From positions 3,165,262 to 3,229,261 of the forward strand of contig NZ_AP014821.1 in the NCBI RefSeq assembly GCF_001548115.1: 64,000 bases of DNA. Direction: 5' to 3'. The translations under genes were made by a program, and so were the position numbers. Source of the DNA: Geminocystis sp. NIES-3709. Lineage in GTDB: Bacteria; Cyanobacteriota; Cyanobacteriia; Cyanobacteriales; Cyanobacteriaceae. The notes below the pieces were generated by a model that was not told the origin of the DNA, made no database searches, and saw only the letters and a program-made list of their open reading frames with translations. Shown in pieces: positions 1 through 64,000 of this stretch (within the stretch, counting starts at the first letter, position 1; every line of letters starts with the position of its first letter).

Positions 1-296
1 ACACATTTTTTAACACTACTTTTTGGAATAGTCTTTCTCCGACAACCCAAAATATTATTAAAGAGGTTTTACCAGTCTATCAACTCAAACAACGCAAGGC
101 TCAAGCTGAATATAATCAACAAGCCTTTAAGGAATTAACGGAAGATAAAGGTATGATTGCTCTTACTCCCGATACTTCTGAAGTTCCTAAGAAATTAATC
201 CCTATTTATCAGTCTATATATAATAGATTAAACCCTTCGGCTCGATCGTTGGTTAAAGATTTATTGGAGGCAAAAACTGGTGTTAAATTTGATTAA
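1..296 (+). CDS. TRAP-type transporter substrate-binding protein (DctP-like), C-terminal end only
   Basis: The reading frame is open from the first bases (codons begin at base 3) to TAA at 294-296, giving about 97 residues with the start outside the window. The piece contains FWNSLSPTTQNIIKEVLP followed by a lysine/glutamine-rich helix and ends in LLEAKTGVKFD. The 'W..L....Q..I.E' pattern followed by long helices resembles the C-terminal helical part of DctP/TRAP solute-binding proteins, which bind organic acids in the periplasm and pass them to a small and a large membrane subunit. Those partners are not visible here. The last 17 bases overlap the next gene, suggesting translational coupling. 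Family assignment is from pattern only and moderately sure. Confidence 0.55.
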   Translation, partial: TFFNTTFWNSLSPTTQNIIKEVLPVYQLKQRKAQAEYNQQAFKELTEDKGMIALTPDTSEVPKKLIPIYQSIYNRLNPSARSLVKDLLEAKTGVKFD

Positions 297-1344
297 TCAC
301 AAATCCATTTCACACAGGCAAGATACCTGTTTCACGGGTAAGAATATTCTATCTCGATCGAGCTTTTTGTTTTCTGCTTTTATGATGAGTATTATTGCCC
401 TTAATTTTAGTCCATCTTTGGCTTGGGGACAAGAAAAATCAATGGTAGTGAAGGAAATTGATCTAACTAAATATGGTACAGCAGGTTCGATCGATGTAAG
501 TAATTCAAAACAACAGATTGTTATTACTTTTAATAACTGTAATCTCGTTTTTTTTGACTATAACTTCAACCAAGAAAATGAATTATCCCTAACAAATTGT
601 AAAAGACTTTTTCGAGCAAGGTATGGGGAGATAAATCAACAAAAAGTGCTAGTATCTTCTATTTATACGGGGCAAAGTATGATTTATGACTTTAAAGATA
701 TTTTTCCTATCCCCCTTCATAAAGCCGCCGTTACAGACTCCTTAATCGTCAATAATGATCTATTATCATCCTCCGATGACGGCTCTGTAAAACTTTCTCA
801 ACTATCGGAAAATCCCCTTTCTTCTAACAATACCACCAGTTTATATCAATCCACTGGAGTGGCTCGAAATTTGGCAGTGACTAGCAAGACAAACTCAGAG
901 GTTAACAAGGTTGCCGTAAGTTACGATACGGGAGAAATTACGATTTTTGACATTAATCAAAACGCTACTCAAACTAAACCTCAAACTTTTCGATCGATCC
1001 CTAGTCGTATCAATACTTTTAAGTTTACCCCTGATGGTTCTAAACTGTTAATTGGTTATTTTACAGGGGAATTAGTAGAATTAGATGTCACCACGGGAGA
1101 AAGCAAAACTCTTTTGAAAGTTGACTCATGGTTGAATAGCTTAGACATTAACAGCCAAAATTTAGTGTTAACGGGAGATGATGAAGGTTTTGTGAAAATT
1201 ATCTCTTTAGAAACAGGGCAAGTTATCCAACAAGAGAAAATCTCTGATAATGGAATTAATGCCGTTGCTTTTACGGTCGATCAAACTATGATTGTAGCTG
1301 ATTCCAAAGGAATGATTTATCAACTGGAAATCTCGAATTTCTAA
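280..1344 (+). CDS. Secreted WD40-like beta-propeller protein
   Basis: A 354-residue protein. The GTG start at 280 is chosen because a perfect GGAGG lies at 266-270, nine bases upstream; it overlaps the upstream stop. Residues about 27-50 form a hydrophobic stretch ending SLAWGQ, consistent with a signal peptide with an unusually long N-region. The rest has repeated blade-like units with hydrophobic strands and turns such as FTPDGSKLLIG and TGDDEGFVKIISLETG, typical of WD40/quinoprotein-like propellers. About four or five units can be recognised, so the fold is assigned but not the ligand. Part of the N-region is encoded by a 17-bp palindromic repeat. It is likely co-transcribed with the upstream binding-protein gene. 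Confidence 0.7.
   Translation: MLNLINHKSISHRQDTCFTGKNILSRSSFLFSAFMMSIIALNFSPSLAWGQEKSMVVKEIDLTKYGTAGSIDVSNSKQQIVITFNNCNLVFFDYNFNQENELSLTNCKRLFRARYGEINQQKVLVSSIYTGQSMIYDFKDIFPIPLHKAAVTDSLIVNNDLLSSSDDGSVKLSQLSENPLSSNNTTSLYQSTGVARNLAVTSKTNSEVNKVAVSYDTGEITIFDINQNATQTKPQTFRSIPSRINTFKFTPDGSKLLIGYFTGELVELDVTTGESKTLLKVDSWLNSLDINSQNLVLTGDDEGFVKIISLETGQVIQQEKISDNGINAVAFTVDQTMIVADSKGMIYQLEISNF
314..330. repeat. 17-bp palindromic interspersed repeat, copy 1 (inside a coding sequence)
   Basis: ACAGGCAAGATACCTGT has 5-bp inverted ends ACAGG/CCTGT. Its reverse complement matches the copy at 3739-3755 at 16 of 17 positions. The match extends into the flank GTGAA. It lies in frame within the N-terminal part of the WD40-like gene. 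Confidence 0.75.
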
Positions 1345-1604
1345 ACCTTCACCCTAACTCCTCTCCCCAAAGAAGGAAACTTTTGATTGAAAAAACAACC
1401 TTTAATTAATGGAATTGTATCATATATTGCCTTGTAATAAATTGACAAGGAACCAACAGCTAAAATCTGCTGAAGCGATTTAATAAATATCCTTGAAACA
1501 GTACAATACAAAAAATATAGTTTAATCTGTTTAAATTATTCGCTTTAGCTGACTTGTGCTATAAGCCATGAAATTTATTTCTTGGGGTGTTATGAGACAA
1601 TACC
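1345..1604. repeat. Intergenic space with degenerate cyanobacterial repeats
   Basis: Just after the WD40-like gene there is a CACCCTAACTCCTCTCCCC tract, which resembles a repeat common in cyanobacterial genomes. At about 1429-1450 CCTTG(TAATAAATTGA)CAAGG forms a small inverted repeat, followed by GCTGAAGCG. The same order (TAATAAATT, GGCTAATAG-like, CTAAAGCG-like) recurs at 13550-13600 and, reversed, at about 60489-60595. No gene is apparent. Confidence 0.45.
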
Positions 1605-2153
1605 TTAAGGCACTAAACGAGGTTTAATTTTCTCAATGCCTCTGATAGCACAGGTTTGATCTAAACCGCCTCCAGGTGAACCAGAAACACCGATCGCACC
1701 TACTATTTGATCCCCTACCTTAATCGCTACTCCTCCAGTGCTGAAACTAATACCCTTCAAGGGTTCAGGTGCTAATGGTAATGAACCAACGGGCAAGGGT
1801 GCAGGAGTCATCTTTTTGGCAATTTCTTCTGTCGAGTCCACTTTTGTAATTGGTGCTAAAGTAATTACAGTAAAAGCCTTATTAAAACTATTTGGTAAAG
1901 TGTGAGGAGTTGCACCATCCCCCCTGATGATAACTTGAGTATTTCCTTCGGAGTTAACTATTGTAGCAGTGACATTATAACCGTCTTTTTTACAACTTTC
2001 CACTGCTTCGATCGCAGCTTCTGTGGCAAGACTACTCGGCAATTGATACAAAGCGGTTAACGCCAAAGCCACAGGAGAAAAGGAAGTAAAGAAACTGACA
2101 AATAACCCGAGGGTTAATAAAGGAGAATAGAATAAACTTTTGTAAATTCTCAT
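1605..2153 (-). CDS. Exported GlcG/HbpS-like (DUF336) protein
   Basis: About 182 residues from ATG at 2153; a TTG three codons upstream is possible but less likely. Residues about 1-30 are a signal peptide (SLFYSPLLTLGLFVSFFTSF) ending near ALA. The mature part has the GlcG/HbpS features: helix LATEAAIEAVESCKKDGYNV, strand ATIVNSEGNTQVIIRGDGA, a SFNKAFTV helix, and the glycine-rich GGVAIKVGDQIVGAIGVSG followed by the AIRGIEKI helix. Members of this superfamily bind heme or small organic molecules. An exported stand-alone form suggests a periplasmic binding or sensing role, but the ligand cannot be read. It stands alone, reverse strand, convergent with the WD40-like gene. Confidence 0.8.
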   Translation of the reverse strand: MRIYKSLFYSPLLTLGLFVSFFTSFSPVALALTALYQLPSSLATEAAIEAVESCKKDGYNVTATIVNSEGNTQVIIRGDGATPHTLPNSFNKAFTVITLAPITKVDSTEEIAKKMTPAPLPVGSLPLAPEPLKGISFSTGGVAIKVGDQIVGAIGVSGSPGGGLDQTCAIRGIEKIKPRLVP

Positions 2154-2242
2154 GATAATCAATGAAAAAACATATTTAATTGCTCAAAGTTTCCTAAAGC
2201 AATATTACTATAACTAATTTAGGTCAATATAATCTTCTAAAA

Positions 2243-2542
2243 TTACGTCAATATCCCTCTAGGTATTTTGATTTTGTACCCACGTTTTCTTAAATTCTCC
2301 AAACTAGATTCAATATCAATGTCATCATCAATCTCTATAACAGTTTCCCACAGTTCAGGATTATCAATATCATCTACATCTTTTAAACGATCGATCGCCC
2401 TTTGTTCGGCGGATTTTCGAGAAATTTCCTGTTGATACTTTACTATTAAAAATTCCACAAAATCTAAAATCTGATCTTGTTTATCTACGGGCAATAACTT
2501 CGTTTTTTTGGTAATTAAATCAACGGTATTCATAAATGTCAT
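2243..2542 (-). CDS. DUF2281-like antitoxin-type protein (orphan)
   Basis: A 99-residue acidic protein. The segment LLPVDKQDQILDFVEFLIVKY matches the pattern of DUF2281/VapB-like antitoxins (L-P-x-x-K-Q-x-x-x-x-D-F-V-E-F-L). The C-terminal half is rich in Asp/Glu with a short basic end. A second ATG at 2533 is an equally plausible start. No toxin-like reading frame (PIN, RelE or Fic type) lies on either side: downstream is the GlcG-like gene and upstream an intergenic space. It is therefore either an orphan antitoxin or a regulator of the same fold. Function is inferred from pattern only. Confidence 0.6.
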   Translation of the reverse strand: MTFMNTVDLITKKTKLLPVDKQDQILDFVEFLIVKYQQEISRKSAEQRAIDRLKDVDDIDNPELWETVIEIDDDIDIESSLENLRKRGYKIKIPRGILT

Positions 2543-2728
2543 CTCAAAAGTTCACGAAAATCTGCTTTAAATGATAATTAACAAAATTTGTCGTACTTCA
2601 AAATCTGGTATGTGTTAAATCCAGTTACCTTTCAAGTCTTAGTATAAATTAATATACTAATATGATGTTTTTAGTTCGTCTTTTTATTATTATATATATC
2701 AAAAATATTAAGAAATTTTTTTACCTTC

Positions 2729-3532
2729 ATGAAAGTTTGGAATATTATTTGTTTAATTTCGATCGTTCTTTGTGCCATGATTATTTTTCCTAGTCATGCC
2801 TTATCTGCGAATAAATTTGATCGTTATAAGCATTACATGGAGGATATTCCTATGCCTCAAATTAAAGAAACAGAAAATATTTTAGGTCCTGCTGGAGAAA
2901 TTTTTAAATTTACAACTTGTAATCGTGGTGATTTAGGATTTTCCCTCGCTTATGGTACAATTCCGCCCGGAGCGGGGCCTTTACCTCATGTTCACCACTA
3001 TACCAATGAATGGTTTTGGACTCCCGAAGGGGGCATACAATTATTAGAAAGTACAAATAAATATCCTGATCTTAACTTTCCTCCCACTCCTGATCAAGCT
3101 GGAAATGGCGTTCTTTATAGCCTTGACAGTGAACCAAATCAAATATTTTACGGACCTAAATATCATATTCACGGTTTTATCAATAAGACAACCGAAACCC
3201 ATCCTCTTTTATTTATTTGGATGAGAGACGAATCTTCACCGAAATATCCTTTAAATGATGGTGGTATTCGGGAGTATTTTCAAGAGGTAGGAATTCCCAT
3301 TAAAGACTTAAATAATTTACCCCCCATCACAGAAAAAGCAAAAAGAGATTTTGTTATGTCAGCGTCTAAATATGGAATTAATCAAAGTGCCTTTTTTGAA
3401 GAGTATATAAAAGATCTTAGTGATGATATTCCAATAAAATTAATTAAACTTTATAATGAGGAAGATTTAATTAGGATCATTGATGCAGTTAATGCTTATA
3501 ATCAAGGTGATAAATCCGTTAGTTGTTTTTAG
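2729..3532 (+). CDS. Secreted cupin-domain protein
   Basis: 267 residues. The N-terminus (MKVWNIICLISIVLCAMIIF ... SHALSA) is a signal peptide with cleavage near residue 26. The cupin motif 1 is clear: PPGAGPLPHVHHYTNEWFW, with His-x-His-His and a downstream Glu as likely metal ligands. The second motif contributes YHIHGFINK. This suggests a bicupin-like or single-cupin metal protein of the quercetinase type, exported to the periplasm. The C-terminal 90 residues are helical and acidic without a known domain. It starts a forward-strand series with the XapX mini-gene 16 bases downstream. Substrate unknown. Confidence 0.75.
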   Translation: MKVWNIICLISIVLCAMIIFPSHALSANKFDRYKHYMEDIPMPQIKETENILGPAGEIFKFTTCNRGDLGFSLAYGTIPPGAGPLPHVHHYTNEWFWTPEGGIQLLESTNKYPDLNFPPTPDQAGNGVLYSLDSEPNQIFYGPKYHIHGFINKTTETHPLLFIWMRDESSPKYPLNDGGIREYFQEVGIPIKDLNNLPPITEKAKRDFVMSASKYGINQSAFFEEYIKDLSDDIPIKLIKLYNEEDLIRIIDAVNAYNQGDKSVSCF

Positions 3533-3548
3533 AAATTTTTTATAGATT

Positions 3549-3719
3549 ATGAATAAAGAATTAGGAATAGCTATTTTGGGGGGGTGGATTTTAGGAGTGA
3601 TTTTTACTGCTTTTAAAATTCCTTTACCCGTACCTGCTTTTCAAGGTTTAGTGGCGGCGGCGGCGGTATTGGTAGGTCAACTTACTTATACTTTTATTAA
3701 GCAGAAATTAAATTTTTAG
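3549..3719 (+). CDS. XapX-domain (DUF1427-like) small membrane protein
   Basis: A 56-residue frame from ATG at 3549 to TAG at 3717-3719. The translation contains LGIAILGGWILGVIFTAFKI, then PLPVPAFQGLVAAAAVLVGQ, then a short basic tail. This is the XapX layout: a glycine-rich membrane helix, a proline-rich turn (P-x-P-x-P-A), then a second helix. XapX proteins are tiny two-helix membrane proteins of unknown role, often next to cupin or metabolic enzymes, as here. It is 16 bases behind the cupin gene and most likely co-transcribed with it. Confidence 0.75.
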   Translation: MNKELGIAILGGWILGVIFTAFKIPLPVPAFQGLVAAAAVLVGQLTYTFIKQKLNF

Positions 3720-3738
3720 CATTATTTTTTGATGTGAA

Positions 3739-3755
3739 ACAGGCATCTTGCCTGT
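3739..3755. repeat. 17-bp palindromic interspersed repeat, copy 2
   Basis: ACAGGCATCTTGCCTGT lies between the XapX and epimerase genes. It is in opposite orientation to the copy at 314-330 and shares the flanking GTGAA. In RNA it could form a small hairpin (ACAGGCA/TGCCTGT). Confidence 0.75.
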
Positions 3756-3808
3756 AGTAATTTCCATTAGATTATTTACTTATCAAGAGCTAAATAAGGG
3801 TTTTTATC

Positions 3809-4678
3809 ATGACTCAATCCCCATTAATTCGATTTGGTGTTCATACTTTTATTTGGAAAAAAGAATTTTTAGGCCATGAAGAATTTATTTTCGATCGAGC
3901 AAAGAGTTGGGGATTTGATAGTGTAGAAATTGCTACTCATAGTTTTGAGCAAATCAATCCTGATACTATTAAAAGCTATCAAGACAAATATGGATTAGGT
4001 ATAAGTTTTTGTACCAGTATGCCTCAAGGATTATCTCTAACCAGTGCCGATCGTCAATGTTGGGAAGAATCTGTAAATTATGTACAAAAAGCCATTGAGT
4101 TTTGTCAAAATTGCGGTATTACTCAATTATCAGGCCCTTTAATTCATCCTGTTGGTTATCTTAGTGGCAAACCCCTTCAAGATGAGGAAGAAAAACTGTT
4201 ACATCAAGCCTTAAGGGAAATTGCCGATACCGTTTCTAACACGGAAATAAAAATTGCGATCGAACCCCTTAATCGTTTTCAGGGTTATGCTTTAAATACT
4301 GTCGAACAAGGATTAAGACTATTAAACTCGATCGACTGTCCTCATCTGGGACTATTATTAGATTTATTTCACATGAATATTGAGGAAAAGGACATGATTA
4401 AAGCCTTTTTACAAGCAGGAAAAAAATGTTTTCATGTTCATGTTAGTGCGAAAGACAGAGGCACACCCGGCAGTGATACTCTTCCTTGGATAGAATTATT
4501 TAACACCCTCAAAACCATAGAATATCAAGGCTTGATCGTCATTGAAAGTTTTAACGCTGAAGATACAGAATTAGCTACGGCTGCTAAAATTTGGCGTAAA
4601 GTTGCCCCCAGTAGCCAATACATAGCCCAAGAAGGACTTAAATTTTTACACCACACCTATCAAACATCTTTATCATGA
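3809..4678 (+). CDS. Sugar phosphate isomerase/epimerase family protein (xylose-isomerase-like TIM barrel)
   Basis: 289 residues. It has the AP-endonuclease-2/xylose-isomerase-like TIM-barrel pattern: FGVHTFIW at the first strand, GFDSVEIA at the second, IAIEPLNRF, GLLLDLFHMNIEE, FHVHVSAKDRG and LIVIESF at later strands. The Glu of IEPLNRF, Asp of LLDLFH, His of HVHVS and Glu of VIESF line up with the metal-binding Glu-Asp-His-Glu set of D-tagatose/D-psicose 3-epimerases. It therefore likely interconverts keto-sugars or similar polyols; exact substrate unknown. The stop overlaps the next start by four bases (ATGA), a strong sign of an operon with the alpha/beta hydrolase. Confidence 0.8.
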   Translation: MTQSPLIRFGVHTFIWKKEFLGHEEFIFDRAKSWGFDSVEIATHSFEQINPDTIKSYQDKYGLGISFCTSMPQGLSLTSADRQCWEESVNYVQKAIEFCQNCGITQLSGPLIHPVGYLSGKPLQDEEEKLLHQALREIADTVSNTEIKIAIEPLNRFQGYALNTVEQGLRLLNSIDCPHLGLLLDLFHMNIEEKDMIKAFLQAGKKCFHVHVSAKDRGTPGSDTLPWIELFNTLKTIEYQGLIVIESFNAEDTELATAAKIWRKVAPSSQYIAQEGLKFLHHTYQTSLS

Positions 4679-5550
4679 ATCAACCATTTATTTCCATTCC
4701 CCTACCTTCTGGATTTACCCATACTTATACAAAAGTTAATGATATTACCCTTCATGCTCTTGAAGGAGGAACTGGTGAACCATTAGTATTATTAGGAGGT
4801 TGGCCTCAAACTTGTTACGTTTGGCGATTATTATTAGAGCCGTTAAGTAAATATTTTCATGTTATCGCCTTAGACTTGAGAGGGCAAGGAGACTCAGATA
4901 TTCCCGAAAGTGGTTATGATTGTGCGACATCTGCCCAAGAAGTAATCGATTTTATGACAGAAAAACAAATAACCTCATTTTACCTAGTGGGGCATGATGT
5001 AGGTGCTTGGGTTGCATTCACCATCTTAAAACTTTTCCCTCAACAAATTCAAGGTTTAGGATTGATTGATGCGGCCATACCAGGGCTTGTTAGTAACGAT
5101 TTTTTCTCTTTAGAAAATGCTGGTAAAGTTTGGCAATTTTACTTCCACAAAGTACCAGATTTAGCCGATAGCTTAGTGAAGGGAAAAGAAAAAGAATATT
5201 TAACATGGTATTTCACCAATAAATCAAAACGCAAAGAGAACTTATCTGCTGAAATTATCGATCATTACGTTAGTTATTATAGTCGTCCCTATGCCATGAA
5301 AGCAGGATTTTTATGGTATGCCAGTCTCGAAGAAAATATTAAAACTAATACCCTAACCCCAGATACTCGATTTATTCAACCCATTTTCACTATGGGGGGA
5401 GAATTTGCCACTAAATCTTTAATTTATAATGGTTTAGCCTCCTATTGTGAGAACATTACAAACTATGTCATTGAAGAATGTGGACATTATATCCCAGAAG
5501 AAGCTCCAGAAGATATTATCAAAGCTATTTTAAGCACTTTTATTTCTTAA
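4675..5550 (+). CDS. Alpha/beta hydrolase, epoxide-hydrolase/haloalkane-dehalogenase-like
   Basis: 291 residues. LVLLGGWPQTCYVWR is the oxyanion-hole region (G-W-P variant of HGxP). LDLRGQGDSD precedes the nucleophile elbow VGHDVGAWVAF, in which Asp is the nucleophile. Asp rather than Ser points to the epoxide hydrolase/dehalogenase group. The catalytic His lies in EECGHYIPEEAPEDI near the C-terminus. A cap region of about residues 145-220 is present. The gene overlaps the epimerase gene by four bases, so the pair probably act in one pathway of small oxidised metabolites; this is inference. Confidence 0.8.
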   Translation: MNQPFISIPLPSGFTHTYTKVNDITLHALEGGTGEPLVLLGGWPQTCYVWRLLLEPLSKYFHVIALDLRGQGDSDIPESGYDCATSAQEVIDFMTEKQITSFYLVGHDVGAWVAFTILKLFPQQIQGLGLIDAAIPGLVSNDFFSLENAGKVWQFYFHKVPDLADSLVKGKEKEYLTWYFTNKSKRKENLSAEIIDHYVSYYSRPYAMKAGFLWYASLEENIKTNTLTPDTRFIQPIFTMGGEFATKSLIYNGLASYCENITNYVIEECGHYIPEEAPEDIIKAILSTFIS

Positions 5551-5703
5551 CATTGGTTGCTATGTTAGAAATCATAAATAGACTCTAATCTAACACACAT
5601 TTAGCTTACATCTTTTTTTTACCATTAAAAAACTGTGAAACTCGCTTTCTATTGCCTATTTTCTATTCCCTACTCTCACCAGTCAATTTAGATAAGTCCT
5701 AGC

Positions 5704-6411
5704 TTATAACTTTTGAATTTCCTGATGAATGCTCAAACTAATTTCTAAGGCTTCTTTTAATACTTGTCCATAATCTGTTGCTTGTTGTTCGATAGCTAGA
5801 GTTTGCAAAGTTCCCAAATTATTTTCTATATTAGCTAATAAATCGTTTCTTCGTGCTAATAATCGACGATTTTGACGCATGATTTTTTCCGCCATTAGCC
5901 CTGTCGTTAAATTTTGACGAATTAACTCCAATACCTCCATCATATTATTCTCCTTAACAATATTAACCGATGAATTACCAACCGTTTTTAATCGATCGAG
6001 AACAACAACAGTTTCTACCACATGATGAAAATTATCGATTTCATCCAGTAGGCACATAAAAGTTTTCAAGGTTTTAGCTTTAATTATCATGAAGAGATTC
6101 CAACTAATTATAAAAATAATAGTCGAGCTTAACGTTATTTGTAAAAACTTCATCATAGTAGGAATATCATTGACTGTTCCCGAAGAATTACGAAGGGCAA
6201 AAAGTCCAATAGGTAAAGTAAGAGTGAAAGTTAGAGCAGTAACTAATAACTCGATAACACAAAATATAAACAGTTTTTGGGGATGACGGAAAATAGACGA
6301 TCGATAAACACCTCCAAATACGCCCCCAACAAATATTTCACTCACATCTAAACCGCTCAAAATTTCTATTTCCCTTTCACTAATTCTGAGATTTTCAAAA
6401 TCTGGATTCAT
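5704..6411 (-). CDS. Uncharacterised two-helix membrane protein with C-terminal coiled coil
   Basis: 235 residues with no family I can name. Two membrane helices are visible: residues about 47-73 (LFIFCVIELLVTALTFTLTL) and about 90-112 (LQITLSSTIIFIISWNLFMI). The remainder is cytoplasmic, mostly helical, with a basic stretch (RQNRRLLARRNDLL) and an end rich in Gln/Leu suggesting a coiled coil. It lies 32 bases behind another membrane-protein gene (6444-7118), same strand, so the two probably form an operon and perhaps a complex. Confidence 0.65.
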   Translation of the reverse strand: MNPDFENLRISEREIEILSGLDVSEIFVGGVFGGVYRSSIFRHPQKLFIFCVIELLVTALTFTLTLPIGLFALRNSSGTVNDIPTMMKFLQITLSSTIIFIISWNLFMIIKAKTLKTFMCLLDEIDNFHHVVETVVVLDRLKTVGNSSVNIVKENNMMEVLELIRQNLTTGLMAEKIMRQNRRLLARRNDLLANIENNLGTLQTLAIEQQATDYGQVLKEALEISLSIHQEIQKL

Positions 6412-6443
6412 AAGTGTTAGTTCATCTATTAGAACATTACAAA

Positions 6444-7118
6444 TTAAAACAACAAATCAACTAACACATTTAAAACTGCGGAGAAAAAAGTACCTTCCCT
6501 TGGACGGAATAGTTCAAAATTACCAGAAGTTCCAAAAAAAGGACGTAGTGTCCACCCTAATTGACTTCCCACAAAACCATAAAGAATTAACCAGAATTGT
6601 AAAATTTTAGTACGAACTTTGATATTTTGTGCATTATCGTCATTGTCAAGTGGTTTCATGATTCGATACAAAAAAGAAACTCCCATAATACCTGTTAGAG
6701 AAAAAATGACGACATTTAAAAGTACAAAAAAAGGATAATCGTTGATGGTGATTAAAAAGAAAAGAGCGACTGGAGCAAAACCAAAGAGCAAAACGGCAAT
6801 AATTGTCACCGCAGTCAGTAAATAAGTAAAATGTTGTGTAATAGTTTGTTTAGCTCCAAATAAAGCATTAAAAATATAAAGGGTAGGCAGACACACCAAT
6901 AAAGTTATTAGATAGAGTGCTGGCAATTTGATTGCGGAGGAAATAGCTTGTAGAGGACTGTGAAATGTACCAATAATAGCTCCATAAATAGCGAATAAAC
7001 AAAAGCTAGAGAGTAGAAGAGAGGAAATTTTACTTTTGAGTTTTACTCTATCATGGATTTCTGTTAAAAATTGTTGACGATCGCTTAACAAAGAAATAAC
7101 CGTCGAAAAGTAGTTCAT
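6444..7118 (-). CDS. Polytopic membrane protein, Yip1-like
   Basis: 224 residues with about five membrane helices, beginning near residues 31, 62, 95, 125 and 172. The organisation (short amphipathic N-terminus, closely packed helices, central LPTLYIFNALFGAKQT) resembles the Yip1 superfamily, but similarity is general. The C-terminus has aromatic/Gly motifs GSQLGWTLRPFFGTSGNFE and may face the periplasm. It is the first gene of a probable two-gene operon with the coiled-coil membrane protein. No catalytic residues are evident. Confidence 0.6.
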   Translation of the reverse strand: MNYFSTVISLLSDRQQFLTEIHDRVKLKSKISSLLLSSFCLFAIYGAIIGTFHSPLQAISSAIKLPALYLITLLVCLPTLYIFNALFGAKQTITQHFTYLLTAVTIIAVLLFGFAPVALFFLITINDYPFFVLLNVVIFSLTGIMGVSFLYRIMKPLDNDDNAQNIKVRTKILQFWLILYGFVGSQLGWTLRPFFGTSGNFELFRPREGTFFSAVLNVLVDLLF

Positions 7119-7382
7119 AGGAGTTCAGCATTCTTCTTTAGTTGTTAAATTACCATTTTTTCATAAACTATCCCATATAAATTATAGTTAAAATCTCTTA
7201 AATAAAACTAAAAATAGAATATTTATTTTTGGTTAAATTCGTAAATTATTTGTTTGCCAAATAACTCTATAAAGATTTAATATAGCAATTCTTATATTTA
7301 TGAGGTACTCCAGAGCAGAGTCAAACCCATTGCTATTAAGAAATAGGTGTACCTTACTATTTAGATAAACGCTATATTTTCT

Positions 7383-7727
7383 TTACTTAAATTTAACTTT
7401 ATTATGAAGCCAATTAGTTACTTTCTTTGGCAGATTTTTTTTCACCCATTGCCAAGCAATAATTTTTACTAAAGGCTTAGGAGTCCCAGCGATAAATTTC
7501 GCTAATTTATTCATCGATCGATTCGTTATTTTTTTGTTAATTAGATTTATAATTCCTATGTCATAAAGACAATCAATGATTAACTTAATTGTCACTTCTT
7601 CTTTTAATGCCAAGTTTTCTAATAGTAAATAAACATCTCTTAATCTTTCTTGTTGGAACGTTTTTTCCTCAGAACTTAATTGAGGCAACGCCACGATTTT
7701 TACAGATTCTTTTTGACGACTTAGCAT
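7383..7727 (-). CDS. Conserved hypothetical small protein
   Basis: 114 residues, not recognised. The N-terminal part is a charged helix (SSEEKTFQQERLRDVYLLLENLA). The middle holds DCLYDIGIINLINKKI. The C-terminus is strongly basic (WQWVKKNLPKKVTNWLHNKVKFK) and could contact membrane or nucleic acid. No signal peptide and no membrane helix. It is 131 bases downstream of secA on the same strand and might be read from it. Confidence 0.55.
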   Translation of the reverse strand: MLSRQKESVKIVALPQLSSEEKTFQQERLRDVYLLLENLALKEEVTIKLIIDCLYDIGIINLINKKITNRSMNKLAKFIAGTPKPLVKIIAWQWVKKNLPKKVTNWLHNKVKFK

Positions 7728-7858
7728 CAGTAATAATTAGAAATTAATAATTAGAAATTAAAAATCAAGAATGGGAAATTCGGAATTAGGCATTAAATAA
7801 TATTGCTTCTTTTCTTCCTCTATTTCCCTTTTCCCTTTTCCTCTCTTCCTTCTCTTCT

Positions 7859-10678
7859 TTAAACCGCTTGGGGTTGTGCTTGAGGTTGGAATTGGAATAG
7901 AGAATACACGACATTTCGGCGAATGTCAATCATCATCTCTAAAAACATTTCGTAACCTTCTTGTTTATATTCAATTAAGGGATCTTTTTGTCCGTAACCT
8001 CTTAAACCGACAGATTCTCGTAAGCCATCCATTGCTTGTAAATGTTCACGCCACAAGGTATCAATTTGTTGAAGGATGAAAAATCTTTCTGCTTGACGCA
8101 TTAAGCCCGGTTGTAATTGCTCAATTTGGTTCTCTTTCAAATCATAGGCCTTGTGTACTTCTTCATGAAGAAAAGTCTTCATCTCAGTGACAGTCATGTC
8201 TTCTAAATCTTTCACCGTGACATCTTCCAATAAGTAAATAAACTCTTTGGCTTTATTCACTAAACCTTCTAAATTCCATTCATCTGGTGGTAACTCAGGA
8301 TTCACATAAGCATCTACAATTTCATCCATCGTTTTTGTAGCGTATTGCAATACTTGCTCTTTCAATTCTCGTCCTTCTAATACTCGACGACGTTCTGCAT
8401 ATATAGCTCGACGTTGGTTATTCATAACTTCGTCATACTCGAAAACGCTTTTACGGGCATCATAATAGAAGGTTTCAACTTTCTTTTGTGCTCCTTCTAA
8501 ACTACGAGTCAACATTCCCGATTCGATCGGCATATCTTCTTCAACTCGAAAAGCATTCATTAAACCAGCTACTCGATCGCCACCAAAAATCCGTAATAAA
8601 TTGTCTTCTAGGCTTAAAAAGAACCGTGTTGATCCCGGATCGCCTTGACGACCTGCTCTACCTCTTAATTGGTTATCTATACGTCTAGATTCGTGTCTTT
8701 CTGTACCGATAACGTGTAAACCGCCCTTCTCTACTACTAATTCATGTTCTTTGTCTGTCAGAGAATCATACTCTTGACGAATCGATCGATAAACGTCTCT
8801 GAGTTTAAGGATTACAGGATCATCAGTAGGAGCTTTTTCGGCGGCAACAGCAATTTTTTCTTCTGCGTCTAACTCGGAAAGACTTTGTTGTCCATAGGTT
8901 TCAACGGCAAATTTTACGGTTTCTTTCAATTTTGCTTCAGTTTCAGAGGATAACTGACAAGGGAAAATATCTGAAGAAGGTTTCCAATTTTTAACTTTTT
9001 TACCGTCACCATTAGCACTAAAACCCTGTCCTTTCGGACGTTTATTCATATCAATTCCGGGTACACTTACCATTAACTGATCGTCTTCTGGAGTGACAAT
9101 TTGAGGCATGAAATATTCCCGAATTTTCAACCTTGCCATATAATCTGAGTTTCCACCAAGAATGATGTCTGTACCACGCCCTGCCATGTTTGTGGCGATC
9201 GTGATGGCTCCTTTTCTACCGGCTTGGGCAACAATTTCTGATTCCCTTTCCACGTTTTCAGGACGTGCATTAAGGATATTATGAGGAATATTTCTCTCTA
9301 CCAATAATTTAGCTAACAATTCTGATTTTTCAACGCTAGTAGTACCAATAAGTACAGGTCTGCCAGACTCGTGCATTTCTGCACATTCTTCTGCTACAGC
9401 TTTCCACTTGGCAATCTCATTTTTATAGACAACATCTGGTAAATCTGCTCGATCGGAAGGACGATTAGTCGGTATGATCGTTACTTCAAGATTGTACACT
9501 TTCTCAAATTCCGTCTCCTCAGTTTTTGCAGTACCCGTCATCCCTGATAATTTAGGATAGAGTAAGAAGAAATTTTGATAAGTGATACTAGCCAAAGTTT
9601 GTGTTTCTCTTTGTATCTCAACACCTTCTTTTGCCTCGATCGCTTGATGTAAACCGTCACTCCATCTTCTACCTGCTAAAACTCGTCCGGTAAACTCATC
9701 AACGATAACAACTTCATTATTACGGACAATATAATTAACATCCGCAGTGAATAATTCTTTTGCTTTGATAGCATTGAAGATATAATGAGCCCAAGGATTT
9801 TCTTGATCATATAAATCTTTAACCCCTAACAATTCCTCAGCTTTACCAAAACCTTCATCAGTTAAAAGAACATTTCTCGCTTTCTCATCAACCTCATAAT
9901 CTCCTCCATCTCCTTCTTCCTTTTGTCTGACGAGTAATTGAGCAATTCTAGCGGCTTCGAGATACTTCTCCATAGGACGCTCAACCTGACCTGATATAAT
10001 CAACGGAGTACGAGCTTCATCCACTAAAATAGAGTCAACCTCGTCAATAATGCAATAATTTGGAACTCTTTGCACCACCTCACCGATGTCTGTTGCCATA
10101 TTATCTCGTAGATAATCAAAACCTAATTCACTGTTGGTAGCATACGTAATATCTGCATTATAATTTTTCTGTCTTTCTGGAGAATTCATCCCACTTTGAA
10201 TTAAACCAACACTTAATCCTAAAAACCGATGAATTTGTCCCATCCATTCCGCATCACGACGGGCGAGATAATCATTAACTGTAACGACATGAACACCTTT
10301 TCCGGTTAAACCATTAAGATAAGCTGGTAAAGTTGCTACAAGAGTTTTTCCTTCCCCTGTTTTCATCTCTGCAATTTGTCCTGTATGTAATACCATACCC
10401 CCTAACATTTGCACGTCATAGTGGCGCATTCCCAACACTCTCACCCCTGCTTCCCTAACTAATGCAAAGGCTTCCACTAAAATTTCATCTAAAATAATGT
10501 CTCTTTCTTCTCGGTTTTTGGTTTTAGCTAACATCTCTTTAAAAGATGCTGTTTTTGCCCTCATCTCGTCATCGGTAAGTTTTTTAAAGTCTTCTTCTAA
10601 TATGTTAATTTCGGTGATAAGAGGTTGTAACTTTTTTAGTTTACGAGCGTTAGGATCTCCGAATAGCTTTTTAAACAT
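7859..10678 (-). CDS. secA: Preprotein translocase ATPase SecA
   Basis: 939 residues, the usual size for cyanobacterial SecA. Motor motifs are intact: Walker [20 protein letters not shown] near residue 105, [19 protein letters not shown] near 214, [24 protein letters not shown], and the NBD2 motif [19 protein letters not shown], followed by [14 protein letters not shown]. The C-terminus ends [11 protein letters not shown] and lacks the CxCx8CH zinc site of E. coli SecA, which is normal for this phylum. It drives preproteins through SecYEG in both plasma and thylakoid membranes. Single-gene unit in reverse orientation. Confidence 0.98.
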
Positions 10679-10780
10679 GGTCAGTTTTTATAATTTCTTT
10701 AAATATATTGATTAATTTTTCATCATATCATTTATAGCAGTGGACAACGGACAATTCAATTATTTAGCAATTAGCAATTA

Positions 10781-10922
10781 GCAATCAGTTATCCACTATT
10801 GTCAAGTTAAATTTATTGTCAACATTAGTAATTGATTATTTAGTTTTTAAGGGAAAAAAAGCTAAAAGCTAACAGCTAATACCTTGCTCTTACCTATAAA
10901 TCTTGCATCGAACTGAGGTTAA
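10781..10922 (-). mobile_element. MITE-like repeat, subtype B copy 1
   Basis: The stretch is closely similar to 54418-54556: both have CTATTGT(C/T)AAGTTAAATTT, then TTGTCAACATTA(G/C)TAATTGATTA, a GCTAAAAGCTAAC block, a pyrimidine patch and a terminus. Here the terminus is TCTTGCATCGAACTGAGGTTAA, the same end as in the copy at 56109-56330. The left boundary is not sharp. It preserves no coding capacity. Its right end overlaps the stop codon of the HTH gene at 10919-10921. Confidence 0.6.
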
Positions 10923-11980
10923 TAGATTAAAGAATAAATTTTGCCATCCATGAGAATACGACTTATACCCTTAGCGTGTAAATGAGAAGAAGTTTTCTGT
11001 AGAATTCTACCATCAGGTACTTTAATAACTTTTCCTTTTCGGGCGCGCAGTGTGCCTTTGGCATCGCAAAATCGTTTAGCAACTCGGTGGTTATCAAAAA
11101 CTGGTAAAGTTTGTTGTAACGTTTCTTGTTCTGGAATATCCCCTAAATCGGCAAACTCTCTTAAAGGTTTTGTGACTAATTCGGAATATCGATCGATTAC
11201 TAAATAACATACTCTGGGAAAATTAGCCTTAGTTATGGGTAAAACTTGTAACTGTTGAGATACAAATTTAGTTTTAGGGGTGAAAAATTCATTCTCATCA
11301 TCTTCATCGTCTTCATCATCTTCATCGTCTTCATCATCTTCATCCATATCTTCCCCAAACATTGCCGCCAACTCATTAACAGAATCTATATCATCATCAT
11401 CGTCAATTTCTGAGTCTTCTTCTTTTTCTGATGATTCCACATCTTCTATTTTTGTGTCAGAGATTAACGATTGTGATTGTGTCTTAGAAAAGATTACTTC
11501 TGGAAGGTCTTGGCTTATCGACTCCAATGATATTTCTTCCTTGATTTTTAAAAGAGGTTTATCAAAGTTTATCGAAGATATTTTTGTATCGGGATCGATC
11601 GAAGTTTCTGTATCGTTTTGTACTGGTTCTAATTCTTCTTGTTTTACAGGCAATATTTCTTCTCGATCGTCTTCATGTGTCATTAATTCTTCTTGTTTTG
11701 GAGACAATTCCTGTTGCTGAGGATCTTCATTTATTTCTAAAGGTTCTTGTTTTAGATATAATTCTTCTTGACTGAGACTAGGCTTAGTGGTTCGGGCGAG
11801 ACGTTTTTCTTGAATTAGATTTTCATACTCGACATCCGATAAACTATTTTTGAGAAAACGACTAACAGTGGAACTGCTCACCCCAAAACGTACCGATAAA
11901 GTAGAAGTAGTCTCCTCTGTTGTACGGTACAAATTTAGTATTTCTTGGCGATCGTCTTCAGACAATTTTCTCGGACTCAT
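10919..11980 (-). CDS. HTH protein with long acidic linker and conserved C-terminal domain
   Basis: About 353 residues from ATG at 11980, chosen because GGGAG lies six bases upstream; an in-frame start at 12019 would add 13 residues. Residues about 1-50 (SPRKLSEDDRQEILNLYRTT ... LSVRFGVSSSTVSRFLK) are a helix-turn-helix of the type in transposase-like and homeodomain-like DNA-binding proteins. A long Glu/Asp/Gln-rich middle includes a run of D/E residues (about residues 200-222) encoded by a TCATCTTCATCG microsatellite. The C-terminal 100 residues (LPITKANFPRVCYLVIDRYS ... VAKRFCDAKGTLRARKGKV) look like an ordered domain. The stop codon lies in a MITE-like terminus. It is divergent from carA. 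Confidence 0.75.
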   Translation of the reverse strand: MSPRKLSEDDRQEILNLYRTTEETTSTLSVRFGVSSSTVSRFLKNSLSDVEYENLIQEKRLARTTKPSLSQEELYLKQEPLEINEDPQQQELSPKQEELMTHEDDREEILPVKQEELEPVQNDTETSIDPDTKISSINFDKPLLKIKEEISLESISQDLPEVIFSKTQSQSLISDTKIEDVESSEKEEDSEIDDDDDIDSVNELAAMFGEDMDEDDEDDEDDEDDEDDENEFFTPKTKFVSQQLQVLPITKANFPRVCYLVIDRYSELVTKPLREFADLGDIPEQETLQQTLPVFDNHRVAKRFCDAKGTLRARKGKVIKVPDGRILQKTSSHLHAKGISRILMDGKIYSLIY

Positions 11981-12160
11981 AATGTCTCCCTTACCCATTA
12001 ATCTACATCTAGCCATCATTATTAATGTGACTGATTTTAGGGGTATTTGTCAAGAATAGTTGAAATTATGAATCACTTACACCGAAATTAATGTAAATTG
12101 CTTATAGTGTGGAATCAAAAGCTCAAATTCGATTCTCAATAAAATTAATACTTTCTGCTT

Positions 12161-13297
12161 ATGTCTATTTTAAATTTTCAACCGGCTGTGTTGGTATTAG
12201 CCGATGGTACATCTTATCAGGGTTATTCTTTTGGGGCAAAAGGTACAACTTTCGGAGAAGTGGTTTTTAATACGGGAATGACGGGTTATCAAGAAGTGAT
12301 GACAGATCCTAGTTACTCCGGACAAATCGTTACATTTACCTATCCTGAACTGGGAAATACAGGAGTTAACCTCGAAGATGAAGAATCTTTTAAACCTCAT
12401 ATTAAAGGAGTTATTGCTCGAAACATCACCGAAAAACCTAGTAATTGGCGATCGACTCAATCCTTACCTGATTATTTGATACAACATAAAGTAGTTGGTA
12501 TTTATGGTATTGATACCAGAGACTTAACTCGCCGTTTAAGATCTTCAGGCGCAATGAATGGAGCTATTTCCAGTGAAATTCTCGATCCTGATGAGTTATT
12601 AGTACAACTACAAGCTGTACCCTCTATGGCAGGATTAAACCTCGTCAAAGAAGTAACGACAAAAGAAGTTTATGAGTGGATAGAACCTACTACCTCTGAA
12701 TGGGAATTTAGCCATAGAACTAATTTAACAGAAGAAAAATTTACCGTTGTTGCCCTTGATTTTGGCGTTAAGCGTAACATCTTACGCCGTTTAGCTAGTT
12801 ATGGTTGTAGAATCATTGTTGTTCCTGCAAATACATCTGGTGAAGAAATTCTTCAATATAATCCTGACGGTATTTTCCTCTCCAATGGGCCCGGAGATCC
12901 CTCTGCGGTAGCCGAAGGTATTGAAGTAGCTAAAGCCTTGTTAGAAGCGAAAAAACCCATCTTTGGGATATGTATGGGACATCAGATTCTCGGTTTATCT
13001 TTAGGTGCAGAAACTTTTAAACTAAAATTTGGTCATCGAGGATTAAATCAACCCTGTGGATTAAAGCAAAAAGTAGAAATTACCAGTCAAAATCACGGTT
13101 TTGCAGTTACGGAAGAATCTTTGAATGCAGACGTAGAAATTACTCATCTTAATCTGAACGATCGAACAGTGGCAGGATTAAAACATAAAACTTTACCCTT
13201 CTTCTCTGTACAATATCATCCCGAAGCCAGTCCTGGCCCTCATGATGCGGACTATTTATTTGAACAATTCGTTAAAATGATGCGAGATAATAAATAA
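12161..13297 (+). CDS. carA: Carbamoyl-phosphate synthase small (glutaminase) subunit
   Basis: 378 residues, normal for CarA. The N-terminal domain starts [20 protein letters not shown] and includes [20 protein letters not shown]. The class I glutamine amidotransferase domain follows: [29 protein letters not shown] with nucleophile Cys271, and [12 protein letters not shown] with His353 and Glu355. It hydrolyses glutamine and passes ammonia to CarB for carbamoyl phosphate, feeding arginine and pyrimidine synthesis. CarB is not in the window, as is usual in cyanobacteria. The stop codon is immediately followed by the heptamer tandem array. Confidence 0.97.
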
Positions 13298-13520
13298 TTA
13301 GGAATTAGGAATTAGGAATTAGGAATTAGGAATTAGGAATTAGGAATTAGGAATTAGGAATTAGGAATTAGGAATTAGGAATTAGGAATTAGGAATTAGG
13401 AATTAGGAATTAGGAATTAGGAATTAGGAATTAGGAATTAGGAATTAGGAATTAGGAATTAGGAATTAGGAATTAGGAATTAGGAATTAGGAATTAGGAA
13501 TTAGGAATTAGGAATTAGGA
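13297..13520. repeat. Perfect heptanucleotide tandem array, 32 copies of ATTAGGA
   Basis: Reading from 13297 to 13520, the 7-bp unit ATTAGGA repeats 32 times (224 bp) with no mismatch that I can see. It begins on the last base of the carA stop codon. Short tandemly repeated heptamers are known from cyanobacteria (STRR type). Seven is not a multiple of the codon length, so the array is not coding. Expansion by slippage is the likely origin. Confidence 0.95.
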
Positions 13521-13960
13521 GTTTAATCATTGACACTCCCACCGTGTAATAAATTACGGGGCTAATAGTGATTGTCTGCTAAAGCGACTAAAACTGAGCT
13601 CTTGCATCAGAACAAAAATACTTAATACTGCTCCTTGCTCTCTACTCCCTATCTTCACTAATAATTTTATATCGAACTGAGGTTGAGTAAGAGTCATCTA
13701 TAAAAATAATGATCCATTTATACACAAACAAAAATGAAATCTACAATAATTGCTTTAGCCGATTTGTGCTATTAAGCCTTGTTAATTTATTGCAAGGTAG
13801 TTTATGGTAAAATCCTAAAAATCAATAAATCTTAATTAGGGATTGATAATGACAGAAAATAGGATGTATTCTTAAACTACTAGTACTGCAAAACTCAAAT
13901 CGATATAATCAGAAAAAATAATTAATTAGTACTGAATTTCTTTACAACAATTCACTGATA
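13521..13960. other. Gene-free spacer with degenerate repeats
   Basis: The segment holds GTAATAAATTACGGGGCTAATAG and CTGCTAAAGCGACT (13550-13590), members of a repeat also seen near 1430 and 60500. A MITE-like end TTATATCGAACTGAGGTT lies at about 13667-13684. GCTTTAGCCGATTTGTGCTATTAAGCC (about 13751-13777) resembles a stretch at about 1543-1568. No open frame of credible size is present. The promoter of the next hydrolase gene must lie near the end but I cannot fix it. Confidence 0.5.
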
Positions 13961-14824
13961 ATGCTTGACTACAAAATTTGGCAATGGCAAGGCTTTAATA
14001 TCGGTTATCGCAGTGAGGGAGAAAAAGGGCAAGCTATTCTCTTTATTCATGGTTTTGGGGCAAATAGTGGTCATTGGAGACATAATTTACCGTTTTTTGC
14101 TGAAGATTATCGTTGTTATGCCTTAGACTTAATCGGTTTTGGGGCATCGGATAAACCAACTCCAAATCAACCTTTATCATACACATTTGAAACTTGGTCA
14201 AAACAAGTAGCGGATTTTTGTCGAGAAGTAGTTAAAAGTCCCGTATTTTTGGTTGGTAACTCCATCGGTTGTATTGTGGCGATGCAAATGGCGGTGGATA
14301 ATCCTGATTTAGTTTTAGGAATTACTGCCCTTAACTGTTCTTTACGATTATTACACGATCGAAAACGTCAAAATCTTCCTTGGATTAGAAATTATGGTTC
14401 GATAGCCATGCAAAAAGTATTAACGAATCCTATCATCGGTAACTTTTTTTATGAGCAAATAGCCAAGCCAAAAGTTATTAAAAATTTGCTTTCCCAAGCC
14501 TATCAAAGAAAAGAGGCTATAACCGATGAATTAATTGATTTAATATATCAACCATCTCAAGACAAAGGCGCATCAGAGGTGTTTTTAGCTTTTACGGGTT
14601 ATTCTCAAGGGCCTTTACCTGAAGACTTATTGCCTATTTTATCCTGTCCTGTCACCTTTTTATGGGGTACAAATGATCCTTGGGAATCGATCGAACTAGG
14701 GAGAGAATTAGCTAACTATCCTTGTGTAAAAGATTTTATCGAATTAGAAGGATTAGGGCATTGTCCTCAAGATGAAGCACCTGACATTGTTAATCCTATT
14801 TTACAATTAACAATTAATAATTAA
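13961..14824 (+). CDS. Alpha/beta hydrolase (serine nucleophile)
   Basis: 287 residues. The oxyanion motif LFIHGFGANSGHWRHN is followed by LDLIGFGASDKP, the nucleophile elbow LVGNSIGCIVAMQMA (Ser), FLWGTNDPWE with the likely acid, and LEGLGHCPQDEAPDI with the catalytic His. The G-N-S-I-G elbow is typical of a group of cyanobacterial and plastid hydrolases that includes chlorophyll dephytylase-like enzymes. The substrate cannot be read from sequence. The gene lies 48 bases upstream of hisH and may share its transcript. Confidence 0.8.
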   Translation: MLDYKIWQWQGFNIGYRSEGEKGQAILFIHGFGANSGHWRHNLPFFAEDYRCYALDLIGFGASDKPTPNQPLSYTFETWSKQVADFCREVVKSPVFLVGNSIGCIVAMQMAVDNPDLVLGITALNCSLRLLHDRKRQNLPWIRNYGSIAMQKVLTNPIIGNFFYEQIAKPKVIKNLLSQAYQRKEAITDELIDLIYQPSQDKGASEVFLAFTGYSQGPLPEDLLPILSCPVTFLWGTNDPWESIELGRELANYPCVKDFIELEGLGHCPQDEAPDIVNPILQLTINN

Positions 14825-14871
14825 CACCTAAAACCTAAAACCTAAAACTTAAAACCTAAAACCTAAAACCT
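14824..14871. repeat. Short CCTAAAA heptamer tandem repeat
   Basis: Between the hydrolase stop and hisH there are about six units of the heptamer CCTAAAA with one variant (CTTAAAA). It fills almost the whole 48-base gap and leaves no clear Shine-Dalgarno in front of hisH. Confidence 0.8.
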
Positions 14872-14872
14872 T

Positions 14873-15493
14873 ATGTCTATTATTGCCGTTATTGATTATG
14901 ATATGGGAAATTTGCACTCTGCTTGTAAGGGTTTAGAAAAAGCAGGTGCGACAACAAAAATTACTGATTCTGCCAAAGAAATTGCCCAAGCAGATGCGAT
15001 CGTATTACCCGGAGTCGGTTCATTTGATCCTGCCATTGAGCATTTAAGAGAAAGAGATTTAATTTATCCGATACAACAGGCTGTGAAAAGTGGGAAACCA
15101 TTTTTAGGTATTTGTTTAGGGTTACAAATTTTATTCGAGACATCAGAAGAAGGAAAACAAGAAGGTTTAGGTATTATCAAAGGTAAGGTTAAACGCTTTA
15201 AATCCGAGCCAAATCTAACTATTCCTCACATGGGTTGGAATACTCTTGAGTTAAAACAAAATCAACACCCTTTATGGCAAAATCTTCCTTCTTCTCCTTA
15301 TCTATATTTTGTCCATTCTTATTATGTTGATCCCATTGATAAAAATGTTATTGCTTCTCAAGTCACTCATGGCACACAAACAGTTACAGCCTCGATCGCT
15401 CTTGATAACTTAATGGCTGTACAATTTCACCCTGAAAAATCCTCTGATTACGGGTTGCAAATATTAACCAATTTTGTCAAATTAACCTCTTGA
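14873..15493 (+). CDS. hisH: Imidazole glycerol phosphate synthase, glutaminase subunit
   Basis: 206 residues. Hallmarks are IDYDMGNLHSACKGLEKAGA, LPGVGSFDPAIEHL, the nucleophile region GICLGLQILFE (Cys81) and QFHPEKSS (His186, Glu188), together with MGWNTL and FVHSYYV typical of HisH. It produces ammonia from glutamine for HisF in histidine synthesis and links to purine salvage through AICAR. HisF is not nearby, which is normal for dispersed cyanobacterial his genes. The only upstream spacer is a heptamer repeat. Confidence 0.97.
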   Translation: MSIIAVIDYDMGNLHSACKGLEKAGATTKITDSAKEIAQADAIVLPGVGSFDPAIEHLRERDLIYPIQQAVKSGKPFLGICLGLQILFETSEEGKQEGLGIIKGKVKRFKSEPNLTIPHMGWNTLELKQNQHPLWQNLPSSPYLYFVHSYYVDPIDKNVIASQVTHGTQTVTASIALDNLMAVQFHPEKSSDYGLQILTNFVKLTS

Positions 15494-15569
15494 TAAAGTG
15501 AATGGAGTAAAACTCTTTAGTGATATTTTCAATACCTAAGAAATGATCTTAAATTCATTCAAAATATAT

Positions 15570-16502
15570 CTAGCGACGACGAGGAATTTCATAATGAAAA
15601 AAATCATGGGCAAGTAATGTATTCGGGAAAATTGCTTGAGCTTCTTTTAGTAAATCCTTTAATTGTAATGGGTTTCCCGGGGCATAACGAGGGCTAAAAT
15701 GAGTCATGATCAATTGTTTTACTTGGGCGGCTAATGCTACTTGTGCCGCCATAGTGGTTGTTGAGTGCATTTTCTCAAAGGCCATTTCTGCATCTTGGTG
15801 GGCAAAAGTCGCTTCATGTATCAAGACATCTGCATCTTGAGATAATTCGATCGCATTTTCACAAAAAACTGTATCGGTACAATAAACGAATTTACGACCT
15901 ATTTCGGTTGGCCCACAAAATTGAGAGCCGTTAAATATGCGTCCGTCTTCAAGGATAACAGTTTCTCCTGCTTTCAGTTTGCCATATAAAGGGCCAAAAG
16001 GAATACCTATTTGTTTAGCTTTTTCTACATCAAATTTACCCGATCGATCTTTTTCTGTAACACGATAGCCAAAGGCAGTAACTCGATGTTTTAAGAGTTC
16101 ACAAGTGACGATTAATTCATCATCTTCATAGACTAAACCCGGTTCAACTGTTTTAATTTGTACACCATAAGGAAAATAAGTATAGGAATATTTCATACAG
16201 GCTTTTAAATAAGGTTCAATGCCGGGAGGCCCATAAACTTCAACGTTTTCGGCATGAGCACCTAATCCGCAACTAGCCAATAATCCCATTAAACCAAAGG
16301 TATGATCTCCGTGCATATGAGTAACAAAAACCTTTTTTAGTTGAGAAGTTTTTAAATCACTGCGCAATAGTTGATGTTGAGTACCTTCTCCACAATCAAA
16401 TAGCCAAATTTCTCCCCTTTGAGTCAACCGCAAAGCAACGCTAGATACATTTCTAAATTTAGTTGGTACGCCTGAACTTGTTCCTAAAAAAGTTATTTCC
16501 AC
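15570..16502 (-). CDS. rnz: Ribonuclease Z
   Basis: 310 residues, the size of bacterial RNase Z. The metallo-beta-lactamase signature THMHGDHTFGL gives His62, His64, Asp66 and His67. FDCGEGTQHQL lies just before, and the later motifs YCTDT, LIHEATF and MTHFSPRYA are typical. It cleaves tRNA precursors behind the discriminator base, which is needed because tRNA genes such as the tRNA-Phe here do not encode CCA. It acts in the cytoplasm, probably as a dimer. Convergent with hisH, 76 bases between stops. Confidence 0.97.
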   Translation of the reverse strand: MEITFLGTSSGVPTKFRNVSSVALRLTQRGEIWLFDCGEGTQHQLLRSDLKTSQLKKVFVTHMHGDHTFGLMGLLASCGLGAHAENVEVYGPPGIEPYLKACMKYSYTYFPYGVQIKTVEPGLVYEDDELIVTCELLKHRVTAFGYRVTEKDRSGKFDVEKAKQIGIPFGPLYGKLKAGETVILEDGRIFNGSQFCGPTEIGRKFVYCTDTVFCENAIELSQDADVLIHEATFAHQDAEMAFEKMHSTTTMAAQVALAAQVKQLIMTHFSPRYAPGNPLQLKDLLKEAQAIFPNTLLAHDFFHYEIPRRR

Positions 16503-16912
16503 TGTGATTTTCGATCGATTTTGACGCTATGTTTTAATTATAAAGTTTTTCTGTTTATCAAACTTTAGTCAATGCTTGAGTTGTTAATTCAATAAGTTGT
16601 GTTACGGAAAATTAGCTTTAATATGTTGTCTTACAATATTAGAAATATAGGCGTTGGTTAATAGCTAGATAAAATATGTTTAATGACAACAACAATTCAA
16701 GATTCTAAATATTATTACTCTATTATTACTCTTGCCTTTTCCCTTTTCCCTACCTCAACCAAAAATCATAGTTTAAATCAGCAACGCCGAATATTTTTTT
16801 TTAATAATTGAATCACATTTAGAAGATTAATGTAAAGTTTTGGTCTTCCCTATGTGGGAAATTAATATATCATATAAGGTAATTTTTTGATTTATTGTAA
16901 CTGCTGAATTGT
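16503..16912. other. Gene-free spacer upstream of the muramidase gene
   Basis: AT-rich with no credible open frame. A pyrimidine tract (TTGCCTTTTCCCTTTTCCC) lies at about 16732-16750, similar to one after secA. A short palindrome TTCCC-TATGT-GGGAA at about 16845-16859 lies about 55 bases ahead of the muramidase ATG and could be an operator. The spacer holds divergent upstream regions for rnz and the muramidase gene. Confidence 0.4.
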
Positions 16913-17599
16913 ATGACGAATTTTAGTAATGACAAAGGAAATTTTACTGCACAGGTAGGTAATGTACTTAAAACAGCAATTATTTTGGTCATGCTATCGG
17001 GATTAGTTAGTGTTTTTATTCAAGAAAAGAAAAATGAGTTTAAAAAAGCTGGTCAACATTTTATCTCCAGTATATATGGCAGTCCTCCTCTTGTTATGGA
17101 TGGAGGAAATCCTTATATTCGAGCTTTAATGCGTACGATTAGTTCTAGTGAGTCTAATTATATAAATCCGTATCATGTTATTTACAGTGGGAAGTATGTC
17201 AATGATTTACGTAAACATCCAAATATCTGTGTAACGATCGTTAATGGCCCAAATAAGGGTAAATGTACCACAGCTTCGGGAAGATACCAATTTTTGAATA
17301 CGACTTGGGCTGAAAAAGCAGTTTTATATCATCCTGAGCCTTCACAATTTTTTCTGTGGAAGGATTATAGTTTTGAACCAGAGTATCAAGATAAAGTTTT
17401 ATATAATTGGCTTACTGATTCTAAGGCATGGGATGAGGATATTAGTCATTTATTGGAACATGGTGAAATCGATCGAGTTTTAAAATTGTTGTCTTCTACG
17501 TGGACAAGTTTGGGTTATGGAATAGAAGACAATACCATGACTAAAGAGTTACCACAAATATATAACAAATTACTCAAAGAAGAACTAAAAAATAATTAA
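16913..17599 (+). CDS. Membrane-anchored GH104-like muramidase (lambda endolysin R fold)
   Basis: 228 residues. Residues about 18-36 form a single membrane helix (VLKTAIILVMLSGLVSVFI), a signal anchor. The catalytic part starts at NPYIRALMRTISSSESNY, matching the opening of phage lambda R/P22-like lytic transglycosylases, with Glu80 as the expected catalytic acid. Next come a HPNICVTIVNGPNKGKCTT segment, the SGRYQFLNTTW motif and FEPEYQDKVL. Such enzymes cleave the MurNAc-GlcNAc bond. No holin, spanin or other phage gene is nearby, so a domesticated cell-wall enzyme is likelier than a prophage lysis gene. Family moderately sure. Confidence 0.75.
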   Translation: MTNFSNDKGNFTAQVGNVLKTAIILVMLSGLVSVFIQEKKNEFKKAGQHFISSIYGSPPLVMDGGNPYIRALMRTISSSESNYINPYHVIYSGKYVNDLRKHPNICVTIVNGPNKGKCTTASGRYQFLNTTWAEKAVLYHPEPSQFFLWKDYSFEPEYQDKVLYNWLTDSKAWDEDISHLLEHGEIDRVLKLLSSTWTSLGYGIEDNTMTKELPQIYNKLLKEELKNN

Positions 17600-17603
17600 A
17601 TAA

Positions 17604-17653
17604 AGTTATAAAGTTGACAAATACAAGTTTTAGATATTGCTGACTTTATAACT
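17604..17653. terminator. Long inverted repeat between convergent genes
   Basis: AGTTATAAAGT at 17604-17614 is perfectly complementary to ACTTTATAACT at 17643-17653, with a 28-base loop. It sits between the convergent muramidase and RND genes and could serve as a bidirectional transcript end, though a clear poly-U run is missing. Confidence 0.4.
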
Positions 17654-17672
17654 CATTAGCTTTCTTAATTAT

Positions 17673-20600
17673 CTAATTATCTGAGACAAGAGTCGGTGGT
17701 TGTTGATTAGTTGGATTTCCACCATTTTTATCGTTGTCTGAAGGTTTAGGAGGTTTTGTTTCCCCTTCTAAAACATATTTTTCAAAGTTCTTAATAACAA
17801 TATAAAGGTTAGGAACAAAAAGCAAACTAAGAATAGTGGAAATAATCATTCCACCAAATACGGCAGTACCTAATGACCAACGACTAACACTTCCTGCACC
17901 ACTAGCAACTAATAAAGGTAAAAAGCCAAATAGGGTGGAAAAGGTGGTCATTAAAATTGGTCTAAAACGCTCGGTAGCGGCATAAATTGCGGCTTGGGTA
18001 ATATTCATACCTAATGTTCGTGCTTGGTTGGCAAACTCCACAATTAAAATGGCGTTTTTACTAGACATTCCAATAAGCATTACTAAACCAACCTGTACAT
18101 ATATGTTATTATTGAGAATAGGCCAAATGCTGTCGGCACCTTGAAATTGAACTCTTAACCAGATACCGCCTAATGCTCCTAAAATAGCCAGTGGTACAGT
18201 TAACATGATAATTGTTGGATCAATATAGCTTTCATATTGAGCAGCCAATACTAAGAATACCATTACAAAACCTAACCCAAATACTATGGGCGCCGCACCT
18301 CCAGCCGTTTTTTCTTCGGCGGCAGTATTTGTCCACTCAAAACCGAAACCGGGTTGTAAGGTTGCCGTTGCAACTTCTTCCATCACTTGAATTAATTGTC
18401 CTGAACTGTAGCCTTGGGCAGGAGAAACGTTAATTTTAATGGCGGGATAAACATTATAGTTAGTTACAATGGGAGGATAGGTGGTTTCTTCGAGAGTTAA
18501 TATATCGCTCAATTGCACCATTGCACCGTTACGACTACGAACATATATTTCACCAATATCACTAGGATTCGATCGAAAATCCCCATCAGCTTGGGCAAAT
18601 ACCCGATATAAACGCCCGTCTAAAACAAACTGATTAACAAAGTTTCCTCCCAGATAGGTTTGTAAATTACTTAAAACTACGTTTATATCTACATTCATCG
18701 CTTTAACTTTTTCTCGATCGATATTAGCTTCTAGGATAGGAGAGTTAAAGGTAAAGGTAGTAAATGCACCAGCAACCTCAGGACGTTTATTGGCCGCCGC
18801 CATGACTCTTTGAGTATTATCAATTAACGCATCCATTCCTGTTAGCTGTCGATCTTGAATATAAAGTTCTAAACCACTAAAGTTACTTAAACCGTCCACG
18901 GGTGGAGCATTAACGGCAAAAACTCTGGCGTTATCAATTTTTTGTCTCAAAATAGGATTTAATCGGCGAATTATTCCAAATACAGAATGTTTTGCCCCTT
19001 CTCTTTCTGCCCAAGTTTTTAATTTGATAAAGAATAAACCTTGATTACTGTTAATACCATCGAAGGAAAATCCCGTTAATGCCATAGCATGATCAACTTC
19101 TTCAAATTCCATGATTTCCGCCATGATTTTACTGTTGATATCTTGGGTATAGTTAAGGGATACACCTGGTTGTGCAGTGGCAATAACAAAGAAATACCCC
19201 TGATCTTCTTCGGGAATAAATCCTTGAGGTATAGTTTGGTACATCCATCCGGTTAAAACTAAACCACTGATGAAAATAATCATAATCAGGGTTTTGAGCT
19301 TCGTCAAAAAAGTAATTATATTGCGGTATCCTTCTTTAAAAGCATCAAATAAACGGTTAAATAGTTCAAAAAATAATCCTAAAGGACCTTTTGTTTTTGC
19401 TGGTGCTTTAAGTAATATCCCTGACATAGTAGGAGAAAAAGTTAAAGCGTTAAAGGTAGAGAAGACAACGGCGGCGGCGATCGTTAAAGCGAACTGTTTA
19501 TAAACAATACCAGTAGTACCGGGGAAGAAAGATACGGGAATAAACACTGCCATTAATACCACCGATGTAGCGATAACTGCTCCAAATAACTCATCCATAG
19601 AGTCAAAAGCGGCCTGAAGGGGGCGCATTCTCTGGGCTAATTTATTGGATACAGATTCTACAATTACGATACCATCGTCCACTACTAAACCTGTTGCTAG
19701 TACACAAGCGAATAAGGTTAACTGATTAAGGGTGAAACCTAGGGCTTTTAAGGCAATCATTGCACCAACTAAAGCCACTGGAATCGCAACGGAGGGAATA
19801 ATGGTGGTACGCCAGTCTTGTAAAAATACGAAAATAACTAATACTACCAGTGCGATCGCCTGTAATAAAGTTATCACTAAGTCTCTTAGTGCAGCATCAA
19901 TGAAAAGAGTATTATCTAAAACAATTACATCTTTATATCCGGGTGGGAAGGATTTTCTTAATTCTTCCATTTTTGCCTTAATGGCGTTTGCCGTATCAAG
20001 GGCATTACTACCGGGTAACTGATAAATAATTAAAGCAACGGCGGGGGTATCTCCATCAAGGGTAATTAAAGTAATATAATTTTCTACTCCTAATTCTGCT
20101 CTACCAACATCACCGATTTTAATTAAAGTTCCATTATCTCCCACCTTCACCACAATATTTTCAGCTTCTTCTGGGGTGACAAAACGTCCTTGTACTTTTA
20201 AGGGAATTTCAAATTGTTGTTCTTGGGGATTCGGTAATCTACCAACACCACCAGTACCAATATCAAAGTTTTGCTCTTGAATCACAGCCACCACATCTGT
20301 CGCAGTTAAACCTCTGGCGGCTAATTTGTTAGGATCGAGCCAAATTCGCATAGCATAGGTAGATGAGCCAAGGGCATTCAAATTTCCTACCCCTTTAATT
20401 CTATTTAATTCATTCCACAGATAGCGATCGAGGTAGTTAAATAGGAATACGGTATCATATAAGTATTTACCATCTTCTCCTTTTTCAGAGTAAAAAGCGT
20501 AAGCAAGGGTAACACTAGGAGATGCTTGTTGGGTTGTAATGCCTGATTGGTTAACGATAGGTGGTAAGCTAGATTGGGCTTGTGCAACTCGATTTTGCAC

Positions 20601-20924
20601 TAATACTTGTGCCGTGTTGCTATCAATTTCAACAGGAAAACTAACGTTAATAGTACTTTGTCCTGTATTAGCGGTATTGGAGCTAATCCATCGAATATCT
20701 GCTGTACCATTTATTTCTCTTTCTAAAACGCTAGTGACATTATCTACCGTGGTTTTCGCATCTGCACCCACATAGTTAGCTGTAACGGAGACTTGTTTGG
20801 GGGCAATTTGTGGCAGTTTATCGAGGGGTAACAGTGCCATACATATCACCCCGATGAGGATAATAACGATCGAGCAAACCGTTGTTAACACTGGGCGTTT
20901 AATAAATTCTGAAGAAAGAGACAT
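17673..20924 (-). CDS. RND efflux permease, HAE1 (AcrB/MexB) family
   Basis: 1083 residues, slightly longer than AcrB. The start SSEFIKRPVLTTVCSIVIIL is typical of HAE1 permeases. TM4 has the proton-relay pair in VVDDGIVIVESVSN and TM10 the lysine in SSKNAILIVEFANQA. The central PGTTGIVYKQF and the large periplasmic porter loops are present. The C-terminal tail is hydrophilic (KPPKPSDNDKNGG). It exports hydrophobic compounds with proton antiport as a trimer, together with a periplasmic adaptor and an outer-membrane channel. Neither partner is adjacent: the upstream gene is holB on the other strand. Substrate unknown. Confidence 0.95.
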   Translation of the reverse strand: MSLSSEFIKRPVLTTVCSIVIILIGVICMALLPLDKLPQIAPKQVSVTANYVGADAKTTVDNVTSVLEREINGTADIRWISSNTANTGQSTINVSFPVEIDSNTAQVLVQNRVAQAQSSLPPIVNQSGITTQQASPSVTLAYAFYSEKGEDGKYLYDTVFLFNYLDRYLWNELNRIKGVGNLNALGSSTYAMRIWLDPNKLAARGLTATDVVAVIQEQNFDIGTGGVGRLPNPQEQQFEIPLKVQGRFVTPEEAENIVVKVGDNGTLIKIGDVGRAELGVENYITLITLDGDTPAVALIIYQLPGSNALDTANAIKAKMEELRKSFPPGYKDVIVLDNTLFIDAALRDLVITLLQAIALVVLVIFVFLQDWRTTIIPSVAIPVALVGAMIALKALGFTLNQLTLFACVLATGLVVDDGIVIVESVSNKLAQRMRPLQAAFDSMDELFGAVIATSVVLMAVFIPVSFFPGTTGIVYKQFALTIAAAVVFSTFNALTFSPTMSGILLKAPAKTKGPLGLFFELFNRLFDAFKEGYRNIITFLTKLKTLIMIIFISGLVLTGWMYQTIPQGFIPEEDQGYFFVIATAQPGVSLNYTQDINSKIMAEIMEFEEVDHAMALTGFSFDGINSNQGLFFIKLKTWAEREGAKHSVFGIIRRLNPILRQKIDNARVFAVNAPPVDGLSNFSGLELYIQDRQLTGMDALIDNTQRVMAAANKRPEVAGAFTTFTFNSPILEANIDREKVKAMNVDINVVLSNLQTYLGGNFVNQFVLDGRLYRVFAQADGDFRSNPSDIGEIYVRSRNGAMVQLSDILTLEETTYPPIVTNYNVYPAIKINVSPAQGYSSGQLIQVMEEVATATLQPGFGFEWTNTAAEEKTAGGAAPIVFGLGFVMVFLVLAAQYESYIDPTIIMLTVPLAILGALGGIWLRVQFQGADSIWPILNNNIYVQVGLVMLIGMSSKNAILIVEFANQARTLGMNITQAAIYAATERFRPILMTTFSTLFGFLPLLVASGAGSVSRWSLGTAVFGGMIISTILSLLFVPNLYIVIKNFEKYVLEGETKPPKPSDNDKNGGNPTNQQPPTLVSDN

Positions 20925-21063
20925 ATATTAAGGTCGATCGATAAATGATAACTAAATCAATGATACTGATAAAATCCAAGATAAAGGAAATTTTGTTTTA
21001 TTATACTTATAAGTTAAAAATCTTAATCAACTGCTTATTTTCCATTCTTAATCGATCATTATC

Positions 21064-22014
21064 ATGAAGCCTTTGGCTAAATTAATCGGGCAACCTCTTG
21101 CGGTGGAATTATTAGAACGTGCGATCTCTGTCGATCGTATTGCACCAGCTTACTTATTTGTAGGAGCAAAGGGCGTTGGGAAAGCTTTTGCCGCAAGGTG
21201 TTTTACAGAAATGTTAATGATTAAAACCACAGATAATTATGTTTCTGCTTCCAAAAAATTAGACGAAGGAAATCACCCTGATTTTTTATGGGTTGAACCA
21301 ACTTACAATGATAAAGGAACATTATTAACAGATAAAGAAGCAACAGAAAAAGGATTAAAACGTAAAACAGCACCAAAAATTAGAATCGAACAAATTAGAG
21401 AAATTAGTCAATTTTTAGCAAGGCCTCCTTTAAAATCTGATCGCTCGATCGTGGTGATAGAATCAGCAGAATTAATGGCAGAATCGGCAGGAAATGCTTT
21501 ATTAAAAACCTTAGAAGAACCGGGACAAGCTACTATTATTTTAATTGCACCTAGCATTGATTCTATCTTATCAACATTAGTTTCTCGGTGTCAAATTATT
21601 CCTTTTTCTCGTCTTAGTGAAGAACATTTAAAATTAGTTTTATATCGTCAAAATGTTGCAGAAGTTTTAGATTATCCTCAACTAATAACAATGTGTCAAG
21701 GATGTCCGGGAAAAGCGATCGATGACTGGCAAAAACTTAAAGAAATATCATCAGAATTGCTATTAAAATTAACTAAGTTACCGAATAATGTGATAGATGG
21801 CTTAATTTTGGCAAAAGAAATTACGAAAGAAATAGATTTAGAAAATCAAATTTGGTTAGCGGATTATCTACAATATCTTTACTGGGATAAATACCGAAAA
21901 GTTAAATTAATTGAAAGTTTAGAAAAAGTAAAAAAAACTTTAATTCGTTATGTGCAACCTCGTTTAGTATGGGATTGTTTTTTCTTAGATTGTCAAGATA
22001 TAACCATGCTTTAA
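21064..22014 (+). CDS. holB: DNA polymerase III, delta prime subunit
   Basis: 316 residues. The AAA+ clamp-loader features are PAYLFVGAKGVGKAFAARCF (modified P-loop), KIRIEQIREISQFL, SIVVIESAELMAESAGNALLKTLEEP and the sensor-1 LVSRCQIIPF. A cysteine zinc module as in DnaX is absent, and a short variable insert (about residues 52-100) is present, fitting HolB rather than DnaX. It loads the sliding clamp together with DnaX and HolA. It is divergent from the RND permease. Single-gene unit. Confidence 0.9.
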   Translation: MKPLAKLIGQPLAVELLERAISVDRIAPAYLFVGAKGVGKAFAARCFTEMLMIKTTDNYVSASKKLDEGNHPDFLWVEPTYNDKGTLLTDKEATEKGLKRKTAPKIRIEQIREISQFLARPPLKSDRSIVVIESAELMAESAGNALLKTLEEPGQATIILIAPSIDSILSTLVSRCQIIPFSRLSEEHLKLVLYRQNVAEVLDYPQLITMCQGCPGKAIDDWQKLKEISSELLLKLTKLPNNVIDGLILAKEITKEIDLENQIWLADYLQYLYWDKYRKVKLIESLEKVKKTLIRYVQPRLVWDCFFLDCQDITML

Positions 22015-22356
22015 ATAATCTTTTAATATAAAAATCTTCTAAGGAATGAGAAATTATTAAACTTTTACTACCATATAGGAAAAATTACTTGTCCGACATT
22101 TATTTATTCTATAAATTTATACTAATTATTTTTTTTCTGTTAATCTACTTATTCGTGAAAAATTCCTAATTTTATAATTTTTGTTAAATAAATTTATCGA
22201 CAAATTTTTTCCACCTAGTTAAATTTTAAATTCCCAAATTGTCTGCATTTCTTTATATTCACTATCGCTCGACGTTGAATATGACAGAATAAGAAATAAT
22301 TGTCAATCTGAAAGAATTATTGAATTTCCCTAAGATAGAAAATCAGGAGCAAATTT
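22015..22356. other. AT-rich spacer between holB and argD
   Basis: No open frame of significance and no clear repeat. The last 40 bases provide an AGGAG Shine-Dalgarno at about 22345, which decides the GTG start of argD. A promoter must be present but is not evident. Confidence 0.4.
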
Positions 22357-23616
22357 GTGACTACAGCAACATTAGAACCTAATAATATAGATACTGGCTT
22401 TAATCAAGATACTTTCAACACTTATGTGATGAACACCTATGGGCGTTTTCCCATTACCATTGAAAAGGGTTTGGGGTGTAAACTTTGGGATACTGATGGT
22501 AAAGAATATCTCGATTTTGTGGCAGGTATTGCTACTTGTACTCTCGGTCATGGTCATCCTGCTTTAGTAGAAGCAGTAACTCAACAAATTCAAAAGTTAC
22601 ACCATGTTTCTAATTTATACTATACAAGAGAACAAGGTGAGTTAGCTAAATGGATTGTAGAACATTCTTGTGCTGATAAGGTATTTTTCTGCAATTCTGG
22701 GGCGGAAGCAAATGAAGCAGCTATTAAATTGGTGCGCAAATATGCTCATACGGTGTTAGAGTTTTTAGAACAACCTGTTATTCTTACCGCCAAATCAAGT
22801 TTTCATGGACGGACTTTAGCGACTGTCACCGCCACAGGACAACCTAAATATCAAAAAGATTTTGAACCCCTCGTACCGGGTTTTGAGTATGTTCCCTATA
22901 ATGATATTACGGCGATCGAAGAAGCTATTACGAATATTGATGAAGGCGATCGTCGAGTGGCCGCAATTCTTATTGAACCACTACAAGGAGAAGGAGGCGT
23001 TATACCCGGAGATTTAGATTATTTTCTGAGATTACGGAAAATTTGTGACGATACTGGAATATTATTAGTTTTTGACGAAGTTCAAACAGGAGTCGGCCGA
23101 ACCGGTAAAATGTGGGGTCATGAAAATCTAGGAATTGAACCAGATATTTTCACTTCTGCAAAGGGTTTAGCCGGTGGCATTCCCATTGGTGCGATGATGT
23201 GTAAGTCTTCCTGTGATGTGTTTCAACCCGGTACTCATGCTAGTACTTTTGGTGGTAATCCTTTCGCTTGTTCTGCTGGATTAGCTGTATTACAAACTAT
23301 TGAAAAAGAAAATATCTTACAAAATGTTCAAGCCAGAGGTGAACAATTACGCACTAAATTAAGATCGATCGCCATAAAATACCCTCATATCTTTAAAGAA
23401 GTAAGAGGTTGGGGTTTAATTAACGGTATCGAAATAAAAGCAGATGTGGAATTAACTTCTTCAGATATAGTGAAAAAAGCGATGGACAATGGTTTATTAT
23501 TAGCACCTGCCGGGCCTAAAGTCTTGCGTTTTGTGCCTCCTCTGATTGTATCTGCTGAAGAAATCGATCGAGCTAGTGAAATTTTAGAAACGACGATTGC
23601 CAGTTTAATTTCCTAA
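22357..23616 (+). CDS. argD: Acetylornithine aminotransferase
   Basis: 419 residues from GTG, supported by AGGAG about eight bases upstream. Class III PLP aminotransferase motifs: NTYGRFPITIEKGLGCKLWD, FCNSGAEANEAAIKLVRKY, SSFHGRTLATVTATGQ, LLVFDEVQTGVGRTGKMW and the PLP lysine in FTSAKGLAGGIPIGAMM. The closest match among this class is ArgD, which converts N-acetylglutamate semialdehyde to N2-acetylornithine with glutamate in arginine synthesis. It complements carA elsewhere in this window in the arginine route. A related ornithine or GABA aminotransferase is less likely. Confidence 0.92.
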   Translation: MTTATLEPNNIDTGFNQDTFNTYVMNTYGRFPITIEKGLGCKLWDTDGKEYLDFVAGIATCTLGHGHPALVEAVTQQIQKLHHVSNLYYTREQGELAKWIVEHSCADKVFFCNSGAEANEAAIKLVRKYAHTVLEFLEQPVILTAKSSFHGRTLATVTATGQPKYQKDFEPLVPGFEYVPYNDITAIEEAITNIDEGDRRVAAILIEPLQGEGGVIPGDLDYFLRLRKICDDTGILLVFDEVQTGVGRTGKMWGHENLGIEPDIFTSAKGLAGGIPIGAMMCKSSCDVFQPGTHASTFGGNPFACSAGLAVLQTIEKENILQNVQARGEQLRTKLRSIAIKYPHIFKEVRGWGLINGIEIKADVELTSSDIVKKAMDNGLLLAPAGPKVLRFVPPLIVSAEEIDRASEILETTIASLIS

Positions 23617-23621
23617 TGGGA

Positions 23622-23805
23622 TTGAGTAAGGTATTAGGTGTTAGTTATTAGGTAAATAATTGATGAAAAAGTATTAACAATTGATTTTACTTAGATTTAT
23701 TTAATTAAATAATTAAACAGATTTGGCAAAATTAACCCAAAGCCCACAACCTAAAACCGACAACCTACTTATATCAAAGATTCTTGCATCTAACTGAGAT
23801 TAAGT
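23622..23805. mobile_element. MITE-like repeat, subtype A, degenerate copy
   Basis: The order of blocks equals the copy at 56109-56330: GGTATTAGGTGTTAG, TATTAGGTAAA, TATTAACAATTGATTTT, a central AT-rich part, ACAACCTAAAACC, and an end TTCTTGCATCTAACTGAGATTAA. The left terminus is not preserved, while the right one is degenerate. Non-coding. Confidence 0.55.
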
Positions 23806-23863
23806 TAATATTTTTAGGGACGTTCTCCGTAACGTCTCCAGATAATTTAGAGTTATAATATTT

Positions 23864-23892
23864 CTGACAAATAAGTTATGTAGAGTTATAAT
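23864..23892 (+). promoter_or_regulatory. Predicted sigma-70-type promoter of clpS
   Basis: CTGACA at 23864-23869 and a perfect TATAAT at 23887-23892 are separated by 17 bases. Transcription would start near 23899, leaving a leader of about 37 nt with GGAGG in front of clpS. Confidence 0.6.
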
Positions 23893-23935
23893 CTGCTCAT
23901 TTGTAACTTTTTTTTATATGGGAGGTAATTTTTTT

Positions 23936-24226
23936 ATGAGTACTCAAGTAATTGATAATCCAAGTACTAAGTCCGTGACTAAACGCAGACATGATCCGGG
24001 TTATCGAGTATTATTACATAACGATAGTTTTAATACAATGGAATATGTGGTTCAAGTTTTGATGGATACCGTTGGCATGAATGAACCTCAAGCTGTTAGT
24101 GTTATGATGGAAACTCATACTAATGGTATCGGTTTAGTTACAACTTGTGCTTTAGAACACGCTGAGTTTTATTGTGAAAGCCTCAAAAGTCACGGTTTAA
24201 CCAGTACGATCGAACCTGCCGAGTAA
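23936..24226 (+). CDS. clpS: ATP-dependent Clp protease adaptor ClpS
   Basis: 96 residues from ATG at 23936, which has GGAGG nine bases upstream; an in-frame ATG at 23918 overlaps that site and is less likely. The ClpS core is plain: DPGYRVLLHNDSFNTMEYVV with the N-degron binding Asn-Asp pair, then NEPQAVSVMMETHTNG and LEHAEFYCESLKSHGL. It delivers N-degron substrates to ClpC/ClpP. Cyanobacteria carry two ClpS forms (ClpS1, ClpS2) and I cannot decide which this is. A good promoter lies just upstream. Confidence 0.93.
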   Translation: MSTQVIDNPSTKSVTKRRHDPGYRVLLHNDSFNTMEYVVQVLMDTVGMNEPQAVSVMMETHTNGIGLVTTCALEHAEFYCESLKSHGLTSTIEPAE

Positions 24227-24274
24227 TTTGTATAATAGCTCTAAACACTATTGAATTAAATATTAACAAGAATT

Positions 24275-25117
24275 TTGTTGCTTGAACGTCTTAAAAATTA
24301 TCCTTTTTTGGTGAGGTTAGGATTATTTATCTTGACCTTATTTTTTATTTGGCTACCTTTTGCTATACCTATTTATTATTTTTTAGGAGAAAAAGATCCC
24401 AACCTAACAACTATTATTACTATGGCAATTTTATTTGTCATTTTCTTATGTTTAGTTAAATTTTGGGGTAAATATATTTATAAAAATGATCATATTTTTC
24501 AGTATTATGGTCTTGTTAATAGTAAAAAAAACCTTGTACACTTGGGCAAAGGTTTAATTATTGGTTTTTGTTTTACATGGTTATTATTCGGGGTAGAAAG
24601 TTTATTTGGTTGGTTAAATTTTCAGTTTCCAACGATGGCTTTTCCCAAATTAATTTTAGAAGGTTTTATAAGTGCGATCGGGATTGGATTTGCAGAAGAA
24701 TTATTTTTTAGAGGTTGGTTATTATCAGAGTTAGAAAGAGATTTTTCTTTGTCTATTTCTGGTTTTTTAAATGCTTTAATGTTTGGTATTTCTCACTTTA
24801 TTAAGCCTATCTCGGAAATTATTAGAACGATCGTCACTTTCCCCGCTTTATTATTATTAGGATATACTCTTGTGTCAGCGAAACGATCTCATCAAAATCT
24901 ATTAGGAATTAGTATCGGTCTTCATAGTGGCTTAGTTTGGGGTTATTATATCCTTAATGTTGGGGAAATGATAACTTATACAGAAAGTGTACCTCAATGG
25001 ATTACTGGAATAGATAAAAACCCGATCGCCGGAATTATGGGGTTAGGTTTTCTCTCAATTTTATTATATATTACGAAAATATCAAAAAAAATTCCATCTG
25101 ATATTTCTTCAAAGTAA
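24275..25117 (+). CDS. CPBP-family intramembrane metalloprotease
   Basis: 280 residues with a TTG start, 48 bases behind clpS; the exact start is uncertain. About seven or eight membrane helices. The CPBP/Abi motifs are intact: EELFFRGWLL (Glu141, Glu142, Arg146), FGISHFIKP (His174) and the final SIGLHSGLVWG with another His. Enzymes of this family, related to CAAX prenyl protease Rce1, cleave membrane substrates; in cyanobacteria their substrates are mostly unknown. The gene may be in one transcript with clpS, which would link two proteolysis functions; this is inferred only from distance. Confidence 0.85.
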   Translation: MLLERLKNYPFLVRLGLFILTLFFIWLPFAIPIYYFLGEKDPNLTTIITMAILFVIFLCLVKFWGKYIYKNDHIFQYYGLVNSKKNLVHLGKGLIIGFCFTWLLFGVESLFGWLNFQFPTMAFPKLILEGFISAIGIGFAEELFFRGWLLSELERDFSLSISGFLNALMFGISHFIKPISEIIRTIVTFPALLLLGYTLVSAKRSHQNLLGISIGLHSGLVWGYYILNVGEMITYTESVPQWITGIDKNPIAGIMGLGFLSILLYITKISKKIPSDISSK

Positions 25118-25174
25118 CCATAAGTTTTTTGTTGAGAAACTATTTTTAGTATCAATTAATTGTTAATTTATACA

Positions 25175-25642
25175 ATGCTATTAAATTTACTAATTGCCAC
25201 TATATTGGGTGCAATTTTAGGATTAGAAAGAGAATTAAGACACAAACCGGGAGGAGTAAAAACCAATGCTTTAGTATCGATGGCTTCTTGTGCTTTTGTT
25301 TTGATTGTTAAAAATGTGGATGCTTCTGAAACCGCTAGAGTTATGACAGGAATTATACAAGGTGTCGGTTTTATTGGCGGAGGGTTAATCCTCAAAGCCG
25401 AAAAAAATACCAAAAACGTAACTGGAGCTACAGAAATATGGGTATCTTCTGCGATCGGTTTATCCTGTAGTGTGGGTTTATGGGATTTAGCGTTGGCATT
25501 GTTACTACTATCTTTAATTATTTTAAGGACAATGAGAGTATATTTTCCTAACAAAAACCATCCTGAATCACCTCAGTTCAATATAAGAATTGGAAATAAA
25601 AGTAATACTAGAGATAAGAGAAAACAAGGAGAAGAAGAATAA
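25175..25642 (+). CDS. MgtC/SapB family membrane protein
   Basis: About 155 residues from ATG at 25175; an upstream TTG at 25160 is in frame. The signature LGAILGLERELRHKPGGVKTNALVSMASCAFV is the first part of the MgtC/SapB domain, and GIIQGVGFIGGGLILKAE follows. Four membrane helices, then a hydrophilic tail (NKSNTRDKRKQGEEE). The long C-terminal ACT-like domain of virulence-type MgtC is absent. The family is linked to magnesium stress and ATP synthase control. Follows the CPBP gene by 57 bases. Confidence 0.88.
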   Translation: MLLNLLIATILGAILGLERELRHKPGGVKTNALVSMASCAFVLIVKNVDASETARVMTGIIQGVGFIGGGLILKAEKNTKNVTGATEIWVSSAIGLSCSVGLWDLALALLLLSLIILRTMRVYFPNKNHPESPQFNIRIGNKSNTRDKRKQGEEE

Positions 25643-25843
25643 ATATTTGTCCGAAACTCAATTTATTTTTCGATTCCTTTTTTGTATATATCTGTAAATC
25701 TATTTTCTACTTTTTTTAAAACAATTTTTATATCGAACCGTGAGATTCTTTTTGGGTTTCGTTATCTCCAGCTAATCGACAATAAATAATTAAGTTGTTT
25801 AAAGTATATCAAGCCTTACCTGATAAATTTTCATCTACTAATA

Positions 25844-26461
25844 TTAATCAATCAAGGCGTTTAATAACACTTGAGTTAAACCAACTTCTTCCATGTCATC
25901 CATCGTGATAGTGTCAACTATATCAAATTTAGCTCCTGCATCTTGGAGTAAATCATCTAAGGCTTTAAAATACTCCGTGGCTTTTTTATCATTCCCAATT
26001 TGAATAAAAGAAATCCCTAATTCATTATCTTGATCGATTTTTTGGGTAGCAGAAATGATTAAACGAATAATCTCTTTAGGTTCATCTGGTACACCATCGG
26101 TAATAACTAATATTGTTTCACCATTTGGTTTTGCGTAACCTTCGGCTTTTCTTTGAAAATAATTATCTAAGGCATCTTGTAAAACACTTTTGAGATCCGA
26201 TTTACCCATCGGTTCATTTTGAGCATAAATTTCCCTAATTTTCTCAGCATTAACATTATCATACCTTCTAAAACGTCCTGAGTATAAATAAACAGTAATA
26301 CCATCAGGATCAATTTCATCACACTTTTCAGCTAAGGCAAAGGTAGATTCTTGGGCGATTTCCCAAAGAGTTTTACCTGTACCATTATCTTTGTTTAAAC
26401 TACTACTTTTATCAATTATTAAAGTATAGTCTCGATTAGTAACAATAGATTCAGTATTCAT
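25844..26461 (-). CDS. von Willebrand factor A domain protein
   Basis: 205 residues forming one vWA domain. The MIDAS motif is LIIDKSSSLNKD (D-x-S-x-S), with ILVITDGVPDEP near residue 122 supplying the second Asp. ITVYLYSGRFRRYDNV and LGISFIQIGND mark further strands. No signal peptide or membrane segment, so it is cytoplasmic. It resembles TerY-like stand-alone vWA proteins. It would bind a partner in a metal-dependent manner, but no AAA+ or kinase partner gene is adjacent. Confidence 0.85.
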   Translation of the reverse strand: MNTESIVTNRDYTLIIDKSSSLNKDNGTGKTLWEIAQESTFALAEKCDEIDPDGITVYLYSGRFRRYDNVNAEKIREIYAQNEPMGKSDLKSVLQDALDNYFQRKAEGYAKPNGETILVITDGVPDEPKEIIRLIISATQKIDQDNELGISFIQIGNDKKATEYFKALDDLLQDAGAKFDIVDTITMDDMEEVGLTQVLLNALID

Positions 26462-26697
26462 AAGTAAAAATTCCTTATATTTATCTCTACCATGAATGAT
26501 AATAGCAATCTTAAAAAGATGGTGTAAAAATAGTTGTCGGAAGTTGACAAATAATAAAAACCTACTTATGTTTTAGTTACTTTATTTTTTTGACACATTG
26601 TAAATTATTTTTGCAAATCTATTAAAAATCTTTAAATTTAAGCTAGAACAGACTTATGGCTTTAATCTAAATATAGTAAAAATAGTTTTAAAAAATT

Positions 26698-27009
26698 ATG
26701 GATAGCGAAAAAAAATATCGGATGATTTGTACTCTCGCTTTTGGAGATATTTACGGTCAAATTATTGTTTGGTTAGGGGTTATTTTTATCAGTCTTGCTA
26801 GTACTTTAGCCTTGTGGAGTAGTACACGTCAAATTTATGCCTTTGCTACGGTAGGCATTGTTTTAGTTTTATCTTTACCCTTTTTACTTTTTGCTTTTGT
26901 CACCACTTTATTAAATCATATTGAGTTTGTTCCAGTGGAAGAACTTGAATCTAATCGAGCTAAAAGTAAAGCTAAATTTATGGGTAAAACAGCAGAAGCG
27001 ACTACTTAA
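26698..27009 (+). CDS. Conserved small membrane protein
   Basis: 103 residues, not a family I can name. Two membrane helices: about 20-42 (IIVWLGVIFISLASTLALWS) and 48-70 (YAFATVGIVLVLSLPFLLFA). The N-terminus is short and charged; the C-terminus is hydrophilic (VPVEELESNRAKSKAKFMGK). Clear codon use and an isolated position suggest a real gene. Nothing points to a function. Confidence 0.65.
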   Translation: MDSEKKYRMICTLAFGDIYGQIIVWLGVIFISLASTLALWSSTRQIYAFATVGIVLVLSLPFLLFAFVTTLLNHIEFVPVEELESNRAKSKAKFMGKTAEATT

Positions 27010-27245
27010 ATAATTGATAATTAACAATTAATAATTAACTTATTTTTTCTCTTATCACTCAATAAAATACAAAATAGACTTATTAATAAACATCGATCGA
27101 GTTTAGAATGAAAATAGTTAGGATTTCTCACCATGAAAATTTATTTTCAGAAAATGTCTAGTCGATCGAGTTGGAATAATACAGGAAAAATATTATAATT
27201 CGGATAAAATAACTGTACTAAACTCAAAAACTATTAATAGAAATC

Positions 27246-27416
27246 ATGACAACTCACTTTATTACCGCAGAAATTGATTTACAAGAAAATCCTCTCAAGT
27301 TAAAACAGGAAATTGAAACAAAATTAAATCAAGAAGGTAAACCTTTACGTTGGGCAATTACATCTGTTGATGAAACTAAAAAACAAGCTAAGGTGGAAGC
27401 GATCGTGACGAAGTAA
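27246..27416 (+). CDS. Conserved small hypothetical protein
   Basis: A 56-residue frame from ATG at 27246 to TAA at 27414-27416. The protein has TTHFITAEIDLQENPLKLKQ, then EIETKLNQEGKPLRWAITSV, then a lysine-rich end. Alternating strand and helix patterns suggest a small alpha/beta fold. It lies 38 bases ahead of the DUF3326 gene and is probably in the same transcript. Not recognised further. Confidence 0.65.
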   Translation: MTTHFITAEIDLQENPLKLKQEIETKLNQEGKPLRWAITSVDETKKQAKVEAIVTK

Positions 27417-27454
27417 TTAATAGATTAAGATCATAAAATTAATTATCATTTCCG

Positions 27455-28507
27455 ATGATCAAAAAACCCTATGCTAGTGTTTTAATAATTCCTACAGGTA
27501 TTGGTGCATCTATTGGTGGTTATGCAGGGGATGCTTTACCTGTGGCACGATCGATAGCTCAAGTATGCGATCGAGTTATAACTCACCCTAACGTAATGAA
27601 TGGGGCGAGTTTATATTGGCAGTGTGAAAATATTGAATATGTAGAAGGTTATGGTTTAGATAAATTTGCATCGGGAGAATGGGGTTTAGAATCGGTTACT
27701 CAGAATAAAATCGGTTTAATCTTAGATAAGGGTATTGAAAGGGAATTAAAGTATCGACATCTTCAAGTTGCTGATGCTGTGAGGGCGACTTTAGGTATCA
27801 ATATCCAAGATTATATTCTTACTGATCGACCTTTAAATGTCGAATTGAGATTGGCTAATAGTGGTGCTAGTTGGGGTACTATCGGAAATCCTGACAGTTT
27901 GTTACGGGCGGCAGAAAAATTGATTAGAGAAGCAAAAGTCAACGCTTTAGCCGTAGTAGCAAGATTTCCTGATGATACTGATTCTCAAGCCTTACAAGAT
28001 TATCGTCAAGGAAGCGGTGTGGATGTTTTAGCCGGTGCAGAAGCAGTAATATCTCATCTCTTAGTAAGAGAATTTCAGATACCTTGTGCCCATGCACCAG
28101 CTTTATCCCCTCTACCCTTAGATATTAGTATATCACCTCGATCGACTGCGGAAGAATTAGGATACACTTTTTTACCTTGTGTTTTAGTGGGATTAAACAA
28201 AGCACCTCAATTTACCTTTGCCAAAAATCATGATAGTCTTTGGTCAGAAGATATAAACGCTTTAGTTATACCAGCAAATGCCTGTGGTGGTAGTGCAATG
28301 CTAAGTTTTAGCTGTTTAAATACTAAAATTATTGCCGTAGAAGATAACAAAACAGTGTTAGATATATCTCCTGAAGTTTTAGGCATTAAGGTGATAAGAG
28401 TTAAATCTTACTTGGAAGCATTAGGAATAATGGTACTCGATCGAGCAGGTATTCGTCATGATGCCCTAAATTGTGATAATGAATTACGAATGACAAAAAT
28501 AAATTAG
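27455..28507 (+). CDS. DUF3326 family protein
   Basis: 350 residues. IIPTGIGASIGGYAGDALPV at the N-terminus, THPNVMNGASLYW, ANSGASWGTIGNPDSLLRAA, RQGSGVDVLAGAEAVISHLL, and VIPANACGGSAMLSFSC are typical of DUF3326, a family conserved in cyanobacteria and plastid-bearing eukaryotes with no settled function. The Gly-rich loops suggest a nucleotide- or phosphate-binding alpha/beta fold. No signal peptide. Probably co-transcribed with the 56-residue gene upstream; an SRPBCC gene follows 82 bases later. Confidence 0.85.
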   Translation: MIKKPYASVLIIPTGIGASIGGYAGDALPVARSIAQVCDRVITHPNVMNGASLYWQCENIEYVEGYGLDKFASGEWGLESVTQNKIGLILDKGIERELKYRHLQVADAVRATLGINIQDYILTDRPLNVELRLANSGASWGTIGNPDSLLRAAEKLIREAKVNALAVVARFPDDTDSQALQDYRQGSGVDVLAGAEAVISHLLVREFQIPCAHAPALSPLPLDISISPRSTAEELGYTFLPCVLVGLNKAPQFTFAKNHDSLWSEDINALVIPANACGGSAMLSFSCLNTKIIAVEDNKTVLDISPEVLGIKVIRVKSYLEALGIMVLDRAGIRHDALNCDNELRMTKIN

Positions 28508-28589
28508 AAATCTAAAACATTGCTTTTAATGATGAAATTAAGATCAGCTTAGTTTACAATTAGAATAATCCACAGAGTAATTAATCTTA

Positions 28590-29045
28590 ATGGGTCAATT
28601 TGAGTATAGAAGCACGATCGAAGCTCCCGTCGAAAATGTTTGGCGATTTCATGAAAGACAAGATATTTTAGAACTGCTAACACCTCCTTGGCAACCCGCC
28701 AAGGTAATTCGCCGACAGGGTGGTTTAAATATTGGGGCAACCAGCGAATTTTTGCTCGTGTTTGGATTTATTAATATTCCTTGGTTAGCTCGTCATACTG
28801 AGTATGAACAATATAAATTATTTACCGATGAACAAATAAAAGGGCCAATGGAATCATGGATTCATCGTCATCATTTTAATAGTAAAGGAGCAAAAACTGT
28901 TTTAACGGATACGATCGAATATAAAATCCCGGGGGGATGGTTAAGTGAATTATTGCTAGGTTGGTGGGTAAATTCTCGCCTGAAAGAAATGTTTCGTTAT
29001 CGTCATCAAATTACTAAAAAATATTGCGAAATAGAAACAATTTAA
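28590..29045 (+). CDS. SRPBCC (START-like) family protein
   Basis: 151 residues. FEYRSTIEAPVENVWRFHER is the standard first strand and helix of the SRPBCC fold, followed by the long strands of the beta-sheet (ARHTEYEQYKLFTD, SWIHRHHFNS, KTVLTDTIEYKIPGG) and a closing C-terminal helix. This resembles the ligand-binding group annotated in some genomes as cell-division inhibitors, but no evidence for that role is here. The hydrophobic pocket would bind a lipid or pigment-like molecule; the ligand is unknown. Confidence 0.8.
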   Translation: MGQFEYRSTIEAPVENVWRFHERQDILELLTPPWQPAKVIRRQGGLNIGATSEFLLVFGFINIPWLARHTEYEQYKLFTDEQIKGPMESWIHRHHFNSKGAKTVLTDTIEYKIPGGWLSELLLGWWVNSRLKEMFRYRHQITKKYCEIETI

Positions 29046-29215
29046 TTCATTATTTTCATCCATCTAAAGTCCATTGTTATATTGCCTTTTATTTGACTAC
29101 AATACAAATAACACTTAATTCTGTCCCAATTATTCATTCATCGAAAATGTTCAAGATAATGATAAGACAGTAAAATAACAAACTAAATTACTCCAGACTT
29201 ATTAACTCGTTAGCC

Positions 29216-30517
29216 ATGAAACCTCAAGTTAAAAAATTTCCCGTCTTAAAATCCTTATTAGCTACTTTAGCTACTGGTAGTTTACTCAGTTTTGCGATTT
29301 CTCCTACCGTCCAAGCAGAAATGACGGATAGTCCTAAAATGGTAGTAGATGAGATGTGGCAAATTGTTAATAGTGAGTTTGTCGATCGAAATTTTAATCA
29401 AATTAACTGGCAAAAAAAACGAGAAGAACTATTAAACAAAAATTATAATAATAAAACTCAGGCTTATCGTGCCATTAATCAAGCCCTAAAAGATTTGGGT
29501 GATCCTTATACCCGCTTTCTTCCTCCAGAACAATTTGAAGTTCTCAACAGTCAAACTTCGGGAGAAACTTCTGGAGTTGGAGTTCGTATTGCGATCGATT
29601 CCCGTACTCAAGATTTATACATTATTGATGCCATCAAAAAATCTCCTGCCGCCGAAGCGGGATTACAACGAGGCGATCGTATAGTTCGCATTGACGGAAA
29701 ACCGACAGCTTTAATGGATTTAGATCAAGCATCAGAAGCATTGAAAGGAGAAGTAGGAACAGAGGTAAAATTAGAAATTGCGAGAGAAAAACAGTCTGCC
29801 TTTCAAGTAACAATCGTCCGTAGTGAAATAGAAGTTCCCTCGGTAGATTTCAGTCTCAAAAAAGAAGGGGGCTTAAATGTAGGCTATATCAAATTGGATG
29901 AATTTAGTTCCTTAGCCGCACAACAAATGAAAGATGCTATTGACCAACTACAAAAACAACAAGCCTCTGCTTTTGTCCTTGATTTAAGAGGTAATCCAGG
30001 AGGTTTATTATTTGCCAGTGTCGATATTGCCAGAATGTGGATGTCAGAAGGTGAAATTGTTGATGTAGTCGATCGTCGTGGGGGACATCGTCGTTTTCAG
30101 GCAGATAACTCTGCTATAACAGACTTACCTTTAGTTGTCTTAGTCGATGGTAATTCTGCTAGTGCCAGTGAAATTTTAGCTGGTGCATTAAAAGAAAATA
30201 AACGAGCTACTCTTGTAGGTACAAACACTTTTGGAAAGGGCACAGTACAATCAGTTCACTCTCTTTCTGATGGTTCAGGATTAGCCGTTACGATCTCCCG
30301 TTACTATCCTCCTAGTGGTATGAATATCAATAAAAAAGGTATTTCTCCTGATATTGTTCAAGGTATCAGTCGAGAAGAAGAGTATCTTTTAACTCAAAAT
30401 CCTTCCCTATTGGCAACGAAAGCAGATCCTCAATACTCTAAAGCTGTTACTATTCTAAGAACCAAAAACCCTATTTCATCTCCAAATAACTCTAACTCAG
30501 TCAGTATTTTACAGTAA
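29216..30517 (+). CDS. Carboxyl-terminal processing protease (S41 family)
   Basis: 433 residues. N-terminal signal peptide of about 34 residues ending VQAEM. Then the helical region DEMWQIVNSEFVDRNFNQIN, the PDZ domain (about 115-200, with SGVGVRIAID and SPAAEAGLQRGDRIVRIDGK), and the S41 core with VLDLRGNPGGLL, the catalytic Ser in DGNSASASEILAGALKENKR and Lys in TNTFGKGTVQS. Cyanobacteria have CtpA, CtpB and CtpC; CtpA matures the D1 protein. The helical region looks more like CtpB/C than CtpA, but this is not certain. Acts in the periplasm or lumen. Confidence 0.93.
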   Translation: MKPQVKKFPVLKSLLATLATGSLLSFAISPTVQAEMTDSPKMVVDEMWQIVNSEFVDRNFNQINWQKKREELLNKNYNNKTQAYRAINQALKDLGDPYTRFLPPEQFEVLNSQTSGETSGVGVRIAIDSRTQDLYIIDAIKKSPAAEAGLQRGDRIVRIDGKPTALMDLDQASEALKGEVGTEVKLEIAREKQSAFQVTIVRSEIEVPSVDFSLKKEGGLNVGYIKLDEFSSLAAQQMKDAIDQLQKQQASAFVLDLRGNPGGLLFASVDIARMWMSEGEIVDVVDRRGGHRRFQADNSAITDLPLVVLVDGNSASASEILAGALKENKRATLVGTNTFGKGTVQSVHSLSDGSGLAVTISRYYPPSGMNINKKGISPDIVQGISREEEYLLTQNPSLLATKADPQYSKAVTILRTKNPISSPNNSNSVSILQ

Positions 30518-31015
30518 TTACCAATCAGATCACCGCAAAAACTACTCTGTTGAAGACAAGAAATAGAATCATTAATAAGACTTTTCTTCTTCAGATTGGT
30601 GTCCAAAAAATTTGGTTTACTTAGGGTTTGCTGAATAAGTCAGAAAGCAATAAAAATCGATGGTTTAGAAATACTATATACATTAAGAAAAAATCACTAA
30701 ATTTGAGAATTTTTGTTTAAAAACTTGATATTTTTATAATATTTATTTTAATTGACAATAAAGTTGAATAATACCCAACTACTAATAAAATCTCGATTAT
30801 TCAACAATTTTACGAACTGCTCTCTCCTACCTTATCCAGATCCTACTTAAACAGCATTGCCCGAAAAAACCAACAAACACGCTTCTTAACTCGTATTAGC
30901 TGATTTTCTCAGGCAATGATTTTTTTATTTCAACCTTGAGAATAACAAGGATTTTTATTTGATGATAAAAGCCTAATTAAGCCTTTGAGAATCACTCTGA
31001 AGTAGAAAAAGGAGA
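30518..31015. other. Convergent spacer between ctp and cpcA
   Basis: At 30622 onward GGTTTGCTGAATAAGTC and at about 30792-30804 GATTATTCAACAA look like imperfect inverted ends (roughly 180 bp apart) of an IS-derived remnant. CATTGCC (30855-30861) pairs with GGCAATG (30912-30918), followed by a T-run at 30920-30927. No coding frame. Phycocyanin linker genes that often follow cpcA are absent here. Confidence 0.45.
30934..30960 (+). terminator. Possible transcript end of the ctp gene
   Basis: CCTTG (30934-30938) and CAAGG (30946-30950) form a 5-bp stem with a 7-base loop, followed by ATTTTTATTT. The stem could also slow transcripts from cpcA on the opposite strand. It is weak and about 420 bases from the protease stop. 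Confidence 0.35.
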
Positions 31016-31507
31016 CTAGCTGAGAGCGTTGATAGCGTAGTCGATGTAAGAATTAGCTTCGGAAGCTGCGTCACCACTTAAACCATGGTTAGCTTTGATA
31101 TATTTTAATGCTTCAACATACCAGCTAGGAGATAAATCAAAACTACGATTGATTTCATCAATACCAGCAATTAAGTACTCATCAATAGGACCAGTACCAC
31201 CAGCAACTAAACAGTATGTTACCATACGGAGATAGTAACCGATGTCACGAGAGCATTTTGCTTTACCTTGAGCAGTAGAAGCGAAGTTAGCACCAGGAGT
31301 GGTGGTGGTATAAGGGAATTTGCTGTAAACAGCGTTAGCTGCACCATCGATTAAACGTTGTGCGTTGTCGGTTAAGGACTTAGCAGCTTGTAAACCAGAG
31401 GTAGCTTGACGAAAACGACCGAAAGCGATTTGTAATTCGGTGCTGCTTAAGAAACGACCTTGAGAATCTGCTGCGGATACTGCTTCAGTTAAAGGGGTTT
31501 TGGACAT
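31016..31507 (-). CDS. cpcA: Phycocyanin alpha subunit
   Basis: 163 residues. [20 protein letters not shown] and [20 protein letters not shown] mark the phycocyanin alpha N-terminus. The single bilin-binding Cys (Cys84 in standard numbering) lies in [20 protein letters not shown]. The end [10 protein letters not shown] is typical. It pairs with CpcB to form the rod hexamers of phycobilisomes on the thylakoid, binding phycocyanobilin. Shine-Dalgarno AGGAGA precedes the start. It lies 62 bases downstream of cpcB. No cpcC or cpcD linker gene follows. Confidence 0.98.
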
Positions 31508-31569
31508 TTGATTGATTTCTCCTAAATAATGTTTTTGTTACTTGATTTATCTTTTGGGTATGGTTATAC

Positions 31570-32088
31570 CTATGCAACTGCAGCAGCAGCACGATCGAAA
31601 TAGGTAGCAACTTCAGCCATTAAAGCACTACAGTCACCAAGGGTAATACCGTTAGTGTCGTTAGCTATTGCAATAGCTGCATCTTTCATTTTTTGAACGC
31701 CAACAGCTACGGAAGATCCAGGAGTACCTAATGCTAAGTAGGTTTCACGAAGGCCATTTAAACAACGATCTTCTAACACGGAAGCGTCACCAGCGAAGAT
31801 AGCGTAGGTAACGTAACGTAAGATTATTTCCATGTCACGAAGACAAGCAGCCATACGACGGCTAGTATAAGCATTTCCGCCAGGAGCAATTAATTGAGGT
31901 TGCTCAGCAAATAAAGAACGAGCAGCGTTGGTAACAATAGCAGAAGCGTTACCAGTGATACGATTTACGGTATCAATACGTTTGTTGCTGTCGCTTACCA
32001 TTTTGCTTAAAGCATCGATTTGAGCAGAGCTTAAGAACTCACCACGAGCGTCAGCTTGAGAAACAACCCTTGTGAATGCGTCGTACAT
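31570..32088 (-). CDS. cpcB: Phycocyanin beta subunit
   Basis: 172 residues. [20 protein letters not shown] opens the protein. The Asn that is methylated in phycobiliproteins lies in [20 protein letters not shown], whose Cys is the first bilin site (Cys82 position); the second is in [15 protein letters not shown] (Cys153 position). It lacks any phycoerythrin-type additional cysteines, so it is phycocyanin. AGGAG lies before the ATG. It is the first gene of the cpcBA operon, with a long leader from a promoter near 32205-32234. Confidence 0.98.
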
Positions 32089-32469
32089 TTTAAGTTAATC
32101 TCCTAATAGAATTAGTTTATTTTGTTGATTTTTTTATTAAATTTTAGCTTAACTTTAAAGTCAAACTAGATTCGGAGTTAAACCCCTAAAAATTAGTTTC
32201 CATTATTATATGCTTAAGCACAAGTTATTGTTAAGCATTTGTAAAGAAACTTAATCTTTTGATAAATTTCTTTTGAGAAACTTACTTTGGAAAGGTTATT
32301 AAATCTTTCTTTTAAGTTTATACCCCGTATCTGCGCATTTGTTTATTACGTCTTGTTAAATTTTTCTGAGACACTTATTCACATTTCTTTATATCTTGAA
32401 CAGAAGTTAATCTTTTGGTTGATGAAGTTAATTTTTTTCCTTACTTTATAGAACTCATTTAGTATCTAA
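32089..32469 (-). other. Upstream region of cpcBA
   Basis: 381 bases without a gene. The cpcBA promoter is at 32205-32234 and the leader is about 110 nt. Further up TTTGTAAA (32238-32245), read on the minus strand as TTTACAAA, equals one half of an HLR1 site for the response regulator RpaB; the second half is degenerate. TTTCT-TTTG-AGAAA near 32268-32281 is a small hairpin. The IS66 remnant begins right behind. Confidence 0.45.
32205..32234 (-). promoter_or_regulatory. Predicted promoter of cpcBA
   Basis: On the minus strand TTAACA (32234-32229) and a perfect TATAAT (32210-32205) are 18 bases apart. The direct repeat TGCTTAA occurs twice across this region with a 17-base period. Strong expression of phycocyanin would fit the good -10. 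Confidence 0.6.
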
Positions 32470-32877
32470 GGAAAAATACCATTAGAGATCATCGAGAGAA
32501 TAGAAAAAGTATATGATTCCATAGCAGACAGAGGATTAGAATATCACGAATCATTACCAGAGTTGGTATGTTCAAGTAATAGAGGGAGGAAAAAGAGGCG
32601 AAGAGGACATAACTTGTTAATCAGATTAAGTAAATACAGGGAAGATGTATTAAGGTTTTTGAGAGAAGACAAAGTACCATTTACCAATAACCAAGGTGAA
32701 AGAGATATAAGAATGATGAAATGTAAGCAAAAAATCTCAGGAAGTTTTCGGACGATAGAAGGTGGGCAAAATTTTGCCTTAATTCGTTCAGTCATATCAA
32801 CAGCGAGGAAACAGGGGATGAATATTTTAGAAACCCTGACTCAACTGTTGAATGGAGAAAATGTTGTTTTCGTTTAA
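32470..32877 (+). pseudogene. IS66-family transposase, C-terminal remnant
   Basis: The frame opens after a stop at 32467 and runs to TAA at 32875-32877, about 135 residues. It contains NLLIRLSKYREDVLRFL, then VPFTNNQGERDIRMMKCKQK with the catalytic-region Glu, then SGSFRTIEGGQNFALIRSVI and STARKQGMNILETL. This is the end of an IS66 TnpC transposase, whose full length is near 500 residues. Domains before it are lost, no start codon fits the family, and no accessory IS66 frames are adjacent. It is a relic located just upstream of the cpcBA promoter region. Confidence 0.85.
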
Positions 32878-33062
32878 ATTTTCCTGACGTAGGTAGTTAC
32901 TAAATTTCTTTTCTTTACTGGTTGCCGTCCTTCCGAAGCCTGTGGGTTACGTTGACAAAATGTCGATTTAGGATCGAAGAAAAGGGAAAAATTACGGATT
33001 TATAAGGGTTTGAGAGAACAAGGTCAAGTGAGAGAAGAGGATTAAGTGACCTAGTTTTGTGA

Positions 33063-33135
<73 letters not shown>

Positions 33136-33215
33136 TGATTTTCTTCACTTATATAATATAACTAATTTTTTTTTTCTTAGCAAGGGTTTTAACAAATATT
33201 TTCAAAATTAATAAT

Positions 33216-33232
33216 GGTGGGCATTGCCCACC
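33216..33232. repeat. Palindrome GGTGGGCATTGCCCACC
   Basis: A 7-bp stem with a 3-base loop right behind glgB. The same palindrome with flanking GTAGG is, to my knowledge, a dispersed repeat in several cyanobacteria. It may also act at the end of the glgB transcript, though no T-run follows. Confidence 0.6.
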
Positions 33233-33239
33233 CTACTCT

Positions 33240-35531
33240 CTAATTATTAGTAGTAACAGAGTTAGTAGTTTCTCGATCGAGTTTTAACATTAAAACTCCT
33301 AAAGGAGGTAAGCACAAATCAAGAGAATCGGGATAATTATGGAAAAACCATTTTTCTGTCCATTTTCCGCCTAAATTACCCATGTTACTACCACCATAGT
33401 CACGAGAGTCGCTGTTAAAGATTTCTGTATAAAATCCCTCTTGAGGTACTCCAATACGATAATGGCTATGGGGTTGGGGAGTAAAGTTACAGACAATGAC
33501 GATAAATTCTCCATTTTTGCCTCGACGAATAAACGCAACGACACTATGACGATTATCACTACAATCAATCCACTGGAAGCCTTCTTCTTCAAAGTCTAAC
33601 TCATATAAAGCAGGTTCATTTTTATAGAGGGTATTAATGTCAGCAAAGAATTTTTTTAATTGTTGATGTTTTTCGTATTGCAGTAAATGCCATTCTAAAT
33701 CTGTCCATACATTCCATTCACTCCATTGTCCAAATTCCATGCTCATAAACATAGTTTTTTTGCCCGGATGGGCGAACATATAACCAAAAACACTACGCAA
33801 ATTGGCGAATTTTTGCCATTCATCTCCCGGCATTTTACCAATCATGTTACTTTTGCCGTGAACAATCTCATCGTGGGAAAGAGCTAACATATAGTTTTCG
33901 CTGTGATGATACCACATACTAAAAGTGACGCTATTTTGGTGAAATTGACGAAACCAAGGATCCATACTAAAATAATCTAACATATCGTGCATCCAACCCA
34001 TGTTCCACTTCATGTTGAACCCTAAGCCACCCATATAAGGAGGACGAGATACCATTGCCCAAGAAGTAGATTCTTCAGCGATCGAAAGAATACCCGGAAA
34101 GTAATTAAAGATAGTACCATTAACTTGGCGCAAAAATTCTACCGCTTCGATATTTTCCCTCCCACCATATTGATTTGTTACCCATTCTCCATCCTCTCGA
34201 TCGTAGTCAAGATAAAGCATAGAGGCAACGGCATCAACTCTAATTCCGTCAATGTGATATTTATCAAACCAAAATAAGGCATTCGCTACAAGGAAATTAC
34301 GAACTTCGTTGCGTCCATAATCAAAAACTAATGTACCCCATCCCTTATGTTCTCCTTTGCGGGGATCTCCATGTTCAAATAAATGAGTACCATCAAAGAA
34401 GGCTAAACCATGGCCATCTTTGGGGAAATGTCCGGGTACCCAATCAACGATAACACCAATATCATTTTGATGACATACATCGATAAAATACATTAAATCT
34501 TCTGGACTACCGTAACGAGAAGTCGCTGCATAGTAACCTGTCACTTGATAACCCCATGATCCATCAAAAGGATGTTCAGCAACGGGTAATAATTCAATAT
34601 GAGTGTAGCCTAATTCTTTGATATAAGGAATTAATTTTTCTGCAAATTCATAATAATTTAAAAAACGGGCAGTGGACTTTAGTTCCGATACTTGAACAAC
34701 TTCAGCAGTGTTTCCATATTGTTTTAGAGGATCTTCTATAGAAGTATGTAACCATGAACCTAAGTGCATTTCATACACAGAAACAGGTTGACTAAGGGGA
34801 TCTGTATTACGACGTTTTTCGAGCCAATTTTCGTCATTCCATTGATATGAGTCTAAATCAGCAACGATCGAGGCGGTTTTTGGGCGTACTTCTTGATAAA
34901 ATCCAAAGGGATCTGACTTTTCATAAATATGTCCTTCCCAATTTTTAATCTCATACTTGTAATGAGTACCATAGTCGAGATCAGGAATAAATATCTCCCA
35001 AATCATATTCTGACGTTTCCGCATTTGATGTTCTCTGCCATCCCAAGAGTTGAAATCCCCTAAAACAGATACATTCCGAGCGTTAGGCGCCCAAACCGCA
35101 AAATAGACCCCTTTAACGCCGTTTTGTTCAATAACGTGAGCCCCCAACTTTTCATAAATGCGATGATGATTACCTTCTCCGAATAAATGTATATCAAAAT
35201 CAGTTAATTGTCCTTCTTTAAATTGATAAGGATCATATATTACTTTTTCATGATCTCCCTCTTTGATTCGCAGTTGATAGCTATTCAATTCTTTGGCTTC
35301 AATTTCACACTCAAAAAAATTAGGATGATGATGCGATCGCATTTCATATTCTTGATGAGCGTTAGGAATAACTACCGAAGCACTGGTAGCTTTAGGTAAG
35401 TATGCTCTGATTACCCATTTTTTTTGATTATCTTTTTCTGATAGCAGATGACAACCTAGTATTTCAAAAGGATCATGATGTAAATTATGAACGATTTGAT
35501 TAACTTGCTCAGAGGTTATTGTTGTAGGCAT
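33240..35531 (-). CDS. glgB: 1,4-alpha-glucan branching enzyme
   Basis: 763 residues. An N-terminal CBM48-like region (HHDPFEILGCHLL; YFAVWAPNARNVSVLGDFNS) precedes the GH13 barrel. Catalytic motifs: GIRVDAVASMLYLDYDR (nucleophile Asp), SIAEESTSWAMVSRP (acid Glu) and LALSHDEIVHGKSNM (stabiliser Asp). HIELLPVAEHPFDGSWGYQVTGYYA is also typical. It forms alpha-1,6 branches in glycogen or semi-amylopectin. Length and motifs fit the standard cyanobacterial enzyme. Single gene, reverse strand. Confidence 0.98.
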   Translation of the reverse strand: MPTTITSEQVNQIVHNLHHDPFEILGCHLLSEKDNQKKWVIRAYLPKATSASVVIPNAHQEYEMRSHHHPNFFECEIEAKELNSYQLRIKEGDHEKVIYDPYQFKEGQLTDFDIHLFGEGNHHRIYEKLGAHVIEQNGVKGVYFAVWAPNARNVSVLGDFNSWDGREHQMRKRQNMIWEIFIPDLDYGTHYKYEIKNWEGHIYEKSDPFGFYQEVRPKTASIVADLDSYQWNDENWLEKRRNTDPLSQPVSVYEMHLGSWLHTSIEDPLKQYGNTAEVVQVSELKSTARFLNYYEFAEKLIPYIKELGYTHIELLPVAEHPFDGSWGYQVTGYYAATSRYGSPEDLMYFIDVCHQNDIGVIVDWVPGHFPKDGHGLAFFDGTHLFEHGDPRKGEHKGWGTLVFDYGRNEVRNFLVANALFWFDKYHIDGIRVDAVASMLYLDYDREDGEWVTNQYGGRENIEAVEFLRQVNGTIFNYFPGILSIAEESTSWAMVSRPPYMGGLGFNMKWNMGWMHDMLDYFSMDPWFRQFHQNSVTFSMWYHHSENYMLALSHDEIVHGKSNMIGKMPGDEWQKFANLRSVFGYMFAHPGKKTMFMSMEFGQWSEWNVWTDLEWHLLQYEKHQQLKKFFADINTLYKNEPALYELDFEEEGFQWIDCSDNRHSVVAFIRRGKNGEFIVIVCNFTPQPHSHYRIGVPQEGFYTEIFNSDSRDYGGSNMGNLGGKWTEKWFFHNYPDSLDLCLPPLGVLMLKLDRETTNSVTTNN

Positions 35532-35800
35532 TTAATTTTTAATACTTAAACGTTTTTAATATTGTTTTAATCATGATACCTAGTTTTGCTATTGTGGGAA
35601 TCAGTTTTTCTATTCTTCAATTTATGGCTTTCTGATTTCGATCGTCATAATTACCCATGTAAATTTAATGGTATCGCCAGTTTTTAGTGATACTAAGATA
35701 TGACATTAATCAGTATATATCGATTGCTATATTGAAAAAGAAGAAAATTAATCTTCCGCCGTTGTTTAATTTATTAAATATTAATTGGATTGCTATAATA

Positions 35801-37609
35801 ATGAATTATAAATCCTCTGAACCTAATCATAATGTGAAAAACCAAAGTGAGCAGTTAACATCCAATCTTAGAGAAACGTTATTAGATTATCAAAAAAAAA
35901 TAGCGGAAGAAAATAGAGAAGAAGGACAATATTTATATTTACTAATTATTGAAGATGGCAGCGATAAACGTTTAATTTATTTGACTGATGAAATGTACGA
36001 AATTGGTCGTCGTCATGATGCTGAAATAATTTTCCACGATCAAGCAGTATCAAGAAATCATGGCACTATAGTTAAAGAATATAATCAAGAAGAAAACTTA
36101 TTTTTTTACAAAATTTTTGATGGTGATTTATCAGGACACACAAGCACAAATGGTCTAATTATTAATAATAAAAAATATCAAAATAAATACTTGGAACATG
36201 GAGATTTAATACAACTTAGTAAAAAAGCAAAAGCTAGGTATTTTGTGATTGATAAAGACTCACAAATAAAAGATTTTTTAAATTTTGTTAATTCAGAAAA
36301 TAATAATGAAATTCTAATTGATAAAGACTTAGAAAGTTATGCAAAAAAAACCTTAGATTATCCTCCTTTTAATCTTGATATTGGTAATGATCTCAGCTTA
36401 GAAAAAGAAAACATTAATGAGTATATTTCTAAACTTAGTTCTTTTGCGGAATTGAGTCCTTATCCTATCGTTGAAATAAATTTACAAGGAAAATTAACTT
36501 ACTATAATCAAGCGGCTAGTTTATTATTTCCTAAATTAGCTGATGAAAAAATGAGTCATCCTGTTTTATCTAATTTATTGAAAGCTGAACATAAAATTCA
36601 TGGAAACTTATTTGTTAGAGAGTTACATTATCATAATAAAATTTTTGAACAATATATCCATTATTTACCAGAATTAAAACTTATTAGAAGCTATATATTT
36701 GATTTTACGGAAAGAAAACAAATTGAAGCTAAACTAAAAGACAGTGAAGCAAAATACCGAGCTGTCATTGAACAAATTTCTGAAGGAATAATTTTATTTA
36801 CTGCGGAAGACTTTTTAATTATTGAATGTAATATATCAGCAACTAAAATTTTAAAATATCCTCTCAAGGACTTAATTCATGAAAATATAGAATTATTTTT
36901 AGCCAGTAAACAGCAAGAATTTAGACAAAATTTACAAGTACTTAGAATAAGTAAAATTAGCTTTACTCAAGAGTTAAAATTAAAAGTTAAAAATGATGAA
37001 CCTGTCGACGTTGAATTAAGTGTAAGCGTTATTATTTATGAAGATAAATTAGTATTTTGTTCTGTTTTTAGAGATATTAGTGAACGAAAAAAATTAGAAA
37101 ACAAACTGAAATATCAGGCTTATCATGACAGCTTGACTGGACTCTATAAACGCAACTTTTTTCTTCACTGTTTTGCTAAAAATATAGCTCGAGCTAAAAG
37201 AAAAAAAATGGTCATAGGAATTATGTTTTTTGATGTAGATCATTTCAAACAAATTAACGATAATTATGGTCATGATATTGGTGATTTATTACTTCAACAA
37301 TTTTCTCAAAGATTACAACATTCTTTACGAGAAAGTGATTGTTTAGCCCGTTGGGGAGGAGATGAATTTGTGGCTTTATTACCTGATATTTCTTCTCAAG
37401 ATGATTTAATGATTATCATCGATCGAGTGATAAAATCAATACGAAATCCTTTTGCTTGTAATGGTGTAATAATAAGAACTTCTACCAGTATAGGAGTAGC
37501 GATTTATCCAAAACATGGTGAAGATATTGACTCTTTATTGAAAAAAGCTGATGAGGCTTTATACACTACCAAAAGAAACGGAAGAAATGGTTATACCATT
37601 TATATTTAA
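35801..37609 (+). CDS. FHA-PAS-PAS-GGDEF diguanylate cyclase
   Basis: About 602 residues from ATG at 35801; an upstream in-frame GTG at 35687 adds a lysine-rich stretch without domain character. Domain order: FHA about 45-150 (YEIGRRHDAEIIFHDQAVSRNHG, STNGLIINN), PAS about 210-270, PAS about 320-440 (ending RDISERKKLE), GGDEF about 445-602. The active site is ARWGGDEFVALLPD with the RESD I-site before it, so it probably makes c-di-GMP and is product-inhibited. FHA binds phosphothreonine, suggesting control by a Ser/Thr kinase. Cytoplasmic. Confidence 0.9.
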   Translation: MNYKSSEPNHNVKNQSEQLTSNLRETLLDYQKKIAEENREEGQYLYLLIIEDGSDKRLIYLTDEMYEIGRRHDAEIIFHDQAVSRNHGTIVKEYNQEENLFFYKIFDGDLSGHTSTNGLIINNKKYQNKYLEHGDLIQLSKKAKARYFVIDKDSQIKDFLNFVNSENNNEILIDKDLESYAKKTLDYPPFNLDIGNDLSLEKENINEYISKLSSFAELSPYPIVEINLQGKLTYYNQAASLLFPKLADEKMSHPVLSNLLKAEHKIHGNLFVRELHYHNKIFEQYIHYLPELKLIRSYIFDFTERKQIEAKLKDSEAKYRAVIEQISEGIILFTAEDFLIIECNISATKILKYPLKDLIHENIELFLASKQQEFRQNLQVLRISKISFTQELKLKVKNDEPVDVELSVSVIIYEDKLVFCSVFRDISERKKLENKLKYQAYHDSLTGLYKRNFFLHCFAKNIARAKRKKMVIGIMFFDVDHFKQINDNYGHDIGDLLLQQFSQRLQHSLRESDCLARWGGDEFVALLPDISSQDDLMIIIDRVIKSIRNPFACNGVIIRTSTSIGVAIYPKHGEDIDSLLKKADEALYTTKRNGRNGYTIYI

Positions 37610-37698
37610 GGATTGTCTCATCATATTTAGGCAGAGGTAACTGTCAATTGTATATTGTTGAAAGTTTTCCTTGGGTAAAAAATAAGGCTCAAATGCTG

Positions 37699-37707
37699 TG
37701 CTATAAT
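37699..37707 (+). promoter_or_regulatory. Extended -10 promoter of cysE
   Basis: TGC followed by TATAAT (37702-37707) forms an extended -10 element about 37 bases ahead of the GTG start. No good -35 is visible. Confidence 0.45.
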
Positions 37708-37744
37708 TTGAAAATTAGAACTTTTTTTAAAAAACTAGCTGATT

Positions 37745-38416
37745 GTGCTTTCTTCACTTATCGCTGATTACAAAATTATTTTTGAACGAGATCCTGCCGC
37801 TCGTAACTGGTTAGAAGTATTACTCTGCTATCCCGGATTACAAGCCCTTGTTCTTCATCGTTTATCCCATTGGCTCTATAATTTAAAATTACCCCTTATA
37901 CCTCGTTTAATGTCTCATTTTGGACGTTTTTTTACGGGTATTGAAATTCATCCGGGGGCAACCATCGGTAAAGGAGTATTTATTGATCATGGTATGGGTG
38001 TAGTAATTGGGGAAACAGCAATTATTGGTGATTATTGTCTAATATATCAAGGTGTCACTCTTGGTGGTACGGGGAAAGAATGCGGGAAACGTCATCCAAC
38101 CCTTGGAGAAAATGTAGTTATTGGTGGTGGTGCTAAGGTTTTAGGTAATATTCTTATCGGTAATAATGTTCGTATCGGTGCAGGTTCAGTAGTATTAAAA
38201 GATGTCCCTTCTGATTGTACCGTAGTTGGTATTCCGGGTAGAGTAGTTTATCGATCGGGTGTAAAAGTTGATCCTCTTGATCATAGTAATTTACCAGATT
38301 CTGAAGCAACAGTTATTAGGACTCTTTTAGATAGAATTGAACAGTTAGAAAAACAAGTAATTGAATTACAACAGCAATCTCTTGAGAAACAATTTTATTC
38401 TTGTGATAAATTTTGA
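37745..38416 (+). CDS. cysE: Serine O-acetyltransferase
   Basis: 223 residues with GTG start. N-terminal helical part ([29 protein letters not shown]) and a left-handed beta-helix of hexapeptide repeats ([40 protein letters not shown]). [20 protein letters not shown] is the CysE signature. It converts serine and acetyl-CoA to O-acetylserine, the precursor of cysteine. The C-terminal helix with Glu/Gln residues might form a contact with cysteine synthase. An Atx1-like copper chaperone gene follows 17 bases later. Confidence 0.96.
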
Positions 38417-38433
38417 GCAATCCTTGATAAATC

Positions 38434-38622
38434 ATGAATATTACTGTACCGTCTATTGCTTGTGAAGTTTGTGCAAATACGATCGCCAAAGCAATTAAAA
38501 ATTGTGATCCAGATGCGATCGTAAATGTTGATGTTACCACTAAAGTTGTGGAAATTGATACCCAAAAAACCCTAGATGAGATGAAAAAAGTTATTATTGA
38601 GGTAGGGCATAGTATTAATTAG
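38434..38622 (+). CDS. atx1: Atx1-like copper metallochaperone (HMA domain)
   Basis: 62 residues, one HMA domain. The copper motif is IACEVCANT (C-x-x-C). The end VGHSIN keeps the His of loop 5 that is characteristic of the cyanobacterial chaperone Atx1 and tunes copper transfer. Charged and hydrophobic positions fit that protein throughout. It brings Cu(I) to the P-type ATPases PacS and CtaA for thylakoid supply. It lies 17 bases behind cysE, so the two are probably one transcript, linking copper handling with cysteine supply; that link is inference. Confidence 0.82.
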   Translation: MNITVPSIACEVCANTIAKAIKNCDPDAIVNVDVTTKVVEIDTQKTLDEMKKVIIEVGHSIN

Positions 38623-38806
38623 GAATGAGAAATTATTAAAAAGTATTGAAATTTTGGCGTTGCTTAACTAAGCCATGAATTTTGATCTATTTACAAATCT
38701 AAATGGTATCTTTCTCCATTTTCTAATATTCCTAATGACAATAATATTCTAATTTGACCATGGCGAAATTCTTTTAAAACCCAACACCTAACACCTAGTT
38801 TTTGCA

Positions 38807-40399
38807 ATGAAACAGAAATTATTATGGTTAACGGCTAGTATCAATCTAGTGGCTTTTTGCCTTCCTGCATGGGGTTTAAATGAGTCTTTGTCAGAAAAAG
38901 GCATTAATGCTTTAGTGTTACAGGAACCTCCTTACAATTTACTAGGTCGTAAAATAAGTATAGGTCAAGTAGAAATCGGCAGACCGAAAAAATTTGCTTT
39001 AGATAAAGTTCATCCACTACATAAAGCATTACCGATCGCTCGTCTTTTTTACCGCAATCAACCAGCACAACCAAACACCCATATCGACAATCACGCTATG
39101 ATGGTGGCTTCTGTTATGGTGAGTAATCAAAAAACATTACGAGGTATTGCCCCCTTAGCTAAGTTGTATTCTGGTGCTGTAGGCTCTCTCAAAAATGCTG
39201 CACAACCCGAAGAATGTCTCACAACTCAAAACATTGCTTTACAAAATAGTGGTAGTGTGAGGGCTATTAATTTAAGTTTTGGAGAGTCTTTAGCTAGAGA
39301 CGATCGAGAAAATCCTCAACTAGATGGTAACGCATTACTTACTCAATGTTTAGATTGGTCAGCAAGAGTTCATAATGTTATGTATGTAGTGGCAGGAAAT
39401 CAAGGATTAGGAGGAATTCCCATCCCAACAGACAACTATAACGGAATCACCACAGCGTATAGTATGCGTAAAGGAGGAGTTTTTAGTAAAGTTGATTTTG
39501 CTAATTTAAGTATTTCACCGATGGGTATTGCCAAGGCTTTGATTCGTCAGGAAACTAATATTGATGGAAGACGGGGAATTAGTTTACTCGCCCCCGGCAG
39601 TAAAATTGATGTCTATAATTTGGATGGCAAAGTGGAACAAGTAAGTGGTAGTAGTTTTGCCGCTCCTCACATTACTGGATCGATCGCATTGTTACAAGAA
39701 GCAGGAAATAATTTTTTACAAGAAAATCCGAATACATGGACAAAAGACTATCAAAATCATGAACTAATGAAGGCTATTTTACTTAATTCTGCGGATAAAT
39801 TGAAAGATAAAGGCGATGGTAATTTGTTAGGAATGATTCGTAATGTTTATACTCAAAAAAATAAAACTTGGCTGGAAAGTGATGCTTATATAAACTCAGA
39901 TATTCCCCTAGATATGGAGATGGGTGCGGGGCATTTAAACACCATGAGAGCTTATCACCAATTGAAAGCTGGTCAGTTTAACTATAATGAAAAAGTATCT
40001 CCCATAGGATGGAATTATGATAAAATTGAGGAAAATAAGACCCATGACTATATTATCAAACAACCTTTAAAAGCAGATAGTTTTATCTCTATTACTCTTA
40101 CATGGGATCGTTTAGTGGAGTTAAATGACTCTAATAATAACCAAGAATATGATATAGGAGAACACTTTATCGATCGAGGTTTAAATAATTTAGATTTAGA
40201 GTTAATTAATAGTAATAATCAAGAAAAAATAGTATGTTCTTCTATAAGTAAAATTGATAGTGTTGAACATATTTTCTGCCCAATTCCCAAAACGGGTGAG
40301 TATAAAATTCGAGTGAATTTCAAAGAAAAAGTTAATAATTCCAGTCAACCCTATGGTTTAGCATGGCACGGACTCTCTTCAAACTCATCTGAAAATTAG
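38807..40399 (+). CDS. Secreted S8 (subtilisin-like) serine protease
   Basis: 530 residues. Signal peptide of about 23 residues (LLWLTASINLVAFCLPAWG). The His motif is DNHAMMVASVMVSN, the oxyanion Asn lies in MYVVAGNQG, and the Ser motif is SGSSFAAPHITGSIALLQ. The usual Asp motif (V-x-D-x-G) is replaced by IGQVEIGRPKKF, in which Glu stands where Asp is expected. A beta-rich C-terminal domain (about 400-530) with ISITLTWDR and YKIRVNF resembles a P/pre-peptidase C-like domain. It probably acts outside the plasma membrane. Single gene. Confidence 0.82.
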   Translation: MKQKLLWLTASINLVAFCLPAWGLNESLSEKGINALVLQEPPYNLLGRKISIGQVEIGRPKKFALDKVHPLHKALPIARLFYRNQPAQPNTHIDNHAMMVASVMVSNQKTLRGIAPLAKLYSGAVGSLKNAAQPEECLTTQNIALQNSGSVRAINLSFGESLARDDRENPQLDGNALLTQCLDWSARVHNVMYVVAGNQGLGGIPIPTDNYNGITTAYSMRKGGVFSKVDFANLSISPMGIAKALIRQETNIDGRRGISLLAPGSKIDVYNLDGKVEQVSGSSFAAPHITGSIALLQEAGNNFLQENPNTWTKDYQNHELMKAILLNSADKLKDKGDGNLLGMIRNVYTQKNKTWLESDAYINSDIPLDMEMGAGHLNTMRAYHQLKAGQFNYNEKVSPIGWNYDKIEENKTHDYIIKQPLKADSFISITLTWDRLVELNDSNNNQEYDIGEHFIDRGLNNLDLELINSNNQEKIVCSSISKIDSVEHIFCPIPKTGEYKIRVNFKEKVNNSSQPYGLAWHGLSSNSSEN

Positions 40400-40664
40400 T
40401 AGGCAATATACATAATAAACAAATGCCAAACTAATTCGGTTAGATTCAATTTTTGTTGAATAATTAATGCTCCTAATGCCATTGTAAATGGTTTAGCTAG
40501 AGTTACCTAATTTCTAATTAAAAATAGTTCTCCTTCAAATTCTATCCAAGGAGTAAAATTAATAACGCTCAGGGGTAATTGGTTAGAAATTGAAATTGAA
40601 ATAATCGGGCAAATTCACCAAGGTATTAATTAATATTAAACAATAGATTCAAAACTAAATAATT
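40400..40664. other. Spacer with a possible decayed coding piece
   Basis: A 40-codon frame ending near 40632 reads ... GVKLITLRGNWLEIEIEIIG ... and then stops, without a start or Shine-Dalgarno. It looks like the tail of a lost gene. The source family is not known to me. Confidence 0.3.
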
Positions 40665-42482
40665 TTAGGAATGAGGATGAAAATAGTTATAAATATTTTG
40701 AGCTAAATTATCTCCAATTCCTGACACTTCTTGCAGTTGTCTAACAGTTGCTTCTCTAATATAGTCGATCGAGTGAAAGTGAGATAATAATAATTTTTGA
40801 CGCTCAAATCCTAACCCCGAAATATCGTCTAAAATCGATCTACGACTAGCTTTTAATCTCTGTTGACGATGGAAACTAACAGCAAAACGATGAGCTTCAT
40901 CTCTTAATCTTCTTAATAATTGTACCCCTATTTGTTCTTTATCAGTCGATAAAGGTTGAGATTGATTAAGGATAAAAATTTCTTCTCTTTTTTTAGCTAA
41001 ACTAATGATGTTAATTTTAGGTAATAAATTCATTTCTTCTAAGACTTTACACACAGAAGAAAGTTGTCCTTTTCCACCATCAATCATTACTAAATCGGGA
41101 TATTCTTCTTGACTAGAAAATCGTCTTTTAATAATTTCTTGAAGGGAAGCAAAATCGTCAGAATGACCAATTTTTATATCGGGATTTTTTATTTTATAAT
41201 GGCGATAATATTGTTTTGCTGGTAAACCATTAATAAAAACCACTCTTGAAGCGACGGCATTTGAACCTTGTATATGAGATATATCATAACCTTCTATTCG
41301 TCTAGGAAAAATTGGCAAATCTAAAATTTTCGCTAAATCTTCCATTTCTTGTAAATTAGTTTGAGTAAATTTTTGGCTTCTTTCTAACTCAATTTGTGCG
41401 TTTCTTTCTACCATTGAAATTAACTCTGCTTTTTGTTGCTTTTGAGGAGTAATAATATTAACTTTTTTACCTTTTTTAACCTTTAGCCAATTTGTTAATA
41501 TTTCCTCTTGAGATAATTTATATTGAACTAATATTTCTGATGGGATTTCTACCGCATCAATATTGTGATAATGTTCTTCTAATACCCGTTGTAAAATCTC
41601 TCCTTTATCATCATTTTTATTATTATCAGTAAAAAACCCTAATCGACTTATTAAACGCCCTGCCCGAATCTGGAATAGTTGAATACAAGTATGATTCTCG
41701 TCTTGGGCTAGTGCGATCGCATCTCTAGATATGGTATCATCGGATAAAGCCACTTTTTGAGTGGTAAATAATTGTTGTAAACTGCGGATTTGATCTCGAT
41801 ATTTACCTGCTTTTTCAAATTCTAAATTTACTGCACAATTTTCCATTTTTTGCCCTAATTGTTGGAGCAATTCATCAATTCTTCCCTGAAAAATTAAAGC
41901 AATTTTATTGATAATTTCTCGATAATCTTCTGAGGTAATTAAATGTTGACAAACTCCGGGGCATTTTCCCATATCATAATTTAAACAAGGACGATTTTTA
42001 TATAAGGGTTTCGATCGTTGTCTAAGGGGGAAAGTACTCTTAATAATATCAAGAGTTTCTCTTAATCCTTTACTATCTACATAAGGGCCATAATATCGAT
42101 CGAGTTTACTACTTAATCGTCGTTTACGAGTAATAAAAATTCGAGGATAATCTTCAGACCATGTTATACAAATATAAGGGTATTTTTTATCATCTTTTAA
42201 AAGAACATTAAAATGAGGTTGATGTTGTTTAATTAAATTAGCTTCTAAAGCTAAAGCCTCTACTTCGGTGTCGGTGACAATAAACTCAATATCTCGAATT
42301 TGCTGTACCATTAAAGCAATTCTATTACTATGTTTTTGACTGGAATTAAAATAAGATTTAATTCTATTTTTTAGTATTTTAGCTTTACCAATATAAAGAA
42401 TATTACCATCTTTATCCTTCATAAAATAAACCCCAGAATCTGAAGGTAAATTTTGTAAAATTGTAGATAAATTTTCTATCAT
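40665..42482 (-). CDS. uvrC: Excinuclease ABC subunit C
   Basis: 605 residues. The GIY-YIG nuclease starts [24 protein letters not shown]. The zinc-like [13 protein letters not shown] follows, then the UVR motif ([20 protein letters not shown]), the RNase H-like nuclease with [20 protein letters not shown] and [12 protein letters not shown], and a C-terminal HhH pair ([28 protein letters not shown]). It makes both incisions in nucleotide excision repair with UvrB. Full length. It lies downstream of the TIGR04255 module on the same strand, separated by 84 bases. Confidence 0.97.
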
Positions 42483-42566
42483 AAAGTTTTTAGATATTGG
42501 AGGATTAATCTTTAATAATGAAGCGGATAATGAGCAAAGTATTTTTTAAATTGAGATAAAATTACT

Positions 42567-43196
42567 TTAAGAATTTTCTTTTTCACTTTCATATTGTTTC
42601 GGTAAAGCAATTCTACTATGAAAATTAGAATATCGCTTAGAAAAATGTTCTAAATAAGGACTAACTAAAACACATCTTCTTTTAATATTTCCTAATTTTA
42701 TTTGATGATAAAGAAACTCAGGAGTGATACCAAATACTTTCTTAAAATCTGCCGTTAATTCGGGTAACCCTTCTTTTTCTAATTCACAACTATTAAGTAC
42801 TTTTTCAAAAAAATAAAACCTCTCGTGACGATGAGAATTTACTAACTTCCATTCATCACTATTTAAAAAGTTTTTACCTGTTATATCTTTAGTATTTCTT
42901 ATATTTCTAGCTGTATCTATTTCACATAAAATAATTGAATTAAGTAATTTAGGATTAGATATTTCTTTATTTTGATTATTATCATTAAATCTAGCTTTGT
43001 AATCCCAATCTAAGTCACAATCTTGAGTCACAATAATAGCAAAAGGATGAATAATAGGCTGAAATTCTGTATTTTCTAAAGATTTATCATCAAAATTAGT
43101 GGGTCTAAATTGAGTAATATTAGTTAAAATCTCTCCTTGTCTAAGAGGAGATTCTGTTTGAGAAGGTTTATAAATAGATGGTTTATCTTTATCCAT
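42567..43196 (-). CDS. Uncharacterised protein with QDCDLD motif, third gene of accessory module
   Basis: 209 residues, not a family I can name. The middle has HPFAIIVTQDCDLDWDY with Cys flanked by Asp, then SIILCEIDTARNIRN, and NIKRRCVLVSPYLEHFSKRY near the end. No signal peptide or membrane segment. Predicted alternating strands suggest a compact alpha/beta fold, possibly an enzyme with the Asp/Cys residues at the active site, which is speculation. It follows the 106-residue gene by 18 bases on the same strand and so belongs to the TIGR04255 module. Codon use is as AT-rich as its surroundings. Confidence 0.6.
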   Translation of the reverse strand: MDKDKPSIYKPSQTESPLRQGEILTNITQFRPTNFDDKSLENTEFQPIIHPFAIIVTQDCDLDWDYKARFNDNNQNKEISNPKLLNSIILCEIDTARNIRNTKDITGKNFLNSDEWKLVNSHRHERFYFFEKVLNSCELEKEGLPELTADFKKVFGITPEFLYHQIKLGNIKRRCVLVSPYLEHFSKRYSNFHSRIALPKQYESEKENS

Positions 43197-43214
43197 TACT
43201 ATTATTTATTTAAT

Positions 43215-43532
43215 TTAAAAATCATCTAATACTAAAGAAGGACGTATTTTAGGAGGTAAAATTTTCCCTTTAATAGTTGTCTGATAAGTTGGTAAAGATG
43301 TTTGATAATTATCAGTTAAATCTTCTGAATAAAAATCAATAATTCCTTCTAAATTTTCATTAGCTTCTTCTATAGCATCGTCAGAAAGACGTTTAATAAT
43401 CCACACACATTTAATAAATAACTCTTGCTTTTCTGGTGATAAATTAGCCCAAGTAAAACTATTCTCATTATTACCAAATTGTAAAGGTTTTATTTTAAAG
43501 GGATTCAGGGGGTTGGGGTTGCATGACTTCAT
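43215..43532 (-). CDS. Small uncharacterised protein, second gene of accessory module
   Basis: About 105 residues from ATG at 43532, a start that overlaps the previous gene by 38 bases; the frame is open further up (to 43613) but the extra part would overlap more. It contains FTWANLSPEKQELFIKCVWI and IKRLSDDAIEEANENLEGII, two helices, then a disordered end rich in Thr and Pro. Size and position suggest a partner protein. No Shine-Dalgarno is visible, so translation is probably coupled to the TIGR04255 gene. Unrecognised. Confidence 0.55.
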   Translation of the reverse strand: MKSCNPNPLNPFKIKPLQFGNNENSFTWANLSPEKQELFIKCVWIIKRLSDDAIEEANENLEGIIDFYSEDLTDNYQTSLPTYQTTIKGKILPPKIRPSLVLDDF

Positions 43533-44286
43533 GGAGTCTGTCTGTGATACTCCATCGAAACAGATGTCTAGCTGACTCGTTAAAGTAGTCGAGGGGTTGC
43601 CAAATACTCTCATCAGTTTTCTCCTTTTCTTGAGTAAAAAAATCTGCGTCTAATAAATAACCTATTTCTTTGTTATTTTCTTCTTGATTAGTAACCTCAA
43701 CAAAACCATGTCTAAAGCTAACTAATCCATAGTCATTTTCTAAAACTAAATTTTTGGCTATATTTTTGATTGAGTTTTTTATAGCAGAATTAGCTAATTC
43801 TGAAGCTATATTAGGACTAATTAATTCAGCCCATTGTACATTTTCTAAGTCTAATTTAGAACGAATAATTAAATCTTGGTATCTAAAACCAATCCGAGAA
43901 TAAAAAGAGGGTTTATAAATTTCTTGAAAAATATTAATGATTTTTTTAAGTTGCTGTTTAAAAGTATCATAACGTTCGTAATCTAAAGTTTTTAAAGCTA
44001 GAAAATCTTTGGTTAAAGTTAATAACCATTTTTCATCTTCAGATTTAAACAGATGTCCCATTTCTTCATTAGGGAAAGGAAATCCTGTTTGTTGAATAAT
44101 TTTATTAAAATCTGATGGTAATTGCGGTTTATTAACTTCATAATAAGGATATTCATCTCGAATTGCCTCTTGAAAATCAACAGGCTCAGAATTAACCTTA
44201 AGTATAGGTGGATAGCGTAATTGACACACAACCTCGATTAAGGGGTTACGTTTATAAATTACACGTTCTGATTTAGGTAAGTCCAT
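43495..44286 (-). CDS. TIGR04255-family protein, first gene of accessory module
   Basis: 263 residues. RNPLIEVVCQLRYPPILKV near the N-terminus and FRWSITDRLHEVMQP near the C-terminus are the boundary motifs of the sporadically distributed TIGR04255 family. The centre has FYSRIGFRYQDLIIRSKLDL and a weakly conserved beta-rich part. No transmembrane or signal region. Members occur patchily across bacteria and archaea, usually in accessory regions, with unknown function. Here the gene leads a three-gene reverse operon ahead of uvrC. The patchy spread suggests horizontal transfer, but composition does not differ visibly from the surroundings. Confidence 0.75.
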   Translation of the reverse strand: MDLPKSERVIYKRNPLIEVVCQLRYPPILKVNSEPVDFQEAIRDEYPYYEVNKPQLPSDFNKIIQQTGFPFPNEEMGHLFKSEDEKWLLTLTKDFLALKTLDYERYDTFKQQLKKIINIFQEIYKPSFYSRIGFRYQDLIIRSKLDLENVQWAELISPNIASELANSAIKNSIKNIAKNLVLENDYGLVSFRHGFVEVTNQEENNKEIGYLLDADFFTQEKEKTDESIWQPLDYFNESARHLFRWSITDRLHEVMQPQPPESL

Positions 44287-44592
44287 CTAAGTTTTATTGG
44301 CTAAATGATTACGAGAGAATAATTGAAATAGGTTTTAATTTGATTTTAAATTCAATTATTATAGCGGTTGGTTGTGCTTAATCATAACTAGACATACAAT
44401 AGTTTTTTGTACTATAATTTGCTGTCAAGTTTATTAAATTGTCAACTTAATTCTATCTTAAGTTACTAGCCACCCTTGTAAAATACCTTTAATCGTAATT
44501 AATTTTTATCAGCCTTTAACTGCTAATCTGTGACTAACCCTAACCCTGAATTAAACGAAAAAAATTTTGATAACTCTTTTAATTCTTAATTC
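44287..44592. other. Spacer between mraY and the TIGR04255 module
   Basis: 306 bases with no gene. At about 44410-44450 CTGTCAAGTTTATTAAATTGTCAACTTAA resembles the internal blocks of the subtype B MITE-like copies, but termini are lacking. The promoter for the module is expected here and is not evident. Confidence 0.35.
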
Positions 44593-45660
44593 CTAATTCC
44601 AAATGACTAATAAAATTAAGATGGTATTGATAATATAAAATGCTCCCACAATTTGAGTTTCTGTCCAACCACTTAACTCTAAATGATGATGAATTGGCGC
44701 CATTTTAAATAGTCTTTTTCCTTTCCCTTGCTGATCTTTTGTGGCTTTATAATAACTCACTTGAGCAATTACTGATAAGGACTCAATAAAGAATAATAAA
44801 CTAATAATAAATAATGCCCATAAATTTTGACTCAAAATTCCGACAGCCGCTAAACTTGCACCTAGTGCTAATGAACCAGTATCTCCCATAAATACAGAGG
44901 CTTTATTGCGGTTATGCACCACAAAACCAAGGCAACCCCCACTGATAGCTAAACAAAAAGCAAGTAAGTCAGGATGATTTTCTACGGCTAAAATTCCTAA
45001 TCCTAAAAATGCGATCGCACTTGTACCGCCGGCTAAACCGTCAACTCCGTCAGTTAAATTAGTAGCATTACTTTCCGCTACGATAACAAAAATAGCCACA
45101 AACCAGAAAAGAAAACTCAGGGGTAAAATGATATTGAAGGGTAAATAAACATTAGTAATAGAGGAAGGTTGACTTAGATACATCCAAATACAGAAAATCA
45201 CCGCAAAACCAATTTGTAAAATTAATTTTTGTTTGGGGGTTAAACCCATATTTGTTTTTTTCCGTAAAATTTGCCAGTCATCAATCCAACCAATAAACCC
45301 ATAAGCCAAAGTTACTAACCCCACCGCTATAACCTCATGGGTGAATCCTCCTGTGATTAAACCAATAATTACTGCCGTCGGAATGAAGAAAATCCCCCCC
45401 ATTGTGGGAGTACCAGCTTTTTTAAGATGAGTTTGAGGGCCATCTTCTTGTATAACTTGAGATGCTTTGATTTTTTGTAAAACAGGTACAACAATATAAC
45501 CAAATATAGCACTAACGATCGAGCCTAAAAATAGAGGTAGAATTTCTTGATTATCTAAAAATGCGAAAGCAATTAAAGTTAAAATGAGAGTCAAAAAACC
45601 TAGTAAAAACCATCCTGAAGGATTTAAGAGACGATTGACAGAGAAAGAATTAGTTTCCAT
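44593..45660 (-). CDS. mraY: Phospho-N-acetylmuramoyl-pentapeptide transferase
   Basis: 355 residues, about ten membrane helices. MraY motifs: KKAGTPTMGGIFFIPTAVII, SNATNLTDGVDGLAGGTSAI with the Mg-binding Asp residues, VFMGDTGSLALGASLAAVGI, and MAPIHHHLELSGWTETQIVG. It transfers phospho-MurNAc-pentapeptide to undecaprenyl phosphate to give lipid I at the plasma membrane. Length and motifs are complete. Monocistronic here; the mur genes are dispersed in cyanobacteria. Confidence 0.98.
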   Translation of the reverse strand: METNSFSVNRLLNPSGWFLLGFLTLILTLIAFAFLDNQEILPLFLGSIVSAIFGYIVVPVLQKIKASQVIQEDGPQTHLKKAGTPTMGGIFFIPTAVIIGLITGGFTHEVIAVGLVTLAYGFIGWIDDWQILRKKTNMGLTPKQKLILQIGFAVIFCIWMYLSQPSSITNVYLPFNIILPLSFLFWFVAIFVIVAESNATNLTDGVDGLAGGTSAIAFLGLGILAVENHPDLLAFCLAISGGCLGFVVHNRNKASVFMGDTGSLALGASLAAVGILSQNLWALFIISLLFFIESLSVIAQVSYYKATKDQQGKGKRLFKMAPIHHHLELSGWTETQIVGAFYIINTILILLVIWN

Positions 45661-45700
45661 TACAATTAAAAATTAACAATTAACAATTATCAATTATCAA
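45661..45700. repeat. AATTAACAATTATC-type short tandem repeat
   Basis: AATTAACAATTAACAATTATCAATTATCAATC shows three to four heptamer-like units. Similar tracts lie at 27010, 47045 and 56340. Confidence 0.6.
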
Positions 45701-45758
45701 TCATCCTTTGTCATTCTTAATTAATAGTTGATGAAAAATTTTTTTCTTATGAGGATAA

Positions 45759-46934
45759 TTAACAATTAAAATACTTATAAGCACTATAAGCCATCGCTAC
45801 AACCCCCGTTACGATCGAAGACTCATCTAATTCAAAACGAGGATGATGTAAAGGATAATTATGTTGATTACTTTTCCCCACACCTAATCTAAACATAGTA
45901 CCCGGAGCATGATCCAAATAAATGGCAAAATCTTCCGCTCCCAAAGAAGGTTCAAGAATCGAAATAACCTGTTCTTCTCCAAGAGCTTCTAAAACCGATT
46001 TTTCAATAATTTTTGTCAATGTCATGTCATTTTGCACACTAGGGAGACGATGACGATAATTAATTTGACATTTTGCACCATAAGTATTACAAATCCCCTC
46101 CACAATACCTTTAATCCATATCGGTAGATTTTCTCTAATTTCGGGATTAAGCGATCGTACCGTACCCACCATTTTTACTTGATCTGCAATAATATTGGGC
46201 GCAATACCACCATTAATTTGACCGATCGTTAAAACTAAAGGATGTAAAGGATTTTGCATTCGACTAATAGCTTGTTGTAGTGATGTTATCACCTGTGCGG
46301 AAATCCAAATAGCATCAATAGCCTGATGAGGGCGAGCACCATGACCAGCTTCTCCTTGAATAATAATCTCTAAATCATCCATAGCCGAAGTTAACGCACC
46401 ATAACGAATGCCCACAGAACGAGCAGGAATAGACGGAAATACATGAACTCCAAAAATTGCCGAAATGTCTCTCATCGCTCCATCTTCCACCATCCACAAT
46501 GCACCCTGAGCAATTTCTTCCGCCGGTTGAAAAATAAATCGAATATTACCGGGTAAACCGTCCTTTAATTGAGATAATATCATCGCCGTACCCAATCCGA
46601 TCGTTGTATGTAGATCATGACCACAGGCGTGCATAACACCCGGTACTTTAGATGCAAATTCTAATGGACTCGCCTCTTGAATTGGTAACGCATCCATATC
46701 CGTGCGAATCCCCAGATAAAGATTACTCATCCCATTACCTTTCAACTCACCAATTACGCCTGTTTTTCCTACTCCCTCCTTTACCATTAGCCCACAAGAA
46801 GACAAAACCCCCGCCACATAGGCCGCTGTTTGATGTTCCTGTCCACTTAACTCTGGATGAGCATGAAAATGACGACGAATTTCAATCAATCTTGGTGCTA
46901 AATCTGTCGCTAAATCCTTAATCTTATTAAGCAT
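45759..46934 (-). CDS. M20 family metallopeptidase / amidohydrolase
   Basis: 391 residues. IRRHFHAHPELSGQEHQTAA opens the domain; LGIRTDMDALPIQEASPLEF gives the metal-binding Asp; MHACGHDLHTTIGLGTAMIL, FIFQPAEEIAQGA and FGVHVFPSIPARSVGIR follow; the dimerisation domain starts near GEAGHGARPHQAIDAI. LEPSLGAEDFAIYLDHAPG contains the C-terminal metal ligand region. This is the IAA-amino acid hydrolase/hippuricase subgroup, which cleaves N-acyl amino acids in the cytoplasm. Substrate is not defined by the sequence. Confidence 0.93.
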   Translation of the reverse strand: MLNKIKDLATDLAPRLIEIRRHFHAHPELSGQEHQTAAYVAGVLSSCGLMVKEGVGKTGVIGELKGNGMSNLYLGIRTDMDALPIQEASPLEFASKVPGVMHACGHDLHTTIGLGTAMILSQLKDGLPGNIRFIFQPAEEIAQGALWMVEDGAMRDISAIFGVHVFPSIPARSVGIRYGALTSAMDDLEIIIQGEAGHGARPHQAIDAIWISAQVITSLQQAISRMQNPLHPLVLTIGQINGGIAPNIIADQVKMVGTVRSLNPEIRENLPIWIKGIVEGICNTYGAKCQINYRHRLPSVQNDMTLTKIIEKSVLEALGEEQVISILEPSLGAEDFAIYLDHAPGTMFRLGVGKSNQHNYPLHHPRFELDESSIVTGVVAMAYSAYKYFNC

Positions 46935-47076
46935 TCTCTAAATTAATCACAGTTTATTATCAAGTATATAGTATTCAAAATCACTGGAGTTCGAGCTTTA
47001 GCTTTTAAGGAAATGAAAAAAATGAGTGATATTATTTGTAAGTGTTAATTGTTCATTGTTAATTGTTCATTATCCA

Positions 47077-47292
47077 TTACCCTTCAACGTTGACAAAAGG
47101 TAATAAAGCGACTAAACGAGCCTGTTTAACTGCTGTAGTTAAGTCTCTTTGTTGACGAGCAGTTAAGCCAGTAATACGACGAGGAAGCATTTTACCTCTT
47201 TCGGTAATAAATTTATGTAGAAGTTCTACATCTTTATAGTCAATGGGTTGACTTGGGGCAATAGGAGATAATCTTTTACGAAAATAAGCCAT
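47077..47292 (-). CDS. rpsR: 30S ribosomal protein S18
   Basis: 71 residues. [20 protein letters not shown] and [20 protein letters not shown] are the S18 core. Residues at the ends are basic and short, as in other cyanobacteria. It sits 49 bases behind rpmG on the same strand, the usual L33-S18 pair. It binds 16S rRNA with S6 on the platform of the small subunit. Confidence 0.98.
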
Positions 47293-47341
47293 AATCTATA
47301 TTTTAATCTATATTTTACTTTGAAAACATTAAGAAATCAAA

Positions 47342-47536
47342 TTATTTAATTTCTTTGTGAATAGTGTGTTTATTGCAATGAGTACAGAATTTTTTTAATT
47401 CCATTCTGCCAGTGGTATTACGTCTATTTTTCATGGTAGTATAACGAGAAACACCATTAGAACGTTTATCAGTATTAGTACGACACTCGGTGCATTCAAG
47501 AGTGATGATTAAACGGACACCTTTTTTACTTGCCAT
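47342..47536 (-). CDS. rpmG: 50S ribosomal protein L33
   Basis: 64 residues. [20 protein letters not shown] and [20 protein letters not shown] give the two C-x-x-C pairs of the zinc-binding L33 form. It is the first gene of the rpmG-rpsR operon. Confidence 0.98.
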
Positions 47537-48106
47537 TTTTTTAGCTCAGTTACTATAACAGTAATTTTATACACAATCTATTATTATCCTATAATAACCT
47601 TATTTTTGACAAGGGGGTTTCTGAAATTTCAGTAATTCTCGTTGACGAAAGCGGATTTGGGAAAAGGCAAGAGCGAAAAGTGACAAGAATTGATTTTAAA
47701 ACTCCTAAAATGGATTTATCAATTTTTACGAATATTAAACTATGCAACTTTTATGGATTTTAGCTTAACAGAAGTCTTCATTACCAATTGATAATTGTAG
47801 ATTGTTGAAAATGACTTGAATAAGTGACTTTGAGGAAAAATGTTTATAATGAGAGAAAGTTAATTGTCATGAGAACAAAGCTACAATAAATTTAAAATTT
47901 AACGATGTTTTAGAAGATCAGGATTTACGTATCAGTCCCCTTGTACCCCTAATTCTGGGGGTAAGAACAAACAGGACTCCCATACTTAAAGGTTGGGAGG
48001 TGGAAAAAACTATTTTTGTCAAAGTCCGAAAGATGTTGGGATAAAAATTTTTTTGATTATATAGTCTATAACCCTATTCTTTCAGATATTTCACAGAGGT
48101 TATAAA
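47537..48106. other. 570-base spacer with hairpins
   Basis: No coding frame above about 20 codons. Two hairpins lie close together: TACCCC (47944-47949) with GGGGTA (47958-47963), and CTCCCA (47977-47982) with TGGGAG (47994-47999), with a T-rich tract after. The first resembles a repeated AATTCTGGGGG-type sequence of cyanobacteria. A short structured RNA is possible but not supported by further signs. The promoter of the next gene should lie in the last 80 bases. Confidence 0.4.
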
Positions 48107-49231
48107 ATGAAGCCTACAATTTTTCTTAGTTTAGTTTTATCTTTAATTTTTCCTTTTATGGTTAATTTGTCTCCCATATTGGCTAGGGATGACTTATTAT
48201 CTAATTCGATCGCCCAAAAGACTCGCAGTCGGCAAAATTCGGTAAGACAAAATGTCAATTCTCGTTCTCGTAATCGTCCTAGTTCATCACGAAATATTAA
48301 TCGTGGGAAGAATGTTAATGTAAATCGATCTGAGATCGATCGAGATAGAGTTAATAATCGAGATAGAGTTAATAATCGAGATAGAGTTAATAATCGGGAT
48401 AGAGTTAATAATCGAGATAGAGTTAATAATCGGGATAGAGTTAATAATCGGGATAGAGTTAATAATCGGGATAGAGTTAATAATCGGGATAGAGTTAATA
48501 AAGGTAAAGTAAATCATCATCATCGCAACTCTGATCGAAATCCTACCCGTAATGTTAATTATCATCGGGGAGTTAATAAGTCTCCTTATAATCGCAGTTA
48601 CGATCGAAATCGAATACATGATACGAACATTGATTATGATCAGATTAGAAATAGCAATTCTCGCCGTGGAGTAAATAGTTCTAACTATAATCGCAATCAT
48701 GATCGAACTCGTCACAATAATCGTCCTATCGACTACGATCGAGTAAAAAATGGCAGTTATCCTTATGGAGTTAATAATTATCGCCGTAATCGCAATTTCG
48801 ATCGTTATCGGATCAATAATCGAATTAACCGCAGAAATATTAATACTCCGAATCGCTATATAATCATCAATCCTCGATCGCATTGGAATAATTGGGGATG
48901 GAATGGAGGAGTAATATGGTCTCCTAATTATGGTTTTTGGGGTGGCGGTTTTTGGGGTTCTTTTGGAGTACCAACATCAAACACTCGTGTAAGTACTGGA
49001 ATAATTTACTCTAATAACTCATCTGACTACGTTACTATTAGCGACAATACTCCGGGTTTTAATTTATTTGATAGCTACGGTTTGACTCAAGTACAATGTG
49101 ATAATACCCTAGATTTAGTTTTTATTTATGGCCCTCAAGATAGCTTAATTTGTGCTTTGCCAAATAATTATGTAGTTGCAGGATATTATGATGTTAATCC
49201 GGTTAACTTAAGTCTTGTAGCTCGTTTTTAA
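48107..49231 (+). CDS. Secreted protein with RDRVNN repeats and a conserved C-terminal domain
   Basis: 374 residues. Signal peptide of about 27 residues (IFLSLVLSLIFPFMVNLSPI, then LARD). After a basic Ser/Arg region, nine near-identical hexapeptide repeats R-D-R-V-N-N (about residues 79-132) follow, then a long Asn/Arg/Tyr-rich stretch without fold character. From about residue 265 a domain begins (WNNWGWNGGVIWSPNYGFWG; later GLTQVQCDNTLDLVFIYGPQ, ALPNNYVVAGYYDVNP), which I recognise as a cyanobacterial secreted domain of unknown function. The strongly basic repeat part may bind polysaccharide or nucleic acid; this is inference. Confidence 0.7.
   Translation: MKPTIFLSLVLSLIFPFMVNLSPILARDDLLSNSIAQKTRSRQNSVRQNVNSRSRNRPSSSRNINRGKNVNVNRSEIDRDRVNNRDRVNNRDRVNNRDRVNNRDRVNNRDRVNNRDRVNNRDRVNNRDRVNKGKVNHHHRNSDRNPTRNVNYHRGVNKSPYNRSYDRNRIHDTNIDYDQIRNSNSRRGVNSSNYNRNHDRTRHNNRPIDYDRVKNGSYPYGVNNYRRNRNFDRYRINNRINRRNINTPNRYIIINPRSHWNNWGWNGGVIWSPNYGFWGGGFWGSFGVPTSNTRVSTGIIYSNNSSDYVTISDNTPGFNLFDSYGLTQVQCDNTLDLVFIYGPQDSLICALPNNYVVAGYYDVNPVNLSLVARF
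48341..48502 (+). repeat. 18-bp in-frame tandem repeat (nine copies)
   Basis: Unit CGAGATAGAGTTAATAAT with GAG/GGG variants repeats nine times and encodes R-D-R-V-N-N. Variants are mostly at the third base of the Arg codon (CGA/CGG), suggesting recent expansion. Confidence 0.9.
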
Positions 49232-49312
49232 AACTATTCGTTAATTAATTCTTGGATTATATTATAACGACCAAAAATTATTGTTAATCGTCAATTATCT
49301 ATACTTTATTTC

Positions 49313-49810
49313 TTAAATACCAATCACATATTTGCGCCATTCGTTATTATGATTGTCTCTGGTACACTTAGCAATCTCAAAATGAAGACTACTATAAGGT
49401 TTCCTCGGTTGTTGATGTAAAGGCATTTGGGCTTCTTTTGGGGTACGATTTCCCTTTTTTATATTGCAACGAACACAAGCGGCTACGAGATTTTCCCAAG
49501 TATCTCCTCCACCTCTCGATCGAGGTATAACATGATCTAAGGTTAGTTGATCCCCTTTATAATTACAATATTGACAAGCATTTTTATCTCTTTCAAAAAC
49601 ATTACGTCTAGTTAAGGGAATGTCTTTGTAGGGTATTTTGACATAGTGACGTAACCTAATAACAGAAGGAAGGGGAAAAGTTTGACAAATGAATGCGTTA
49701 TGATGTTCTAATTGTTCAGCTTTACCTTTTATTAATAAAATAACCGCCCGTTTCCAGTTAGTAATATTTAGCGGTTCATAGGAAGCATTTAAGACTAAAA
49801 CCTTACCCAT
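49313..49810 (-). CDS. HNH endonuclease family protein
   Basis: 165 residues. The HNH motif is well formed: [20 protein letters not shown], then [20 protein letters not shown], with two C-x-x-C pairs. The N-terminus [20 protein letters not shown] is typical of a widespread chromosomal HNH family rather than of homing enzymes. DNA cleavage or nicking is expected; its cellular task is not known. Single gene. Confidence 0.92.
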
Positions 49811-49946
49811 AAAAGTATTACTTTCAATAATTTATTGCTGATACTAACATAAATTATTAAGAATTGACAAAATAGGAGTTAGGAGTTAGAAAAATAAAGG
49901 AAAAAAACTTTATATCCTCCTCCTAACAAGAAAGGAAAAAGGTTAA

Positions 49947-50591
<645 letters not shown>

Positions 50592-52409
50592 CTAACTCAG
50601 CAATTCTGTTAAGTATTTTTTACGGAGTAACTTTTCAATCTCATCACTGGTTGTCGGACGGCCAAAAAGATAACCTTGTACATATTCACACTGATTTTGT
50701 TTTACTTTCTGGAATTGTATTTCTGTCTCGACTCCTTCTGCTACTACTTCCATGTCTAAGTTATGGGCTAAATTAACAATGCTTTCTAATATTTTTTCCT
50801 TTTTTTCATGTTTGCCGATGGCACGAATGAAACAGGCATCTATTTTGAGGATGTCAATAGGTAATTGATATAAACGACTCAGAGAAGAATAACCTGTCCC
50901 AAAATCATCGATACATAGTTTAATCCCTAATTCTTTTAATTGATTCAACATTGTATCTGCTTTATTATCAGTTTCGAGAATCGCACTTTCAGTTATTTCT
51001 AATTTAATTAAATGACGATCGCACTGAGTTTGTTGCAAAATTTCTTCTACTTTTTGAACTAAATTAGATTGTTTAAATTGCCTAGGAGAAAGATTAACGT
51101 TGATAAAGAAAGAATGAAAAGGTATTAAATTTTTCCAAAGACTTGATTGAATACAAGCCTGATGTAAAACCCATTCTCCTATTTCTACAATTAGTCCTGT
51201 TTCTTCTGCCAAAGGAATAAATCCTACGGGGGAGATAAAGCCTTGTTCTGGATGATGCCAACGCAATAAAGACTCAAAACCGACAATACTTTGATCTGCT
51301 ACATTTACAATGGGTTGATAATAAGTTTCAAATTGTTTTTTTTCTAAAGCCTTGCGTAAATCATTTTCAAGGTTGAGTCTTTTAACGGCTACTTTGTGCA
51401 TGGTTTTATTAAAAATAGCCGATCGAGATTTACCTAAAGATTTCGCCCGATACATAGCTAAATCTGCATCTCTTACCATTTCTTCTCCACTTTCATAACC
51501 CATTGTACTGAGAGTTATTCCGATGCTTCCTGATGTAAATATTTCTTGGGAATCAACTATTAAGGGTTGTTGTAAAGAGTTCTGAATACGATCGCTTATT
51601 TCAGAAATGATACTTAAATCTTTGACGTCATCAATAATAATAGTAAACTCGTCTCCTCCTAAACGAGCTAATTTATCTTGATCTCGAAGACTATTAGTAA
51701 TTCTTTGAGCTACATCTTGTAAAAAAATATCTCCCACAGAATGCCCTAAACTATCATTAATTAATTTAAAACCATCTAAATCTAAAAATAATAGAGCGAA
51801 AACATAATCTTGATACTCATTGGCTTTCTTCAAGCAATTTTGTAATTCCTCTAAAAACCATGCTCTATTATGTAATCCTGTTAAAGAATCATGAAAAGCA
51901 TCATAAATTAATTTTTTTCGAGTATTAATTTTATCGGTAACATCTCTTTGAATCGCTAAATAATGGGTTAATTCTCCTTCACTATTGGTGATTGGTTCGA
52001 TATGCCATTGATTGTAAAATTCTGTTCCATCTTTACGATAGTTAATTGCTTCGCCAAAAAATACTTGACCATTTCTCAATAACGTCTTGAGATTTTTAAA
52101 TACTTTGCGATCGGTATTTGGCCCTTGTAAAATGCGAGGAGTTTTACCGATAATCTCTGAAGGTTGATAACCAGTCATTTGACTGAATGCCTTATTAACA
52201 AACACAATTTCTGGCCCTGGATAGTCTAATTCTGTGGTGGTAATGACGATCGAATCATGGGCGCTATGAACTGCGGCGGCTAATAAAGTAATCTGTTCTT
52301 CATTATTGTTTATATAACCATTAGATAATTTTTCGCTAATTAGAAATGGAGAGGTTTTGGTGTCACCTTGTACAACATCGGAATGGGAGAAATGTCTGTC
52401 TAAAACCAT
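50592..52409 (-). CDS. PAS-GGDEF-EAL c-di-GMP turnover protein
   Basis: 605 residues. PAS about 35-160 (IVFVNKAFSQMTGYQPSEII, ILQGPNTDR resembling LOV-like motifs without the GRNCRF cysteine). GGDEF about 165-330 with LARLGGDEFTIIIDD and RDQD I-site. EAL about 345-600 with VGFESLLRWHHPEQG (E-x-L), INVNLSPRQF, KLEITES, LCIDDFGTGYSSLSRLYQLP and VAEGVET. Both catalytic halves look intact, so it may make or break c-di-GMP depending on the PAS signal. Cytoplasmic, no membrane segment. Confidence 0.93.
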   Translation of the reverse strand: MVLDRHFSHSDVVQGDTKTSPFLISEKLSNGYINNNEEQITLLAAAVHSAHDSIVITTTELDYPGPEIVFVNKAFSQMTGYQPSEIIGKTPRILQGPNTDRKVFKNLKTLLRNGQVFFGEAINYRKDGTEFYNQWHIEPITNSEGELTHYLAIQRDVTDKINTRKKLIYDAFHDSLTGLHNRAWFLEELQNCLKKANEYQDYVFALLFLDLDGFKLINDSLGHSVGDIFLQDVAQRITNSLRDQDKLARLGGDEFTIIIDDVKDLSIISEISDRIQNSLQQPLIVDSQEIFTSGSIGITLSTMGYESGEEMVRDADLAMYRAKSLGKSRSAIFNKTMHKVAVKRLNLENDLRKALEKKQFETYYQPIVNVADQSIVGFESLLRWHHPEQGFISPVGFIPLAEETGLIVEIGEWVLHQACIQSSLWKNLIPFHSFFINVNLSPRQFKQSNLVQKVEEILQQTQCDRHLIKLEITESAILETDNKADTMLNQLKELGIKLCIDDFGTGYSSLSRLYQLPIDILKIDACFIRAIGKHEKKEKILESIVNLAHNLDMEVVAEGVETEIQFQKVKQNQCEYVQGYLFGRPTTSDEIEKLLRKKYLTELLS

Positions 52410-52681
52410 ATTATTCTTTTATCTTAGATAAAGTTCACTGGCTTAATATTCTTGTCAGGATTTCACCATACTATCATTTTCTGTGAAATATAAGGCAAAT
52501 ATTAAGAAACTTTCTTCTTAGGTGATTTCTAATAATAAATATACCTGCTAAATCCCCCTAGCCCCCAAAACACAAAGAGGAAATTATAAAGAAGATGGGT
52601 AAATTCTTTCTTGGAAATGGCCTTAACAGTACTCATAAATATCAAATTATTCCTGTGCTAAGTATAACTCGATTACAGATT

Positions 52682-53824
52682 TTATCTTTCACATCGTCGA
52701 TCGAAATTTTGACAACAGTAGTCAAAAAAGTTTAAATAAGATTGTTTAAAGACTTCTGCACTAAATTTTTGTGCTTGGAGACGGCATTTTTCGGAATTAA
52801 TCTGATTCTCTAACTCAACAAAGGTTTCTATTCCTTTTATTAAACCTTCCACTGTTTGAGGAGAAAAAAGAACTCCGGTACCATTTTCTTGATCTTTCCG
52901 AATATCTATTACTGTTTCCATCGCACCACCAGCATTGTAAGCTATAACAGGAGTGCCACAGGCTTGAGCTTCGACGATCGCAATACCAAAATCTTCACAG
53001 GCGGCATAGACAAAGGCTTTAGCATTAGACAAATATTGTTTTAAGGTATCATCATCTACCGAACCCAGAAGGGTTATATTCTCTTTCGCAATGGCTTTTA
53101 TTTGTTTCATTTCTTCACCGTCACCGATAACAACAAGGGGTTTTCCTAAAGTATTAAAGGCTTTGACAATCAGAGAAATTTTTTTATAACTGACTAAACG
53201 AGAAATAGTAATATAGTATTCCGATTTTTGTGGTTGAAAAGGAAACTCTTGTACTTGTACTGGGGGATAAATTACTTTTGCTTCCCGACGATAACAACGC
53301 CAAATTCTACGGGCTGTGTGATGAGAGTTGGCGATAAAATAGTCCACTTGATTAGAGGAAGTAACGTCCCATTGTCTGAGACGATGTAGGATATAACGGG
53401 CGATGATTCCTTGTATTCCCTTTCCTAGTTTACTTCGATCGAGATAATCAAAAGTTAAGTCCCAAGCATAACGCATGGGGGTATGAGAGTAACAAATATG
53501 TAACTGATCTGGACAAGTAATAACCCCTTTAGCTACGGCATGGGAGGAAGAAAGAATTACATCGTATTGAGTTAGGTTTAATTGTTCGATGGCAAGGGGC
53601 AACAAGGGTAAATATTTTTGTACCCCATTACCACTAAAGGGAAAATGTTGTAAAAAAGTAGTGTGAATCTTTCTCTGGTACAAATAACTTTGGGGATTTG
53701 TCGATTCAAAGTCGATAAGGGCAAATATTTCAGCATCAATAAAACCTAAAATCTCCTTAACAACTAATTCCGAACCTCCTGTGGCTTTTGGGGTTAGCCA
53801 TTCATGAACCAGAGCAATTTTCAT
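52682..53824 (-). CDS. Glycosyltransferase family 4 protein
   Basis: 380 residues. IALVHEWLTPKATGGSELVV is the first Rossmann domain with the acceptor Gly-Gly. ITISRLVSYKKISLIVKAFN and VVIGDGEEMKQIKAIA lead to the donor domain, with ACEDFGIAIVEAQACGTPVI as the E-x7-E motif. HICYSHTPMRYAWDL is typical for mannosyltransferases of surface polysaccharides. The acceptor is unknown. It is six bases downstream of ssb on the same strand, a likely two-gene transcript without obvious functional link. Confidence 0.9.
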   Translation of the reverse strand: MKIALVHEWLTPKATGGSELVVKEILGFIDAEIFALIDFESTNPQSYLYQRKIHTTFLQHFPFSGNGVQKYLPLLPLAIEQLNLTQYDVILSSSHAVAKGVITCPDQLHICYSHTPMRYAWDLTFDYLDRSKLGKGIQGIIARYILHRLRQWDVTSSNQVDYFIANSHHTARRIWRCYRREAKVIYPPVQVQEFPFQPQKSEYYITISRLVSYKKISLIVKAFNTLGKPLVVIGDGEEMKQIKAIAKENITLLGSVDDDTLKQYLSNAKAFVYAACEDFGIAIVEAQACGTPVIAYNAGGAMETVIDIRKDQENGTGVLFSPQTVEGLIKGIETFVELENQINSEKCRLQAQKFSAEVFKQSYLNFFDYCCQNFDRRCER

Positions 53825-53830
53825 GTATAT

Positions 53831-54187
53831 TTAAAACTCATCTCCACCACTATTACTATTGTTTTCATTATCCCGTTTAGACCCCAATAAATCAAGATTA
53901 TTAACTCTTATTAAAGGTTTACTACGTTTATCTCCACTATTTCGATCGTTCCATGTATCAATTTTAAGAGAACCTTGAATCCCGACTAAACTACCTTTTT
54001 TGACATAATTGGCGGCAATTTCTGCGGTTTTATCCCAAATTTCCAATTCAAACCAATCAGGTTGTTCATCTTTTTTACGACGATTAACGGCAATATTAAA
54101 CTTACACAGAATTTTACCGCTATCAAAATAACGAATTTCAGGATTAGAACCAGCTCTACCGACTAAGTGTACTATATTTAAAGTCAT
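53831..54187 (-). CDS. ssb: Single-stranded DNA-binding protein
   Basis: 118 residues. The OB fold starts LNIVHLVGRAGSNPEIRYFD and has KFNIAVNRRKKDEQPDWFEL, EIWDKTAEIAANYVKKGSLV and GIQGSLKIDTWNDRNSGDKR. The end GGDEF is a short acidic tail for protein partners. Cyanobacterial Ssb of this size is usual. First gene of a pair with the glycosyltransferase. Confidence 0.95.
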   Translation of the reverse strand: MTLNIVHLVGRAGSNPEIRYFDSGKILCKFNIAVNRRKKDEQPDWFELEIWDKTAEIAANYVKKGSLVGIQGSLKIDTWNDRNSGDKRSKPLIRVNNLDLLGSKRDNENNSNSGGDEF

Positions 54188-54570
54188 AGTTTTAACGTAT
54201 AAATGTACTAGCTACTCTAGTTTATCATAACTAACAAACACTTGGACAGTTAATTTAACCTCAGTTAACCATAAAATTATCGAGAAAAAAAGGAATAGGA
54301 AACAGAGAATAGGGAAAAGTAATAATAATTGATTCAAAACTATCAGAAATTGATTTATTTCCATTATTTATTCTAATTACCTTTCCCTGTCTTAGTAAAA
54401 ATATTGTCGAAAAAGTAGCCATCAGCTATTGTTAAGTTAAATTTCTTGTCAACATTACTAATTGATTACTTATTCTTTAATGGAAAAAAGGCTAAAAGCT
54501 AACCGCTAAGAGCTAAAAGCTACCTTCACCCATAAATTTTAAGCTCTCTCAGGTTTAATCCGTTTGCTGT
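54188..54570. other. Spacer with a MITE-like element
   Basis: 383 bases without a gene. The right half (54418-54556) is described as subtype B copy 2. The left half has AGGAATAGGAAACAGAGAATAGGGAAAAG, a purine-rich degenerate tract like the reverse of those at 7807 and 16732. Confidence 0.45.
54418..54556. mobile_element. MITE-like repeat, subtype B copy 2
   Basis: Collinear with 10781-10922 over most of the length: CTATTGTTAAGTTAAATTTC, TTGTCAACATTACTAATTGA, GCTAAAAGCTAACCG, CACCCATAAATTTTAAG and a degenerate terminus CTCTCTCAGGTTTAA. The right terminus is more worn than in copy 1. Lies just behind the ferredoxin stop. Confidence 0.6.
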
Positions 54571-54876
54571 TTACAAGTCTAATAAGGCATCTTCTTGATG
54601 AGTTTCGATAACACAATCAGAGGTAGCATAGGCTTTACAGGTAAGAAAAAAACCCGCTTCGATTTCTTTTGCCTTTAAAAAATCATAATCATGGTTTACA
54701 CTACCTTGTATTAATCGTCCTGTACAACTTACACAGACTCCTGCACGACAAGAATAAGGCAAATTAAATCCCTGTCTTTCAGCAGAATCTAAAATATATT
54801 CATCTGCACCTACTTCAATTACATTATCAATACCTTTTTCCTGATTAATCAATTGAACTTTATAAGTGTTTGCCAT
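54571..54876 (-). CDS. Second [2Fe-2S] ferredoxin
   Basis: 101 residues. The ligand motif is [20 protein letters not shown], with the fourth Cys in FFLTCKAYATSDCVIETHQE. Compared with petF here, it has a shortened acidic loop (DYDFLKAKEIEAGF) and an N-terminal LINQEKGIDNVIEV, as in minor ferredoxins. It probably serves a special acceptor rather than bulk photosynthetic flow. Which one is not known. Confidence 0.92.
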   Translation of the reverse strand: MANTYKVQLINQEKGIDNVIEVGADEYILDSAERQGFNLPYSCRAGVCVSCTGRLIQGSVNHDYDFLKAKEIEAGFFLTCKAYATSDCVIETHQEDALLDL

Positions 54877-55170
54877 TGCTATATTTATATTTTTTATTTA
54901 TCAAAACAGTTTATTTTTATCTTAATCTTCATTGTTCACTTAATTTTCAACTACGGTGACATTATTAAGCAATCTTTACAATAGATAAGCTCAGACGTAT
55001 CTAAGTAGAATGTTGAGGGTAGGCAAAAGGTAACAGGCAAGAGAAGTTTTTGAAATGCTCAAATTATAACCTTGGAATGCGTTTTAGCTTAATCAACAAT
55101 TACGAGTTGTGAAATTTTCTTCTCTCTAACTCACGTTACAATAAAAAGCTGATAAGTTATTTTAAAGAGT

Positions 55171-56112
55171 ATGTCCAATATTATTGAGCCAAAATTAATT
55201 ATACATGGTGGTGCGGGTAGTTCTCTGAAGGGAAAAGGGGGATTACAAGTGGTGCGTCAATCTTTACACGATATTGTTAGTGAAGTATATCAACTTTTAT
55301 TAGAGGGAAAAAGTGCGACGGAAGCAGTTGTTAGAGGGTGTCAATTGTTGGAAGATAATCCTCGTTTTAACGCTGGAACGGGATCTGTATTACAATCCGA
55401 TGGTCAGATTAGAATGAGTGCGTCTTTAATGGATGGAGAAAAACAACGTTTTAGCGGTGTAATTAATGTTTCTAGGGTAAAAAATCCCATTAATCTGGCT
55501 CAAAGACTACAAAATGAAGACGATCGAATTTTATCAGATTATGGTAGTACTGAATTATTGCGAGAGTTAAATTCTCCAATATATGATCCATTGACAGATT
55601 TAAGATTACATGAATGGATGGAGGAAAGAAAAGAAAACTTTACAAAAAAAATGGCCGGTGTTGTAGCAGAAAATGAAGCTAGACGGGGGACGATCGGAGT
55701 TGTAGCTTTAGATACTCAAGGAAGAATTAGTGCTGGAACTTCTACGGGAGGAAAGGGTTTAGAAAGAATCGGTAGGGTTAGTGATTCAGCGATGCCGGCC
55801 GGAAATTATGCTAATGTTTACGCAGGAGTGAGTTGTACGGGAATTGGAGAGGATATTATTGATGAATGTTTAGCGGCTAAAGTGGTTATTCGTACTGGGG
55901 ATGGTTTATCTTTGGAAGATGCGATGAAAAAATCCATGATAGAAGCAAATAAAAATAAACGAGATTTAGGTGCGATCGCACTCGATCGACATGGTAATAT
56001 CGTATGGGGAAAAACAAGCGAAGTATTATTGGCTGCTTATCACGATGGAAAAAATATCAGCGATTGCTTAGAATGGGATGATGATAATCTCGTAGGAATA
56101 GCAAATAATTAA
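55171..56112 (+). CDS. Isoaspartyl peptidase / L-asparaginase (Ntn hydrolase)
   Basis: 313 residues. LIIHGGAGSSLKGKGGLQVV is the start motif, NPRFNAGTGSVLQSDGQIRM and SLMDGEKQRFSGVINVSRVK follow. The self-cleavage site is ARRGTIGVVALDTQGRISAG, where Thr becomes the new N-terminus and nucleophile. AGTSTGGKGLERIGRVSDSA forms the substrate site. It hydrolyses isoaspartyl dipeptides from damaged proteins and cyanophycin-derived dipeptides, and asparagine. The stop codon TAA is shared with the first bases of a MITE-like terminus. Confidence 0.94.
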   Translation: MSNIIEPKLIIHGGAGSSLKGKGGLQVVRQSLHDIVSEVYQLLLEGKSATEAVVRGCQLLEDNPRFNAGTGSVLQSDGQIRMSASLMDGEKQRFSGVINVSRVKNPINLAQRLQNEDDRILSDYGSTELLRELNSPIYDPLTDLRLHEWMEERKENFTKKMAGVVAENEARRGTIGVVALDTQGRISAGTSTGGKGLERIGRVSDSAMPAGNYANVYAGVSCTGIGEDIIDECLAAKVVIRTGDGLSLEDAMKKSMIEANKNKRDLGAIALDRHGNIVWGKTSEVLLAAYHDGKNISDCLEWDDDNLVGIANN

Positions 56113-56330
56113 CCTCAGTTCGATATAAAATTTATTGGTGAAGATAAGGTGTTAGGTATCAGGTGTTAGGTATTAGGTAAAGAATTGAGAAAAAACTATT
56201 AATAATTGATTTTCCACTCGATTAATTTCATTAAATAATTGAACGAAAATTGAAAAATTAACCTAAAACCTAAAACTATCATGGCTAAAACATACCCATA
56301 TTAAAGATTCTTACATCGAACTCAGGTTAA
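56109..56330. mobile_element. MITE-like repeat, subtype A, complete copy with terminal inverted repeats
   Basis: A 222-bp element. The left end TTAACCTCAGTTCGATATAA (56109-56128) and the reverse complement of the right end TTAACCTGAGTTCGATGTAA (56311-56330) agree at 18 of 20 positions. Inside are GGTGTTAGGTATTAGGT repeats and an ACCTAAAACCTAAAAC part. No open frame. The degenerate copy at 23622-23805 has the same block order. It starts inside the asparaginase stop codon. Confidence 0.75.
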
Positions 56331-56385
56331 TTAATAATCTACAATTAACAATTATCAATTACCAATTATCAATTAATATTAACCC

Positions 56386-56955
56386 ATGACTAGAGAATCA
56401 GAACTAGCACCCTCTTTACCTCCAGCAGTGCAAAAAGTCTCCAAAAATTTACAAAGATGGGGATTTTGGAGTTTTTGGTTACAGCTTATTTTAGGTATTA
56501 TTTCCACTGTCACCCTACTATTTTCTATCCCTGCTTTATCCGAAAGTAAACAAAATCTTCAAGGGGTACAATTTGGTATTTTTTCAGCATTCATAAGTAT
56601 TGTCTTATTAATTACATCTCTGGTAATTTGCTACCGTTACGGAAAAATTGGCAAAAAAATTGAGAATCGAGATCCTGCTATGCGTCCGAAAAAATCGGAA
56701 ACCATACGCTTAATTCAATTCGGTTTAGTATTTAATTTAGTGGGAATGCTTTTTGCTATTATTGGAGCAGAAACTTTAGTTGGTTTAGCTTTAGCGAAAT
56801 CCTTAACCCTTTCTCCTCAGTTAATTGGTTCTAATCCTCAGCAGTTTGTCAATCCTCTTGATTTGTTAATTATTCAAGCGAATACAAATACTATTGGTGC
56901 TCATTTTGCTGGTATTGTAACTTCTTTAATTTTAATTAGTCGCATTAGTACCTAA
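56386..56955 (+). CDS. DUF3611 family membrane protein
   Basis: 189 residues. Four membrane helices: about 25-48, 62-82, 108-130 and 163-185. LQRWGFWSFWLQLILGIIST, VTSLILISRIST and the charged loop MRPKKSETIRLIQF mark DUF3611, which is conserved in cyanobacteria and chloroplasts; function not known. A second small membrane gene follows after 68 bases, which may be in the same transcript. A solo MITE-like end (ATCGAACTCAGGT) at about 56965 lies between them. Confidence 0.85.
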   Translation: MTRESELAPSLPPAVQKVSKNLQRWGFWSFWLQLILGIISTVTLLFSIPALSESKQNLQGVQFGIFSAFISIVLLITSLVICYRYGKIGKKIENRDPAMRPKKSETIRLIQFGLVFNLVGMLFAIIGAETLVGLALAKSLTLSPQLIGSNPQQFVNPLDLLIIQANTNTIGAHFAGIVTSLILISRIST

Positions 56956-56962
56956 AGAAATT

Positions 56963-56978
56963 GAATCGAACTCAGGTA
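56963..56978. repeat. Solo MITE-like terminus
   Basis: GAATCGAACTCAGGTA matches the right terminus of the element at 56311-56330. No partner end is evident, so it is a fragment between the DUF3611 gene and the next one. Confidence 0.5.
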
Positions 56979-57023
56979 TTATTTAGTGAAATTTGCTAAT
57001 TTAAACGATCGAAATTTATCTTA

Positions 57024-57416
57024 ATGACTAACAATATTGATAGAGAATTAGTATCTAATAAAGAAATAGAAAATCTACATCGATTAATGTTATATGGTAG
57101 ATGGATAGTTGTAGCTATTTTATGGGTTTTGATTGTTCCTTGGGGACTTTGGCAATTAAGAGAAACGATTTCTTTGTGTCAAGATTATTGTACATGGTCA
57201 GCGATTCGTTTAGGATTAGAATTTAATCCTTGGGCGGGGCTTGGATTAAGTTTTTGTGTGGGTTTGGCTGTATCCGTTTTAGTTTGGCAAAGCAGCTATA
57301 TTCTTCGGGGAGGACTCTCAGATAAACAAAAATATTATCTTAGTCAACAGGTGAGCAAAATTCGTCAACAAGGAAAAAAAAATTGGCTTTATCATTGGGT
57401 AATCGATCGAAAATAA
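57024..57416 (+). CDS. Conserved small membrane protein
   Basis: 130 residues, not recognised. Two membrane helices: about 27-48 (RWIVVAILWVLIVPWGLWQL) and 72-92 (PWAGLGLSFCVGLAVSVLVW). The loop between contains two Cys in SLCQDYCTW, which may lie on the periplasmic or lumenal side. The C-terminal helix is basic (KIRQQGKKNWLYHW). Same direction as DUF3611 and 68 bases behind; a joint role at the membrane is possible. Confidence 0.6.
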   Translation: MTNNIDRELVSNKEIENLHRLMLYGRWIVVAILWVLIVPWGLWQLRETISLCQDYCTWSAIRLGLEFNPWAGLGLSFCVGLAVSVLVWQSSYILRGGLSDKQKYYLSQQVSKIRQQGKKNWLYHWVIDRK

Positions 57417-57601
57417 TAGCTAAATATAATGTTAAATTAGTAGTCAGTTATTAGTTATTAGCTAAATATAGTCTTAATCATTTCAAAAATGTCATTGTTA
57501 TAAATTAACAGTTTTAATTTAATTTCACCTACTACCAAATACCTTTTTTAAACATAATTTATCACACTCAAAGTGAAAGAACTAATATTATTTATTTTCC
57601 A

Positions 57602-58147
57602 TCAAAATTCTTTGATAACTCGTCCTTGACTGGTAAAAGAAATTCCTTGAGTACTAGCAGTACTAACCATAACAGATTCAGCGATCGGATTAGATACTTT
57701 TTTATCAGCTACCCATTCAATCAGAAAATTAGCACCCACTCCGCCTCTAGTATCATTATCTTCAATATAAAAATTGGTAGAAGCGAGAGGTTTTAAACTA
57801 ACAGAAGAAGTTAAATAATCTTCAATTAAATTACCTTTAGTATCATAATATTTAATAGATTTAATGATAATTGAATTTTTCAAATCTGTATTGTGAAAAG
57901 TAACTGTAATTCCTAAATTATGGATTCTGCGCTGATTGGAATGATAAATATTAGAATATATAGGAAGATAAATAATTTGTCCCATTATGGGTTTAAAATC
58001 CACGGATAAGTTAACAGATTCCGTATTGACTGGAATACCATTATTTTCCAAAAGAATTTGAGAATTATCTAAAGTTTGATTATCCTGACAACCAAACAAA
58101 ATAATACAGATTAATAATAACAAAGATAATAAATATTTTTTGCTCAT
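57602..58147 (-). CDS. DUF3124 lipoprotein
   Basis: 181 residues. The lipobox LLLICIILFGCQDNQT with Cys20 makes it an exported lipoprotein. QIIYLPIYSNIYHSNQRRIH, LGITVTFHNTDLKNSIIIKS and FYIEDNDTRGGVGANFLIEW are typical of DUF3124, a beta-sandwich-like domain of unknown function. Isolated gene on the reverse strand. Confidence 0.82.
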   Translation of the reverse strand: MSKKYLLSLLLLICIILFGCQDNQTLDNSQILLENNGIPVNTESVNLSVDFKPIMGQIIYLPIYSNIYHSNQRRIHNLGITVTFHNTDLKNSIIIKSIKYYDTKGNLIEDYLTSSVSLKPLASTNFYIEDNDTRGGVGANFLIEWVADKKVSNPIAESVMVSTASTQGISFTSQGRVIKEF

Positions 58148-58396
58148 TTATTCAATTATTCATTAATTTTCTTGATAATCAAAAATTTACCTTCATTATA
58201 AATAAAATAAACTAAAAAGTCTTTCTCCTCGATGAAGATTTGGGAAAATTTTAAAATTATGGTATATAAAAATTAAAATCATTATTATTATCAGATTTCT
58301 ATAAATCGATCGAATAATAGTAAATCTTAAACGCTATAAATTTGGAAAGATAAGGTATGATTTTATCTTAAACTCATGTCACCATAAGAAAATACA

Positions 58397-59713
58397 ATGA
58401 AAAACAGTCAAATTAAAATATTTTTAAGTTTATTAATTAGTATCAATTGGTTAACTACTGGATGTGGATTGTTTGGCACAACAGAAGATACTCCAACAAA
58501 TAATACAGAAAACCCTGATACCTCATCAGATAGTGAAGGCTTAAAATTAGGCGCATTATTCCCCATTACGGGCGATTTATCCTCGATCGGGCAAAATATG
58601 CCCATTGCCGCTCAATTAGCTGTAGATACCATTAATGCTTGTGGAGGGGTGAATGGTAAACCTGTTACTCTCGTTAAAGAAGATGATCAAACTGATCCCG
58701 TTGCTGGAACTGCGGCTATTACTAAATTAACAGAAGTTGATAAAGTGGCAGGAGTCGTGGGTTCTTTTGCCAGTAGTGTTTCCACGGCCGCATTAGATGT
58801 CGCTGTTAGAAATAATGTGATGATGATTTCTCCGGGTAGCACAAGCCCAATATTCACCGATCGAGCAAAAAAAGGGGAATTTAACGGATTTTGGGCAAGA
58901 ACAGCACCCCCCGACACCTATCAAGCCCAAGCCTTAGCGGCCTTAGCAGAGAAACAAGGTTTTAAAAACGTCTCTACGGTGGTAATTAATAACGATTATG
59001 GAGTAGCTTTTGAGGGACAATTTGTTAACGCTTTTACTACGGCAGGAGGGAATATTTTGAATAAAGATAAACCCGTACGTTATGATCCCAAAGCAACAAC
59101 GTTAGATAGTGAAGCGGCTGCGGCATTTGCAAATCAACCCGATGCGGTAGCGGCGGTTTTGTATGCTGAAACGGGTAGCTTATTATTACAAGCGGCCTTT
59201 AAACAAGGTTTAAGTAAAGGTGTCACGGTGTTATTAACCGATGGAGTCTATTCAGAAGATTTTACTAAACAAGCAGGAAAAACCGCAGATGGTACTTCGA
59301 TTCTTGCAGGTGCGTTGGGTACAGTACCGGGAGCGGATGGTAAGGCTTTGGAAGAATTTACGACTTTATGGAAAGAAAAGAGTAGCGGAAAAGAAATAAC
59401 TGCTTTTGTTCCTCATACATGGGATGCAACCGTTTTATTAATGTTGGCCGCAGAGGCATCAGGCACTAATACGGGGGAAGGAATTAAAAATAAGATTCGA
59501 GAAATAGCGAGTGGTGAAGGCACAGAAGTTACAGACCCTTGTCAAGGAATGGAATTGTTACGTAAAGGGGAGAAAATCAATTATCAGGGTGCTAGTGGTA
59601 ATGTCGATATTGACGAAAATGGCGATGTTATTGGGGTTTATGATGTTTGGGAAGTTAATCCTGATGGTAGTTTAAAAATAATCGACAAAGTTCTACCTTT
59701 AGTGAGCAATTAA
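58397..59713 (+). CDS. ABC-type branched-chain/neutral amino-acid substrate-binding lipoprotein
   Basis: 438 residues. Lipobox LTTGCGLFG with Cys at residue 23, then an acidic Thr/Ser linker. The Periplasmic binding protein type 1 domain (Peripla_BP_6) starts LKLGALFPITGDLSSIGQNM and has AAQLAVDTINACGGVNGKPV, GSFASSVSTAALDVAVRNNV, ISPGSTSPIF, and VVINNDYGVAFEGQFVNAF. This resembles NatB/LivJ. No permease or ATPase genes are adjacent, so it must work with a transport complex encoded elsewhere. The ligand is probably an amino acid, not proved. Confidence 0.9.
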   Translation: MKNSQIKIFLSLLISINWLTTGCGLFGTTEDTPTNNTENPDTSSDSEGLKLGALFPITGDLSSIGQNMPIAAQLAVDTINACGGVNGKPVTLVKEDDQTDPVAGTAAITKLTEVDKVAGVVGSFASSVSTAALDVAVRNNVMMISPGSTSPIFTDRAKKGEFNGFWARTAPPDTYQAQALAALAEKQGFKNVSTVVINNDYGVAFEGQFVNAFTTAGGNILNKDKPVRYDPKATTLDSEAAAAFANQPDAVAAVLYAETGSLLLQAAFKQGLSKGVTVLLTDGVYSEDFTKQAGKTADGTSILAGALGTVPGADGKALEEFTTLWKEKSSGKEITAFVPHTWDATVLLMLAAEASGTNTGEGIKNKIREIASGEGTEVTDPCQGMELLRKGEKINYQGASGNVDIDENGDVIGVYDVWEVNPDGSLKIIDKVLPLVSN

Positions 59714-59881
59714 TAAACAAAGAAATAGATAATTAACGATTAAGAACTAATTATTTATAAAGTAAATATTAGGGGGGCTTTGACTATATTTTTATTATAT
59801 TATACTATTTTTTAACGTACCTAATTTATCCTATAAGGGTTTAATGTTTTTTTAATCAATAAATTTTAAATATTTACTATC

Positions 59882-60475
59882 ATGTTAATTGCAATTGCTT
59901 CTTTAAAAGGTGGCGTAGGAAAAACAACTACAGCCATACATTTGTGTAGTTATTTACAAACTGATCGACCTACTTTATTAATAGATGCCGATCGTAATCG
60001 TTCTGCATTGGTTTGGGCGAGAGAAGAAAATCTCTCTTTTAATGTAGCATCTCAGGCAGGTTCGGCGGCGTTGATTCCTCAACATCAACATATTGTAACG
60101 GATATGAAAGCAGGCCCTGAAGAAGTGGAGTTGATAGATTTAGCCACAGGAAATAATTTAATTATCATTCCCACAACTCCAAATCATCTCGATTTAGATG
60201 CCACGGTTAAAGCTGTAGAAATGTTGAAAAAACATAATGTTAATAATTATAAAATTCTCTTGACAAAAGTTGATTCAAGAACTGTCAATAGTCGTACTGC
60301 TAAGAAATTTTTAGAAGGGAAAAATTTACCTTTATTTAAAGCAGAAATACCTTTATTAATTGCCTTTGAAAAAGCCTCTCAAAATGGTAAAACTGTTAAA
60401 GATTACAGTGATAGTCGAGCAAAACAAGCATGGAAACAATATGAAAATGTCGGTAAAGAAATCCTAAATAATTAA
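59882..60475 (+). CDS. ParA/MinD-type ATPase (orphan)
   Basis: 197 residues. The deviant Walker A LKGGVGKTTTAIHLCSYLQT contains the signature Lys. LLIDADRNRSALVWA is Walker A-prime, and LIIIPTTPNHLDLDATVKAV and YKILLTKVDSRTVNSRTAKK follow. No parB, parS-like site or replication gene is adjacent, so it is an orphan; such ParA proteins position carboxysomes or other cargo, or chromosomes. Which cargo cannot be said. A recombinase-like gene lies 240 bases downstream, same direction. Confidence 0.88.
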   Translation: MLIAIASLKGGVGKTTTAIHLCSYLQTDRPTLLIDADRNRSALVWAREENLSFNVASQAGSAALIPQHQHIVTDMKAGPEEVELIDLATGNNLIIIPTTPNHLDLDATVKAVEMLKKHNVNNYKILLTKVDSRTVNSRTAKKFLEGKNLPLFKAEIPLLIAFEKASQNGKTVKDYSDSRAKQAWKQYENVGKEILNN

Positions 60476-60715
60476 TCTTTAAATAAGTTTGTGATAAATT
60501 AAAGTTGCTTTAGCAAGCAAACTTCTATTATAAAGCTTGTGACTGCTTCGTGCCTCGCAACGCAACGCGATTTATTGTAAGGTGATTGATGGAGAAAATC
60601 TCTAAATAGGTTTATCTTTGTAATAATTAATTTCAGAGCTAATCGCATAATTCGGCTAAAGCGACTAATGAATTTATACTTTAATATTGTAGTTATTTAA
60701 TAATAATATTTTCCC
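60476..60715. repeat. Spacer with dispersed repeat (reverse copy)
   Basis: Read in reverse, this holds TTACAATAAATCGC, GAGGCACGAAG and CTTGCTAAAGCAACTTTA in the same order as the stretch at 13550-13600. A CTAAAGCGACTAATG motif lies at about 60656. Nothing codes. Confidence 0.45.
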
Positions 60716-62041
60716 TTGATTATTGCCTATACTTATACTGATCCCATTATAGATAAAATTCCCAATTCTTTTATTTGGGGTTGTGAAGTCGATCGAGTTT
60801 ATCAAGATATAGGTGATAGACAAGAATTAACAAATTTGCTTAAAGATTGTCAAAAATCTAGCCCTAATTATTTATTAATTCGTAGTTTATGTGAGTTTGG
60901 TAATAACTTAACAGAAGTTACTCAAATAATTTTTCAAATTGAAGTCTTAAACATAGAAATTATTTCCATTGAAGAAGACTATAATAGTAACAAATTTAAG
61001 CTCATTAAAGATAGTAAAACTAAAGAAAAATTAGTTAATATTTGGGAAGAAATAAATAGAAAAATTCATAGTAAAAAATTAGAAAAATCTCACGGTAATA
61101 ATAGACTAAAAATTTTACCTCCTCCGGGTAAAGCACCATTTGGTTATTTAAGGGGAAAAGATAGTTATATTATCAATAGAGCAACCGCACCAATCGTTAA
61201 AGCATTTTTCGATCGTTTTTTATTATACGCTTCTTTGGGGGATAGTGTTAGATATTTAGCGGAAAAATTTAATAAAAAAATTGCCTTATCCACTGCTCGT
61301 TATTGGTTAACAAATCCTATTTATCGAGGAGATTTAGCTTATAAAAACAAAGAAATTATCTCTGATACTCATACACCTATTCTTACCAGAGAAGAATCAG
61401 CTCAGATCGATCGAATTTTAAGAAGTCATCGTCTTGTTAAACCTCGTAGTGCTTCAGCTAATTATGCCTTAGCTGGATTGATTAAATGTCAAAAATGTCA
61501 ATCATCTTTTAGAATAACTCAAATAAATAAAAAAAAATATCAAGACAAATACTTATACTTAATTCCTACTCAATGTTCAGAAGAATCTCCCTGTAAAGCT
61601 CTTAAATATAATCAAGTTTTTGAAAAAACAATTAATAAAATTTGTGAGCAATTACCTTTATTAACAAAAAATCTTAATGCTCCAAATCCACAATTTATAC
61701 AGACTACTTTAGAAAAAAAAATAGAAGATAAAGAGAATATCTTAACTCAAATACCTAAATTAATTCAAGAAAACATTTTTGATGAAGAAACTGCTAATAT
61801 TAGAAGTTATAAAATTAAGCTAGAAATAGCCCAATTAAAACAAAAAATAGCTCAATTACCACCAGATAATTTACCTAAAATTTCCTTAGCTTTATCTAAT
61901 CCTCAATTTTGGTATGATTTATCACCAGCAGAATGCCGTTTTTACTTACGAGAATTTATCAAAATAATAAAAATTATCCCTGCTAATAGTATTAATAAAA
62001 ATTGGGAAATAATATTAAATTTTGTTTTTTCTGCTCTCTGA
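60716..62041 (+). CDS. Serine-recombinase-like protein lacking the catalytic serine
   Basis: 441 residues with TTG start. The N-terminal resolvase-like fold (about 1-95) includes FIWGCEVDRVYQDIGDRQEL and YLLIRSLCEFGNNLTEV, corresponding to the arginine-bearing segment of resolvases. The expected Y-x-R-x-S motif is replaced by IIAYTYTDPII, with no Ser before residue 18. The Recombinase domain (about 140-235, PPPGKAPFGYLRGKDSYIIN) and zinc ribbon (CQKCQSSF ... CSEESPCKAL) are present, then a C-terminal coiled coil. It may bind DNA without strand exchange. It seems to belong to a conserved chromosomal cyanobacterial group. Confidence 0.8.
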   Translation: MIIAYTYTDPIIDKIPNSFIWGCEVDRVYQDIGDRQELTNLLKDCQKSSPNYLLIRSLCEFGNNLTEVTQIIFQIEVLNIEIISIEEDYNSNKFKLIKDSKTKEKLVNIWEEINRKIHSKKLEKSHGNNRLKILPPPGKAPFGYLRGKDSYIINRATAPIVKAFFDRFLLYASLGDSVRYLAEKFNKKIALSTARYWLTNPIYRGDLAYKNKEIISDTHTPILTREESAQIDRILRSHRLVKPRSASANYALAGLIKCQKCQSSFRITQINKKKYQDKYLYLIPTQCSEESPCKALKYNQVFEKTINKICEQLPLLTKNLNAPNPQFIQTTLEKKIEDKENILTQIPKLIQENIFDEETANIRSYKIKLEIAQLKQKIAQLPPDNLPKISLALSNPQFWYDLSPAECRFYLREFIKIIKIIPANSINKNWEIILNFVFSAL

Positions 62042-62102
62042 TGGGAAATTCGATCGATAAAACACTTATGATAAAATTATTCATTATTAACTATTAATTA
62101 CT

Positions 62103-62534
62103 ATGCGTATTTTACACACAATGTTAAGGGTAGGGCATTTAGAAAAATCCCTTGATTTCTACTGCAACGTTTTGGGAATGAAACTTTTACGTCAAAAAAA
62201 CTACCCCAACGGTAAATTTACTCTTGCTTTTGTTGGTTATGGCGATGAAGCAGATAACACCGTCATCGAACTTACTCATAATTGGGACACCAACAGTTAT
62301 GATATTGGTACTGGTTATGGTCACATTGCACTGGGAGTTGATGATATTTACGGTACTTGCGATCGAATTAAGTCATTAGGTGGTAAAGTAACAAGAGAAG
62401 CAGGCCCTATGAAACACGGTACAACAGTTATTGCTTTTGTAGAAGATCCGGACGGTTATAAAATAGAGTTAATTCAAATTGGCACTCAAGGGGCTAATCA
62501 TGAATCTAAACCTCAAGAAACCCTAACAGTATAA
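62103..62534 (+). CDS. gloA: Lactoylglutathione lyase (glyoxalase I)
   Basis: 143 residues, a pair of beta-alpha-beta-beta-beta units. [20 protein letters not shown] carries the first metal His, [20 protein letters not shown] the Glu, [20 protein letters not shown] the next His, and [11 protein letters not shown] the last Glu. It converts the hemithioacetal of methylglyoxal and glutathione to lactoylglutathione. Length fits the Ni-type bacterial form. Single gene. Confidence 0.95.
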
Positions 62535-62612
62535 CTATTTTTCCTGAAGGGCGATCGAGTTCTTTGTATGTGATAATACGATCGCTTCTTTTGACTATAT
62601 ATATTTAATCTT

Positions 62613-63044
62613 ATGACAAAAACGAGTCCCAAAGAAATTTTTAAAAAAGGTATTATCATTCTGTCTGGTATATCTTTTTTTTGGTTTTCCGCTTCTGAAG
62701 TAATTAACATGATTACTAAACCTCAAACTCCTATTGCGAATACTCAAGAAGAAAATTTATCTCCGGAGGCGATTTTGCGCAAAGAAATGAAAGGTTATGA
62801 ATTAGTATTGGCTAAAGAACCTGATAACGTTTTTGCCCTTGAAAAATTAGTCGAGATTCATCTACAATTGCGCAATTTATCAACAGCTTTACCTTTAGTG
62901 GAAAAATTGGTAACAATTCAACCGGATAACCAACGTTATCAAGAAGTTTTAAAGATTATTAAACAAGGTTTAGCACAAGAAAAAACCAAGACTCCCCCCC
63001 CTCCCAATTCTTCTAATATTCCTGATAACAATGAGAAGAAATAG
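62613..63044 (+). CDS. TPR-like membrane-anchored protein
   Basis: 143 residues. Residues about 12-32 form a membrane helix (GIIILSGISFFWFSASEVIN). Residues about 55-120 make roughly two TPR units (YELVLAKEPDNVFALEKLVE, NLSTALPLVEKLVTIQPDNQ). The tail is Pro/Asn/Glu-rich. It may serve as scaffold at the membrane. The next gene is a DegT-type aminotransferase, 48 bases later, same strand. Confidence 0.7.
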   Translation: MTKTSPKEIFKKGIIILSGISFFWFSASEVINMITKPQTPIANTQEENLSPEAILRKEMKGYELVLAKEPDNVFALEKLVEIHLQLRNLSTALPLVEKLVTIQPDNQRYQEVLKIIKQGLAQEKTKTPPPPNSSNIPDNNEKK

Positions 63045-63092
63045 TGTAAACTCTAAGGTTAATCTTTGTTACTTTTTCATAGCAACCTTTTC

Positions 63093-64000
63093 ATGAAAAT
63101 TCCTGTTCTTGATTTAAAGCCTCAATATCAGCAACTAAAAGGGGAAATTGACAGTGCGATCGCCCGTGTGTTAGAATCCACTCAGTTTGTATTAGGACCT
63201 GAAGTTCAACTGTTAGAGACAGAAATTGCCCAGTATTTGGGAGTTAAATATGCGATCGGGGTAAACTCTGGTACAGATGCTCTAATTATTGCTCTACGAG
63301 CTTTAAATATTGGTGCGGGAGATGAAGTAATTACCACTTCTTTTTCATTTTACGCCACTGCCGAATCCGTTAGTTTAGTAGGTGCAAAACCTATTTTTGC
63401 CGATATTCAATCCGATAGTTTTAACATTGATCCTACTACTATCAAGGACAAAATCACCACTAAAACGAAAGCAATTATTCCTGTACATCTCTATGGGCAA
63501 CCTGCGGCGATGTCGCAAATAATGAGTATTGCAAAAGAATATGACTTAAAAGTTATTGAAGATTGCGCTCAGGCTTTTGGGGCAGTCTATCATGAAGATT
63601 GTATCGGATGTGATACCACTTGTGATGAGAGTGAAAGAAAGGCATTAACAGGAAAATATGTCGGTGGGATTGGTGATGTAGGGGCTTATTCCTTTTATCC
63701 AACCAAGAATTTAGGTGCTTATGGAGATGGAGGTATGATTGTTACTAATGATGATAATATTGCTGAATTAGCAAAAATGTTGCATCTTCATGGAGCAAAG
63801 AAAAATTATCACAATGAATTATTAGGTTATAATTCCCGTTTGGACAGTTTACAAGCCTGTATCTTAAGAATTAAATTAAAGTATATTGATCACTGGAATA
63901 GTGCGAGAAGAAATATTGCAAAAAGTTATAATCAATTATTAGCAAATAATCCAAATATTATTACTCCAATTATTAGTAAAGGTCATGTTTTTCATCAATA
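63093..64000 (+). CDS. DegT/DnrJ/EryC1/StrS aminotransferase, 3' end outside the window
   Basis: 302 residues visible from ATG at 63093, open to the window end. PVLDLKPQYQQLKGEIDSAI, GPEVQLLETEIAQYLGVKYA, GVNSGTDALIIALRALNIGA, IIPVHLYGQPAAM, IEDCAQAFGAVY, and the PLP lysine in AYSFYPTKNLGAYGDGGMIV (about residue 209). An insert with several Cys (EDCIGCDTTCDESER) sits between the aspartate and lysine motifs. These enzymes aminate keto-sugars for surface polysaccharides. Substrate not clear. Confidence 0.92.
   Translation, partial: MKIPVLDLKPQYQQLKGEIDSAIARVLESTQFVLGPEVQLLETEIAQYLGVKYAIGVNSGTDALIIALRALNIGAGDEVITTSFSFYATAESVSLVGAKPIFADIQSDSFNIDPTTIKDKITTKTKAIIPVHLYGQPAAMSQIMSIAKEYDLKVIEDCAQAFGAVYHEDCIGCDTTCDESERKALTGKYVGGIGDVGAYSFYPTKNLGAYGDGGMIVTNDDNIAELAKMLHLHGAKKNYHNELLGYNSRLDSLQACILRIKLKYIDHWNSARRNIAKSYNQLLANNPNIITPIISKGHVFHQ

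What the first reader, a model, noticed from the sequence alone, without database searches (positions are those of the whole stretch)
42567..44286. Three-gene accessory module led by a TIGR04255 protein, possibly an undescribed system
Seen: three reverse-strand genes with overlap or 18-base spacing (263, about 105 and 209 residues), inserted between uvrC and mraY. The first has the boundary motifs of TIGR04255, a patchily distributed family of unknown function. The third has an unusual VTQDCDLD motif with Cys between Asp residues. The middle gene has no visible Shine-Dalgarno and overlaps the first, which implies coupled synthesis. Inference: an accessory cassette that moves as a unit, possibly defence- or stress-related.
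Basis: partly seen in the sequence, partly recalled or inferred. Interest (0 to 1): 0.65.

Follow-up and report, generated by a model that had tools for sequence, protein, structure and literature searches.

The report
Three-gene module with exchangeable toxin-like gene
This cyanobacterial gene trio belongs to a widespread, apparently undescribed family of three-gene modules in which a constant first gene (TIGR04255) is paired with exchangeable last genes, several of which look like bacterial toxins, while the middle gene is a two-part adaptor; whether it kills, defends or regulates is untested.

Summary
The trio is real and recurs. TIGR04255 (T) is followed by a middle gene (M) and a third gene (E) at 36 of 38 cyanobacterial loci and 28 of 80 loci of a capped genome scan, and on plasmids of proteobacteria and actinobacteria. 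M is 132 codons, not about 105: it starts at 43613 behind AAGGAG and overlaps T by 119 bases. E, the QDCDLD protein, is predicted to have the MazF/CcdB toxin fold (best Z 10.5) without MazF sequence similarity. Elsewhere the E slot holds PIN/VapC, HEPN, DUF7689 or unknown families. T genes 71-80% identical carry unrelated E genes; M is chimeric: its N-terminal part follows T, its C-terminal part follows E. For DUF7689 the M-C/E pair also stands alone. Best reading: a tripartite toxin-antitoxin-like module whose antitoxin, M, depends on T through an added N-terminal part, like chaperone-addicted TAC systems but with no SecB match found. Toxicity, neutralisation and defence are inferred. T has no module at the other 52 loci (Clostridia; three hold too little DNA to tell). 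Defence genes were not clearly enriched nearby.

The parts
43495..44286 (-). T: TIGR04255 family protein, 263 aa, first gene and constant component
   Evidence: NCBIfam TIGR04255 E 4.1e-46; AF2 model pLDDT 91.8
43215..43613 (-). M: middle gene, 132 aa, overlaps T by 119 bases; proposed antitoxin/adaptor
   Evidence: ORF; matches M of L085 (33% over 143 columns) and L099; no Pfam match over its cut-off, no NCBIfam or PADLOC match
43621..43626 (-). AAGGAG, Shine-Dalgarno-like site of M, inside T, 7 bases before the ATG at 43613
42567..43196 (-). E: third gene, 209 aa, predicted MazF/CcdB-fold toxin-like protein
   Evidence: AF2 model pLDDT 87.3; VIA best 6kyt_K Z 10.5, 3.0 A, 117 aligned; the 50 rows are MazF, CcdB or Kid type by title, some titled only toxin or endoribonuclease
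43134..43139 (-). codons Q20-G21 of E; both invariant in the 13-sequence alignment A1
   Evidence: in A7 and A8 G21 is invariant, Q20 is not
43014..43019 (-). codons C60-D61 of E (QDCDLD motif), invariant in A1, A7 and A8

Best explanation
T-M-E is a tripartite toxin-antitoxin-like module. E is the toxic effector: a MazF/CcdB-fold protein here, and PIN/VapC, HEPN, DUF7689 or other families elsewhere. M is the antitoxin: its C-terminal part binds and neutralises E, and its N-terminal part is an extension that makes M depend on T. T is the constant partner that holds M in its active form. When T is titrated or lost (phage, stress or loss of the plasmid), M fails and E acts. Shown by computation: gene order, overlap, predicted E fold, exchange of E, the two-part behaviour of M, and stand-alone M-C/E pairs for DUF7689. 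Inferred: toxicity, neutralisation, T-M binding, trigger.
For: E fold: MazF/CcdB type, VIA Z 10.5 to 7.9 over 50 rows, same families in Foldseek. E slot in relatives: HEPN (PF05168 4.7e-8) and PIN (PF01850 4.5e-6), both over their cut-offs, VapC-type PIN (TIGR00028 1.7e-13, under its cut-off), DUF7689 (2.1e-38). T followed by two same-strand genes at 36 of 38 cyanobacterial T loci. Exchange: T of L037, L099, L101 and L102 is 71-80% identical, E in three classes that do not match each other. Chimeric M: among pairs with T under 45% identical, the last 90 aa of M match in 29 of 136 pairs with related E and 0 of 1595 with unmatched E; the first 75 aa match in 47 of 99 pairs with T at 45% or more and 11 of 1731 below. 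DUF7689 is preceded by the M-C domain, without T nearby, at 24 of 29 places. M has an HTH in some relatives: L078 over cut-off, L038 under it, and three plasmid M proteins are annotated as HTH proteins. Many copies are on plasmids.
Against: No toxicity or neutralisation data. E has no sequence match to MazF; no Foldseek match reached E 0.001 (best 1.6e-3, TM by query 0.33); MazF catalytic residues were not mapped. The window's M has no HTH match. M names a slot: M proteins of different modules mostly do not match each other. Several E classes have no known function. T is without a module at 52 of 80 loci, so T has a role outside it. In the window's clade the start of M overlaps T's coding sequence, so part of its tracking of T is automatic. 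T is not recognisably a chaperone.
Confidence: 0.55

Rival explanations
1. Sensor-adaptor-effector defence system, not a toxin-antitoxin: T senses a phage component, M couples T to E, and E is inactive until T signals. M activates rather than neutralises.
For: Exchange of effectors behind a constant first gene and a two-part adaptor; nuclease-type effectors in some loci; an abortive-infection family gene upstream in Methylocystis, with two short WGR-domain ORFs between; multiubiquitin/ThiF/DUF6527 genes beside the Rhizobium copy.
Against: PADLOC families beside 35 cyanobacterial T loci not clearly above control. M-C/E pairs without T and a short M-like gene with E but no T (L179, L180) suggest that M and E work as a pair.
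Confidence: 0.25
2. A regulatory or metabolic cassette in which E uses the MazF-like barrel for binding, not for killing.
For: No MazF sequence signature; a weak E-like domain joined to a receiver domain; T also occurs alone in Clostridia beside housekeeping-like genes.
Against: HEPN and VapC-type PIN in the same slot; patchy, often plasmid-borne distribution.
Confidence: 0.13
3. T is an enzyme of the guanido-kinase kind (McsB-like) that marks M for degradation or protects it by phosphorylation.
For: Foldseek top hits McsB, best E 1.1e-4; VIA Z 8.7 to arginine kinase over 185 residues.
Against: Z near the background quoted by the tool, TM about 0.35, rmsd 4.3 A in VIA; Med18 and AdoMetDC entries match about as well in VIA, and TBP is in the Foldseek list. 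In 39 diverse T only one residue (Y103) is invariant, so no catalytic set is kept.
Confidence: 0.04
4. Unrelated accessory genes that happen to lie together.
For: T, M and E can each be missing.
Against: Same order and strand, often overlapping, in distant phyla.
Confidence: 0.02

Closest known systems
Toxin-antitoxin-chaperone (TAC) modules, including CmdTAC (PMC5105189: abstract and section list read; PMC11618068: passages read)
   Same: Three genes; an antitoxin with an extra segment tied to a third partner; antitoxins without the segment exist; varied toxins; plausible phage trigger.
   Different: T has no Pfam match, SecB included; the extra part of M is N-terminal, not C-terminal; T is first in the operon; no functional data.
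MazEF/Kid-Kis/CcdAB type II toxin-antitoxin systems
   Same: Predicted fold of E; M-before-E order; close spacing; plasmid carriage in relatives.
   Different: E is larger (about 180-290 aa in complete copies), has invariant CD and G, no MazF sequence match, and a third gene T.
Combinatorial type II TA networks such as PanA (PMC10440598: only the start of the abstract seen in search listings; the name PanA is recalled)
   Same: A constant partner joined to many toxins.
   Different: Here the exchange point lies inside a middle gene, and the constant protein is TIGR04255.
TIGR04255 (NCBIfam)
   Same: T is a member.
   Different: The library gives only the family name; no paper in the held library contains the term.

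Membership tests
TIGR04255 | score over the curated cut-off of 30 bits | tested here: met
   157.8 bits, positions 2-249 of 252
Type II toxin-antitoxin module | two small adjacent same-strand genes, closely spaced | tested here: met
   M and E, 18-base gap; recurs
Type II toxin-antitoxin module | known toxin fold or family in the toxin slot | tested here: met
   predicted E fold MazF/CcdB; HEPN, PIN/VapC in relatives
Type II toxin-antitoxin module | DNA-binding domain in the antitoxin | tested here: inconclusive
   HTH in some relatives (L078 PF12844 5.9e-8; L038 PF01381 2.1e-4, under cut-off); no match in the window's M
Type II toxin-antitoxin module | toxin arrests growth and antitoxin neutralises it | not testable with these tools
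   needs expression tests
MazF/PemK family | fold | tested here: met
   predicted model against 6kyt_K: Z 10.5, 3.0 A, 117 aligned
MazF/PemK family | sequence profile match | tested here: not met
   no Pfam family at E up to 1; no MazF chain at E up to 10 with profile A8
MazF/PemK family | catalytic Arg and Thr/Ser (recalled) | not tested
   no residue-level structural alignment was available
TAC module | SecB-like chaperone as third component | tested here: inconclusive
   no Pfam family for T at E up to 1; SecB not in the listed fold matches, which does not exclude it
TAC module | antitoxin with an added segment linked to the third component; relatives without segment and partner | tested here: met
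   first part of M tracks T (partly automatic through the overlap); stand-alone M-C/DUF7689 pairs. That M is an antitoxin is inferred
Guanido kinase / McsB | conserved catalytic residues | tested here: not met
   only Y103 invariant in 39 diverse T
Known anti-phage system in PADLOC-DB 2.0.0 | match of any component | tested here: not met
   no family for the three window proteins at E up to 1; among ten relatives' E only the HEPN protein (1.7e-5, 0.022) and one weak homing-endonuclease row (0.032) matched

The most novel reading that the evidence does not exclude
T plus the N-terminal part of M form a general-purpose trigger that can be bolted on to almost any toxin-antitoxin pair: recombination inside M swaps the toxin and its neutralising domain while the trigger stays. 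This would be a new, SecB-independent class of partner-addicted toxin-antitoxin systems, probably anti-phage, spread across at least five phyla with about a dozen effector families by my own classing, some of them new toxins.
Probability: 0.33. Interest if true: 0.82.

Novelty: new variant of a known kind. Interest (0 to 1): 0.67.

Why it matters
It would give a role to TIGR04255, a family known only by number; predict several new toxin families from the slot they occupy (the QG/CD MazF-fold family and DUF7689 among them); and offer a natural experiment, the exchange point inside M, showing which part of an antitoxin answers to the toxin and which to the control partner. Each claim can be tested in a laboratory strain with three small genes.

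Tried and rejected
(1) Hydrophobic or membrane segment at the N-terminus of M: suggested by eye, but in 42 of 44 M proteins the maximal 15-residue hydropathy was not beyond shuffles at 0.05 (exceptions L045, L194). The first 60 residues are richer in Ser/Thr than the rest in 41 of 44. (2) Defence islands: 129 of 137 chosen ORFs beside 35 cyanobacterial T loci (one, L057, without module; the window's own locus not included) and 130 of 139 chosen control ORFs were scanned against PADLOC at 1e-8; 239 and 211 families matched. The tool tallies families, not proteins, and shows 25, so this is crude, but no clear enrichment. (3) Empty site between uvrC and mraY: not testable, neighbours differ in all five relatives. 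(4) T as SecB: not in the listed fold matches, which does not exclude it. (5) T replaced by a far relative in G024 (259 aa) and G050 (214 aa): comparison with a T profile gave nothing clearly above shuffles. (6) Stand-alone E classes S and D on plasmids: no match. (7) PHROGs gave only weak matches of T to families of unknown function (3.1e-4 and 1.2e-3) and of M to an SSB family (0.017). (8) Literature: 'TIGR04255' and 'DUF7689' in no held paper; the other searches listed analogues only. Supplements and preprints were not searched. (9) A fold search of T among viral models gave one better match of unnamed function (A0A515MGR4, E 1.7e-8), then TBP-like and other proteins. (10) Sigma-70-like promoter hits in the region were about as many as in shuffles (15 against 13.0); three terminator-like hits against 0.9, two of them one hairpin inside E on both strands. 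(11) A slip of mine: one of nine rows of the long QG/CD subgroup (L080) was translated in the wrong frame, and it also entered a profile used. One search repeats these with the right frame; the figures quoted are and the conclusions stand.

Full report
What is in the window. The three minus-strand genes are T (43495-44286, 263 aa), M (43215-43613, 132 aa) and E (42567-43196, 209 aa). T is a TIGR04255 protein (E 4.1e-46). M and E match no Pfam family over its cut-off and no NCBIfam or PADLOC family (M has two weak Pfam rows at E about 0.1). The ATG at 43613 has AAGGAG 7 bases upstream, inside T, giving a 119-base overlap. In 21 of the 24 related loci listed the longest M frame opens 101-155 bases inside T (gaps), in several behind GAGG, GGAG or AAGGAG; others (L090 and L096 among them) show no such site, and L092, L097 and L098 open later.

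Recurrence in cyanobacteria. TIGR04255 is found in 32 of 386 genomes of the phylum and in none of 14 control genomes. The 39 matches make 38 loci, because one broken gene gives two. At 36 of 38, at least two further same-strand genes follow, within about 150 bases of each other; the exceptions are L057, and L063, which is broken. By sequence family the third gene is: the QG/CD family of the window at 15 (two of them truncated: L039, L042), classes B/C at 8, D/S at 5, HEPN at 2 (L058 by Pfam, L059 by likeness to it), PIN at 2, and four singletons (one, L073, of metallo-beta-lactamase appearance by eye). The letter classes are my own names, drawn by eye and then compared. B with C (30%) and D with S (43%) are joined only by weak profile similarity, whereas the four other subgroups of the QG/CD family join the window's subgroup at 59-96%. 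'M' names a position: the M proteins of different modules mostly do not match each other.

Recurrence elsewhere. A scan of genome contigs with four close T proteins confirmed 111 places and kept the best 80. Of these, 28 (L085-L112; Cyanobacteriota, Chloroflexota, Actinomycetota, Planctomycetota, Pseudomonadota, two Bacillota, one unnamed bacterium) carry an E-class gene, counting incomplete ones (L088, L092, L101); the profiles were built partly from these loci, and L094 appears to be the same locus as L044 (T identical). The other 52 (L113-L164, Clostridia or Bacillota by title) match none of the 13 E profiles. In three of them (L126, L129, L138) too little downstream DNA is held to tell. 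There T often sits beside acetyltransferase-, nicotinamidase- or phosphoribosyltransferase-like genes (by eye). So T is not confined to the module. On plasmids, three E queries matched 14 records. T lies at the right distance in 12; the exceptions are R. acidisoli, where E is in pieces and T is not found, and Rhizobium sp. WSM1274, an 82-residue match in an unannotated record that I did not open. A phage-labelled Acinetobacter contig also has all three.

Is the QDCDLD protein found without T? A profile of the family matched 14 of 386 cyanobacterial genomes. Eight hits are strong (E 7.7e-34 or better). Five sit next to T. Two (G097, G233, one genus) have a 90-aa M-like gene and E without T. One (G024) has a 259-aa first gene that does not match T clearly above shuffles. 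Six hits are weak (E 6.9e-8 to 4.4e-4); the two looked at are a receiver-joined protein (G073) and a two-gene locus (G050) with another first gene unlike T.

What E is. With 19 aligned sequences AlphaFold2 gave pLDDT 87.3. In Foldseek no match reached E 0.001; the best were MazF chains at 1.6e-3 and the first 50 rows are MazF-type toxins by title, some titled only toxin, apart from a CptIN type III toxin at rank 48. The VIA second look at Foldseek's matches gave 50 rows of MazF, CcdB or Kid type by title; best Z 10.5, rmsd 3.0 A, 117 of 117 residues of M. tuberculosis MazF-mt1; rank 50 still 7.9. The tool quotes a typical best Z of 7-8 and rank-50 Z of 4-5 for models without a clear match. Profile search of PDB sequences found no MazF chain at E up to 10, so this is a resemblance of predicted fold only. 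C60 and D61 are invariant in A1, A7 and A8; Q20 and G21 in A1, G21 alone of the two in A7 and A8. They follow the strand in which MazF has its ...ND motif (recalled).

What T is. The T model is confident (pLDDT 91.8). Its best solved matches are guanido kinases (Z 8.7 over 185 residues, 4.3 A), then AdoMetDC and Med18 entries; TBP is in the Foldseek list. I read a duplicated strand-strand-strand-helix layout, at Z values that the tool warns may mean only a common arrangement. Across 39 diverse T only Y103 is invariant. I take T for a binding protein, not an enzyme; this is inference.

Exchange and the chimeric M. On a tree of 89 T proteins (quick method, SH-aLRT support only; ten of the 52 solo T included) the E classes need 21 changes, against 40.6 for shuffled labels: clustered but repeatedly exchanged (the labels of L199 and L100 were confirmed only afterwards). 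In one clade of support 100 (L037, L099, L101, L102) T is 71-80% identical while E is D, QG/CD or DUF7689 with no mutual match except L101-L102. The M of L037 matches that of L099 over residues 1-124 (36%), and that of L053 over residues 180-270 (47%), although T of L037 and L053 share only 20%; their E are 53% identical. For 61 modules (68 before near-copies were removed; nine incomplete loci dropped, and loci whose M is not annotated, such as L080, L198 and L199, not entered), M's last 90 residues match in 29 of 136 pairs with related E and 0 of 1595 with unmatched E when T is under 45% identical or not alignable. M's first 75 residues match in 47 of 99 pairs with T at 45% or more and 11 of 1731 below. 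Against full neatness: in 9 of 35 pairs with similar T and unmatched E the C-terminus also matches (all L099 against the window's subgroup, whose E are of one profile family), and part of the N-terminal signal comes from the overlap with T.

Stand-alone pairs. DUF7689 occurs at 29 places in 23 of 386 cyanobacterial genomes. By pattern (4) or by eye (20), 24 are directly preceded by the M-C domain; of the other five, four showed none or no upstream frame and one (L222) was tested by the narrow pattern only, without a match. None lies within 5 kb of a T match. Thus for this class the M-C/E pair exists without T, and T plus the first part of M looks like an addition.

Mechanism. The closest worked example is the TAC system: the chaperone binds a short antitoxin segment that is absent from chaperone-independent antitoxins and destabilises the antitoxin without the chaperone (PMC5105189, abstract and section list read). 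In CmdTAC, capsid protein pulls the chaperone away, the antitoxin is degraded and the toxin freed (PMC11618068, passages read). I propose that T and the first part of M play these parts here. T shows no SecB family match, the added part is N-terminal, and every functional step is inferred.

Defence link. HEPN, PIN and MazF folds fit growth arrest or abortive infection. Single neighbours are suggestive: an abortive-infection family gene upstream in Methylocystis, multiubiquitin/ThiF/DUF6527 genes in Rhizobium. A crude comparison of PADLOC matches near T loci and in control regions gave no clear difference.

Verdict. A real, widespread, modular three-gene system, most likely a tripartite toxin-antitoxin-like module; new in its constant component and in the exchange point inside M, and not found in the papers searched.

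Noticed in passing
L113-L164 (Clostridia or Bacillota, many Oscillospiraceae): TIGR04255 proteins 29-37% identical to the window's, without module, often beside housekeeping-like genes: 52 of 80 loci, three of them with too little downstream DNA to tell.
   Followed up: partly
L182 (G073), 146-5073: An E-like QG/CD-family domain (weak, E 6.9e-8) lies in a protein with a weak receiver-domain match, beside a protein with two HATPase matches, a C5 DNA methylase and Vsr endonuclease; hits with the same 355-aa frame occur in three more genomes (not opened).
   Followed up: partly
L201-L229: DUF7689 is regularly preceded by a small protein with the M-C domain: a two-gene pair of unknown function in cyanobacteria.
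   Followed up: partly
L181 4327-5106 and L183 5324-5968: Proteins of T-like size but without clear T similarity occupy the first-gene slot before QG/CD-family genes.
   Followed up: partly
L076 5497-6153 and L084 (second gene after T): Third genes of a Rhizobium plasmid and a viral contig share a possible cysteine-peptidase-like 'GLTC' motif (by eye).
   Followed up: no
window 48107-49231: ORF with about ten RDRVNN-type hexapeptide repeats.
   Followed up: no
window 38807-40399: Subtilisin-like serine protease ORF beside uvrC (by eye).
   Followed up: no
BFVD A0A515MGR4: Unnamed viral protein whose predicted fold resembles T better by Foldseek E-value (1.7e-8) than any solved structure (best 1.1e-4).
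   Followed up: no
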